A DNA stretch of 35,943 nt from Bacillota bacterium (GTDB taxonomy: Bacteria; Bacillota; Clostridia; Acetivibrionales; JANLFN01). A program made the position numbers and the translations under genes. Location of the stretch: assembly GCA_030705825.1 (NCBI GenBank), contig JAUZPR010000018.1, forward strand, positions 1 to 35,943, read 5' to 3'. Shown piece by piece: positions 1 through 35,943 of this stretch (position 1 is its first letter; the number at the start of each line of letters is the position of its first letter). Below the pieces are notes generated by a model. It was not told the DNA's origin. It made no database searches and was given only the letters and a program-made list of their open reading frames with translations.

Positions 1-290
1 AATTTAATAGTAGAATATAATCCGAAAAACAGAATATACAGCACCCATCCCGATATGCCTCCCCGGACTGCAATAAATCCCAGAAGACAGGATGCGGTAT
101 AAAAAATCCAACCGGCTTTTATTCCGAATTCCATGATGAAAACTGCAACATAAAAAGAACTCAGTGCGTATAACGCAAATCTGCTTGTAGGAAGAGTAGT
201 TGCAAGGAAAAGGGTTACAGCAGACAAAGCCAGCAGTATCCCCCCAAAAGCAGTACGTTTTACATTAATTGAAGTAGTACCTCTAGTCAT
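1..290 (-). CDS. Integral membrane protein, C-terminus outside window
   Basis: The frame is open from an ATG at 290-288 leftward to the window edge, about 96 residues, with no stop. An AGAGGTG ribosome-binding site sits just upstream (302-294). The protein begins MTRGTTSINVKR and then has about three hydrophobic stretches, so it is a polytopic membrane protein; the short basic N-terminus suggests a cytoplasmic N-end. It lies 17 bp after the DnaJ-domain gene on the same strand and is probably co-transcribed with it. I do not recognise a family and assign no function. A small ECF-transporter S-like protein is one possibility, but nothing specific in the visible part supports it. Confidence 0.7.
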   Translation of the reverse strand, partial: MTRGTTSINVKRTAFGGILLALSAVTLFLATTLPTSRFALYALSSFYVAVFIMEFGIKAGWIFYTASCLLGFIAVRGGISGWVLYILFFGLYSTIK

Positions 291-307
291 AAACACCTCT
301 TACTTCC

Positions 308-934
308 TTAGCAGCAATTTATCAAATCACCGCCAGCGCATTCGCAGCAGCAGTCTGAACACCACAAGCACTGGCATATGGTGCAAATATCCGGTCCGCT
401 CCCGTAGCCCCTGCCGAAAGCAGCATTACGGTATGCCCCGTTATTATTGCTTAGTCTGTTAAGTGTATTCCTATATTCGAAATTGGAGGGGTCCATGTTT
501 ACAGCAGTCTGAATATTGTTGAACCCTTCGTCGTACCAGCCTTTTCTTACAAATATTAGTCCTTTCAGATAATACCATTCTGCGTTTCGATCTTCAGAAC
601 CATCCAGCATGCTCTCGGCGGCTCCTATATTTCCACGGTTGATAAATGATCTGACACTGTTATAGAAGTCACCGGAATTTTGTCCGCCTCCCCAGTTTCC
701 ACCGGAGGTGCTGCTGCCAGACCATGTATTTGATTGTCCTTTAGAGGAACCGTTTTTCATCAGATATTCGTATGCTTCGTTAATTTCTCTAAGCTTTTCC
801 TCTGCAAGACCTGAGAGCGGATTATTCTGATATTGATCCGGGTGATATTTTTTAACAGCTTCCCTGTATGCCTTTTTAATTTCTTCTTCGCTTGCACCTT
901 CTTTTATTCCAAGTACTTCATACGGATTTCTCAA
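308..934 (-). CDS. DnaJ-domain protein with cysteine-rich tail
   Basis: This 208-aa protein opens with a J domain (about residues 1-65) carrying the HPD motif at 31-33, which stimulates the ATPase of an Hsp70 (DnaK) partner. A Gly/Ser/Asn-rich linker (about 63-90) follows, then a TPR-like helical stretch (about 95-160). The last 26 residues hold ten cysteines, including CCC and CC clusters. It lacks the zinc fingers and C-terminal substrate domains of true DnaJ, so it is a specialised J-protein. The start is TTG (934-932), and its ribosome-binding site AGGGGTTG lies in the end of the upstream DUF5685 gene, 3 bp away, suggesting coupled translation. The cysteine tail could bind metal; that is inference. 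Confidence 0.85.
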
Positions 935-937
935 TTT

Positions 938-1804
938 CTAAACAACCCCTATCTTTAATATTTGCTCCGTTTTACGCAGCATCCCCATATAAATAATATT
1001 TTCAACAAGACCTTTATTTCTCTTAATATCAAGCAGTTCGAAGGCTTTTGCTATTTCAGCAAGCGCATAGGTCAGGTTGAATTCTACTTTTTCCCTTATA
1101 CGTATTTTGAATTCTTCAGCATTACCGCCATCATAATTATACTGCAGTACAAGAGGATTATACGAGTCCTTTTTTATATCTTTTTCAATATCGTCAAAAG
1201 CATCTACAATATAGACCCATTTTCCGATATTATAACCTATCCATCTCAGTATCTTTTCTGTTTTATCATCCGTACAAAGAGGTTTGAAAGCAAAAATTTC
1301 TTCCATTAACCTGGCAAAAGGTTCAGCTGCTCTATCCATGGAACTGCACTTTTCCTTTTCAAGTCCGGATAATTCCTCTAATCTTTTTTCAATTATATCA
1401 CATTTTTGTAAATGTTCTTTTTTTAATTTTTTATGGCAAGCCGCCAGCGTCAGTACGGCTGATCCCGATAACAGGGATTTGTCATCCTTCCAGTTATCCT
1501 TCAGATTATAATACGCTAATAAAACGTTGATGTCTGATGCATATTCGATAGATTGATTTTTTTTTGCAGTCAGCCTTTTTTTCAATGGATGAGCTGCACA
1601 CCTTTCTGGGCAGACATGCATGTCCTCATCAGACAAGGCTGATAGAAACAGTGCAAGAAAAGCAGTGTCGTAGTTTAACAGGAAACGTTTCAATTGCCCG
1701 CTTCTTAAGCCTATTGCTTTACACAATCCGCAGTAATAGGCTCTGAAAATCTCATATTCTTTTACTTTTAATTCCTGCTTCTCGGGCAGTATATAACCAA
1801 ACAA
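938..1804 (-). CDS. DUF5685 family protein
   Basis: The 288-aa protein begins MFGYILPEKQELKVKEYEIF and continues with an AYYCGLCKAIG segment, the hallmark N-terminus of the DUF5685 family of Firmicutes. It is mostly helical, with conserved cysteines near the start (CGLC) and at CPERCAAH. There is no signal peptide or transmembrane segment. It precedes and nearly touches the DnaJ-domain gene, so the two are probably co-expressed; such pairing is, from memory, common in Clostridia. The biochemical role is unknown. The CxxC and CPxxC residues could bind metal, and the J-protein next door could help it fold, but both ideas are inference. Confidence 0.75.
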   Translation of the reverse strand: MFGYILPEKQELKVKEYEIFRAYYCGLCKAIGLRSGQLKRFLLNYDTAFLALFLSALSDEDMHVCPERCAAHPLKKRLTAKKNQSIEYASDINVLLAYYNLKDNWKDDKSLLSGSAVLTLAACHKKLKKEHLQKCDIIEKRLEELSGLEKEKCSSMDRAAEPFARLMEEIFAFKPLCTDDKTEKILRWIGYNIGKWVYIVDAFDDIEKDIKKDSYNPLVLQYNYDGGNAEEFKIRIREKVEFNLTYALAEIAKAFELLDIKRNKGLVENIIYMGMLRKTEQILKIGVV

Positions 1805-1926
1805 TTAATCCCATCCCATGTATTTATTTTTGGTTTTTTAATATGGAAATAATAAAAATATGTAAATTTGCTATCTGCAAAAGCTTTAATAATATTAACA
1901 TAAGTATGTTCAAATTTAAAGATGGT

Positions 1927-1954
1927 TTGCTTTTAATGTCCCTTGGATTATAAT
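1927..1954 (+). promoter_or_regulatory. Candidate sigma-A promoter of the DUF815 ATPase gene
   Basis: TTGCTT at 1927-1932 and TATAAT at 1949-1954 are separated by 16 bp, about 60 bp before the ATG at 2015. The -10 is perfect and the -35 matches loosely. The 210-bp gap 1805-2014 between the divergent genes holds nothing else I can name. Confidence 0.45.
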
Positions 1955-2014
1955 ATCCTTATTAAATTGCTTTGAGTACCTAATTTACAAATACCGGATA
2001 GTCGGAGGTTATAA

Positions 2015-3346
2015 ATGTCGGACAATAAAATGAGGCAGGCAGCCTTATCCTCACAATTTGCACTAAATTCCCTGATAGTATACAGAGAGCTTCTGGATGA
2101 CAGCATAATTATTGAACTTAAAAAATTTATCGATTATACGGCAGGCGAAGGTCAACCCGGGCAGGCAATAGGATACTTAAGCGGTTTCTATGGCAAACTT
2201 CTCGGCATAAGCCCAACCTTTTCGCTTAAGGATTATATAATTGATAAGATAAGATACAGCGAAAACCCATACTCCCTGGCTTTGGAAGCAGGAGATAAAA
2301 ATACGGCTAAACATCTGGAAACAGCTGTTTGCCATGACCTGGACATGCTTAAGGAGGTTTTGGACAGGTTTGAAGAATTAACAGGGCAAATAATTGAAAC
2401 ACAGCTTCAGAACTATGAAAAATTAAGCTCGTGGGCTAAGAAAATAAATTCCGGAAACCTTTCGTCAAATTCGGATAAATTGAGTGAAAGCTTTAATAAG
2501 AGTATAAGATGGAGTTCATGCATAGCAGACCTTGAAAATCATTATTCAAGTATGGGGTGTGGAATTTTTGCCAGGTTCAATGCCTTAACGTGGGAAAACT
2601 GTATGGGAAAAAGCAGCCTTCGCGGCATTTCTCAGAGTGACCCGGTCAAATTGTCTGATTTGATAGGCTATCAGGAAGAGCGGTCGTCAGTAATTGAAAA
2701 TACGCTTCAGTTACTTAACGGTTATCCTGCAAATAATGTTCTGCTTTACGGGGACAGAGGTACAGGAAAATCTTCCACCGTTAAGGCTATTTTGAATGAA
2801 TACTCCAATGCCGGTTTGAGACTTATAGAACTGCCTAAAAAGCATCTGTCCGATTTTGCTGCGGTTTTGAATCTTCTGAGAAACAGAAAATTTCGTTTTA
2901 TAATATTTGTGGACGACCTTGCATTTGAAGATAATGAAGAAGAGTACACCGCATTAAAAGCCATCCTGGAAGGCGGAGTGGAAAGCAAGCCTGAAAATGT
3001 AGTAATATATGCTACTTCCAACAGGCGCCACCTTGTCAAGGAAAAATTCAGTGACAGAAGCGGATTAAGCTCAGGCTCTGCAGATGATGAAGTACGCTCG
3101 GCCGATACGCTTCAGGAAAAGCTTTCACTTTCGGACAGGTTCGGGATAACCGCTGTTTTTTCCTCTCCCGACAAGGAGCATTATCTTAAAATCGTAGAAG
3201 GTATCATAGAAAAAAGAGGTTTGAAAGTAGATTCCGAATATTTGAAAAAAGAGGCTCTTAAATGGGAACTGTGGTATAACGGGCGTTCCCCCAGAACAGC
3301 CAGACAATTCGTAGATTGGCTGGAGGGGAAGGATAAAGGCAATTGA
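2015..3346 (+). CDS. DUF815 family AAA+ ATP-binding protein
   Basis: The protein is 443 aa. A helical N-terminal region (1-210) is followed by an AAA+ domain with Walker A GDRGTGKS at 247-254 and Walker B FVDD ending at about 301. A TSNRRHL segment (sensor-1 region) and a C-terminal SPRTARQFVDWL segment typical of DUF815 follow. Such proteins are cytoplasmic P-loop ATPases of unknown substrate. The ATG start is supported by GGAGG (2003-2007). The gene is divergent from the DUF5685/DnaJ pair and appears monocistronic: the next 450 bp contain only repeats. Family assignment is from remembered motif layout; function is not known. Confidence 0.85.
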   Translation: MSDNKMRQAALSSQFALNSLIVYRELLDDSIIIELKKFIDYTAGEGQPGQAIGYLSGFYGKLLGISPTFSLKDYIIDKIRYSENPYSLALEAGDKNTAKHLETAVCHDLDMLKEVLDRFEELTGQIIETQLQNYEKLSSWAKKINSGNLSSNSDKLSESFNKSIRWSSCIADLENHYSSMGCGIFARFNALTWENCMGKSSLRGISQSDPVKLSDLIGYQEERSSVIENTLQLLNGYPANNVLLYGDRGTGKSSTVKAILNEYSNAGLRLIELPKKHLSDFAAVLNLLRNRKFRFIIFVDDLAFEDNEEEYTALKAILEGGVESKPENVVIYATSNRRHLVKEKFSDRSGLSSGSADDEVRSADTLQEKLSLSDRFGITAVFSSPDKEHYLKIVEGIIEKRGLKVDSEYLKKEALKWELWYNGRSPRTARQFVDWLEGKDKGN

Positions 3347-3764
3347 CAGTTGAGAGTTGAGAGTTGGGAATTAGGGGTTAGGGGTTAGGAGTTTGGAGTT
3401 GGGAGTTCGGGTAAAACCCTATTATTCTGTAAATGTAGGGGCGAATTCCATATTCGCCCGTTCAGTAAGGCAAAATATATGTTAAATGTAAAAAGTCTCC
3501 CTCTTGAGGGGGATGTCAGCAAAGCTGACAGGAGGAGTACTCCTTCCGTCACTGCGTGACACCTCCATCAGGAGGGAGGCTTTATTGTTTGACATGTAGG
3601 GAACGGTGCCCCCGCCGTTCCGTTTAGGATAGATTCATAAGATGGGCGAATTCCATATTCGCCCGTTTGGTTAATGCCCCTTGTGGTTTCCTATTGATCC
3701 ATAGGGGCGATCATTGATCGCCGGTTAGCTATCCCACGGTTTTTAAGAAACTCAACAAAAAAAA
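3347..3764. repeat. Gene-free stretch of hairpin-forming intergenic repeats
   Basis: No gene is visible here. A degenerate GAGTT/TTAGG-type simple repeat covers about 3348-3410. Two near-identical 24-bp units carrying the inverted arms GGGCGAAT and ATTCGCCC lie at 3438-3462 and 3644-3667. A 92-bp element with AAAGTCTCCCTC / GAGGGAGGCTTT ends occupies 3492-3583. A GGAACGG/CCGTTCC hairpin lies at 3600-3621 and a GGCGATCA/TGATCGCC hairpin at 3706-3722. Short palindromes of this kind are scattered through many clostridial genomes; at RNA level they would form stable hairpins after the DUF815 gene. Confidence 0.8.
3492..3583. repeat. MITE-like 92-bp inverted-repeat element
   Basis: The 12-bp ends AAAGTCTCCCTC and GAGGGAGGCTTT are inverted copies with one mismatch. 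Inside are two smaller stem-loops: TGTCAGC/GCTGACA (3514-3530) and GTCAC/GTGAC (3548-3560). It has no coding capacity. The structure fits a non-autonomous miniature element or a dispersed palindromic repeat; mobility is inference. Confidence 0.6.
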
Positions 3765-3778
3765 CGCACTTATGTGCG
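3757..3778 (-). terminator. Intrinsic terminator of pgsA
   Basis: Read leftward, the stem CGCAC/GTGCG (3778-3774 with 3769-3765, loop of 4) is followed by a run of eight T residues. It lies 22 bp beyond the pgsA stop codon. Confidence 0.65.
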
Positions 3779-3800
3779 CATTTTCTTTTAATTTCTATAG

Positions 3801-4328
3801 TTACGATCTTGATTCCCTTCTTATCTTACTGAAGGTTGTTACATACATTATAAATGCAAAGATTGTTGGAAGTAGTGCTATTCCTACAAAAATTCCGCTG
3901 TAGGGTTCTTTTAGGTTGAAAACTATAATAACCATAATAGCCAGATAAAAAACTACTGTGGCTAGTTTACCGTACCAGTTTGCAGACACTACGTGATGTT
4001 CCTTCTTGTACAGGGAAATACTGCCTATGCCCATAAATACTTCCTTAGCAACAACTATAAGTACTATAGGTATAGGTATGCGTTTAATGACAAAAGTCAG
4101 AATTGTAAGCGCAGTAATTTGCATAAGTTTGTCTGCAACAGGATCAGCAAGCTTCCCCCAGGAAGTAACCAGATTGAATTTTCTTGCTATGTAACCATCA
4201 AGGACATCTGTAAGACCACCAAGTAAAAATAGTATGACAGCTAATGTATAACTTTCTTTGAATAAAAAGAATCCGAAAATAGGTATAATTATAAATCTAA
4301 TGACAGTCAGAGTATTTGGTATATTCAC
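3801..4328 (-). CDS. pgsA: CDP-diacylglycerol-glycerol-3-phosphate 3-phosphatidyltransferase
   Basis: The enzyme makes phosphatidylglycerophosphate from CDP-diacylglycerol and glycerol-3-phosphate, the committed step to phosphatidylglycerol and cardiolipin, in the cytoplasmic membrane. The 175-aa protein carries the complete CDP-alcohol phosphotransferase motif, D-G-x2-A-R-x8-G-x3-D-x3-D: D44, G45, A48, R49, G58, D62 and D66. Several hydrophobic helices follow. Length and the N-terminus MNIPNTLTVIR are typical of PgsA. The start is GTG (4328-4326) behind TGGTGAG. It stands between the thioesterase gene (95 bp upstream) and a terminator, and a membrane-lipid role fits the visible motif fully. 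Confidence 0.93.
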   Translation of the reverse strand: MNIPNTLTVIRFIIIPIFGFFLFKESYTLAVILFLLGGLTDVLDGYIARKFNLVTSWGKLADPVADKLMQITALTILTFVIKRIPIPIVLIVVAKEVFMGIGSISLYKKEHHVVSANWYGKLATVVFYLAIMVIIVFNLKEPYSGIFVGIALLPTIFAFIMYVTTFSKIRRESRS

Positions 4329-4423
4329 CGGCTCACCACCAGAACAAAGTTTTTATGAACAGTTTAACATAAATTCTCAATTTTGTACAAACAGAATTTT
4401 ATAAAAATAATTTTTTACTTAAG

Positions 4424-4837
4424 TCAAGTTGCATTTTCTACAAGCTGATAAATCTCCGGTGCATGTTTTTTAATGTTTACAGGTTTTAAATCAGTTGTAG
4501 TCCAAACATGCAAAGTTTCACCCGAAGTAATCAATTCAGGCTCATTATTCCTATAAACCTCATAATAGAATCTTAATTTTAAAGGTGTCATTTCCTTGAT
4601 TCTGGTTTTTACAGTTATTTCATCCTCATACTTTGAATATCCCTTGTAATTGCATTTTAATTCAATAAGAGGCAGCATGCTGCCTGATTCTTCTATTCTT
4701 GAGTAGGGCATTCCCATTTTTTTTATGAAATCCGTACGTCCGGCTTCAAACCATACCGGATAGTTCGAGTGATGTACAATTCCCATCTGATCTGTCTCTG
4801 CATATCTAACGATAAATTTTGTCTCTGAAACGAACAT
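4424..4837 (-). CDS. YbgC/FadM-type acyl-CoA thioesterase
   Basis: The 137-aa hot-dog-fold protein begins with FIVRYAETDQMGIVHHSNY, the active-site region of the 4-hydroxybenzoyl-CoA thioesterase family; D16 is the expected catalytic aspartate. The segment FEAGRTDFIKKMG is also typical. Enzymes of this family hydrolyse short or medium acyl-CoA (or acyl-carrier) thioesters in the cytoplasm as homotetramers; the substrate here cannot be read from sequence. It lies upstream of pgsA on the same strand, a loose lipid-metabolism neighbourhood, and downstream of the 65-aa gene, from which a terminator separates it. Confidence 0.85.
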   Translation of the reverse strand: MFVSETKFIVRYAETDQMGIVHHSNYPVWFEAGRTDFIKKMGMPYSRIEESGSMLPLIELKCNYKGYSKYEDEITVKTRIKEMTPLKLRFYYEVYRNNEPELITSGETLHVWTTTDLKPVNIKKHAPEIYQLVENAT

Positions 4838-4860
4838 TCTGCCACTCCCATTATAAGTTG

Positions 4861-4898
4861 TAAAAAAATATTAAACCCGTGCGTATTTTTAACACGGG
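4861..4898 (-). terminator. Terminator after the mtrB / 65-aa gene pair
   Basis: On the minus strand CCCGTG (4898-4893) pairs with CACGGG (4881-4876), followed by a T-rich tail (4875-4861) ending in seven T. It follows the 65-aa gene and separates it from the thioesterase gene. Confidence 0.7.
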
Positions 4899-4919
4899 AT
4901 ATCCTCCATATAAAAAGAA

Positions 4920-5117
4920 TTAATAACCTTTTTCAATTATTACACTATGAGCTTCCTCTACTTCCGCTTCCGGAACAAGAACCTCATAATAGTTATCGTT
5001 GTTTTCGTGGTTTTTGCTAATTGGCCTTAATTTTACAAGAATGCCTTCCTTGCTCAGCAGTTCCTGCAGCTTGGTGGCTATCTCTTTACTTTGCGCCATA
5101 TAGACTACCGTCCACAT
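4920..5117 (-). CDS. Small conserved hypothetical protein (DUF2007-like)
   Basis: The 65-aa protein reads MWTVVYMAQSKEIATKLQEL with a beta-alpha-beta feel and a C-terminal EVLVPEAEVEEAHSVI segment. This pattern (start strand, helix to select residue, strand, then 'VPE.E.eeA..ii') resembles the DUF2007 'putative signal transducing protein' group, which folds like a small ferredoxin-like domain. It has no signal peptide or membrane helix. The ATG start is preceded by AAAGGGGCG. It lies 20 bp after mtrB and shares its terminator, so the two are likely co-transcribed. A role with TRAP is possible but unsupported; no function is assigned. Confidence 0.7.
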   Translation of the reverse strand: MWTVVYMAQSKEIATKLQELLSKEGILVKLRPISKNHENNDNYYEVLVPEAEVEEAHSVIIEKGY

Positions 5118-5137
5118 AAAAACACGCCCCTTTGTTT

Positions 5138-5371
5138 TTATTCACCGGAATATATTTCCCCGTGTCTAGTCAGTATTTTCGCTTTCCCCCTGATCTTTAT
5201 AGCAGAAGTATTCTCGGTAAACTGGGCTAATAAAACTTCTCCCTTATCGAGCTTTTCAGTATGGTGGAACTTTGTATCTCTTCCCCTGGTCAAACCGATT
5301 ATATTAACACCGTTTTCTTCTGCACGTATCACAATATAATCGCCAAGAATCTTCTCCATTTCCCAATCCAA
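5138..5371 (-). CDS. mtrB: Tryptophan RNA-binding attenuation protein TRAP
   Basis: The 77-aa protein matches Bacillus TRAP across its body: [34 protein letters not shown] and [16 protein letters not shown] are near-copies of the known protein. TRAP forms an 11-subunit ring that, when loaded with tryptophan, wraps RNA carrying GAG/UAG repeats and so terminates transcription or blocks translation of trp genes. The RNA-contact triad (K37, K56, R58 in Bacillus) is present as K40, K59 and R61. The start is TTG (5371-5369) behind GAGGTGG, 6 nt spacing. In Bacillus mtrB sits with folE (mtrA); here it sits between deoC and the 65-aa gene. No target leader with GAG repeats is visible nearby. Confidence 0.92.
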
Positions 5372-5437
5372 TCAAAACCACCTCGACATAACTATATATT
5401 ATTTATTTGCAAAAATCAATATTTTACTGTATAAGTT

Positions 5438-6172
5438 TTAATATGCAGTATTACCGGAGTTTTCAACACTTTCCACTATGGAAATCGAGGCACTTGTACC
5501 CAGTCTTGTAGCCCCCGCATTTATCATTTTCAGTGCCGTATCCAAATCCCTGATACCTCCGGCAGCTTTTACTCCCATTTCTTTCCCCACTGTGTTTCTG
5601 AAAAGAGCTACATCTTCAACTGTTGCACCGCCGCTTCCGAAACCGGTCGAGGTTTTTACAAAATGGGCTCCGGCCTGTTTTGCGATAATACAGCCTTTAA
5701 CCTTTTCTTCATCAGTAAGGTAGCAGGTTTCCAGTATGACTTTTACCAATGCATTTCCTTTAACGGCATCAACCACTTCTTTTATATCCTTTTCCACAGC
5801 AATATAATTGCCAGATTTAAGTGATCCGATACCTATAACCATATCCACCTCACTTGCCCCATTACCGACCGCATCTTCAGCTTCAAAACCTTTTACTCTT
5901 GAAACAGCTGCGCCTAAAGGAAATCCTATTACAGTACATACCTTGATACCGGTTCCCCTCAGATAATTTGCAGCAATTTTAACAAAAACAGGATTTATAC
6001 ATACCGATGCAAAACCGTATTTTACTGCCTCATCGCAAAGCTTTATTATTTGATTTTCAGTAGCATCCGCCTTTAGGATAGTATGGTCCATCATAGAAGC
6101 AAGGGCTTTTCTGTCCAGTATGTTTAAAAAACCTGTATTTTCCGTATTGTTATTTAATTTGATTTCCTTCAT
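5438..6172 (-). CDS. deoC: Deoxyribose-phosphate aldolase
   Basis: DeoC cleaves 2-deoxy-D-ribose 5-phosphate to glyceraldehyde 3-phosphate and acetaldehyde in deoxynucleoside breakdown. The 244-aa class I aldolase shows the key residues: D110 in SEVDMVI, Schiff-base lysine K173 in HFVKTSTGF, and K202 in GVKAAGGIR (equivalents of E. coli D102, K167 and K201). The first 20 or so residues are extra compared with many homologues, so translation might start at a later Met, but a GGTGG site precedes the ATG at 6172. It begins 6 bp after the dnaE stop, so the two genes are probably co-transcribed. Confidence 0.93.
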
Positions 6173-6178
6173 ATTAAT

Positions 6179-9100
6179 TTATACCACCTTTACATTTTCA
6201 TCGCCAAGCCTTGAAACCAGTTCAGCCAGTAGAACATTGTTGAGATTTACCAGGTATTTGCCTGTATCCATGGGCTTTTTACCGCCATCATAAATATATA
6301 CCGGTATGTTTCCATTAAAAAATTCAAGCATTGCAGTCAGTGAATCAACAAATTCTTTGTCCTGGCTGTTGTGTACTCTCAAAAACAATTTAGGGCCTTT
6401 TGCCTCTTTTGCAGATGGTTCATTATACTTTCCTGATTCTGCTCTAAGAGGTTCTACCGAATCTGCAATTATTTTTGGAGCTTCCTCCTCCTTTACGCTT
6501 ATTCTTCCGTTTATAAAAACCATATTTTCTTCCTGCAGCATACTTCCGTATTTTGTAAGTATTGCAGGAAAAACTATGATCTCCATGGTCCCGAACAGAT
6601 CCTCAAGCTGTACAAATGCCATAAGACTATTGCTTTTTGTTGTCTTGGTTTTTACACCGGCAATAATTCCTCCTACTTTAACAGCCATGCCGTCCTGGAA
6701 ATTTTTCTCCGTTTCCTGAATACTTTCGCCTTCTTCCGATTCCGATGCACCTATATCCTTGCTGAAAAAAGAAACTCTGCCATTAAGTATAGCTTCATAC
6801 TCACTTAACGGATGCCCCGATATATATAAGCCCAGCATTTCCTTTTCCATCGAAAGGAGCATTTTAGGCGGATATTCTTTGATATCAGGATAATCCTCAG
6901 AAGTTATATTCATTTCCTTTTGAGGAGCAGAAAATTCAAAAATTGAAAGCTGTCCTTCCATATTCCTTTTTCTCGCAGCCTGAATTCCATCAATTACCTT
7001 CTCATATACAGCCATAAGCTTTGATCTGAAAACCTGCAATGAATCGAAAGCCCCGCATTTTATCAGGCTTTCTATACATCTTTTGTTTATATCCCTGCTG
7101 CCCGCCCTCTCTGCAAAATCCATGAAGCTTTTATAGCTTCCGTTTTTATTTTTTTCCTCTATTATGGAACGTACAGCGCTTTCTCCAACGTTTTTTACAG
7201 CAGCCATCCCAAATCTTATTTTTCCGTTAACCACTGTAAACCGGACATCACTCTCGTTAATGTCGGGAGGCAGCACTTCTATATTCATCTCCTTGCATTC
7301 ATGTACATATTCCGATATTTTATCACTGCTCCCCAGAAAACTATTGAGTAGGGCCGCCATAAATTCAACCGGATAATAGTATTTAAGCCAGGCCGTCTGA
7401 TATCCGACAACCGCATAAGCCGCGGCATGAGACTTGTTGAAAGCATAGCTTGCGAAATTCATCATTTCATCGAAAATTCTGTTTGCGACCTCAGAGCTTA
7501 CACCATTTCTTACCGCTCCATTGACAACAATGTTGCCATCACTGTCTGTAATACCGTTAATAAAGTTCTGGCGTTCCTGCTCCATGACACTTACTTTCTT
7601 TTTTGACATTGCCCTTCTAACAAGATCGGAACGACCGTAGGAATATCCTGCAAGATCCCGTACTATCTGCATTACCTGTTCCTGATAAACTATACATCCA
7701 TATGTCACATCCAATATGTTTTCAAGCAGCGGGTGGTCATATTTTATTCCAGCAGGGTTGTTTTTATTTTTTAAATACGTAGGTATCTGATCCATAGGAC
7801 CTGGCCTGTATAATGCATTTCCGGCTATTATATCCTCAAGTGAAGAAGGCTGCAGTTCCTTTAAAAACTGCTTCATACCTGCACTTTCAAACTGGAATAC
7901 TCCTTCGGTTTTACCCTCGCCCATCATCTTAAATACATTTGGGTCATTGGTATCCATGGTATCGAGGTTGATTTCAATGCCGTGATTCTTCCTTATGAGC
8001 CCAACGGCATCCCTTATTACCGTTAAAGTCCTTAATCCGAGAAAATCCATTTTGAGAAGGCCCAGTTCCTCTAAAATGCCCATTGTAAATTGAGTCGTAA
8101 CACTGTCTTCATTCTTTTGCAGCGGTACGTATTCGGTTACCGGATCTTTTGAAATAACTACTCCTGCGGCATGGGTAGAGGCATGTCTTGGCATACCTTC
8201 AAGCAGCTTGGCCATATCAATAAGCTCAGCGGCCCTGGCGTCGGCGTTATAGAGCTTTTTCAACTCAGGATTAAGCTCCAGAGCCTTTTCTATATTCATA
8301 CCTATCTGAAACGGTATCATTTTCGCAATAAGATCTACTTCATTGTACGGAATGTCAAGTGCTCTTCCGACATCCCTTATAGCCGCTCTTGCCGCCATGG
8401 TACCGAAGGTAATGATTTGAGCCACCCTGTCCTCGCCGTATTTTCTTACCACATAATCAATTACCTCCTGCCGTCTTTCATAGCAGAAGTCTATATCTAT
8501 ATCAGGCATACTTATTCTTTCAGGATTTAAGAATCTTTCGAACAGCAGACTATATTTCAGCGGGTTGATATTGGTAATGCCCAGGCAGTATGCGACAAGG
8601 CTTCCGGCAGCAGAACCTCTTCCCGGTCCTACCATTATTCCATTGTCTTTTGAATATTTGATAAAATCCCATACAATCAAAAAATAATCGACATAACCCA
8701 TCTGTTTTATAACAGAGAGTTCATATTCCAATCTTTTGACCTTTTCTTCATCGGTATTGTCTTTAAACCTTTTTTCAAATCCTTCATAGCATAATTCTTT
8801 AAGGTATTCAAAAGGCTCCTTGTTTTCAGGTACATCATACTCAGGCAGGTGAAGCTTGCCGAATTCCAGTTCGACATTGCAGCGCCGGGCAATTTTTATT
8901 GTATTTTCAACCGCCTCAGGTATATTTTTAAATAATGCGCACATTTCCTCGGGCGATTTAACATAAACCTCATTTGTTGAAAACCTCATGCGGTTTTCAT
9001 CGTTCATATTGGTTCCTGTCTGAATACAAAGCAGAATTTCATGGGCTTTGGCATCCTCACGCCTCAAATAATGGGCATCGTTTGTGGCAACCAGCGGAAT

Positions 9101-9694
9101 TCCTGTATCCTTGCTTAATTTTATAAGTCCCTGATTGACCAGCTGCTGTTCTTCAATTCCGTTTATCTGCATTTCAAGGTAAAAGTTGTTCTGACCGAAT
9201 ATATTGTTATATCTTAAGGCAATTTTTTTAGCCCCTTCATAATCATTATTAAGAAGAGCCCTTGGCACATCGCCCGAAAGGCAGGCACTCAAAGCTATTA
9301 TGCCCTCGCTGTATTTTTCGAGTATCTCCCAGTCTATACGGGGTTTATAATAAAATCCTTCGGTAAAACCGGCAGATACTATTTTCATCAGATTTTTATA
9401 GCCTCTGGCGTTTTCAGCCAGCAGTACGAGATGCCCCTGGTCGGAATCGATACCGGCCTGCTTGTCAAACCTTGTCCTGCGGGCTGTGTATACCTCGCAT
9501 CCCAGTATGGGCTTTATATCGTTTTTAACGGCTTCCTTATAAAACTCTACTATACCGTACATAACACCATGGTCGGTTATGGCAATACTGTCCATACCAA
9601 ACTCACAGGCTCGTTTTACAAGGTCTTTTATTCTGTTTGCGCCGTCCAGAAGACTATATTCGGTATGGACATGAAGGTGGACAAATTCCTGCAA
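6179..9694 (-). CDS. dnaE: DNA polymerase III alpha subunit (DnaE type)
   Basis: This 1171-aa replicative polymerase subunit begins with a PHP domain (HLHVHTEYSLLDG, metal-type histidines at 6, 8 and 10). The polymerase core carries PDIDIDF at 397-403 with catalytic aspartates; a helix-hairpin-helix region follows, then an OB-fold near 1000-1080. There is no exonuclease domain, so it is DnaE rather than PolC. Length and layout fit the E. coli-like DnaE1/DnaE3 forms. The start is TTG (9694-9692) with AAGGAG upstream; PHP motifs begin at residue 6, which supports it. deoC follows by 6 bp. In low-GC Gram-positives DnaE works with PolC at the replication fork. Confidence 0.96.
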   Translation of the reverse strand: MQEFVHLHVHTEYSLLDGANRIKDLVKRACEFGMDSIAITDHGVMYGIVEFYKEAVKNDIKPILGCEVYTARRTRFDKQAGIDSDQGHLVLLAENARGYKNLMKIVSAGFTEGFYYKPRIDWEILEKYSEGIIALSACLSGDVPRALLNNDYEGAKKIALRYNNIFGQNNFYLEMQINGIEEQQLVNQGLIKLSKDTGIPLVATNDAHYLRREDAKAHEILLCIQTGTNMNDENRMRFSTNEVYVKSPEEMCALFKNIPEAVENTIKIARRCNVELEFGKLHLPEYDVPENKEPFEYLKELCYEGFEKRFKDNTDEEKVKRLEYELSVIKQMGYVDYFLIVWDFIKYSKDNGIMVGPGRGSAAGSLVAYCLGITNINPLKYSLLFERFLNPERISMPDIDIDFCYERRQEVIDYVVRKYGEDRVAQIITFGTMAARAAIRDVGRALDIPYNEVDLIAKMIPFQIGMNIEKALELNPELKKLYNADARAAELIDMAKLLEGMPRHASTHAAGVVISKDPVTEYVPLQKNEDSVTTQFTMGILEELGLLKMDFLGLRTLTVIRDAVGLIRKNHGIEINLDTMDTNDPNVFKMMGEGKTEGVFQFESAGMKQFLKELQPSSLEDIIAGNALYRPGPMDQIPTYLKNKNNPAGIKYDHPLLENILDVTYGCIVYQEQVMQIVRDLAGYSYGRSDLVRRAMSKKKVSVMEQERQNFINGITDSDGNIVVNGAVRNGVSSEVANRIFDEMMNFASYAFNKSHAAAYAVVGYQTAWLKYYYPVEFMAALLNSFLGSSDKISEYVHECKEMNIEVLPPDINESDVRFTVVNGKIRFGMAAVKNVGESAVRSIIEEKNKNGSYKSFMDFAERAGSRDINKRCIESLIKCGAFDSLQVFRSKLMAVYEKVIDGIQAARKRNMEGQLSIFEFSAPQKEMNITSEDYPDIKEYPPKMLLSMEKEMLGLYISGHPLSEYEAILNGRVSFFSKDIGASESEEGESIQETEKNFQDGMAVKVGGIIAGVKTKTTKSNSLMAFVQLEDLFGTMEIIVFPAILTKYGSMLQEENMVFINGRISVKEEEAPKIIADSVEPLRAESGKYNEPSAKEAKGPKLFLRVHNSQDKEFVDSLTAMLEFFNGNIPVYIYDGGKKPMDTGKYLVNLNNVLLAELVSRLGDENVKVV

Positions 9695-9907
9695 ATCGAT
9701 TCTCCTTAGGTCAATTTTAATACATACAATTATATCATTTTAGAAATGTTGATGCTCTACTTTAGGCAGAAAAAATAGTATAAGCATTATAATCTTTTGT
9801 CTGAAATTGAGGAAATATTTGGTATTTAATCCCACATGTGTTATATTTAAGGCGATATGACAATATAAAGTTGAAATACGTTTCTAATCATAAAAGAGGT
9901 GTAATAG

Positions 9908-10729
9908 TTGAAACGTACTATATTTCCGCTTGTTTTATCCCTTTTGTTCTGTCTTCTGTTTTACGGATGCTCACAGGAAGTAATAGCGGTGGGTCCTAAA
10001 ACCGAATTGACGGCAAGCAGTGAGAAAATCCTTAACGTTAGTCAAGCTTTAAACCTGTCCGTAAACTGTGATTATGCAAACATTGAATTCTATTCCTGGG
10101 ACAAAAAAAACATAAAATTTGAAATTACAAAGTTTGTAAGAGGTTTACGCACTAATCAAAAGCTTAAAAATGAGCTTGATAATATCAAAACCGGCGTCGT
10201 ACAGGATGGAGCAAATATATCGTTTACATCGGTCTGCAGCGGAAATATCAAGAGCCCGTCAGATACGGGAATAAATTTAATAGTATATTTGCCTAAAAAA
10301 ATTGATGCTTTATATTACAAACTGGATACCGGTTCTGTAAAGTTCCATGATGATATAGCCTGCAAACAGCTTAAAGCCAATGTATCTGCTGTAAATACAG
10401 AAATAAAAGGTTTTAAAGGTGCAATAAATTTTACCGGTGACGCCGCTAACCTAAGAATAGAAAATGGCAGAATAGCAGGTAATTCCAGTGTTAAAATTAA
10501 TATGGGAAACCTTTATGTCACAGCATCCTACAGTGAGGGCAGTAGTTATACCTTTGAAACAGAAATGGGCGTTATAGAATTGACAGCTCCCGAAGCCTCC
10601 CAAATCTCTTTTGAAACCCAGGGTAGCGTTGATATAAATGAATTTGCAGGTGCTTCTTACCCAACAGTAATCAAGGTAGTAAACTCCATGGGACGCATAA
10701 CTATAAGGAAATCCTTTTTAAGTACATAA
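9908..10729 (+). CDS. DUF4097-like lipoprotein
   Basis: The 273-aa protein has a lipoprotein signal peptide: MKRT, a hydrophobic core, and the lipobox-like end LFYGC with the lipidated Cys at 21, so it should be anchored on the outer face of the membrane. The mature part is a chain of short beta strands with repeated patterns (NVSQALNLSVNCDYANIEF, VYLPKKIDALYYKLDTGSVK, NSMGRITI), as in DUF4097 adhesin-like beta-helix proteins. Start TTG (9908) is preceded by AAAAGAGGTG. It stands alone and is divergent from dnaE. The role is unknown; envelope-stress or surface-scaffold roles seen for some family members are not shown here. It is the last intact host gene before the prophage. Confidence 0.75.
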   Translation: MKRTIFPLVLSLLFCLLFYGCSQEVIAVGPKTELTASSEKILNVSQALNLSVNCDYANIEFYSWDKKNIKFEITKFVRGLRTNQKLKNELDNIKTGVVQDGANISFTSVCSGNIKSPSDTGINLIVYLPKKIDALYYKLDTGSVKFHDDIACKQLKANVSAVNTEIKGFKGAINFTGDAANLRIENGRIAGNSSVKINMGNLYVTASYSEGSSYTFETEMGVIELTAPEASQISFETQGSVDINEFAGASYPTVIKVVNSMGRITIRKSFLST

Positions 10730-10847
10730 TTAAGCTTCACGTTTTATATATTGCTAATGTACAAAACCCTATTTTTTTGTTTATTTCCGTGATAGAATAA
10801 TTTACAAATATATGGATTAACTACCCGGGCGATAACGGAGAAAAGGT

Positions 10848-10880
10848 ATGCGTTCTTTTATTGTTAATTATCAAGTAGAA
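10848..10880 (+). pseudogene. 5' stub of a host gene cut by the prophage
   Basis: An ATG (10848) sits 7 nt after a GGAG ribosome-binding site and reads MRSFIVNYQVE for 11 codons. At 10881 the sequence changes to TGTCAAAAGTAA, which stops the frame three codons later. The simplest reading is a host gene interrupted by insertion of the Mu-like prophage between 10880 and 10881. The 3' part of the gene should lie beyond the right end of the prophage, outside the window. The gene itself cannot be named. Confidence 0.5.
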
Positions 10881-10979
10881 TGTCAAAAGTAAACCCTCGA
10901 AAAAACCCGGGATAAATTGGGATAGGCTTAGATAACCCGGGATTGTACGGGATAACTAGAAAAAACAAACATGTCAAAA
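10881..10979 (+). mobile_element. Putative left end (attL) of the Mu-like prophage with transposase-site repeats
   Basis: The proposed end begins TGTCAAAAG at 10881, fitting the 5'-TG terminus of Mu-type elements. TGTCAAAA recurs at 10972. Two 20-bp direct repeats of the form ACCCGGGAT-N5-GGGATA lie at 10905-10924 and 10935-10954, with a 30-bp period, as expected of multiple transposase-binding sites. The expected 5-bp target duplication would be TAGAA (10876-10880). A related ACCCGGG at 10823 lies outside this boundary, so the exact end is not certain. Confidence 0.5.
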
Positions 10980-11506
10980 AAACAAAATCACTTATAAAAT
11001 TTCTTAAATACCACCAATGGTAAGAATCTCTAAGCATTGACGGTATTTTTTATTAACAAAATTATTATATCACATCTCACATTTTTTCAAATACTTAAAA
11101 AAGTTATAACAGTTTGTTACAAACGTTATTTCGTATCGAAATTCGTTATATAATTAACTTATGATTTCATTGAAAGCCTTATAAAACTATACATTACAAA
11201 AAATAACTTAATACGTAACAATCTGTTGCCGAGATAAGTTTAAGGAGTGATTTTTTATAAATAACCAATATTTAAAATGCAAAAGCGATGTGACAATTGA
11301 GGCGTTTTTAAAAAGCAATGTCACATTGCCCTATTTTCAACGGTTTCAGGTCTTTTATACCTTCCTAAAACCAAGAATAGCAATGTGACATCTTAATATG
11401 GGTTTCTTCTATAATTTATGTAATTTCAGAAATAACGTTATTTTTGCAACTAAGCCGCTGCAGATAACTATAAAATGATAGATAAATATATCATTTGAAG
11501 CATAAA
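10980..11506. other. Non-coding left-end region with GCAATGTGACAT repeats
   Basis: No convincing gene is present in this 527-bp AT-rich stretch. It holds three copies of GCAATGTGACAT: GCGATGTGACAATT at 11285-11298, an inverted copy at 11315-11329, and GCAATGTGACATCT at 11380-11393. A perfect 14-bp palindrome AAATAACGTTATTT lies at 11430-11443. An AAATACC/GGTATTT stem followed by T residues (11006-11051) and an AAATGATA/TATCATTT stem (11473-11496) could act as weak terminators, the latter for the leftward repressor gene. The repeats are probably protein-binding sites of the phage. Confidence 0.6.
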
Positions 11507-12040
11507 TTAAGCATTTTTTAATTTAGTAGCGGCTTCTTCTCCATGCATTGATATTGATGACTTTCCTTTCTTTTTAAGGCCTTCTGCAAGGCCATTTTTA
11601 ATTTTCAATAAAATTCGTATCTCTTCCTGATCTTTTGTATCTAAATGTCTAAACATTCTAATTATTTCTTCCTCTTCAATGGTAGCAATTATGGTTTTTA
11701 AATTATTTTCGTTTACAGCATCCCAAATTATGTAATCTTCTTTGTTCTCCGCAACTATATTAGGCGGATGCATCTCTTTTTCATAATTATAATCTTTATC
11801 AATATTTTGAGTAGGGTTTATATGTTTAGTTGATATTTCAGTTCCAGTAAGAAGCCATTCCATTGAAACATCTAAAAGTGCAGATAATTTGTATAAGATG
11901 TATGTTTCAGGTATACGCCCTTTAATATAATTACCTATAGCATTTTGTGATAAATTTAGTTCTTTTGTTGCAAGAGAAGGACTATATCCAGCCTTATCTA
12001 GCGCATATTTTAATCTATTACCAAAGTTAATATCATTCAT
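11507..12040 (-). CDS. Phage repressor, XRE/CI-type HTH
   Basis: The 177-aa protein has an N-terminal helix-turn-helix domain of the XRE family (about residues 7-62; NQ-type recognition segment LATKELNLSQNAIGNYIKGR). The C-terminal half is acidic and helical, with no S24/LexA peptidase motif, so induction is not expected to depend on RecA-driven self-cleavage. Position and orientation (leftward at the left end, divergent from ner and the transposase) match the c repressor of Mu. It should bind the CACAC/GTGTG operators in 12062-12160 and shut off the early promoter. The first Met (12040) is close to a purine-rich GGAAGGAAA site. Confidence 0.85.
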   Translation of the reverse strand: MNDINFGNRLKYALDKAGYSPSLATKELNLSQNAIGNYIKGRIPETYILYKLSALLDVSMEWLLTGTEISTKHINPTQNIDKDYNYEKEMHPPNIVAENKEDYIIWDAVNENNLKTIIATIEEEEIIRMFRHLDTKDQEEIRILLKIKNGLAEGLKKKGKSSISMHGEEAATKLKNA

Positions 12041-12061
12041 TTATATTTTTCCTTCCTAATA

Positions 12062-12160
12062 TTCACACAATCATGAATAAAATTCACACGCATGTGCGAA
12101 TAAACTATTAATTTATTGCCTTTACTCACACAATTGTGTTGACATCACACAAGCGTGTGG
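12062..12160. promoter_or_regulatory. Repressor operator cluster
   Basis: Four related dyads built on CACAC/GTGTG lie between the divergent repressor and early genes: TTCACACAATCATGAA (12062-12077, weak), ATTCACACGCATGTGCGAAT (12082-12101), the perfect ACACAATTGTGT (12128-12139) and CACACAAGCGTGTG (12146-12159). The third overlaps the -35 and the fourth fills the spacer of the early promoter. A fifth half-like copy, CACGCTTGTGT, lies at 12406-12416 before the Ner-like gene. Binding by the XRE repressor or the Ner-like protein is inferred from position and symmetry. Confidence 0.75.
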
Positions 12161-12166
12161 TATAAT
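12139..12166 (+). promoter_or_regulatory. Early promoter of the prophage
   Basis: A perfect TTGACA (12139-12144) and a perfect TATAAT (12161-12166) are 16 bp apart. Transcription would start near 12173 and run through the Ner-like, transposase and MuB-like genes. Operators overlap both the -35 and the spacer, so repressor binding would exclude RNA polymerase. Confidence 0.85.
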
Positions 12167-12305
12167 GAAAATGATAGATTAATACATCAACAATGTATTA
12201 CATTTAACTGATAAATTCAATTCAAAACTGGTGTTCGGTTTTTGAAAAATCCTTTCGACTTAGTCAAATCAACTAAATGGTGCTCATGTCTTAGGAGGCA
12301 CCAAG

Positions 12306-12434
12306 ATGGGAAATAAAAATTTGCGGTTCTTGTTGGCACCCCCGCTTGTGCCATTGAAAACTAAATATGTTATTCGTACTAAGAAATTAAGCAAATTTCA
12401 ATACCCACGCTTGTGTAACAATCAATCGAAGTAA
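12306..12434 (+). CDS. Small basic 42-aa ORF, first of the early operon
   Basis: An ATG at 12306 stands 7 nt after a perfect AGGAGG (12293-12298) and reads 42 codons to TAA: MGNKNLRFLLAPPLVPLKTK and then a Lys/Arg-rich tail. It is the first ORF after the early promoter and ends 18 bp before the Ner-like gene. The ribosome-binding site lies in the loop and stem of a possible hairpin (TGGTGC 12278-12283 with GCACCA 12298-12303), so its translation could be structured or regulated. I do not recognise the product. It may be a real small protein or a leader peptide; codon content alone cannot decide. Confidence 0.5.
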   Translation: MGNKNLRFLLAPPLVPLKTKYVIRTKKLSKFQYPRLCNNQSK

Positions 12435-12452
12435 CAAAGTAAAGGGGTTGAT

Positions 12453-12677
12453 ATGATGAGGAAAAAAAACAAACGACGGCTACAGCCTCTAGGCAAAGTC
12501 ATTAAAAAGAGACTTATAGAAATGGGTATGACCCAGAAGGAGCTTGCAAGCCAATCTGGTACCAGTGAAAAATACTTGAACTTAATTCTCTACGGAGAAA
12601 GGTCGGGAATAAAGTATATATCTATTTTTGAAGAAATTCTTGGTATAGAGCTTGAAAGTTATAAAAAATCAGCATAA
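12453..12677 (+). CDS. Ner-like HTH regulator
   Basis: The 74-aa basic protein carries one XRE-type helix-turn-helix (about residues 13-58: GKVIKKRLIEMGMTQKELAS, then SGTSEKYLNLILYGER). It is the counterpart by position and size of Mu Ner, a small early DNA-binding protein that turns down early and repressor transcription after induction. An AAAGGGGTTG site precedes two adjacent ATG codons (12453 and 12456). An operator-like CACGCTTGTGT lies 37 bp upstream. It could equally be called a Cro-type protein; the sequence does not separate these. Confidence 0.75.
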   Translation: MMRKKNKRRLQPLGKVIKKRLIEMGMTQKELASQSGTSEKYLNLILYGERSGIKYISIFEEILGIELESYKKSA

Positions 12678-12688
12678 GGAGGATATGT

Positions 12689-13036
12689 ATGACAAAGGAA
12701 GTTCAGAAAGAAACGATGCTCCTTCAGGAATATAAAGAGGGTTTTTCCGAAATCCAAAAGCTTGTTGAAGGATTCGAAGCTATTCAGACAGACTCCCAAT
12801 GTACATTTTTAACTGAGAGAAGTGAAATTTTAGATCAGCAGCTAAAGTTCATAGGTACTCAAAGATATGATGTTTTACTTGAAGTCAGGGAATTCCTTGC
12901 CAAAGCAAATAGTAAACTAAAGGCTATACTTGATACTGAAAAGTTTTTAAAAGGCCAGATGGAGGAATGTGACGAGTTTATCAAGATCATCGTTTCCCAA
13001 AACGGTAATGATGAGAGGGAAAAAGACAATGTATAA
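12689..13036 (+). CDS. Early phage coiled-coil protein of unknown function
   Basis: The 115-aa, charged, helical protein begins 11 bp after the Ner-like gene, behind AAGGAGG. Heptad-like patterns run through most of it (LLQEYKEGFSEIQKLVEGFE, then LEVREFLAKANSKLKAILD), suggesting a coiled coil or helical bundle. There is no HTH, membrane segment or catalytic motif. Its place between ner and the transposase gene makes it an early-operon accessory protein. I do not recognise a family. Confidence 0.7.
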   Translation: MTKEVQKETMLLQEYKEGFSEIQKLVEGFEAIQTDSQCTFLTERSEILDQQLKFIGTQRYDVLLEVREFLAKANSKLKAILDTEKFLKGQMEECDEFIKIIVSQNGNDEREKDNV

Positions 13037-13151
13037 CCAAATGAAAAAGGCTGAAAGAAAGGAGCAACCCACTGCCAGCAAACAGTATAAGCTCCTAATT
13101 CCAACCTTTAACAAATACTTACCTCTCTATTATAACACTTTTGATAATTAG
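13029..13151 (+). CDS. Small 40-aa ORF coupled to the preceding gene
   Basis: An ATG at 13029 overlaps the stop of the previous gene in the arrangement ATGTATAA and reads 40 codons, MYNQMKKAERKEQPTASKQY followed by a hydrophobic and aromatic half. A GAGAGGG purine run lies about 8 nt upstream. It ends just before the ribosome-binding site of the transposase gene, so it fills the gap precisely. The stop-start overlap suggests translational coupling. The product is unknown and it may not be a functional gene. Confidence 0.4.
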   Translation: MYNQMKKAERKEQPTASKQYKLLIPTFNKYLPLYYNTFDN

Positions 13152-13170
13152 CGAAAAGGAGGTAATAAGG

Positions 13171-15231
13171 TTGCCGGAAACATTTATCACTATAGAGCAA
13201 GCTGCTGAATTAGAAGGTATAAGCTATAACACCTTTATAGTTAGAAAAAATCGCAATCCTGAATTATATAAAACTAAAACGGAGCAATCCGAAGCCGGAG
13301 GAAAGGAAAGAATTCTTGTAGACCTTGCCTCTTTATCTAAAAAGGCTATGCGGACATATCAGATGAAACAGGAAATTCAAGTTAATCTGATAAAAGAGTT
13401 TGAATCCTCTGATGGTGACGATGATGAAGCCTGGTATGTTGGTGTTGAACTCAGCAAGTATATGGCAAAGCATAATGAGCAGTTTTATAAAAATGTTGAG
13501 TTCGCAAACCGGATCAAGGAATACCTCGACTATAGAGGTTTCGACAAAACACAATATACTGAACAATTTGCTGAAAGATTAGGAATGAGCGGTAGAAATT
13601 TCAGACGCAAAGTTGACAAGTATCTTGAAGGGTGTGCCTGGGCTATAGAAATGAATGAACATAGCGGTAAGAATTATGACTTCTATAAAATCCTTGCCTT
13701 ATGCCCAAGACCCAGAGAAAAAAAGTATATTGCTTTAACGGATGAAATGAAGGTATTAATTGAAAACATCTGGTTTAATCCATCCTTTGCAGCCAACCAC
13801 AGGAAACAGACACAGCTTTATATAGTATTTTGCAAGATCGCTGAAACCAAGGGATGGGTGCTGCTTCCAAGTTATCCGACAGTGAACCGGTATATCAATG
13901 AAATCTCCGGTAAATATGCAGGTGAGCGTTTCTTGGCAGATCAGGGAATGCGCGAGTTAAAACGTAAAATGATGATTAAGCGCAGAAGAAATACTGGAAT
14001 GCTAAAGGTAATGGAGCTAGTACAAGGAGACGCACATACATTTGATTGTTGGGTGAAAGTAATAAGGCCCAATGGTCATATAACAGCTATAAAGCCGTAC
14101 CTGGCTGCACTAATAGACACACGCAGCAGGTGTCTTGTAGGTTGGGCTGTTTGTGAAGTACCTTGTTCGGACGTTATAAAGCAAATGCTAATGCACATGA
14201 TGTATCCCAAAAAGAATAATCCAATCGAAGGAGTCCCAAGAATAATCCTTATAGATAATGGTAAGGACTGGACGGCACAAACTCTGACAGGCCGAAACCG
14301 TAAGGAGAGGGTAAGCCTGGACGGTGAAATTAAAGGATTTTTCAAAAGTATAGGCATCGAGGATGATATGCGAAGCTTGCCATATCAAGCATGGACGAAA
14401 GCGCAGATTGAAAGGTTCTTTGGAACTCTTTGCTATAACTTTACCAATGAGTTTGATTCATATACAGGTACCTTGACTGGTTCAAAGACTATTGGAAAGA
14501 TCAAAAAGGATATCAAAGGAATGCTTGAGAGGAATGAACTCCTTTCGATTGAAGAATTCGCAACACTCTTTGATAACTGGCTTAACGTAGTTTACCATAA
14601 CAGAGTCCATAGTGGCCTTAAAGAGCAAAAAGAGAAAGACCCTCGGCCATTAAGCGTATTCCAGGATGCAGACAGATATTTTAAGGCTGCGCCTCCAATG
14701 GAATATACAAGAGTACTTCTTATGAAAGCTGAAGAGAGGATGGTTTATGCAACAGGCATAAAGATGGATAACGGTTACTACCATAACGAAGCTCTAGGCC
14801 GTTATATTGGTAAAAAGGTTGATATACGTTTCAGCCAGGATAATCCATCAATCTTACATGTTTATGATAAAGATGATGGTAGCAAATTATGTGAGGCATA
14901 TCTTGAAAAAGGTCTTAACCCCTTAGCAGCACAAAATGATCCTGAACTTGCAGAACATATGCAGGTGCAGCACAGACAGCTTAGAGGAATCAGGGAAAAC
15001 CTTCTTTATCTGCAGACATCATACGAAAACAGGCAACTCCCCCGAAAAGCTTCAAAGGCAGATAGAAAGGTCATATTGCCAGAATTAAAAGAGGAAGCAC
15101 CAAAGATTGTCAGCATGGTTGATGACAAGCAGTATAAAGAAGAGGTTAAGAAACGTAAAGGTAAAGGTAGTGCAGACTGTAATGAGTTTTTTGACAGGCA
15201 GTTTGAGAAAGCAATGGCTAAATTAGGATAA
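13171..15231 (+). CDS. MuA-like DDE transposase
   Basis: This 686-aa protein should catalyse strand transfer in integration and replicative transposition of the prophage. It starts with an HTH (PETFITIEQAAELEGISYNT), continues with further DNA-binding helices (SGRNFRRKVDKYLEG) and holds an RNase H-like core with D287 (VQGDAH), D362 (ILIDNGKDW) and E414 (AQIERFFG), spaced 75 and 52 as in MuA (D269, D336, E392). A beta-barrel region and a basic tail, which in Mu contacts MuB and ClpX, follow. The TTG at 13171 is chosen because AAAGGAGGT lies 7 nt upstream; an in-frame TTG at 13141 has no such site. MuB-like gene follows by 13 bp. Confidence 0.93.
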   Translation: MPETFITIEQAAELEGISYNTFIVRKNRNPELYKTKTEQSEAGGKERILVDLASLSKKAMRTYQMKQEIQVNLIKEFESSDGDDDEAWYVGVELSKYMAKHNEQFYKNVEFANRIKEYLDYRGFDKTQYTEQFAERLGMSGRNFRRKVDKYLEGCAWAIEMNEHSGKNYDFYKILALCPRPREKKYIALTDEMKVLIENIWFNPSFAANHRKQTQLYIVFCKIAETKGWVLLPSYPTVNRYINEISGKYAGERFLADQGMRELKRKMMIKRRRNTGMLKVMELVQGDAHTFDCWVKVIRPNGHITAIKPYLAALIDTRSRCLVGWAVCEVPCSDVIKQMLMHMMYPKKNNPIEGVPRIILIDNGKDWTAQTLTGRNRKERVSLDGEIKGFFKSIGIEDDMRSLPYQAWTKAQIERFFGTLCYNFTNEFDSYTGTLTGSKTIGKIKKDIKGMLERNELLSIEEFATLFDNWLNVVYHNRVHSGLKEQKEKDPRPLSVFQDADRYFKAAPPMEYTRVLLMKAEERMVYATGIKMDNGYYHNEALGRYIGKKVDIRFSQDNPSILHVYDKDDGSKLCEAYLEKGLNPLAAQNDPELAEHMQVQHRQLRGIRENLLYLQTSYENRQLPRKASKADRKVILPELKEEAPKIVSMVDDKQYKEEVKKRKGKGSADCNEFFDRQFEKAMAKLG

Positions 15232-15244
15232 TGGAGGTAATTTT

Positions 15245-16216
15245 ATGGAAACTGCAGTTGTATATAACTTTAAGCAAGATGTACAGGGTATAACAAGAGA
15301 CTTTTTAAATAAAAACAGTATGTCAATAGAAGAACTCGCAAAGAAAATAGGTTTTTCAAGGCCAGCATTAACACAGTATTTATCAGGTAAGTATGCATCG
15401 AACCCGGCTAATATCGAAAAGGCAATCATAGAGTATCTTAAAGTTGAAGGATTTATTAACAACCAGAATGAAAAAGCTTTAACAACTTCCCCACAGAAGA
15501 TAAGCTTCTTTCCCTCCAGGGATGCAAAGAATATCATTGCAATATGCCAATCATGCCAGGAATCACAGGGGCTTGGAATAATATCTGGTAAGTCGGGTTT
15601 TGGAAAAACACATGCTTTAAAACAGTACGCTAAGGCAGAACGTGTTTGCTACATATATTGTGATGATGCAATGGGCTGCAGAGACCTGATTGAAACAATC
15701 GAGGAAACACTTGGAATACCTCAAAAATATGGTTCCATATCAAAGCGTGTTAAGGGAATCAAGAAGTTCTTTAATGTCAACAAAGGTTATCTGCTGATCA
15801 TTGATGAAGCCGACAAGCTCCTCAATAAGTTTACACAAAAGAAGATGGAAATATTAAGAACGATTTATGACCCCACGGATCGTGACTCAGATGAGCCGGA
15901 TGTCGGGTTGGTTATTGCTGGTGAACCAAGGCTTGAATCTCTTATAAAGGCATATCTTCCGAGGTTTGCGAACAGGGCAGATTTTAATATCCGACTTGAA
16001 GGATTATCCCACAAAGAAGTTGAGAAGTACCTTGAACCATATAACTTCACAGATAATGCGCTTTCAGAAATGATGGCAAGAGCAACAAATAACCAAACAG
16101 GCTGCTTCAGGCTCTTAAATAAGACTTTAAGAAATATATTGAGGCTTCAGCCTGATACTTCTGAAGGAATTACCCTGGATATCATTAGCAAAGCAAGCAG
16201 CATGATGATGCTTTGA
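15245..16216 (+). CDS. MuB-like transposition target ATPase
   Basis: The 323-aa AAA+ protein has an N-terminal HTH (about 27-65: MSIEELAKKIGFSRPALTQYL), Walker A GKSGFGKT (115-122) and Walker B LLIIDEAD (183-190). MuB-type ATPases coat target DNA, activate the transposase and give target immunity. The N-terminal HTH plus C-terminal AAA layout is that of Mu B. A GGAGGT site precedes the ATG by 7 nt, and the gene follows the transposase closely. The name ExeA-like AAA protein might be given by an automatic tool, but the position next to the DDE transposase decides for the MuB role. Confidence 0.9.
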   Translation: METAVVYNFKQDVQGITRDFLNKNSMSIEELAKKIGFSRPALTQYLSGKYASNPANIEKAIIEYLKVEGFINNQNEKALTTSPQKISFFPSRDAKNIIAICQSCQESQGLGIISGKSGFGKTHALKQYAKAERVCYIYCDDAMGCRDLIETIEETLGIPQKYGSISKRVKGIKKFFNVNKGYLLIIDEADKLLNKFTQKKMEILRTIYDPTDRDSDEPDVGLVIAGEPRLESLIKAYLPRFANRADFNIRLEGLSHKEVEKYLEPYNFTDNALSEMMARATNNQTGCFRLLNKTLRNILRLQPDTSEGITLDIISKASSMMML

Positions 16217-16231
16217 TTGGAGGTACCCAGA

Positions 16232-16432
16232 ATGTCAAATGCTGTTAAGTTGTATGACCATGAGCAGGAAGAACCAAGGGAGCAATTAAAAGCTGCAATG
16301 GAAAAGTACCACTTGTCACAGGTTGATATAGCAAGACAGCTTAACCTATCAATTTTGGTTGTAAAAAGCTATTTAGACAGTGGTACAGCACCCTATTATG
16401 TTGAAAAGTTAGTAAAAGAGTGGCTGGAATAA
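16232..16432 (+). CDS. Small HTH protein
   Basis: The 66-aa protein begins at ATG 16232, 8 nt after TTGGAGG; an upstream in-frame TTG overlaps that site and is rejected. The centre (about 20-55: EKYHLSQVDIARQLNLSILV and VKSYLDSG) is a helix-turn-helix of the XRE or Cro type, and the end reads KEWLE. It follows the MuB-like gene by 15 bp in the early operon. It could be an additional transcription regulator or DNA-remodelling accessory protein; target sites are unknown. Confidence 0.7.
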   Translation: MSNAVKLYDHEQEEPREQLKAAMEKYHLSQVDIARQLNLSILVVKSYLDSGTAPYYVEKLVKEWLE

Positions 16433-16453
16433 AATATTGGAGGTCGATTGAGT

Positions 16454-16831
16454 ATGGATAATAAAATTTCTGAGTCAATTAATATTGTTGTAAACAGTCT
16501 GGCTGCAGGCGTAATTAAGAAAAGTGATGCAATAAATGCTCTTAGTAGTGCAATCAAAAATCGATGTCTAGGTTGTATTAAAGATTATTGTATGAATGGT
16601 ATTACAGATGCTCTTGAGTTATATTCTGATACTTCAGAGATAGGTTCTGAGAGCAATACCGATTCTGAGTATCCTTTGGATTCAATAACATATTCAAATG
16701 CAACAATACTGTTTGCGAAAAAAGGTATGGTGTTTCAGTGCGAAAATGGGCATGTACTAGGGATTTACAAAAGTAATAATGAAATGGAGGTCGAAAGCTA
16801 TGTTGAAAAGCAAAGAATTGCTTGTTTTTAG
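16454..16831 (+). CDS. Early phage protein of unknown function
   Basis: About 125 aa, starting MDNKISESINIVVNSLAAGV. The ATG at 16454 is 10 nt after GGAGG; a TTG at 16448 is an alternative with only 4 nt spacing. It has a CLGCIKDYC cluster, an acidic Ser/Thr-rich middle and a C-terminal CENGHVLG segment, so a metal-binding site is possible. The end overlaps the start of gam by 32 bp, suggesting coupled translation. No family is recognised. Confidence 0.6.
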   Translation: MDNKISESINIVVNSLAAGVIKKSDAINALSSAIKNRCLGCIKDYCMNGITDALELYSDTSEIGSESNTDSEYPLDSITYSNATILFAKKGMVFQCENGHVLGIYKSNNEMEVESYVEKQRIACF

Positions 16832-17288
16832 AAATTGGGATGAAGTAAACCAGGCACTTAAGGAGTTGGGAGATATCGACAGAAGGGTCACAAGGCTTGA
16901 GGCAGATATGAATAGCAAAATTAATGACATAAAGGCTGATTTTGAAAGGGATGCCACTCCCCTTATCAACAGAAAGGAGCAACTGGAGAAAAATGTACAA
17001 GCTTTTACTGAATGCTATCAGGAAGAGTTTGTCGCAAGTAAATCTAAAAAATTTTTATATGGTACAGTCGGGTTCCGCAAGACTTCAAATATTGTTGTCC
17101 GAAATGTCAAAGCTATTATTGAAGCTATAAAGCAGAATAAAATGGATGATTGCCTTATCATCACTGAAAAGATAAACAAAGAAGAACTTGAAAAATATGA
17201 TGATAAGTCCCTGGAGAAGATAGGTGCCAAGAGAAACATCAAAGACAAGTTCTTTTATGAATTAAGTATAGAAAGGGTTGATGGCTAA
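16800..17288 (+). CDS. Gam-like host-nuclease inhibitor
   Basis: The 162-aa protein resembles the Mu Gam family, which forms Ku-like dimers on DNA ends and protects phage DNA from RecBCD/AddAB-type exonucleases. Visible hallmarks are a long N-terminal coiled coil (about 12-70), the central KKFLYGTVGFRKTSNIVV strand and a C-terminal lobe with KINKEELEKYDDKSLEKIGA. The ATG at 16800 lies after TGGAGG with 8 nt spacing; an earlier in-frame ATG at 16779 has no such site. Gam is in the same relative place in Mu (early, after A and B). Its stop overlaps the next ATG (TAATG). Confidence 0.88.
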   Translation: MLKSKELLVFRNWDEVNQALKELGDIDRRVTRLEADMNSKINDIKADFERDATPLINRKEQLEKNVQAFTECYQEEFVASKSKKFLYGTVGFRKTSNIVVRNVKAIIEAIKQNKMDDCLIITEKINKEELEKYDDKSLEKIGAKRNIKDKFFYELSIERVDG

Positions 17289-17506
17289 TGAAAAATACAA
17301 AGGATTCCAACACATCTCAAAGAGTCCTTAAGAGCATAGAGCCAGCTGAAGAAATAACCATAAATATCAGCCAAAAGGTTTCCGGCTCCAATTTGGGTAA
17401 TGTAATAAAAGCACTTGATGATTTTAGGAAATGTTTTAATGAGACTGATGAATATTCGGTTCAAATCAAGGTAGATAAAGTAATTACACCTCAAAAAACT
17501 GAGTAA
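17288..17506 (+). CDS. Small early protein of unknown function
   Basis: The 72-aa protein starts at an ATG that overlaps the gam stop codon (TAATG), so it is translationally coupled to gam. It is hydrophilic, beginning MKNTKDSNTSQRVLKSIEPA, with a DDFRKCFNET middle and a beta-like SVQIKVDKVI end. No motif is recognisable. A stem-loop with a T-rich tail follows its stop. Confidence 0.6.
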   Translation: MKNTKDSNTSQRVLKSIEPAEEITINISQKVSGSNLGNVIKALDDFRKCFNETDEYSVQIKVDKVITPQKTE

Positions 17507-17519
17507 TAGGATTAGTCAT

Positions 17520-17544
17520 GGGTGGCATTGCCACCCTTTCTGTT
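17520..17544 (+). terminator. Terminator-like hairpin inside the early operon
   Basis: GGGTGGC (17520-17526) pairs perfectly with GCCACCC (17530-17536) over an ATT loop and is followed by TTTCTGTT. It stands 14 bp after the small gene behind gam and 10 bp before the ribosome-binding site of gemA. It could reduce transcription of the distal early genes or protect the upstream mRNA end. Confidence 0.55.
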
Positions 17545-17560
17545 AAAGGAGGTATAACTT

Positions 17561-18061
17561 ATGCTTAAGGCTAATACTGTTAGAAAAGAAATCTCAAAGC
17601 CACAATTACGGCATATATACGCTATGAGCCATGAACTAGGACTGGACGATGATACCCTTCATGAAATGGTACACTCAATTACAGGCAGTCATCATATAAG
17701 CAGTCTTACTAATGATGAAGCAATTACAGTAATCGACAGGTTAAAAGGCAATATGAAAGGGTTTCGAAGATTTACAAAATCAAATAATGATACTGTAGTT
17801 AACAGGATCGGAATGGCAAACGAAGCTCAGATTAAAAAAATATACGCATTAATGTATGAATTAAAGAGTTATGATGAGCCAGGTTATCCATTAGTAACAA
17901 TTAATAAAAGGCTTCGAGGTATACTAAAGAAATATAATAAGATTGATGATGTTCGTTTCCTCACTGCAACAGATGCATGGAAGGTAATCGAAGAGATCAA
18001 AAAGATGATTATTAGTGAAAAGCGAAAGCTAAAGAGGAAAGCGAGGGACGATAATGGCTGA
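17561..18061 (+). CDS. GemA/gp16-family phage regulatory protein
   Basis: The 166-aa protein matches the Mu gp16 (GemA) family: it begins with a LRHIYAMSHELGLDDDTLHE-type helix-loop and has the SSLTNDEAITVIDRLKG segment, and a second related half follows (AQIKKIYALMYELKSYDE). In Mu, gemA is linked to host gene expression changes and DNA topology; the exact activity is not established. AAAGGAGGT precedes the ATG by 8 nt. The end overlaps the next gene by 8 bp. Its position after gam matches Mu-like genomes. Confidence 0.85.
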   Translation: MLKANTVRKEISKPQLRHIYAMSHELGLDDDTLHEMVHSITGSHHISSLTNDEAITVIDRLKGNMKGFRRFTKSNNDTVVNRIGMANEAQIKKIYALMYELKSYDEPGYPLVTINKRLRGILKKYNKIDDVRFLTATDAWKVIEEIKKMIISEKRKLKRKARDDNG

Positions 18062-18245
18062 TATTACACAAATCATTGGACTGACTATTATATTTCTTGC
18101 AGTTGGAAATAGTATAAGGCTACTATTAAGGGCTAGCAAACGGATTTCCAGAACGAAAAATGCTGCGGACATATCAGGGCTGTTTAAGCTTCAAGTCATA
18201 TGCAATTGGGTAATAGCCGGAATTGTTGCTCTTGCTATTTGGTAG
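18054..18245 (+). CDS. Small two-helix membrane protein
   Basis: The 63-aa protein has two hydrophobic segments (about 5-24 and 44-62) separated by a basic RASKRISRTKNAADIS loop, so it should span the membrane twice as a hairpin. The ATG lies inside the end of gemA (8-bp overlap). It is in the early, not the lysis, region; an antiholin, superinfection-exclusion or envelope role is possible, but sequence alone does not decide. Confidence 0.6.
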   Translation: MADITQIIGLTIIFLAVGNSIRLLLRASKRISRTKNAADISGLFKLQVICNWVIAGIVALAIW

Positions 18246-18269
18246 GTAAAATTTTGTCAGGAGGTAACT

Positions 18270-18656
18270 ATGACAAACGAAGATTGGAAGGAAGTTGATA
18301 AAAAATTACATTCATTTTATAACACTGTTAAGCTTAAATGTGATGGGTATGAAGTAAGTTTAGTATTGGAGCGTTTGAATCAATTTAAAAATGCTATAGT
18401 TGTATATATAAACGGTGCAATTAAAGGTGAATGGCTTTATTGTGAATGTGAGGAATCACGAAGGTTTTTTAGAAAGGTTACTAGGTCTGTATTATCCCCA
18501 AAGGAAAAGAAGGCTATAAGTAAAATATCTAAGAAACTCCAGAAAGAACTCGGATTAAATAATGAATATTCTTTTTATTGTACATACTGGACATCTTTTA
18601 GTTCTCTTAAAAAACAACTAATAAAACAAAACAGCAGCATTGAGCATATAATGTAA
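18270..18656 (+). CDS. Hypothetical early phage protein
   Basis: The 128-aa basic protein begins MTNEDWKEVDKKLHSFYNTV behind a perfect AGGAGGT site. A YEVSLVLERLNQFKNAIVVY segment is followed by a WLYCECEESRRFFRKV stretch and a lysine-rich helix (PKEKKAISKISKKLQKELG). Phage genomes of Gram-positives often carry proteins with this layout next to recombination or regulatory genes, but I cannot name a family. It is the last long ORF before the structured-RNA region. Confidence 0.6.
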   Translation: MTNEDWKEVDKKLHSFYNTVKLKCDGYEVSLVLERLNQFKNAIVVYINGAIKGEWLYCECEESRRFFRKVTRSVLSPKEKKAISKISKKLQKELGLNNEYSFYCTYWTSFSSLKKQLIKQNSSIEHIM

Positions 18657-18659
18657 AAT

Positions 18660-18773
18660 TTGGCTTTGCCTTAAGGGGTCGAAGATTAAACGGTTGCAGG
18701 GACGGGTGGACGTTTAAATATGCCTGAGGAAATCCGTGGCCGTAATAAGTGGGTGGGGTATTACCAAAGCCAA
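18660..18773 (+). ncRNA. Candidate structured RNA, three-helix junction
   Basis: This 114-nt gene-free stretch is closed by a perfect 9-bp helix P1, TTGGCTTTG (18660-18668) with CAAAGCCAA (18765-18773). Inside are P2, TTAAACG/CGTTTAA (18686-18692 with 18711-18717), and P3, GTAATA/TATTAC (18742-18747 with 18759-18764), the latter directly stacked on P1. Both loops are G-rich (GGGACGGGTGG and GTGGGTGGGG), and ACGG (18702-18705) could form a pseudoknot with CCGT (18734-18737). It matches no riboswitch or ribozyme that I can recall. It ends 35 nt before the zinc-ribbon ORF. Confidence 0.55.
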
Positions 18774-18808
18774 TGGAAATACTAAAGTAAAAAGAGGTAT
18801 TAATAATT

Positions 18809-18985
18809 ATGGTTGAATGGACATGTCCCGATTGTAAAGGTAAAATGTATAGTTCATATGAAGCACAGGTTAAAAAAACAGTAAAATGTATTTACTGTGG
18901 AAAAGAATATGAAAATCCATTTTATCAGCATTCAAAGAAAAAGACACAACGAAATCATAATAATATAAACAGCCTTAACGGTTGA
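18809..18985 (+). CDS. 58-aa zinc-ribbon protein
   Basis: An ATG at 18809, about 9 nt after AAAGAGG, opens a 58-codon frame. It carries CPDC near the N-terminus (C6, C9) and CIYC (C27, C30), a four-cysteine zinc ribbon, followed by a basic His/Asn/Lys-rich tail. It may bind nucleic acid. Mu has a small zinc protein, Com, but similarity beyond the cysteines is not seen and the genome position differs. Its stop codon overlaps the -35 box of the mor promoter. It follows the structured RNA closely, and regulation by that RNA is possible. Confidence 0.7.
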   Translation: MVEWTCPDCKGKMYSSYEAQVKKTVKCIYCGKEYENPFYQHSKKKTQRNHNNINSLNG

Positions 18986-19010
18986 CAAAGTCCGTAATTT
19001 AATGTATAAA
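18982..19010 (+). promoter_or_regulatory. Consensus promoter at the mor gene
   Basis: TTGACA (18982-18987), a 17-bp spacer and TATAAA (19005-19010) form a near-perfect sigma-A promoter. The start point should be near 19017, only about 6 nt before the mor ATG (19023), so the GGGGG ribosome-binding site (19011-19015) would be mostly upstream of the transcript. Confidence 0.65.
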
Positions 19011-19022
19011 GGGGGTATATAT

Positions 19023-19340
19023 ATGGCTGAAGAATATGATTGGTATGAGGAAATTGATCCTGATGAGCTTACAGAGCCATACAGGGAACTATCTGCAACC
19101 ATTGGCCTAAAGAATACATTAAAACTTGCTGAGAAGTATCAAGGAATGGCTTTGTATTTACCCAAACTTGATGGCTTAATCCGCAGGTTAAGGGATGAAA
19201 AAATAAGAAAAGAGTTTAATGGAGGCAATTACAGAGAGCTTGCCATTAAATATAAGCTCACTGAGGTCTGGATCAGACAGATTGTCGATGATCATCCAGT
19301 TGAATCAAATCAGGTAACTCTTTTTGAAATTGCAAAGTAA
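19023..19340 (+). CDS. Mor-family transcription activator
   Basis: The 105-aa protein corresponds to the Mor/C family of Mu, dimeric activators that switch on middle or late phage transcription. Typical parts are the acidic N-terminal dimerisation region (EIDPDELTEPYRELSATIG), the ALYLPKLDGLIRRLRDEKIRKEF segment and the C-terminal HTH (NYRELAIKYKLTEVWIRQIV). The ATG at 19023 has GGGGG 8 nt upstream; an in-frame ATG at 19002 has none. It is followed by a strong terminator and then by the late genes, matching an activator gene at the early/late boundary. Confidence 0.88.
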   Translation: MAEEYDWYEEIDPDELTEPYRELSATIGLKNTLKLAEKYQGMALYLPKLDGLIRRLRDEKIRKEFNGGNYRELAIKYKLTEVWIRQIVDDHPVESNQVTLFEIAK

Positions 19341-19382
19341 TTTCCTAAAGTACTTTATTCGAAAAACTTAACAGATATTAGT

Positions 19383-19415
19383 AAAATCCTAGTATAAACA
19401 TACTAGGATTTTTTG
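19383..19415 (+). terminator. Strong intrinsic terminator after mor
   Basis: A perfect 13-bp stem (AAAATCCTAGTAT at 19383-19395 with its complement at 19400-19412) has a 4-nt AAAC loop and ends in six T. It separates the early/middle part from the late operon, which would need its own, probably Mor-dependent, promoter between 19416 and 19440. Confidence 0.9.
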
Positions 19416-19449
19416 TTCTGCCCAAACCTATAGAAAGCGAGGCCGTTTG

Positions 19450-19833
19450 ATGAATAGTACAGCTTGGACATGGATACTTCAATTAGCCACAACAATTACA
19501 GTAGGTGTTATTGCCTTCTGGATGAAAGACTGGAAATCAAAAACGGAATCGCAAATAGCTAAAAACGAAACAGAAATTAAAAATGTAGAAAAAGCCCTCA
19601 ACGATTTTAAAAATCAGATGCCCTATAATTATACTCTTCGTGAAGATTCTATAAGGTCTATGGCAAACTTGGAAAAGCGTCTCGAAAAAATGGACAGCAA
19701 TTTTGAGGTAAAGTTTGAAAAAATCAACTCTAGTATGGAGAAAAAGTTGGACGACTTCTTTGAGATGTTCGGCAACAAAATTGACAAGATGGAAGAGCAT
19801 CTGAATGAACACATTTTAAAAAAGGAGGGGTAA
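19450..19833 (+). CDS. DUF2730-like phage protein
   Basis: The 127-aa protein has one N-terminal transmembrane helix (WTWILQLATTITVGVIAFWM, about 4-25), followed by a long charged coiled coil to the end. This one-helix plus coiled-coil form, and the location just before VpaChn25_0724-like and DUF3486 genes, match the DUF2730 proteins (gp25-like) of Mu-type phages. The function is not established. A TTG lies one codon before the ATG used here. Confidence 0.7.
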   Translation: MNSTAWTWILQLATTITVGVIAFWMKDWKSKTESQIAKNETEIKNVEKALNDFKNQMPYNYTLREDSIRSMANLEKRLEKMDSNFEVKFEKINSSMEKKLDDFFEMFGNKIDKMEEHLNEHILKKEG

Positions 19834-19835
19834 AA

Positions 19836-20129
19836 ATGGATAAGTTAAAAGTAATTGAGGCTAAAAGATTAAGAGCATTGCTAATTAAGGCTTTATATGA
19901 TGCATTCCCTGGAAGCATTCTTAAAGGTACGCTCAAAAGAGCATTCGTTGATAGTTATACTAACAATGAAGTTGACAAGGCTATTGAATACCTGAAGGAC
20001 ATACGCAAGCAATATATTGAAGTGACTGATACTGAAGAAGCCAACGATGATGATACGTTGATCAAGCTTACTGCCATAGGTAATGACCTAATGGAAGGTA
20101 CCATTGATGACTTGGGAGTTGGTTTTTAA
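19836..20129 (+). CDS. VpaChn25_0724-like phage protein
   Basis: The 97-aa protein follows DUF2730 by 2 bp behind AAGGAGGGG and overlaps the next start by 1 bp. It looks like a winged-helix protein: LRALLIKALYDAFPGSI, NNEVDKAIEYLKD and a LIKLTAIGNDLMEGTI end where 'LT.kG..ll.G' is the usual signature. Mu-like phages have such a gene between DUF2730 and DUF3486. It may help packaging or late control; this is inference. Confidence 0.7.
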   Translation: MDKLKVIEAKRLRALLIKALYDAFPGSILKGTLKRAFVDSYTNNEVDKAIEYLKDIRKQYIEVTDTEEANDDDTLIKLTAIGNDLMEGTIDDLGVGF

Positions 20130-20713
20130 TGGCGGCTGAAAGGGAGAGAACAAGGGTCTGTTCCAAGGTTGATGAGTTGCCGGAGGAAGCACGTACCAAG
20201 CTTGATCAGATGCTTGCAATGACTGGCGAAGATTATATGAAGTATCAGGAGATATCTGATGAGTTAAGTAAAATGGGATATGCCATCAGTAAATCTTCAA
20301 TCGGAAGGTATGCCATAAAAAATAATTCGGCTATCAAAAGGCTTAAAGAAGCAAGAATCAGAACCGAGGCTCTTCTGGATGCCGTAAAGGATAATCAGGA
20401 TATTCATGGAACCGAAATTGCAACAGCACTGTTTGTTGATCAGCTTGTACAAAGGATGGCTACTGCAGAAGATGATATTGAAAACCTTCCGATAGAAAAG
20501 GCTGCGAAGCTTATGATAGCTATTCAAAGAAGTGCTGTATATAAAGAAAAGTTTAAAATGCAATTTAACAAGGGCTATAAACAAGCTTTGTTGGAAGTAA
20601 AAGCTGAATTCATAAAGGAACTTAAGGAAAATGAACCTGAGCTGCTCACCAGGATCATCGAAGTAGCAACCAGACTTGAAAAAAGTATTGAACAGAAAGC
20701 TGCAGGTGATTAA
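20129..20713 (+). CDS. DUF3486 protein, putative small terminase subunit
   Basis: The 194-aa protein has the DUF3486 layout: an N-terminal DELPEEARTKLDQMLAMTG helix, a HTH-like YQEISDELSKMGYAISKSSI and GRYAIKN section that suggests DNA binding, and a long helical remainder. In Mu the gp27 homologue is regarded as the small terminase subunit that recognises phage DNA for packaging. It starts 1 bp inside the preceding stop and is followed by the NusG-like gene rather than by the large terminase, which is unusual. Confidence 0.8.
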   Translation: MAAERERTRVCSKVDELPEEARTKLDQMLAMTGEDYMKYQEISDELSKMGYAISKSSIGRYAIKNNSAIKRLKEARIRTEALLDAVKDNQDIHGTEIATALFVDQLVQRMATAEDDIENLPIEKAAKLMIAIQRSAVYKEKFKMQFNKGYKQALLEVKAEFIKELKENEPELLTRIIEVATRLEKSIEQKAAGD

Positions 20714-20714
20714 A

Positions 20715-21227
20715 TTGCTTGCCGAATGGTATGTACTTCATGTCAGGACTGGCGAAGAAACCAACGTCCGGGATTATATAAAAAGAGAAATTCCGCAGAT
20801 CAAGGCTTTAGCCCCTCGGCGTGAAATGAAAGAACGCAAGGATGGAATATGGAGAACCAGAATTCGAACACTATTCCCCGGATATGTATTCATAAACAGT
20901 CTGATGACTGTAGATGAGTATTACAAGCTTAGTAATATAGGTGGGGTTATAAATATCTTAAAGGGTGCATCCTCCTCCCCGTCCCCTATCCCGGAAGAGG
21001 AGATGGAAATTATCTTGAGACTATCAAGAGATAATGATTTGGTTGGAATTACAGACCTTGTAATTGATGGTGATAATATCAAAGTTGTCACTGGCCCCCT
21101 GGAAGGTTACGAAGGACAAATACTTAAGGTTGACAGACACCGTCTGAGGGCGAGAGTAAAGTTTACACTGCTCGGACAGGAAAAATGTGTTGACCTTGGT
21201 ATAAATGTAATAGAGAAAATAGGTTGA
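20715..21227 (+). CDS. LoaP-type NusG paralogue (antitermination factor)
   Basis: The 170-aa protein has a NusG N-terminal domain (AEWYVLHVRTGEETNVRDYI, then IRTLFPGYVFIN) and a KOW domain with GPLEGYEGQI followed by KVDRHRLRARV and LGINVIEKIG. The 'W..LFPGYVF', 'GPL.G.EG' and 'DRH' features resemble LoaP, a specialised NusG relative that travels with RNA polymerase through terminators when it meets a leader hairpin. Start TTG at 20715, 6 nt after AGGTG, begins just after the DUF3486 stop; an earlier in-frame ATG (20676) would add 13 unrelated residues. Two hairpins and a terminator-like stem follow, before the head and tail genes. Antitermination of the late operon is inference, though well placed. 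Confidence 0.88.
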   Translation: MLAEWYVLHVRTGEETNVRDYIKREIPQIKALAPRREMKERKDGIWRTRIRTLFPGYVFINSLMTVDEYYKLSNIGGVINILKGASSSPSPIPEEEMEIILRLSRDNDLVGITDLVIDGDNIKVVTGPLEGYEGQILKVDRHRLRARVKFTLLGQEKCVDLGINVIEKIG

Positions 21228-21300
21228 AGCTTTTACGTGCTTGATTCGTCGCAGGTAAAAGCTCAATGCGTTTATAAAGGTGAGTAAAGCAAGCCGCATT
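21228..21300 (+). promoter_or_regulatory. Leader hairpins between the LoaP-type gene and terminase
   Basis: Hairpin 1 pairs AGCTTTTAC (21228-21236) with GTAAAAGCT (21255-21263), then after a G-G mismatch TGC with GCA, leaving the loop TTGATTCGTC (21241-21250). Hairpin 2 pairs AATGCG (21265-21270) with CGCATT (21295-21300). They begin at the LoaP-type stop codon and precede a terminator-like stem, the arrangement expected for an antiterminator loading site. I cannot verify the known LoaP-binding loop sequence. Confidence 0.6.
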
Positions 21301-21315
21301 TACAAGAATGTGGAT

Positions 21316-21333
21316 GGCGAAGCTCGCCTTTTT
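21316..21333 (+). terminator. Terminator-like hairpin in front of the terminase gene
   Basis: GGCGA (21316-21320) pairs with TCGCC (21324-21328) over AGC, followed by TTTTT (21329-21333). The stem is short but GC-rich. Being 72 bp before the large terminase start, it would stop most late transcripts unless polymerase is modified. Confidence 0.6.
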
Positions 21334-21404
21334 AGATTTGAATTTTCTCAAGCAAAATGTCAAAAACATGTTATTTTCCCCCTTTCTTTTGTGAGGTGGT
21401 ATAG

Positions 21405-23123
21405 TTGAGTATTTTAAAAGAGATTGCTGGCATAAGCGGAACCATTGATGACTGTAAAAATCATGAAGCTTTGAAAAGTCTCACATTTGAGTATCTAAAT
21501 AAAAATGTAGACCAGTATAAAAAAGAGCTTCTTAAAGACCTAAATAGGGGTGCTCCTTTAACTGGGGAAAAAGGAATAAGAAAAAAATTAGGTGCAGTCG
21601 ACCTTGAGTATTTTGGGAAAGCATACTTCCCCCACTATTTTAATAGAGAAACTCCTGAATTTCACCGTGAATTAGATAACATATGGATGAATGGTGTTTT
21701 GAAAAGCAAGCTTCCAGTAGGCATTAATGAGGTAAAAATCATATCAAGATTACCTGGATGCAAAAGGGGTATTGCAGCTCCCAGAGGACATGCTAAAAGT
21801 ACAAACTTAACATTCAAAGATACTATTCATGCGATAGTTTATCAATATAAACATTATCCAATGCTTATATCAGACTCTTCTGAACAAGCTGAATCGTTCC
21901 TTGAAAATATAAGAGTCGAGTTTGAGGAAAATCAGGCAATAAAAGATGACTTCGGTGATTTGCAGGGTAAAGTTTGGAGAAATGAAGTAATTATAACTTC
22001 TACAGATATCAAGGTTGAAGCTATAGGTTCCGGCAAAAAAATCAGAGGTAGAAAGCATAGAAACTGGAGGCCAGACCTTATTGTTCTTGATGATATTGAA
22101 AACGATGAAAATGTAAGGACTCCAGATCAAAGAAAGAAGCTTGAGAATTGGTTCTTGAAGGCCGTTTCAAAAGCAGGTGATGATTATACTGATATTATGT
22201 ATATAGGTACATTGCTCCACTATGATAGTTTGCTGGCGAAGGTATTAAGGAACCCGGGATATAAGTGTGTAAAATATAAAGCTGTCCTTTCTTTTGCAAC
22301 TAATAAAGAATACTGGGACAGGTGGGAAAGAATATATACCGACCTATCCAATGAAAATCATGAGATTGATGCACAGAACTTCTTTGTAGAAAACAAAAAC
22401 GAAATGTTGCAAGGTACAGAGGTATTATGGGAAGCAAAGCTTTCTTACTATGACTTAATGGTCATGAAAGTTACTGAAGGTGATGCAGCTTTTAATTCTG
22501 AGGAGCAGAACGAGCCTATAAATCCTGAAGATTGTTTGTTTAATGAAGAATGGTTTGATTACTTCAATGAAGCTGAAATTGATTTCAAGGATAAGGCATT
22601 TAAGTTCTTTGGTTTTGTTGATCCATCCCTTGGTAAAAGTAAAAAGAGCGACTATTCGGCAATCATAACAATTGCCAAACATATTAAGACAGGCTATATG
22701 TATGTAATAGACGCTGATATTCAAAGAAGGCATCCTGATAAAATAATTGAGGATATTCTCGAAAAAGAGAAATGGCTTAGAACCGACTATAAACATGGGT
22801 ACACAAGGTTTGGTGCCGAGACCAATCAATTCCAATGGTTCTTAAAAGAGGAATTGGCTAAGGCAAGTGCAAAAGCCGGGTTATATCTTCCAATTCAAGA
22901 AGTTAATCAAACTTCAGATAAAACTTTGAAGATCCAAACTCTTCAGCCAGATATTAAGAATAAATATATCAAATTTAATCCCAGACACAAGCTTTTGCTT
23001 GAACAATTAAAGTATTTCCCAATGGCTGATCATGATGATGGCCCGGATGCACTTGAAGGATGCAGAACCATTGCTAAAAAAGATAAGAAAAATAAAGCCA
23101 CTAATAAACCTACTGGCTGGTAA
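21405..23123 (+). CDS. Large terminase subunit
   Basis: The 572-aa DNA-packaging motor has an N-terminal ATPase with a Walker A-type loop PRGHAKS (126-132) and Walker B LIVLDDIE (225-232). A C-terminal RNase H-like nuclease starts with GFVDPSLGK (D406) and ends with DHDDGPDAL-type acidic residues. It cuts and pumps DNA into proheads at the portal. The start is TTG at 21405 behind GAGGTGG. The portal follows by 12 bp. The 5'-leader contains the antitermination-type hairpins. Confidence 0.92.
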   Translation: MSILKEIAGISGTIDDCKNHEALKSLTFEYLNKNVDQYKKELLKDLNRGAPLTGEKGIRKKLGAVDLEYFGKAYFPHYFNRETPEFHRELDNIWMNGVLKSKLPVGINEVKIISRLPGCKRGIAAPRGHAKSTNLTFKDTIHAIVYQYKHYPMLISDSSEQAESFLENIRVEFEENQAIKDDFGDLQGKVWRNEVIITSTDIKVEAIGSGKKIRGRKHRNWRPDLIVLDDIENDENVRTPDQRKKLENWFLKAVSKAGDDYTDIMYIGTLLHYDSLLAKVLRNPGYKCVKYKAVLSFATNKEYWDRWERIYTDLSNENHEIDAQNFFVENKNEMLQGTEVLWEAKLSYYDLMVMKVTEGDAAFNSEEQNEPINPEDCLFNEEWFDYFNEAEIDFKDKAFKFFGFVDPSLGKSKKSDYSAIITIAKHIKTGYMYVIDADIQRRHPDKIIEDILEKEKWLRTDYKHGYTRFGAETNQFQWFLKEELAKASAKAGLYLPIQEVNQTSDKTLKIQTLQPDIKNKYIKFNPRHKLLLEQLKYFPMADHDDGPDALEGCRTIAKKDKKNKATNKPTGW

Positions 23124-23135
23124 GGAGGAAATAAA

Positions 23136-24527
23136 ATGCTTTATGATTTATTATTTTTAAATATCGGGATGCCCTGGCCTCCACCCAGTGAAGCTGACAG
23201 GCTTAAAAAGTATCAGGAAAATAAAGCACTTTATAAGGGAAAACATAATGATGTTTTTAGAGATTGGGTACGGCTGCTGCGTGACGATCAGAAAGCTACC
23301 CTTGAAATTATCCTTAATTGGCATAAAAGGTTATCCAAGCTCTGGGCCGACCTTCTACTTTCTGAACCACCGAATATAACAAGTTCAACTTCAAAAGAAG
23401 ATCAGGTTGAGGTTGACTCAATCATTGATGACAATAACCTAATAAATACCCTTTATGAAGTGGTTATTGATATCAGCAGATATGGTGATGGACTCTTAAA
23501 TATATATTCTGATGGTAAGAAAGGCCATGTTGGTTCCAGTCAGCCGGGAATTTGGTTCCCGGTAGTGGATAGAGACAACATTAAGAATGTTCTTTACCAT
23601 GTGCTTGCCTGGACTTATATAGAGGGAAAAGACAGCAATAAAAAAACATATTTAAAAGTCCAGATACATGAGAAAGGTAAGATTACAAAAAAGCTCTTCT
23701 CAATCAACGATAACAAAAAGATATCCCTTCAGGTTAATGCTGATGAGGTTATAAATACAGGTATTGATGACTTTCTGGTAATACCCGTTAACAATGTAGT
23801 CACATCTGATGATATATATGGCGATGATGACTATACCGACCTGGACAGCATTATTCAGGAAATGGAAATACGTATAAGCCAGATCAGCAGGATACTCGAT
23901 AAGCATAGTGACCCTAATATGTATGGTGATGAAAACGCTCTGGATGAAGACCCTGATACTGGCAAAGTTACATTTAAAGGCGGCGGAAAGTTTTTCCCAG
24001 TTTCTGAAGGAGGAACTGCACCGGGTTATGTAGTTTGGGATGCACAGCTAGAAGCCAACTGGAAAGAACTTGAGTTTTTACTTTCGCAGCTTTATATCAT
24101 ATCTGAGACCTCTGCTGCATGCTTCGGTGAATTGAAACAAGGATTGGCTGAAAGTGGTGCGGCTCTCAAAAGACTTATGATGGCTCCACTGGCAAAGACA
24201 CAGCGAATAAGAATGCGCATTGATCCTGCAGCAAAAAAAGCCATACGCCTTTGCAGTAAGTTTAACGGTAACAATGACCTCTCTAAAAAGCCAATTAATA
24301 TTTTGTGGCAGGATGGGATACCAAAGGATGACCGGGAGGAAGCCGATATTATGGCTATTCGTACAGGTTCGACAGGCGGTGCCAGGACAATAAGTGTCCA
24401 TAATGCTATAAAAAGGCTTGATAATAAAACAGATGAGGAAGTTGCTGCAGAAATGGAGAAAATTGCTGAAGACGAAATGGCAGCTTCTCTAATGACTACT
24501 CCCCCATACTCAGGTAATGAGGCTTAA
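23136..24527 (+). CDS. Phage portal protein
   Basis: The 463-aa protein follows the terminase and precedes the minor head gene, exactly as portal genes do. Features include LEIILNWHKRLSKLWADLLL (N-terminal helices), the VVIDISRYGDGLLNIYSDG strand region and the C-terminal KTQRIRMRIDPAAKKAIRLC helix typical of SPP1 gp6-like portals. The portal forms the dodecameric DNA entry ring at one capsid vertex. An AAGGAGG site lies 9 nt before the ATG. It has no Mu gp29-like (DUF935) features that I can see, so it is of siphovirus type. Confidence 0.8.
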   Translation: MLYDLLFLNIGMPWPPPSEADRLKKYQENKALYKGKHNDVFRDWVRLLRDDQKATLEIILNWHKRLSKLWADLLLSEPPNITSSTSKEDQVEVDSIIDDNNLINTLYEVVIDISRYGDGLLNIYSDGKKGHVGSSQPGIWFPVVDRDNIKNVLYHVLAWTYIEGKDSNKKTYLKVQIHEKGKITKKLFSINDNKKISLQVNADEVINTGIDDFLVIPVNNVVTSDDIYGDDDYTDLDSIIQEMEIRISQISRILDKHSDPNMYGDENALDEDPDTGKVTFKGGGKFFPVSEGGTAPGYVVWDAQLEANWKELEFLLSQLYIISETSAACFGELKQGLAESGAALKRLMMAPLAKTQRIRMRIDPAAKKAIRLCSKFNGNNDLSKKPINILWQDGIPKDDREEADIMAIRTGSTGGARTISVHNAIKRLDNKTDEEVAAEMEKIAEDEMAASLMTTPPYSGNEA

Positions 24528-24547
24528 GAAAGTGTGGTGTATATAAT

Positions 24548-25606
24548 ATGTCAAATAAGTCTTTGCAAGAAATTCAGGCATTAATTAATATATATCAAAA
24601 GGCAAAGCAAGGACTTATACGCACCATTGCCGAGAAGGAAGCTCGTGGAAATGTCACCTGGTATAAAAGGTCTCTTCTGGATCAGGTTGAACGGCAATTA
24701 AAACACTTAAGCGAACAGTCGGAAAAATGGATTAAGGAGACGTTACCTTTTGTATATCAGGAAAGTATTAATAATGTTAATTCAATACTTATGAAGTCCG
24801 GGTTTAAAGTAGATATTAACAAAGCAAGTTTTGCTAAACTACATACCAAGGCAATAGATTCATTAATACTTGATACCTTGGATGACTTGTCTGAGGCTAA
24901 TAAATATGCAGGTGATCAGATAAAACATATTGTAAATGATGCTGTGGCTCAGAAGCTCGCCCAGGGACAAACAGTCAAGGAATGTAAAAAGGCTATCATA
25001 AGTGAGCTGATGGAAAAAGGCATTGATGGCGTCGAAAGTAAAAACGGACGCATGATGTCCCTGGATGCATACGCATCAACAGTTGCCAGAAGCCGGACTC
25101 GTGAAGCAACCAATACAGCAATGATAAATCAACTCACAGCATTGGGGAGGGATTTGGTTAAGGTAAGCAGTCATAATTCCAGTTGCCCGATTTGTGCAGC
25201 CTATGAAGGAAGGGTTTTCAGCATATCTGGAAAAGATACCAGGTATCCCCCACTTTCGGTTGCGTTTAGTGGTATATATGCAAATATACATCCTAACTGC
25301 AGCCATGTATTGTTACCATATATTGAGGAACTGGCAGACGATCCTGAAGCCGATAGAATAAATTCCAACTTACCATTTTCTATAGACCCAAGAAGCCGGA
25401 AAGAAGTTGACATATATAATGAGGTTCGGAAGAAAAAGCAAAGACTCCGTGAGGATCGCAGACAATGGGAACGTTATACACTTGCTTTCCCGGATGATAC
25501 ACCAAAAACATTCCAGACTTTTTGTTCTATGAAAAGGTCAAACAATAGTAAATGGCAGAAGCTTCAGCAACAATATAAGGATTATATTAAGGATTCTGAT
25601 AGTTAA
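24548..25606 (+). CDS. Phage minor capsid/head protein
   Basis: The 352-aa protein has a helical N-terminus (residues 1-150) and a C-terminal domain with TVARSRTREATNTAMINQL, CPIC (213-216), YEGRVFSISG and HPNC (248-251). This Cys/His pattern is the signature of the Phage_min_cap2 and Mu-F-like minor head group, which may bind zinc or carry a small enzymatic fold. It probably decorates the portal and helps DNA ejection or prohead assembly. The spacing to the portal gene is 20 bp. Which of the two families is closer is not certain. Confidence 0.8.
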   Translation: MSNKSLQEIQALINIYQKAKQGLIRTIAEKEARGNVTWYKRSLLDQVERQLKHLSEQSEKWIKETLPFVYQESINNVNSILMKSGFKVDINKASFAKLHTKAIDSLILDTLDDLSEANKYAGDQIKHIVNDAVAQKLAQGQTVKECKKAIISELMEKGIDGVESKNGRMMSLDAYASTVARSRTREATNTAMINQLTALGRDLVKVSSHNSSCPICAAYEGRVFSISGKDTRYPPLSVAFSGIYANIHPNCSHVLLPYIEELADDPEADRINSNLPFSIDPRSRKEVDIYNEVRKKKQRLREDRRQWERYTLAFPDDTPKTFQTFCSMKRSNNSKWQKLQQQYKDYIKDSDS

Positions 25607-25813
25607 TTTTAAAAAGGCCGATTTAAGACTTTTACATACTTATTTGAATAATTCCACGCAAATCAAAAAACTACCCCGTTATAACGCGTTATAACGGCCT
25701 TGTGGTTGAAGATAATTAAAAGGTTGTGCATGCAATTTTAGCGCAGTCTTTTTTATTATACCCATAAACAAAAACTTTATACTGCCGGAAGGCAAAAAAA
25801 ACAGGAGGCAAAT
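25607..25813 (+). promoter_or_regulatory. Intergenic region with a perfect 22-bp palindrome
   Basis: The gap between the minor head and scaffold genes carries a perfect 22-bp palindrome at 25676-25697, made of two GTTATAAC units around a central CGCG. An outer 7-bp pair, AAGGCCG (25614-25620) with CGGCCTT (25695-25701), could compete with it because they share 3 bases. There is no T-run after it, so it is not a terminator. It may be an mRNA-processing or stability structure, or a protein site. An AGGAGG at 25802-25807 serves the scaffold gene. Confidence 0.5.
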
Positions 25814-26392
25814 ATGGACATTCTTGAATTTCTAAAAAAGAATGCTGATGCATTTGCAAACATACCTAACGCTGCAGAGGTTGTTGGCAATGTTGTGGCA
25901 AAAATGCAGGAACTTGGGTTTAATGCACTGGCTAACAGTACAAAAGACCCTTTATATGTTCCGAAGGATCAGTTTGACCAGGTAAGTATCCAGTCCAAGG
26001 AGCTCGGTAAACAGCTTGATGAATTGAAAAAGGCTGCCAAAGGTAACGATGAGCTCATAAAGACGATTGATGAGCTTCAGGGCAAAAACAAGGATTGGGA
26101 AACAAAATACAAAGATGGCATGTTATTAAACACAATAAAATTAGCTGCAGCAAAAGCAAATGCCAAGGATGCCGAAGATATCCTTTCCCTCGTTGACCGC
26201 AACAAGCTTGTTCTTAAGGATGACAATACGGTTGAGGGCCTGGATGATCAGATTAAGACCCTGAAGGAATCAAAAGGTTACCTGTTTGGAGAAGGTGTCA
26301 AGGTCGATGGCGCAAATCCGGGAGGCAACGGAACACAGACAGAGGCTACAAAGGTTGAAGCTGATTTCTCTGCAGGATTAAAAGGATATTAA
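25814..26392 (+). CDS. Phage scaffold protein (GP20-like)
   Basis: The 192-aa, highly helical and charged protein has a central coiled coil (about 60-105: LGKQLDELKKAAKGNDELIK) and a C-terminal GEGVKVDGANPGGNG tail. It matches the phage minor structural GP20 family, which acts as a capsid scaffold that assembles the prohead and is then removed. It lies directly before the major capsid gene (21 bp), the usual place of the scaffold. The ATG is 6 nt after AGGAGG. Confidence 0.8.
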   Translation: MDILEFLKKNADAFANIPNAAEVVGNVVAKMQELGFNALANSTKDPLYVPKDQFDQVSIQSKELGKQLDELKKAAKGNDELIKTIDELQGKNKDWETKYKDGMLLNTIKLAAAKANAKDAEDILSLVDRNKLVLKDDNTVEGLDDQIKTLKESKGYLFGEGVKVDGANPGGNGTQTEATKVEADFSAGLKGY

Positions 26393-26413
26393 ATTAAAGG
26401 AGGATAAACAAAT

Positions 26414-27340
26414 ATGCCTAACACAATAGCTTATGCTGCTGTTTTTCAGCAGCAATTAGACCAGCAAATGCTTGCATTATTGACATCTGGGTGGATGGAA
26501 GTTAATTCAGCAATGGTCAAGTACAATGGCGGTAATACAGTCAAAATACCAAAGATAGTAATTCAGGGGCTTGGAGATTATGACAGGTCTGATGGTTTTA
26601 AAGGCGGATCTGTTACACTGAGTTGGGAAGATCAAACATTTACACAGGATAGAGCAAGGTCTTTCACTCTTGACTCTCAGGATGTCGATGAAAGTAACTT
26701 TTCACTGTCTGCAGGAATGGTTATGGGTGAATTTCAGCGTACTAAGGTTGCACCGGAAATTGATGCATACAGATATAGCAAGATTGCAACCATTGCTATT
26801 GCTGCAAACAAAGCTGAAGGCGGTTATACGGCAGCAACTGCAACTATCCTTGCTAAGCTGAAAGCTCATATTGCACTTGTGCAGGATATCATCGGAGAAA
26901 ATGAACCTTTAGTTATTACTCTGTCCACTCCGGTTGCAGCTATACTTGATCAGGCGGATAAAATAGAGAAATTTACAAGCACTATGGAGCTGAAGATTGG
27001 GGAAGCTTCCACTAAGGTTAAGTCAATCGACAGTATTCCCCTGATAAAGGTACCATCGGCAAGAATGAAAACAGCTTACACATTCTATGATGGTGAAACA
27101 GAGGGCCAGGAAGATGGAGGTTTTGTCCCTGCAGCGGGAGCAAAGAAAATAAATTGGATTATATCAGCAAGAAAATCTGCTATCGGTGTAACCAAAGCTG
27201 AAAAGCCCAGGATTTTTGATCCTGATACAAACCAAAAAGCAGATGCCTGGAAGATTGACTACAGAAGATATCATGATCTCTTCATCCCAGACAATGCAAA
27301 AGATGGCTTGTATGTCTGTGTCGAAGAAGCACTTGAATAA
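26414..27340 (+). CDS. Major capsid protein
   Basis: The 308-aa protein begins MPNTIAYAAVFQQQLDQQML and has the beta-rich middle VKIPKIVIQGLGDYDRSDGF and DDQTF-type strands expected of an HK97-fold shell protein, with a WKIDYRRYHDLFIPDNAKDG C-terminus. It follows the scaffold gene and precedes the connector genes. The start uses AAAGGAGGAT 8 nt upstream. The length without a delta domain fits an independent scaffold. Members of this group are annotated as phage capsid protein in clostridial prophages; capsid geometry is not known. Confidence 0.82.
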   Translation: MPNTIAYAAVFQQQLDQQMLALLTSGWMEVNSAMVKYNGGNTVKIPKIVIQGLGDYDRSDGFKGGSVTLSWEDQTFTQDRARSFTLDSQDVDESNFSLSAGMVMGEFQRTKVAPEIDAYRYSKIATIAIAANKAEGGYTAATATILAKLKAHIALVQDIIGENEPLVITLSTPVAAILDQADKIEKFTSTMELKIGEASTKVKSIDSIPLIKVPSARMKTAYTFYDGETEGQEDGGFVPAAGAKKINWIISARKSAIGVTKAEKPRIFDPDTNQKADAWKIDYRRYHDLFIPDNAKDGLYVCVEEALE

Positions 27341-27351
27341 GGAGGTAGCCT

Positions 27352-27609
27352 ATGTTCACATTAAAGAAATTAAATGTTGTGAAGGTAGTTAACACTGAAT
27401 CCAAACGGGATGAATTACTTTCAAAAGGGTTTACTCTTGTTACAGATCAGAAAGCAGACTTGACGTCAAGTTCAGAAAAACCTCTTGATAAGATGACTGT
27501 CGATGAGCTGAAGGAATATGCTGCTAAAAAATCAATTGACATATCAGGAGCTGCAAAGAAGGATGAAATCCTTGCAAAAATAAAGGAAGCTGCTCAGGGG
27601 ACTAATTAG
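27352..27609 (+). CDS. Small head-region protein with HeH/SAP-like domain
   Basis: The 85-aa protein has an N-terminal beta part (MFTLKKLNVVKVVNTESKRD) and a C-terminal helix-extension-helix element, MTVDELKEYAAKKSIDISGA, with AAKKDEILAKIKEA, like HeH/LEM or SAP motifs that bind DNA or act as structural joints. It follows the major capsid gene by 11 bp. Many phages have such a short gene here, thought to be a capsid accessory or connector. AAGGAGGTA precedes the ATG. Confidence 0.75.
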   Translation: MFTLKKLNVVKVVNTESKRDELLSKGFTLVTDQKADLTSSSEKPLDKMTVDELKEYAAKKSIDISGAAKKDEILAKIKEAAQGTN

Positions 27610-27639
27610 TCTCCTGAGTAGTTTAAAAGAGGTGTTAAT

Positions 27640-28122
27640 ATGGCGTCAATTGTAATTGGTGTTAATTCATACATAAGCCTTAAGGATGCAAATGCATATT
27701 TCTCTGAAAGGCTGTATTCTGATGCATGGACTGCGGCAAATGATGATACAAAAACGCAAGCGCTCATTATGTCTGCGAGAAAGCTTGACGGTCTGCCGCT
27801 GAAAGGTAATAAAGTTCATAACGACCAAGCCCTCGCCTTTCCAAGATATGAATATAGGCCAATAAGGTGCAATGATGATGACATATTACCAGGGCAGCGC
27901 AGATATGAAATCACTGATAGGATCAAGCAAGCCCAATGCGAAGAGGCACTTGCATTATTAAAGGGTATACCGAAACGCTTGGAGCTGCAGCAGCAAAATG
28001 TGCAGCAGTTCACAATCGGGAATCTTTCTGAAACATTCCGGCCAGGCAAAATAAAGCTCATATCACCTGAAGCCAGGGAGCTTATGCGTCCGTATATGGT
28101 TGGGAGTGTGAGGATAATATGA
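27640..28122 (+). CDS. Head-tail connector, DnaT-like family
   Basis: The 160-aa protein begins with INGVNSYISL-type residues (VIGVNSYISLKDANAYFSER), a signature of the phage 'putative DnaT-like ssDNA-binding' group that is in fact the gp6-like head-tail adaptor. It has a helical core (YSDAWTAANDDTKTQALIMS) and an RPYMVGSVRII end. In the structural operon it should form the ring under the portal. There is no reason to see a replication role here. It overlaps the following gene by 4 bp. Confidence 0.75.
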   Translation: MASIVIGVNSYISLKDANAYFSERLYSDAWTAANDDTKTQALIMSARKLDGLPLKGNKVHNDQALAFPRYEYRPIRCNDDDILPGQRRYEITDRIKQAQCEEALALLKGIPKRLELQQQNVQQFTIGNLSETFRPGKIKLISPEARELMRPYMVGSVRII

Positions 28123-28403
28123 TTGCAGACTATTGTAATCAGTATGCTGTATGGAAGTGCAAGATCGGTACCAATGAATACGGTGAAGCAGAATATGCAG
28201 AACCAGTTAGCATTAAATGCAGAAAAGAACAAAAGACAAGGCTTATATTAAACTCCAAAGGTGAACAGGTGCTATCAGATACAAGGCTCTATACAGTAAC
28301 ACCAATAAAGGTTGATGATCTGATTGATGATCGGATCGTAATTTCAGTGCTGGATTTACCTGACCTTGAAGGAAAAATAGAAGGTTATGAGGTGTCCTTA
28401 TGA
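28119..28403 (+). CDS. Head closure/minor capsid protein
   Basis: The 94-aa beta-rich protein starts with an ATG overlapping the previous stop (ATGA) and ends by overlapping the next gene in the same way. It has a KCRKEQKTRLILNSKGEQVL region and a SDTRLYTVTPIKVDDLIDDR segment, as in the phage head-closure (stopper) and Minor_capsid_1 proteins that seal the DNA exit after packaging. The position between the adaptor and the gp10-like gene supports this. Confidence 0.7.
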   Translation: MIADYCNQYAVWKCKIGTNEYGEAEYAEPVSIKCRKEQKTRLILNSKGEQVLSDTRLYTVTPIKVDDLIDDRIVISVLDLPDLEGKIEGYEVSL

Positions 28404-28834
28404 GTGTTGAGCTTAAAATCGATGGCTTGAGCAAAGTTACAAAAGAGCTAAACAGCCGCTTAAGTAGGGTAAAAAATATGACAGCAAGCGGCATGAACGA
28501 CGTGGTGCTTGATTGCCTTGGAAAATCAGTAAATCGAGCTCCTGTCGATTTGGGTGATTTGCGTGGCAGCGGTTATGCAAGTATAAACAATGTTACTGTT
28601 GCAAAAGGCAGTAGCGATGGTAGCGTATCAAGCAGTCCCGGAGGAGCTGTATCGGGAAACAAGATTGAAGGTATCGTCGGTTTTAATGAACCTTATGCTT
28701 TGGTTCAGCATGAACGCCTTGATTATGACCATCCTAAGGGTGGCGAAGCAAAGTATCTTGAAAAGACGCTTTCTGAGAATACAGAAAAGTATATTAATCA
28801 CCTTTCGGAAGGCGTTAAAAAAGCAATTACTTAG
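28400..28834 (+). CDS. HK97 gp10-like tail-completion protein
   Basis: The 144-aa protein begins MSVELKIDGLSKVTKELNSR with a long N-terminal helix and has the typical APVDLGDLRGSGYASINN segment ('aPvdTGnLR.S') and VGFNEPYALVQHERLDYDHP, the family's 'YA.yvE.G' equivalent. Proteins of this class sit at the head-tail interface or tail end. It overlaps the preceding gene by 4 bp and ends 11 bp before the next one. Confidence 0.82.
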   Translation: MSVELKIDGLSKVTKELNSRLSRVKNMTASGMNDVVLDCLGKSVNRAPVDLGDLRGSGYASINNVTVAKGSSDGSVSSSPGGAVSGNKIEGIVGFNEPYALVQHERLDYDHPKGGEAKYLEKTLSENTEKYINHLSEGVKKAIT

Positions 28835-28845
28835 GTGGTGCAATT

Positions 28846-29247
28846 ATGGCAGATTTATTAAAGGATATCGGCAGTTATCTTATATCAAAAGGTATTTATA
28901 CCGGATTGGCAAAGGATGTGTTCATAGACTCCAGGCCGGATTTACCTGATAAAGCATGTTGTATTTTTGAATATCAGGGGTCTCCTACTACCCCATTATC
29001 CGGTGAGAGTCTTGAACGCAGGGTACAGATTCTTACCAGGGATTCATCAAGTGCTGCAGCCAAATCAAAAGCATGGGAGATATTTAACCTGCTTGACAAG
29101 GCAGATGATCCTGAAGACGTAATTGATTTATCAGAAACAAGGTATGGCATATTCAGCGCGTTGCAACCTCCATTCAAACTAGAAATTGATGGTAAGCAAC
29201 GTTCTGTTTATGTATGCAACTATAGTGTTATATCCACAAGAGACTAA
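28846..29247 (+). CDS. Minor capsid/tail-terminator protein
   Basis: The 133-aa protein begins MADLLKDIGSYLISKGIYTG and has a beta-rich middle (ACCIFEYQGSPTTPLSGESL, then ERRVQILTR) and a GKQRSVYVCNYSVIS end. This helix plus strands order is that of the Minor_capsid_3 / tail-terminator group, which caps the tail tube and fixes it to the head. The position directly before the tail-tube gene agrees. Confidence 0.72.
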   Translation: MADLLKDIGSYLISKGIYTGLAKDVFIDSRPDLPDKACCIFEYQGSPTTPLSGESLERRVQILTRDSSSAAAKSKAWEIFNLLDKADDPEDVIDLSETRYGIFSALQPPFKLEIDGKQRSVYVCNYSVISTRD

Positions 29248-29266
29248 AAAAAAGGAGGTCTTAATA

Positions 29267-30154
29267 ATGGGAAGAATAGGTGCAAGCGACTTTACTGTTG
29301 CAAAAATGTTAACAGATGATGAAAATGGAGTTACTTATGATAAACCTGTAGCCCTTAGAAAACGCTTAATGAAAATAGACTATGAGCCATCTACCGGAAG
29401 GGCGAACCAGGAGGCTGATGATCAAATTGTTGAAACTATGACTGCCAGAGGCGAAACAAAAGTAAGTGTTAACCTTACAGAACTAACGCTTTCTGAAAAG
29501 GCTTTACTTTTAGGGCAAACAATAGAAAACGGTGTACGTATTGCAGGTAAAGATGATATTCCACCATATTTCGCTGTTATGTTCAGGTCATTAAAAAGTA
29601 ATAGGAAATACAGGTATGTAAAGCTTTTTAAGGTTCAGTTCTCGGAAATGAAAGAATCCGCAGAAACCAAAAAGCAGACACCTGTATTTCAAAATGCCAC
29701 ACTTGAAGGAATAGGCATCCAACGTTTATTCGATGGTAAAGATATTGCTGAAGCTGATGCTGATGAACCGACATTCACTCAAAGTATTGGTGCTAATTGG
29801 TTCAATTCTGGAGATGTTGTTTTTGATACCCAGGCTCCGGTTATATCTGACACTTCCCCTGCTAACAATGCCACAGATATAGCTGTTGACACCAAGCAGT
29901 TTTCATGGGTATTTTCAAAGGCTATACTTCCAGCCAGTGTCATTAAATCAAATTTCTTTGTAATTAAGGATTCAGATGGTTCACTGGTTGAAGGTACTTT
30001 AACACAGTCTGAAGATAAAAAGACGGTTATCTTCACCGCTGCTGCCAATTTCACTGCAGCCACAATATACAGGGCTATTGCCACCGCAGATATCAAGGAT
30101 ACTTCGTATAACTCATTGGCTGCCAATGATATCAGGAAATTCACTACAGAGTAG
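29267..30154 (+). CDS. Major tail tube protein with C-terminal Ig-like domain
   Basis: The 295-aa protein starts at ATG 29267, 7 nt after AAAGGAGGT; upstream in-frame starts fall within the previous gene. Residues 1-180 form the tail-tube type domain (MGRIGASDFTVAKMLTDDEN, FKVQFSEMKESAETKKQTPV). From about residue 190 a separate domain opens with APVISDTSPANNATDIAV and ends with a RKFTTE strand, the Big_5/SbsA-type Ig-like fold common in surface proteins. In siphophages such domains stick out from the tail tube and may bind cell-surface sugars. The tube domain forms the stacked rings around the DNA channel. Confidence 0.83.
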   Translation: MGRIGASDFTVAKMLTDDENGVTYDKPVALRKRLMKIDYEPSTGRANQEADDQIVETMTARGETKVSVNLTELTLSEKALLLGQTIENGVRIAGKDDIPPYFAVMFRSLKSNRKYRYVKLFKVQFSEMKESAETKKQTPVFQNATLEGIGIQRLFDGKDIAEADADEPTFTQSIGANWFNSGDVVFDTQAPVISDTSPANNATDIAVDTKQFSWVFSKAILPASVIKSNFFVIKDSDGSLVEGTLTQSEDKKTVIFTAAANFTAATIYRAIATADIKDTSYNSLAANDIRKFTTE

Positions 30155-30185
30155 AAGCAACATGAAAATTGTAAATAACAAATAT

Positions 30186-30220
30186 ATCAAGAGGAGGGGG
30201 ATTCCCTCCTGCTTGATTTT
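30186..30220 (+). terminator. Strong terminator-like hairpin inside the late operon
   Basis: ATCAAGAGGAGGG (30186-30198) pairs with CCCTCCT (30204-30210) and CTTGAT (30212-30217), a 13-bp stem with one bulged G and loop GGATT, followed by TTTTG. It lies between the tail-tube and tail-chaperone genes. Either an attenuator that lowers distal transcripts or a site that modified polymerase must pass. Confidence 0.65.
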
Positions 30221-30237
30221 GTATGGAGGACTTTAAA

Positions 30238-30855
30238 ATGGATAATTCACTCGGATATATTAAAAAGTCTGGAATAAAAGTAAAGCTTGCCGATGGCAAA
30301 ACACATGAAATTAAGTATGATATGAATGCTCTTGAATACCTCCAGGAATGCTTCGGAGATATAAAAGAACTGTATGATATTGACCTGGAGGATATTAAAA
30401 ATATCAAAATCTTCTTAAGAGCCGGGTTACTGCATGAATTCCCGGAAAATGAAGCTCCTTCCCTATTCGAAATCGGAAAATTAGTAATCTTAATGACTAT
30501 TGACATAGATGGTGAAATAATTACGTACGATCTTAATTCCTTTGAATATTTGTCTGAAGCTTTCGGGGTACCAATGAAAGATATAATGAATGTTGACTTA
30601 AGAAGCTCCAAAAAGGCAAAGACTTTTTTACGTGCCGGCATATTGCATAATTATCCTGAAGGTCAGGCCCCCTCCCTATTCGATGTTGGGAAGATGTTTG
30701 ATATAGAAACCTTTGCAGACTTTAACACTATATTGAAACGTGCAAAATTAATGATGCCTTCCGAAGACATTGAAAAGTCTGTTACAGAGGCATTACTTAA
30801 ATCCCTGCCGGACAGGGATGATATTGATTCTTTGGACGAAAAAAAAACGATGTAG
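30238..30855 (+). CDS. Tail-assembly chaperone, short form with duplicated domain
   Basis: The 205-aa protein starts at ATG 30238, 8 nt after GGAGG; an in-frame ATG at 30223 overlaps that site. It contains two related copies of one domain, about residues 25-83 and 94-154: YDMNALEYL...FLRAGLLHEFPENEAPSLF is echoed by YDLNSFEYL...FLRAGILHNYPEGQAPSLF, roughly half identical. The family acts, like lambda G, by holding the tape-measure protein while the tail tube polymerises. It lies directly between the tube and tape-measure genes. A homopolymeric A9 run three codons before the stop enables a shift into the -1 frame (see separate entry). Confidence 0.8.
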   Translation: MDNSLGYIKKSGIKVKLADGKTHEIKYDMNALEYLQECFGDIKELYDIDLEDIKNIKIFLRAGLLHEFPENEAPSLFEIGKLVILMTIDIDGEIITYDLNSFEYLSEAFGVPMKDIMNVDLRSSKKAKTFLRAGILHNYPEGQAPSLFDVGKMFDIETFADFNTILKRAKLMMPSEDIEKSVTEALLKSLPDRDDIDSLDEKKTM

Positions 30856-31037
30856 ATGATGATCCTGACAATGAATTTAATTACCGGAGGCTGTACTATT
30901 TATGGACAATAGAATTGGGGCAGCCTGAAGAACGGTTTTGGAATAGTACATTAAGGCAGATTTATCTTTTGCTTGATGAACATAAACGTGCTAAAACACC
31001 TCCTGAAGAACAAGAGGTATATATAGACCAGATATAA
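30238..31037 (+). CDS. Tail-assembly chaperone, -1 frameshift fusion (G-T type)
   Basis: At 30840-30846 the message reads A AAA AAA in the zero frame (GAA AAA AAA ACG), a classical slippery heptamer. A -1 shift there lets translation continue 63 codons, without a stop, from 30846 to the TAA at 31035-31037, giving a fusion of about 266 aa. The added part reads NDVDDDPDNEFNYRRLYYLW and has an ERFWNSTLRQIYLLLDEHKR segment, the style of the second tail chaperone (lambda T counterpart) with its conserved 'FW.ST.R.i..ll' core. It has no start codon of its own and ends 15 bp before the tape-measure gene. Shift efficiency is unknown. Confidence 0.8.
30840..30846 (+). other. Slippery sequence for -1 ribosomal frameshift
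   Basis: The heptamer A-AAA-AAA is part of a run of nine A (30839-30847). The zero frame stops at TAG 30853-30855. The -1 frame is open for 63 codons and encodes a tail-chaperone-like segment. An upstream Shine-Dalgarno stimulator or downstream pseudoknot was not clearly identified. Confidence 0.75.
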
Positions 31038-31052
31038 AGAAGGTGAAGGTCA

Positions 31053-34000
31053 ATGACAGTTGGAGAACTTCTGGTAAAAATAAGTGGCGATGCTTCTGGC
31101 TTGAATAAGGAAGTAAAAGACTCAACAAATACTCTTGAAGCGTTTAACAGTAAAGTTAATTCAATAACAGGTTTATTAAAAGGAGCTTTTGCCATATATG
31201 GAGGTAAAAAGCTCTTTGATTTTACTGTTGGAAGTAATGCTGAATTTGAACAATATACAACTTCATTTGAAGTGCTCCTTGGAAGTGCAGACCGGGCAAA
31301 GGAGCATATGCAATATTTATTTGACTTTGCCGCTAAAACACCTTTTCAGCTTCCAGAGATAGTTGAGGCATCCAAATTACTTGAGACCTTCGGCCTTGAC
31401 ACTAAAAAGTATCTTACCCAGGCCGGAAATGCTGCAAGTGCTTTTAATGTACCTATTTCACAAGTAGCCGATGCTATTGGAAGACTTGCTGCAGGACAAA
31501 CTGGTGAAGCTCTTGAGCAGCTCCGCAGACTTGGTGTAAGTATGAAACAACTCAAGGATCAGGGTATTGAGTTTGACAAAGGCGGCCAGCTCGTATCATC
31601 CATATCCAAAACCCTTGATGCAGTAATGAGTACCTTTGATACCAAATATAAAGGTATGATGGATAAACAATCACAGACATTCAATGGCCAGATGTCAACA
31701 ATACTTGATAATATATCTGCTTTTGGAAGACAAATTGGTAGTAAAGTTTTTGATTTATTAAAAGATAAGCAATCAGAGTTTATGGCTACATGGGATAGAT
31801 GGAGCAAGGATGGAACTCTTGATAAAATTGCATCTGGTCTTAGTGATGCTCTTATTTTTGTTGTAAATTTACTTACTTCAGCCGTTGAAATAATGGCTAA
31901 GTATGGAAAGGAAATCGTTGGAGTTGTAAGTGGAATAGTCGCACTAAGCGCAGCCTTAAGAGTTGCGGCAACAGCTCAAGCTGCCTTTAATATTGCAGCG
32001 TCGGCTAATCCAATTATAGCAATTGCTGCAGGTATAACAGGATTGATTGGTGGTATTATAGGTTATACAGCTATTTCCAAAGCAGCACAGCAGCAGTCGG
32101 CAGCGACTGACAAAGCTATGCAGGAGGAAGTCGATGAGACTAATAAGCTCCTTAACCAATATGATCAATTGGCACTTAAAGCCAATAAAACCACGGAAGA
32201 AAAAACACAATTACATGACATAGAAAAACGTCTCGCCGAATTGTATCCCTCGACAGTAGATGGAATTGACAAGCAGAATGAAAAATATACCACTCAGATT
32301 GATTTGGTGAAAAAGCTTAATAATGAGAAGCAAAAACAAGTAGATATTGATACCGAAGTCGCAGCATCCAAGGCAAGCGGTGAAATTCCTGAATTGCAGA
32401 AACAAATCAAGGATTATGAAAAAGAGCGTCAGGAAATTGAGAAAGTCCGGGATGAAGTAAAAGCTTATGTAGACAAAAACGAGGCACTATACACTACAAT
32501 ATCTGAAATGGTTGCTACAGGAAAAGTCGGGAGTAATCCTGAGTTTCTTAGCCTATCAAAGCAAATATTTGATATGGGCTTTCCGACTGTTGAAGGTTTT
32601 ATATCCCATGTCCAGGGCAAAATTGAACAATGGGAAGATCTCAATGGTGATTTGAAAACTCTTGATGAAAAGGTTGCTACAACAAAATCAAAGATAAGTG
32701 AATATGGTGAAGCCATACTAAACATGGCTTTGTCAAAGTATAAAGACCTTGATACAGATGGATATATAAAGCAGATGAAGCAATGGATTATTGATATGCA
32801 AAATGGCGTATTAACATTGCAGCAGCTTCAGGACAAAATTGATGGGTTAAATAAAAAAGCATATATATCATCTGCCGTTCCGTCCCAGTATTATGACTAT
32901 ATTGCTAATGCGATGAGCGGGTCTAATCAGGAAACTGAAACGGATGATAAAAATTATGATCAGCCGGATGATACACCCAGGACATCTACATCACAGAGTT
33001 ATTCGAATGAACCTCTTCAGAATGCCCTTAAACAGTTAGAGCATAAGAAAAATATGGATCAGTTATCCCTGCAGGAGGAGTTAGATTATCTTAATAAGAT
33101 CAAAAATCTGTATGTTAAAAATGCAGATGAACGTATGGATTTGGAAGAACGTATTTATTCAGTTGAAAAAGCCATAAAGGATAAAAAACTCCAGGATTCT
33201 GTCAATTGGATCGCTGAACAAAAGGCCCTTGGCAAACTTTCAGCCGATGATGAAATTGCCGCCTGGACTCGTGTATATGATAACCAGAAAGATAATATCG
33301 AAGCGGTTAAAGAAGCCACTCAGAACCTCTATCGTCTTAAAAAGGAGTTGTCTGATAAGGAAGTTACGGACACAAAAAATAACCTTGATAAGATGATCAG
33401 CGACTATATAGACAAAAAGAGTAAGCAATATGACTGGGAAGAGGAGCAGGAAGATAAAAGGCTGAATGATAAGCTTGATGCCATTGAAAAAGAGTATCAG
33501 GAAATAGATGACCAGGAGGCAGCTTCTAACAGAGCTGATGAACGGGCTGACGCAGAAGATATTATCAGTAGATATGCGGGTGCTGCCACTCCTGAAGGTC
33601 AAAAAATCTTGAAGGATGCCCAGGACAAAATAAAGCAGCTTAATCAGGAAGATGCAAAGGCTGCGCGTGAAAAGGAAAAAGAAGACCGTATTGCTGCAGT
33701 ACAACAGGAAATTGAAGATAATAAAAATAAATACAAGCAGCTCCGAGCAGACCTTGAGGTTGAACAACAACAAATGGAAGATGCAGCTCAGAAGTTTGCC
33801 GAGGAAAGTGTATCCACGCTATCAGATGCCGATTCAAGATTGAAAGAAGCTATGACTAACGCTACAAAGTCCTTTAATGACAGTCAGACCAACTTCATGA
33901 ATGAAGGACTAAAGAAACTTCGTACTTTCGTGGACAACTATAAAAAGATTGCTGCGGAACTTTCAATGCCTGATTCATCAAATAATCCTTCTACACCTGG

Positions 34001-34145
34001 ATCAAGCGGAGGAAATTCAAATATAACCATTAATGACTACGGTGACAAAAACCTTTATGGTATTGATGATGTTGACGATTATGGCAATCAGCTTTTTTCC
34101 ACAGCTAAAGATGCATCCAGATCTTCAGGGGGGAATTTAGGATGA
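31053..34145 (+). CDS. Tail tape-measure protein
   Basis: The 1030-aa protein starts with MTVGELLVKISGDASGLNKE, the standard tape-measure N-terminus, and has the conserved VLLGSADRAKEHMQYLFDFA and PFQLPEIVEASKLLETFGLD segments. A hydrophobic region (about 264-340; GIVALSAALRVAATAQAAFN, IIAIAAGITGLIGGIIGYTA) should insert into or form a channel in the host membrane during DNA ejection. The remainder is long charged coiled coil. Tape-measure length sets tail length; by the usual rule of about 1.5 angstrom per residue a tail of some 150 nm is expected. It follows the frameshift product by 15 bp and overlaps the Dit gene by 4 bp. Confidence 0.93.
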   Translation: MTVGELLVKISGDASGLNKEVKDSTNTLEAFNSKVNSITGLLKGAFAIYGGKKLFDFTVGSNAEFEQYTTSFEVLLGSADRAKEHMQYLFDFAAKTPFQLPEIVEASKLLETFGLDTKKYLTQAGNAASAFNVPISQVADAIGRLAAGQTGEALEQLRRLGVSMKQLKDQGIEFDKGGQLVSSISKTLDAVMSTFDTKYKGMMDKQSQTFNGQMSTILDNISAFGRQIGSKVFDLLKDKQSEFMATWDRWSKDGTLDKIASGLSDALIFVVNLLTSAVEIMAKYGKEIVGVVSGIVALSAALRVAATAQAAFNIAASANPIIAIAAGITGLIGGIIGYTAISKAAQQQSAATDKAMQEEVDETNKLLNQYDQLALKANKTTEEKTQLHDIEKRLAELYPSTVDGIDKQNEKYTTQIDLVKKLNNEKQKQVDIDTEVAASKASGEIPELQKQIKDYEKERQEIEKVRDEVKAYVDKNEALYTTISEMVATGKVGSNPEFLSLSKQIFDMGFPTVEGFISHVQGKIEQWEDLNGDLKTLDEKVATTKSKISEYGEAILNMALSKYKDLDTDGYIKQMKQWIIDMQNGVLTLQQLQDKIDGLNKKAYISSAVPSQYYDYIANAMSGSNQETETDDKNYDQPDDTPRTSTSQSYSNEPLQNALKQLEHKKNMDQLSLQEELDYLNKIKNLYVKNADERMDLEERIYSVEKAIKDKKLQDSVNWIAEQKALGKLSADDEIAAWTRVYDNQKDNIEAVKEATQNLYRLKKELSDKEVTDTKNNLDKMISDYIDKKSKQYDWEEEQEDKRLNDKLDAIEKEYQEIDDQEAASNRADERADAEDIISRYAGAATPEGQKILKDAQDKIKQLNQEDAKAAREKEKEDRIAAVQQEIEDNKNKYKQLRADLEVEQQQMEDAAQKFAEESVSTLSDADSRLKEAMTNATKSFNDSQTNFMNEGLKKLRTFVDNYKKIAAELSMPDSSNNPSTPGSSGGNSNITINDYGDKNLYGIDDVDDYGNQLFSTAKDASRSSGGNLG

Positions 34146-34954
34146 TAAAAAGCTTTACTTTTAACAATAAACATTCCTTCAGGGATTTTGGAATTGTCTC
34201 AAAAAGTAAAAACCGTCCTGTTTCACCAGAACCCAAAACGGTTTATGAGGAGCTTCCTGGTATGGATGGTGATTATGATTTTTCCGAGGCTAATCCTGAT
34301 GGTAGAGTGAAATATAAAGCAAGACCGATTGACCTTGAATGTTCGTTCCTGCAACGAAATATGACTTATCTTCGAATTAGAGCACATGAGATTGCAGCCT
34401 GGCTTGACTGCGGTGAAATGCCTCTAATATTTGATGATGAAACGGCAGCTTATTACCTTGCTAGGAATTCCAACAAACTTGATCTTGAAACTCAGATAGC
34501 AAGGTTCGGAAGGTTTACATTAAGCTTTAAATGCAGACCGTTTGCTTTTAGTGTAGTAAATTCAAATGAGCAGATTAAATTCGGTCAAGGGCTTATCTGT
34601 GGGTATGGATATAGGTTGGATATGGTACCAACTATATATCCTATTTCAGGCCCAACAGTTTTAAATGTTTATAATCCCGGAAGATATGTAAAACCTATTA
34701 TCCATATAAATGGTTCCTGTACCACTCTGACAATTACATCAGGATCGAAGTCTCTAAGTTATAATAAGCCGTTAGTTAATAGCGAGCTTATTATTGACTG
34801 CAGTAATCCTATGGCAAGTATTAATGGAATTAATGTAAATAATGATTTGTCCGGCGAATATATAGAATTCGGTAATGGTGATAATGCTCTGCAGATAAGC
34901 GGCACAGGTCTTAATTTTACTTTAACACTTGATTTCAGATATCTATATTTATAA
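34142..34954 (+). CDS. Distal tail protein (Dit)
   Basis: The 270-aa protein begins MIKSFTFNNKHSFRDFGIVS and has the EELPGMDGDYDFSEANPDGR segment typical of siphophage Dit ('pg.dG..d.s') and a conserved LTLDFRYLYL end. Dit forms the hexameric ring at the tail tip that holds the receptor-binding parts. The start ATG overlaps the tape-measure stop (ATGA). The C-terminal half (from about 145) resembles a galectin/CBM-like beta sandwich. Its presence proves that the tail is of siphovirus type and not Mu's contractile one. Confidence 0.88.
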   Translation: MIKSFTFNNKHSFRDFGIVSKSKNRPVSPEPKTVYEELPGMDGDYDFSEANPDGRVKYKARPIDLECSFLQRNMTYLRIRAHEIAAWLDCGEMPLIFDDETAAYYLARNSNKLDLETQIARFGRFTLSFKCRPFAFSVVNSNEQIKFGQGLICGYGYRLDMVPTIYPISGPTVLNVYNPGRYVKPIIHINGSCTTLTITSGSKSLSYNKPLVNSELIIDCSNPMASINGINVNNDLSGEYIEFGNGDNALQISGTGLNFTLTLDFRYLYL

Positions 34955-34967
34955 AGAGGTGATCAAA

Positions 34968-35943
34968 ATGAGAACTCCAAGAGAAATACCAATTTATCCT
35001 GTAGGTATAAACCTAGACCTATCCTTCCCTGATAATGTTAATAAATCCCTTGAGGCGTTTCGGGATGCTATTTACTCTAACGCTTTAAATTATTTCATGG
35101 ATTATGACAAGAATAAGACTTACAGCTATAATTCAATGGTTAAATGGCAGGGCCGTTTATATCTGTATATTAATAATCAACCTAGCTCAGGGCATGGGCC
35201 GGATGACATTAATTATTGGGATATGATAGCCGATAGAGGCCAGAGCTTTGAATGGAAGGAAGATTATAGCGAAGACGAAGAATATAGTGTACTGAATTTG
35301 GTGCGTTATGCTGACGGAAATATCTATTTTAGCATTACTGATAACAATAAGGGAAACTTACCGACTGATCCGAGCAACTGGGCATTGCTTTCAAGGAAAG
35401 GTGATGTTGGAGTACAAGGCATTCAGGGCGTCCAAGGTGAGCAGGGTATCCAGGGGCCAGTTGGCCCAAAGGGCATTAACTGGAAAGATGACTATAACTC
35501 GGATACTGACTATGTTGTGGATGATGGTGTATATTATCAAGGATCGTCATATCGGAATATAGTACCTTGTAAAAATATTGCTCCTTCTGATACAGTACAC
35601 TGGAAACCTGTAGCCAAAAAGGGATCGGATGGTACGGGTTCCGGTGACATGAGTAAGTCCGTTTATGATACAGATAATGATGGAGTTGTGGACGATTCCG
35701 AAAGACTTGGCGGCCACGATCCAAGTTATTATACACTTAAAACTGATCATGACTCACTTGCTGGGTCAGTTAATACTCTTACACAATCTGTTAATGCACA
35801 TATGGCAGATTATGTTCGTCAACCTGCATTTGGTCAGACAACAGGTGGAACAGGCACGCCGAACGCCTATGTATTTGCTTCAAATCCTGCATTGCCAGCA
35901 CTTGTAGACGGTGTATCTGCTTATCTTGATATAAATGTTGCAA
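34968..35943 (+). CDS. Tail fibre with collagen-like repeats, C-terminus outside window
   Basis: The frame is open from ATG 34968 (AAAGAGGTG, 5 nt upstream) to the window end, about 325 residues. It has three tryptophan/tyrosine-rich modules (about residues 45-90, 95-143 and 170-215), each like 'Y...Vky.g.lYl....n....p.....W' carbohydrate-binding pieces. A collagen-like stretch of eight Gly-X-Y triplets (145-169; GDVGVQGIQGVQGEQGIQGP) implies a trimeric stalk. Receptor binding on the cell wall is likely. It directly follows Dit, where a tail-associated lysin (Tal) is usually found; here Tal is missing or lies further on. Confidence 0.8.
   Translation, partial: MRTPREIPIYPVGINLDLSFPDNVNKSLEAFRDAIYSNALNYFMDYDKNKTYSYNSMVKWQGRLYLYINNQPSSGHGPDDINYWDMIADRGQSFEWKEDYSEDEEYSVLNLVRYADGNIYFSITDNNKGNLPTDPSNWALLSRKGDVGVQGIQGVQGEQGIQGPVGPKGINWKDDYNSDTDYVVDDGVYYQGSSYRNIVPCKNIAPSDTVHWKPVAKKGSDGTGSGDMSKSVYDTDNDGVVDDSERLGGHDPSYYTLKTDHDSLAGSVNTLTQSVNAHMADYVRQPAFGQTTGGTGTPNAYVFASNPALPALVDGVSAYLDINVA

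Follow-up and report, generated by a model that had tools for sequence, protein, structure and literature searches.

A loaP gene and its two-element leader inserted between the terminase genes of a Mu-like prophage: a probable antitermination cassette for virion genes

The DNA analysed here (the window, 35,943 nucleotides of contig JAUZPR010000018.1 from a Bacillota bacterium) contains a Mu-like prophage in which the small and large terminase genes are separated by an insert made up of a gene for LoaP, a specialised paralogue of NusG, and a 177-base leader. The coordinates are listed in Table 1. The best explanation, which we consider probable, is that the protein and the leader form a self-contained antitermination cassette driving the virion operon. 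An initial annotation, made from the sequence without database searches, had read the region as a LoaP antitermination circuit in a Mu-like prophage, and this reading is supported by the analyses below, with readthrough itself being inferred.

The contig is of clostridial type and carries the left part of the prophage, with the contig end falling within the tail genes. The prophage qualifies as a Mu-like transposable phage in that a Mu-type transposase and its ATPase, Gam, GemA, Mor and a gp27-type small terminase are all present, the gene for the last of these being located directly 5' of loaP. The Mor activator proposed in the initial annotation is confirmed by its Pfam match. The large terminase gene, which had been described as opening the head/tail operon, does follow the leader, but it is not strictly the first head gene because the gp27-family small terminase gene precedes loaP.

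Table 1. Features of the prophage and of the loaP leader in the window
Feature	Position	Strand	Remarks
Mu-type transposase	13141-15231		
Transposition ATPase	15245-16216		
Gam	16779-17288		
GemA	17561-18061		
Mor/C-family activator	19002-19340	+	Pfam Mor PF08765, 1.6e-14
Strong intrinsic terminator	19383-19412	+	Lies between mor and the genes that follow it
Small terminase-like protein, Mu gp27 family	20129-20713	+	Pfam PF11985, 1e-25; PHROG 426
loaP	20715-21227	+	Specialised paralogue of the NusG type, 170 aa; TTG start immediately behind the gp27 stop
H1, UNCG-type hairpin	21228-21263	+	5' UU bulge 21241-21242, GA/UC pairs, UUCG loop 21245-21248
TTATA	21272-21276	+	Position of the (C/T)ATA element trailing H1 in most leaders
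Possible compound intrinsic terminator	21276-21333	+	AAAGGTGAGT .. AGCTCGCCTTT + U-tract, enclosing H2; from folding; unconserved in relatives
H2 hairpin	21294-21313	+	CCGCATTT-ACAA-GAATGTGG; ends directly 5' of ATGGCG
M2, predicted pause/ops-like motif	21312-21328	+	GGATGGCGAAGCTCGCC; motif GGATGGCGAAGC
Large terminase (TerL)	21405-23123	+	PHROG 38, 1e-110; first gene past the leader, followed by later virion genes
Terminator-like hairpin within the late operon	30186-30220	+	-19.5 kcal/mol, z = -4.0; weak U-tract

By its sequence, the product of loaP is LoaP and is distinct from the housekeeping NusG of the host, whose genome encodes that NusG separately and only one LoaP. The score against the NCBIfam model NF033641 (antiterm_LoaP) is 184.1 bits (cut-off 125, E = 2.2e-54), compared with 75.7 bits for the housekeeping NusG model (cut-off 135.7), 62.9 bits for UpxY and 42.1 bits for RfaH (cut-off 144.5), each below the cut-off of the respective model, which leaves the protein outside RfaH. 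It also matches PHROG 6386, annotated as transcription antiterminator. The best solved structure by sequence is 8f5g, matched over its full length at 6.6e-38 compared with 7.8e-17 for the best housekeeping NusG structure; 8f5g bears the name NusG in the PDB; we take it to be Thermoanaerobacter LoaP. In a quick tree, the root of which is uncertain, all LoaPs (phage, host and 8f5g) are split from NusG by a long branch (SH-aLRT 100). The NusG paralogue with LoaP-like features noticed initially is accordingly placed among LoaP rather than other NusG relatives, a check that had been suggested along with the annotation, by profile score, nearest structure and tree alike. The protein has E40 and R41 at the same positions as the RNA-binding pair of Bacillus velezensis LoaP, mutation of which abolishes hairpin recognition and antibiotic production (PMC12691694). 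Among 77 LoaPs of Mu-like phages the equivalent arginine is nearly constant (71), whereas the glutamate is less so (44, with isoleucine in 22). All three NusG rows of the alignment have isoleucine in the R41 column.

The first leader element, the hairpin H1, begins in the window right behind the stop codon of loaP. Its folding energy of -15.8 kcal/mol (z = -3.4) was equalled by none of 200 shuffled sequences. Across 39 phage leaders the covariation score of H1 is 0.481, compared with 0.175 in shuffled alignments and no more than 0.252 when the structure is slid along the alignment, and the number of two-sided compensatory cells is 100 compared with 45.9 after shuffling. The loop variants in relatives are UUCG, UACG, UGCG, UCCG and CUCG, closed mostly by GA..UC in the phage hairpins and by GU..GC for non-phage LoaPs, and H1 fits the description of the "UNCG-type hairpin" of the dfn and mln leaders. 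An ATA (or ACAGG) element occurs shortly past the UNCG core in 48 of 64 leaders. In some phages H1 is located 240–320 nt past loaP. A search of the window against Rfam gave zero matches, and RNAalifold applied to the whole leader recovered only the H1 core because the arms of the second hairpin, H2, differ in length; H2 was therefore tested by anchoring.

H2 is a stem of free or variable sequence that in relatives runs up to the motif M2 or stops just short of it. A stem score of at least 12 was found at the H2 position in 81% of 74 leaders compared with 28% of shuffles, and in 36 of the 74 the 3' end of the stem lies immediately before ATGGCG (-1). For the downstream half of the window leader (21262-21336), the folding energy is -28.3 (z = -4.6). 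The two leader hairpins that the initial annotation had placed after the NusG paralogue therefore both fold, and they recur in related phages with covariation in H1, as had been proposed for verification.

M2 has the consensus (GG)ATGGCGAAGC, and the window copy, GGATGGCGAAGC, abuts H2. With at most one mismatch, M2 was found after loaP in 40 of 66 nonredundant viral leaders compared with 0.27% of shuffles; with at most two mismatches the corresponding values are 52 of 66 and 3.1%, and for non-phage LoaPs 10 of 29 compared with 0.86%. The 29 include one locus (L009) that turned out to be a Mu-like prophage. The definition of M2 rests in part on the leaders that supplied its first counts, but the scan of 391 genomes, the test on 80 named loci and the sampling by small terminase or Mor described below draw on different data or a different sampling gene. 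A pyrimidine-G step (Y-1/G+1) in the register of a pause, with G at -10, is present in 49 of 71 M2 motifs, which had been selected by the core letters and not by this step. In the window the predicted RNA 3' end is C21325 (-1), followed by G21326 (+1) and with G21316 at -10, and lies 12 nt beyond the base of H2. This hairpin-to-3'-end distance is that of hairpin-stabilised pauses such as those of his-type leaders. H2 and M2 thus likely represent a hairpin-stabilised, ops-like RNA polymerase pause, judging from geometry and consensus, with pausing itself being inferred. The ops element has the sequence GGCGGTAGCGTG and is defined as a consensus directly recognised by a NusG paralogue; M2 does not meet this definition, being GGCGAAGCnnTG-like, that is, similar but not ops. 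A role of M2 as a covarying RNA stem was also considered and rejected: complementarity within sequences (3.30) is no better than across sequences (3.24 ± 0.06), and an RNA stem therefore does not explain the conservation of M2. None of the three other ATGGCGAAGC copies in the host genome has an H1 upstream, and therefore no further leader was seen in that genome.

The two elements are held at a fixed distance. In 64 of 76 M2-bearing leaders, phage and non-phage pooled, a UNCG core is located 66.2 ± 5.0 nt (range 59–94) upstream of M2. We infer that this spacing reflects a geometric constraint between LoaP bound to H1 and a paused polymerase.

The protein and the leader also occur together. Mu-like genes are found upstream of 65 of 68 nonredundant viral LoaPs. 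When Mu-like loci were sampled by small terminase or Mor, the leader was found in all 16 loci with LoaP (weakly in one, L420) and in none of the 32 without. There is some overlap between these 16 loci and the training set; five of them (L424, L426, L429, L431 and L437) are outside it, judging by contig name, and have leader scores of 49–88 bits. In the relatives that lack LoaP, the gp27 and TerL genes usually overlap, mostly by 8 bases. Taken together, the co-occurrence and the terminase overlap in the absence of LoaP indicate that loaP and the leader constitute a cassette.

A covariance model of the phage leaders was run blind against 391 genomes of the class, and eight of the nine best hits (E < 1e-4, the window itself excluded) adjoin a LoaP gene, the exception being L253. 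In 80 named LoaP loci, whose carriers include Paenibacillus sanguinis, P. popilliae, a Brevibacillus MAG, Desulfotruncus arcticus and Clostridium citroniae, all 33 leader-model hits are on the LoaP strand and 31 of them are directly after or before loaP. A pattern consisting of a UNCG core, 50–75 bases and TGGCGAAGC gave 120 matches in viral contigs, 26 of them right after a LoaP gene; the remaining matches look like chance. A blind scan for the 14-mer TTGATTCGTCGCAG in viral contigs yielded mostly chance matches, yet it returned a Mu-like phage (L099) whose LoaP is 47% identical and whose H1 lies immediately past loaP.

Several leaders depart from the arrangement in the window. In some clostridia (L334, L335, L338, L339, L341, L348, L349, L350 and L352) the leader-model hit is directly 5' of loaP and not 3', which suggests that loaP is located within its own target operon. 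Leader-like UNCG..GGCGAAGC elements with no LoaP within 1.5 kb were seen in three clostridial genomes (L573, L574 and L575) and are candidate targets in trans. In two related prophages, weak second hits of the leader model near the transposition ATPase gene (L355, 141-222; L347, 397-478) are unexplained. In L003, the closest relative of the window phage (68% LoaP identity), loaP and the leader are retained and the large terminase (6687-8207) is quite different from that of the window; TerL has therefore been exchanged behind a conserved leader.

The terminator-like stem reported initially at 21316-21333 is real but is accounted for mainly by the M2 motif. The short stem (21316-21328) followed by TTTTT does not stand out when taken alone (-6.8 kcal/mol, z = -1.0) and belongs to a longer compound hairpin in which 21276-21285 pairs with 21322-21331 and H2 lies inside. 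L003 keeps the leader up to the end of M2 and has AATCT in place of TTTTT, and a contiguous terminator between loaP and TerL is found in 18 of 63 leaders in the sense direction compared with 12 of 63 in the antisense direction. On these grounds a terminator was ruled out as a conserved leader feature; it is possible in the window phage but is not a family trait.

A terminator within 180 nt past the mor stop codon was found in 34 of 67 Mu-like loci compared with 1.5% of shuffles. The arms of this terminator change together in relatives (TCCTAGTAT, TCCAAGTAT, TCCAAGTG). The additional terminator-like hairpin that the initial annotation had located inside the late operon does exist, with an imperfect U-tract (GCTTGATTTTG), and a stricter scan of the late region gave no other terminator-like match in sense orientation. 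Its 5' arm holds a Shine-Dalgarno-like AGGAGGGGG just 5' of the gene at 30223, and the hairpin could affect translation instead of termination. The idea of a terminator-laden late operon is unsupported, as late regions totalling 260 kb contain 29 terminator-like sites in sense and 58 in antisense. Since the late regions are poor in sense terminators, it is unclear which obstacle LoaP would overcome downstream.

These results lead us to propose the following scenario. Transcription would start 3' of the mor terminator, from a promoter assumed to depend on Mor as in Mu, and would continue across the small terminase and loaP genes into the leader. LoaP may bind H1 in the nascent leader, although binding is inferred and no binding data exist. 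Approximately 66 nt further on, RNA polymerase would pause at H2/M2, backed by the hairpin and the ops-like GGCGAAGC core, and the pause would give H1-bound LoaP the time and place to load onto the polymerase. The modified polymerase, presumably shielded from NusA-stimulated pausing and termination, would then transcribe the long virion operon from TerL on. The sequences support the assignment to the LoaP family, both leader elements, the constant spacing between them and the strict co-occurrence of protein and leader, whereas the dependence on Mor, the pause at M2, the loading of LoaP, NusA antagonism and readthrough are inferences in the absence of transcription data.

The possible leader terminator raises the question whether LoaP merely blocks termination at 21276-21333 and gates entry into TerL without travelling with the polymerase. 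In the window, a 10-bp stem ending in TTTTT can form around H2, and terminators come after M2 in some relatives (L178, L181 and L195), but the missing U-tract in L003 and the lack of conservation described above argue against this possibility, as does the fact that published LoaP reads through distal dfn terminators placed behind the dfn leader (PMC12691694); we regard it as unlikely, though worth keeping in mind. It is very improbable that LoaP acts on H1 only to repress or stabilise its own mRNA, with the late genes not being the target. That H1 of the window starts immediately past the end of loaP would suit such feedback, but the H2/M2 accompanying H1 at a fixed spacing, the distance between loaP and H1 in some phages, and the relatives in which loaP and leader are both absent and gp27 is joined to TerL do not.

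Conversely, M2 could be the primary site, with LoaP loading on the non-template DNA in the manner of RfaH, mainly blocking Rho or coupling polymerase to ribosomes, and H1 being auxiliary. The resemblance of M2 to ops (GGCG-AAGCnTG compared with GGCGGTAGCGTG), its fit to the pause consensus, the absence of stem covariation in M2, which suits recognition of the sequence as such, and the scarcity of intrinsic terminators in the late region are all compatible with this notion. However, H1 is conserved at least as much as M2 and has strong covariation, and B. velezensis LoaP is active in vitro without Rho or ribosomes and requires the RNA hairpin (PMC12691694), which makes an RfaH-like mode quite unlikely. 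That the prophage simply captured a NusG paralogue next to ordinary intergenic hairpins is scarcely credible: its only support is that NusG paralogues are seldom seen among annotated phages (the collection gave 31 matches, every one below 60% identity), and it is already contradicted by H1 covariation, M2 enrichment, co-occurrence and spacing.

The antitermination cassette that we favour is a LoaP system by profile score, tree position, RNA-contact residues and leader hairpin, with the pause being predicted and the leader terminator only possible. It shares with the dfn and mln systems of B. velezensis (PMC12691694) a LoaP-family protein, a UNCG-type leader hairpin and E40/R41 at the same positions. 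It differs from them in its carrier, a transposable phage, in its target, the virion genes that it precedes, and in a second leader element resembling ops; its biochemistry is unmeasured. The phage leader is directly behind loaP on the same transcript. The dfn leader contains, in this order, a UNCG hairpin, a NusA-sensitive pause and a terminator, and deletion of the pause weakens LoaP action in vivo (PMC12691694). H2/M2 matches this pause in order, a comparison not based on the dfn sequence, and by analogy the outline of the phage system may be the leader logic already described for dfn (a UNCG hairpin, then a NusA-enhanced pause and a terminator) reused for late genes. Unlike dfn, the phage late operon is not terminator-laden and its leader terminator is unconserved. 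RfaH and ops likewise combine a specialised NusG paralogue with an M2-like core and pause consensus and with probable loading at a leader pause, whereas LoaP systems need the RNA hairpin and the window protein falls outside RfaH. Late control in Mu (Mor, then C) has in common with the window phage a Mor-family activator, a terminator after mor and the gene order, and differs in that loaP and its leader stand in the middle/late region of the latter. Phage-specified antitermination of downstream operons is also known from lambda N/Q and HK022 put; here the protein is a NusG paralogue and the RNA element a UNCG hairpin at a fixed distance from a pause motif. An open-access literature search for NusG or LoaP in Mu-like phages, or for a second leader element, found nothing relevant.

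A broader reading can be offered only tentatively. LoaP systems in general may use a hitherto undescribed two-part loading signal (UNCG hairpin and H2/GGCGAAGC pause approximately 66 nt on), and Mu-like phages of Bacillota may be a major, perhaps ancestral, home of LoaP, from which the LoaPs of antibiotic operons are later domesticated branches. The ancestral part of this notion derives from the quick tree, which when rooted on NusG has the phage LoaPs branching basally and unites the non-phage LoaPs, with weak support, in one nested group.

Until now LoaP has been associated with a small number of long biosynthetic operons, and how it is recruited beyond one RNA hairpin is unsettled. The phage set defines a full leader signal of hairpin, fixed spacing and pause motif, so that loading becomes testable on one short DNA template, and the leader model can be used for finding LoaP targets in genomes. 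Approximately 70 distinct phage systems, together with sister phages without the protein and the leader, provide a comparative and experimental resource. Besides activating promoters through C, Mu-like phages may have in this cassette an additional means of controlling their virion genes.
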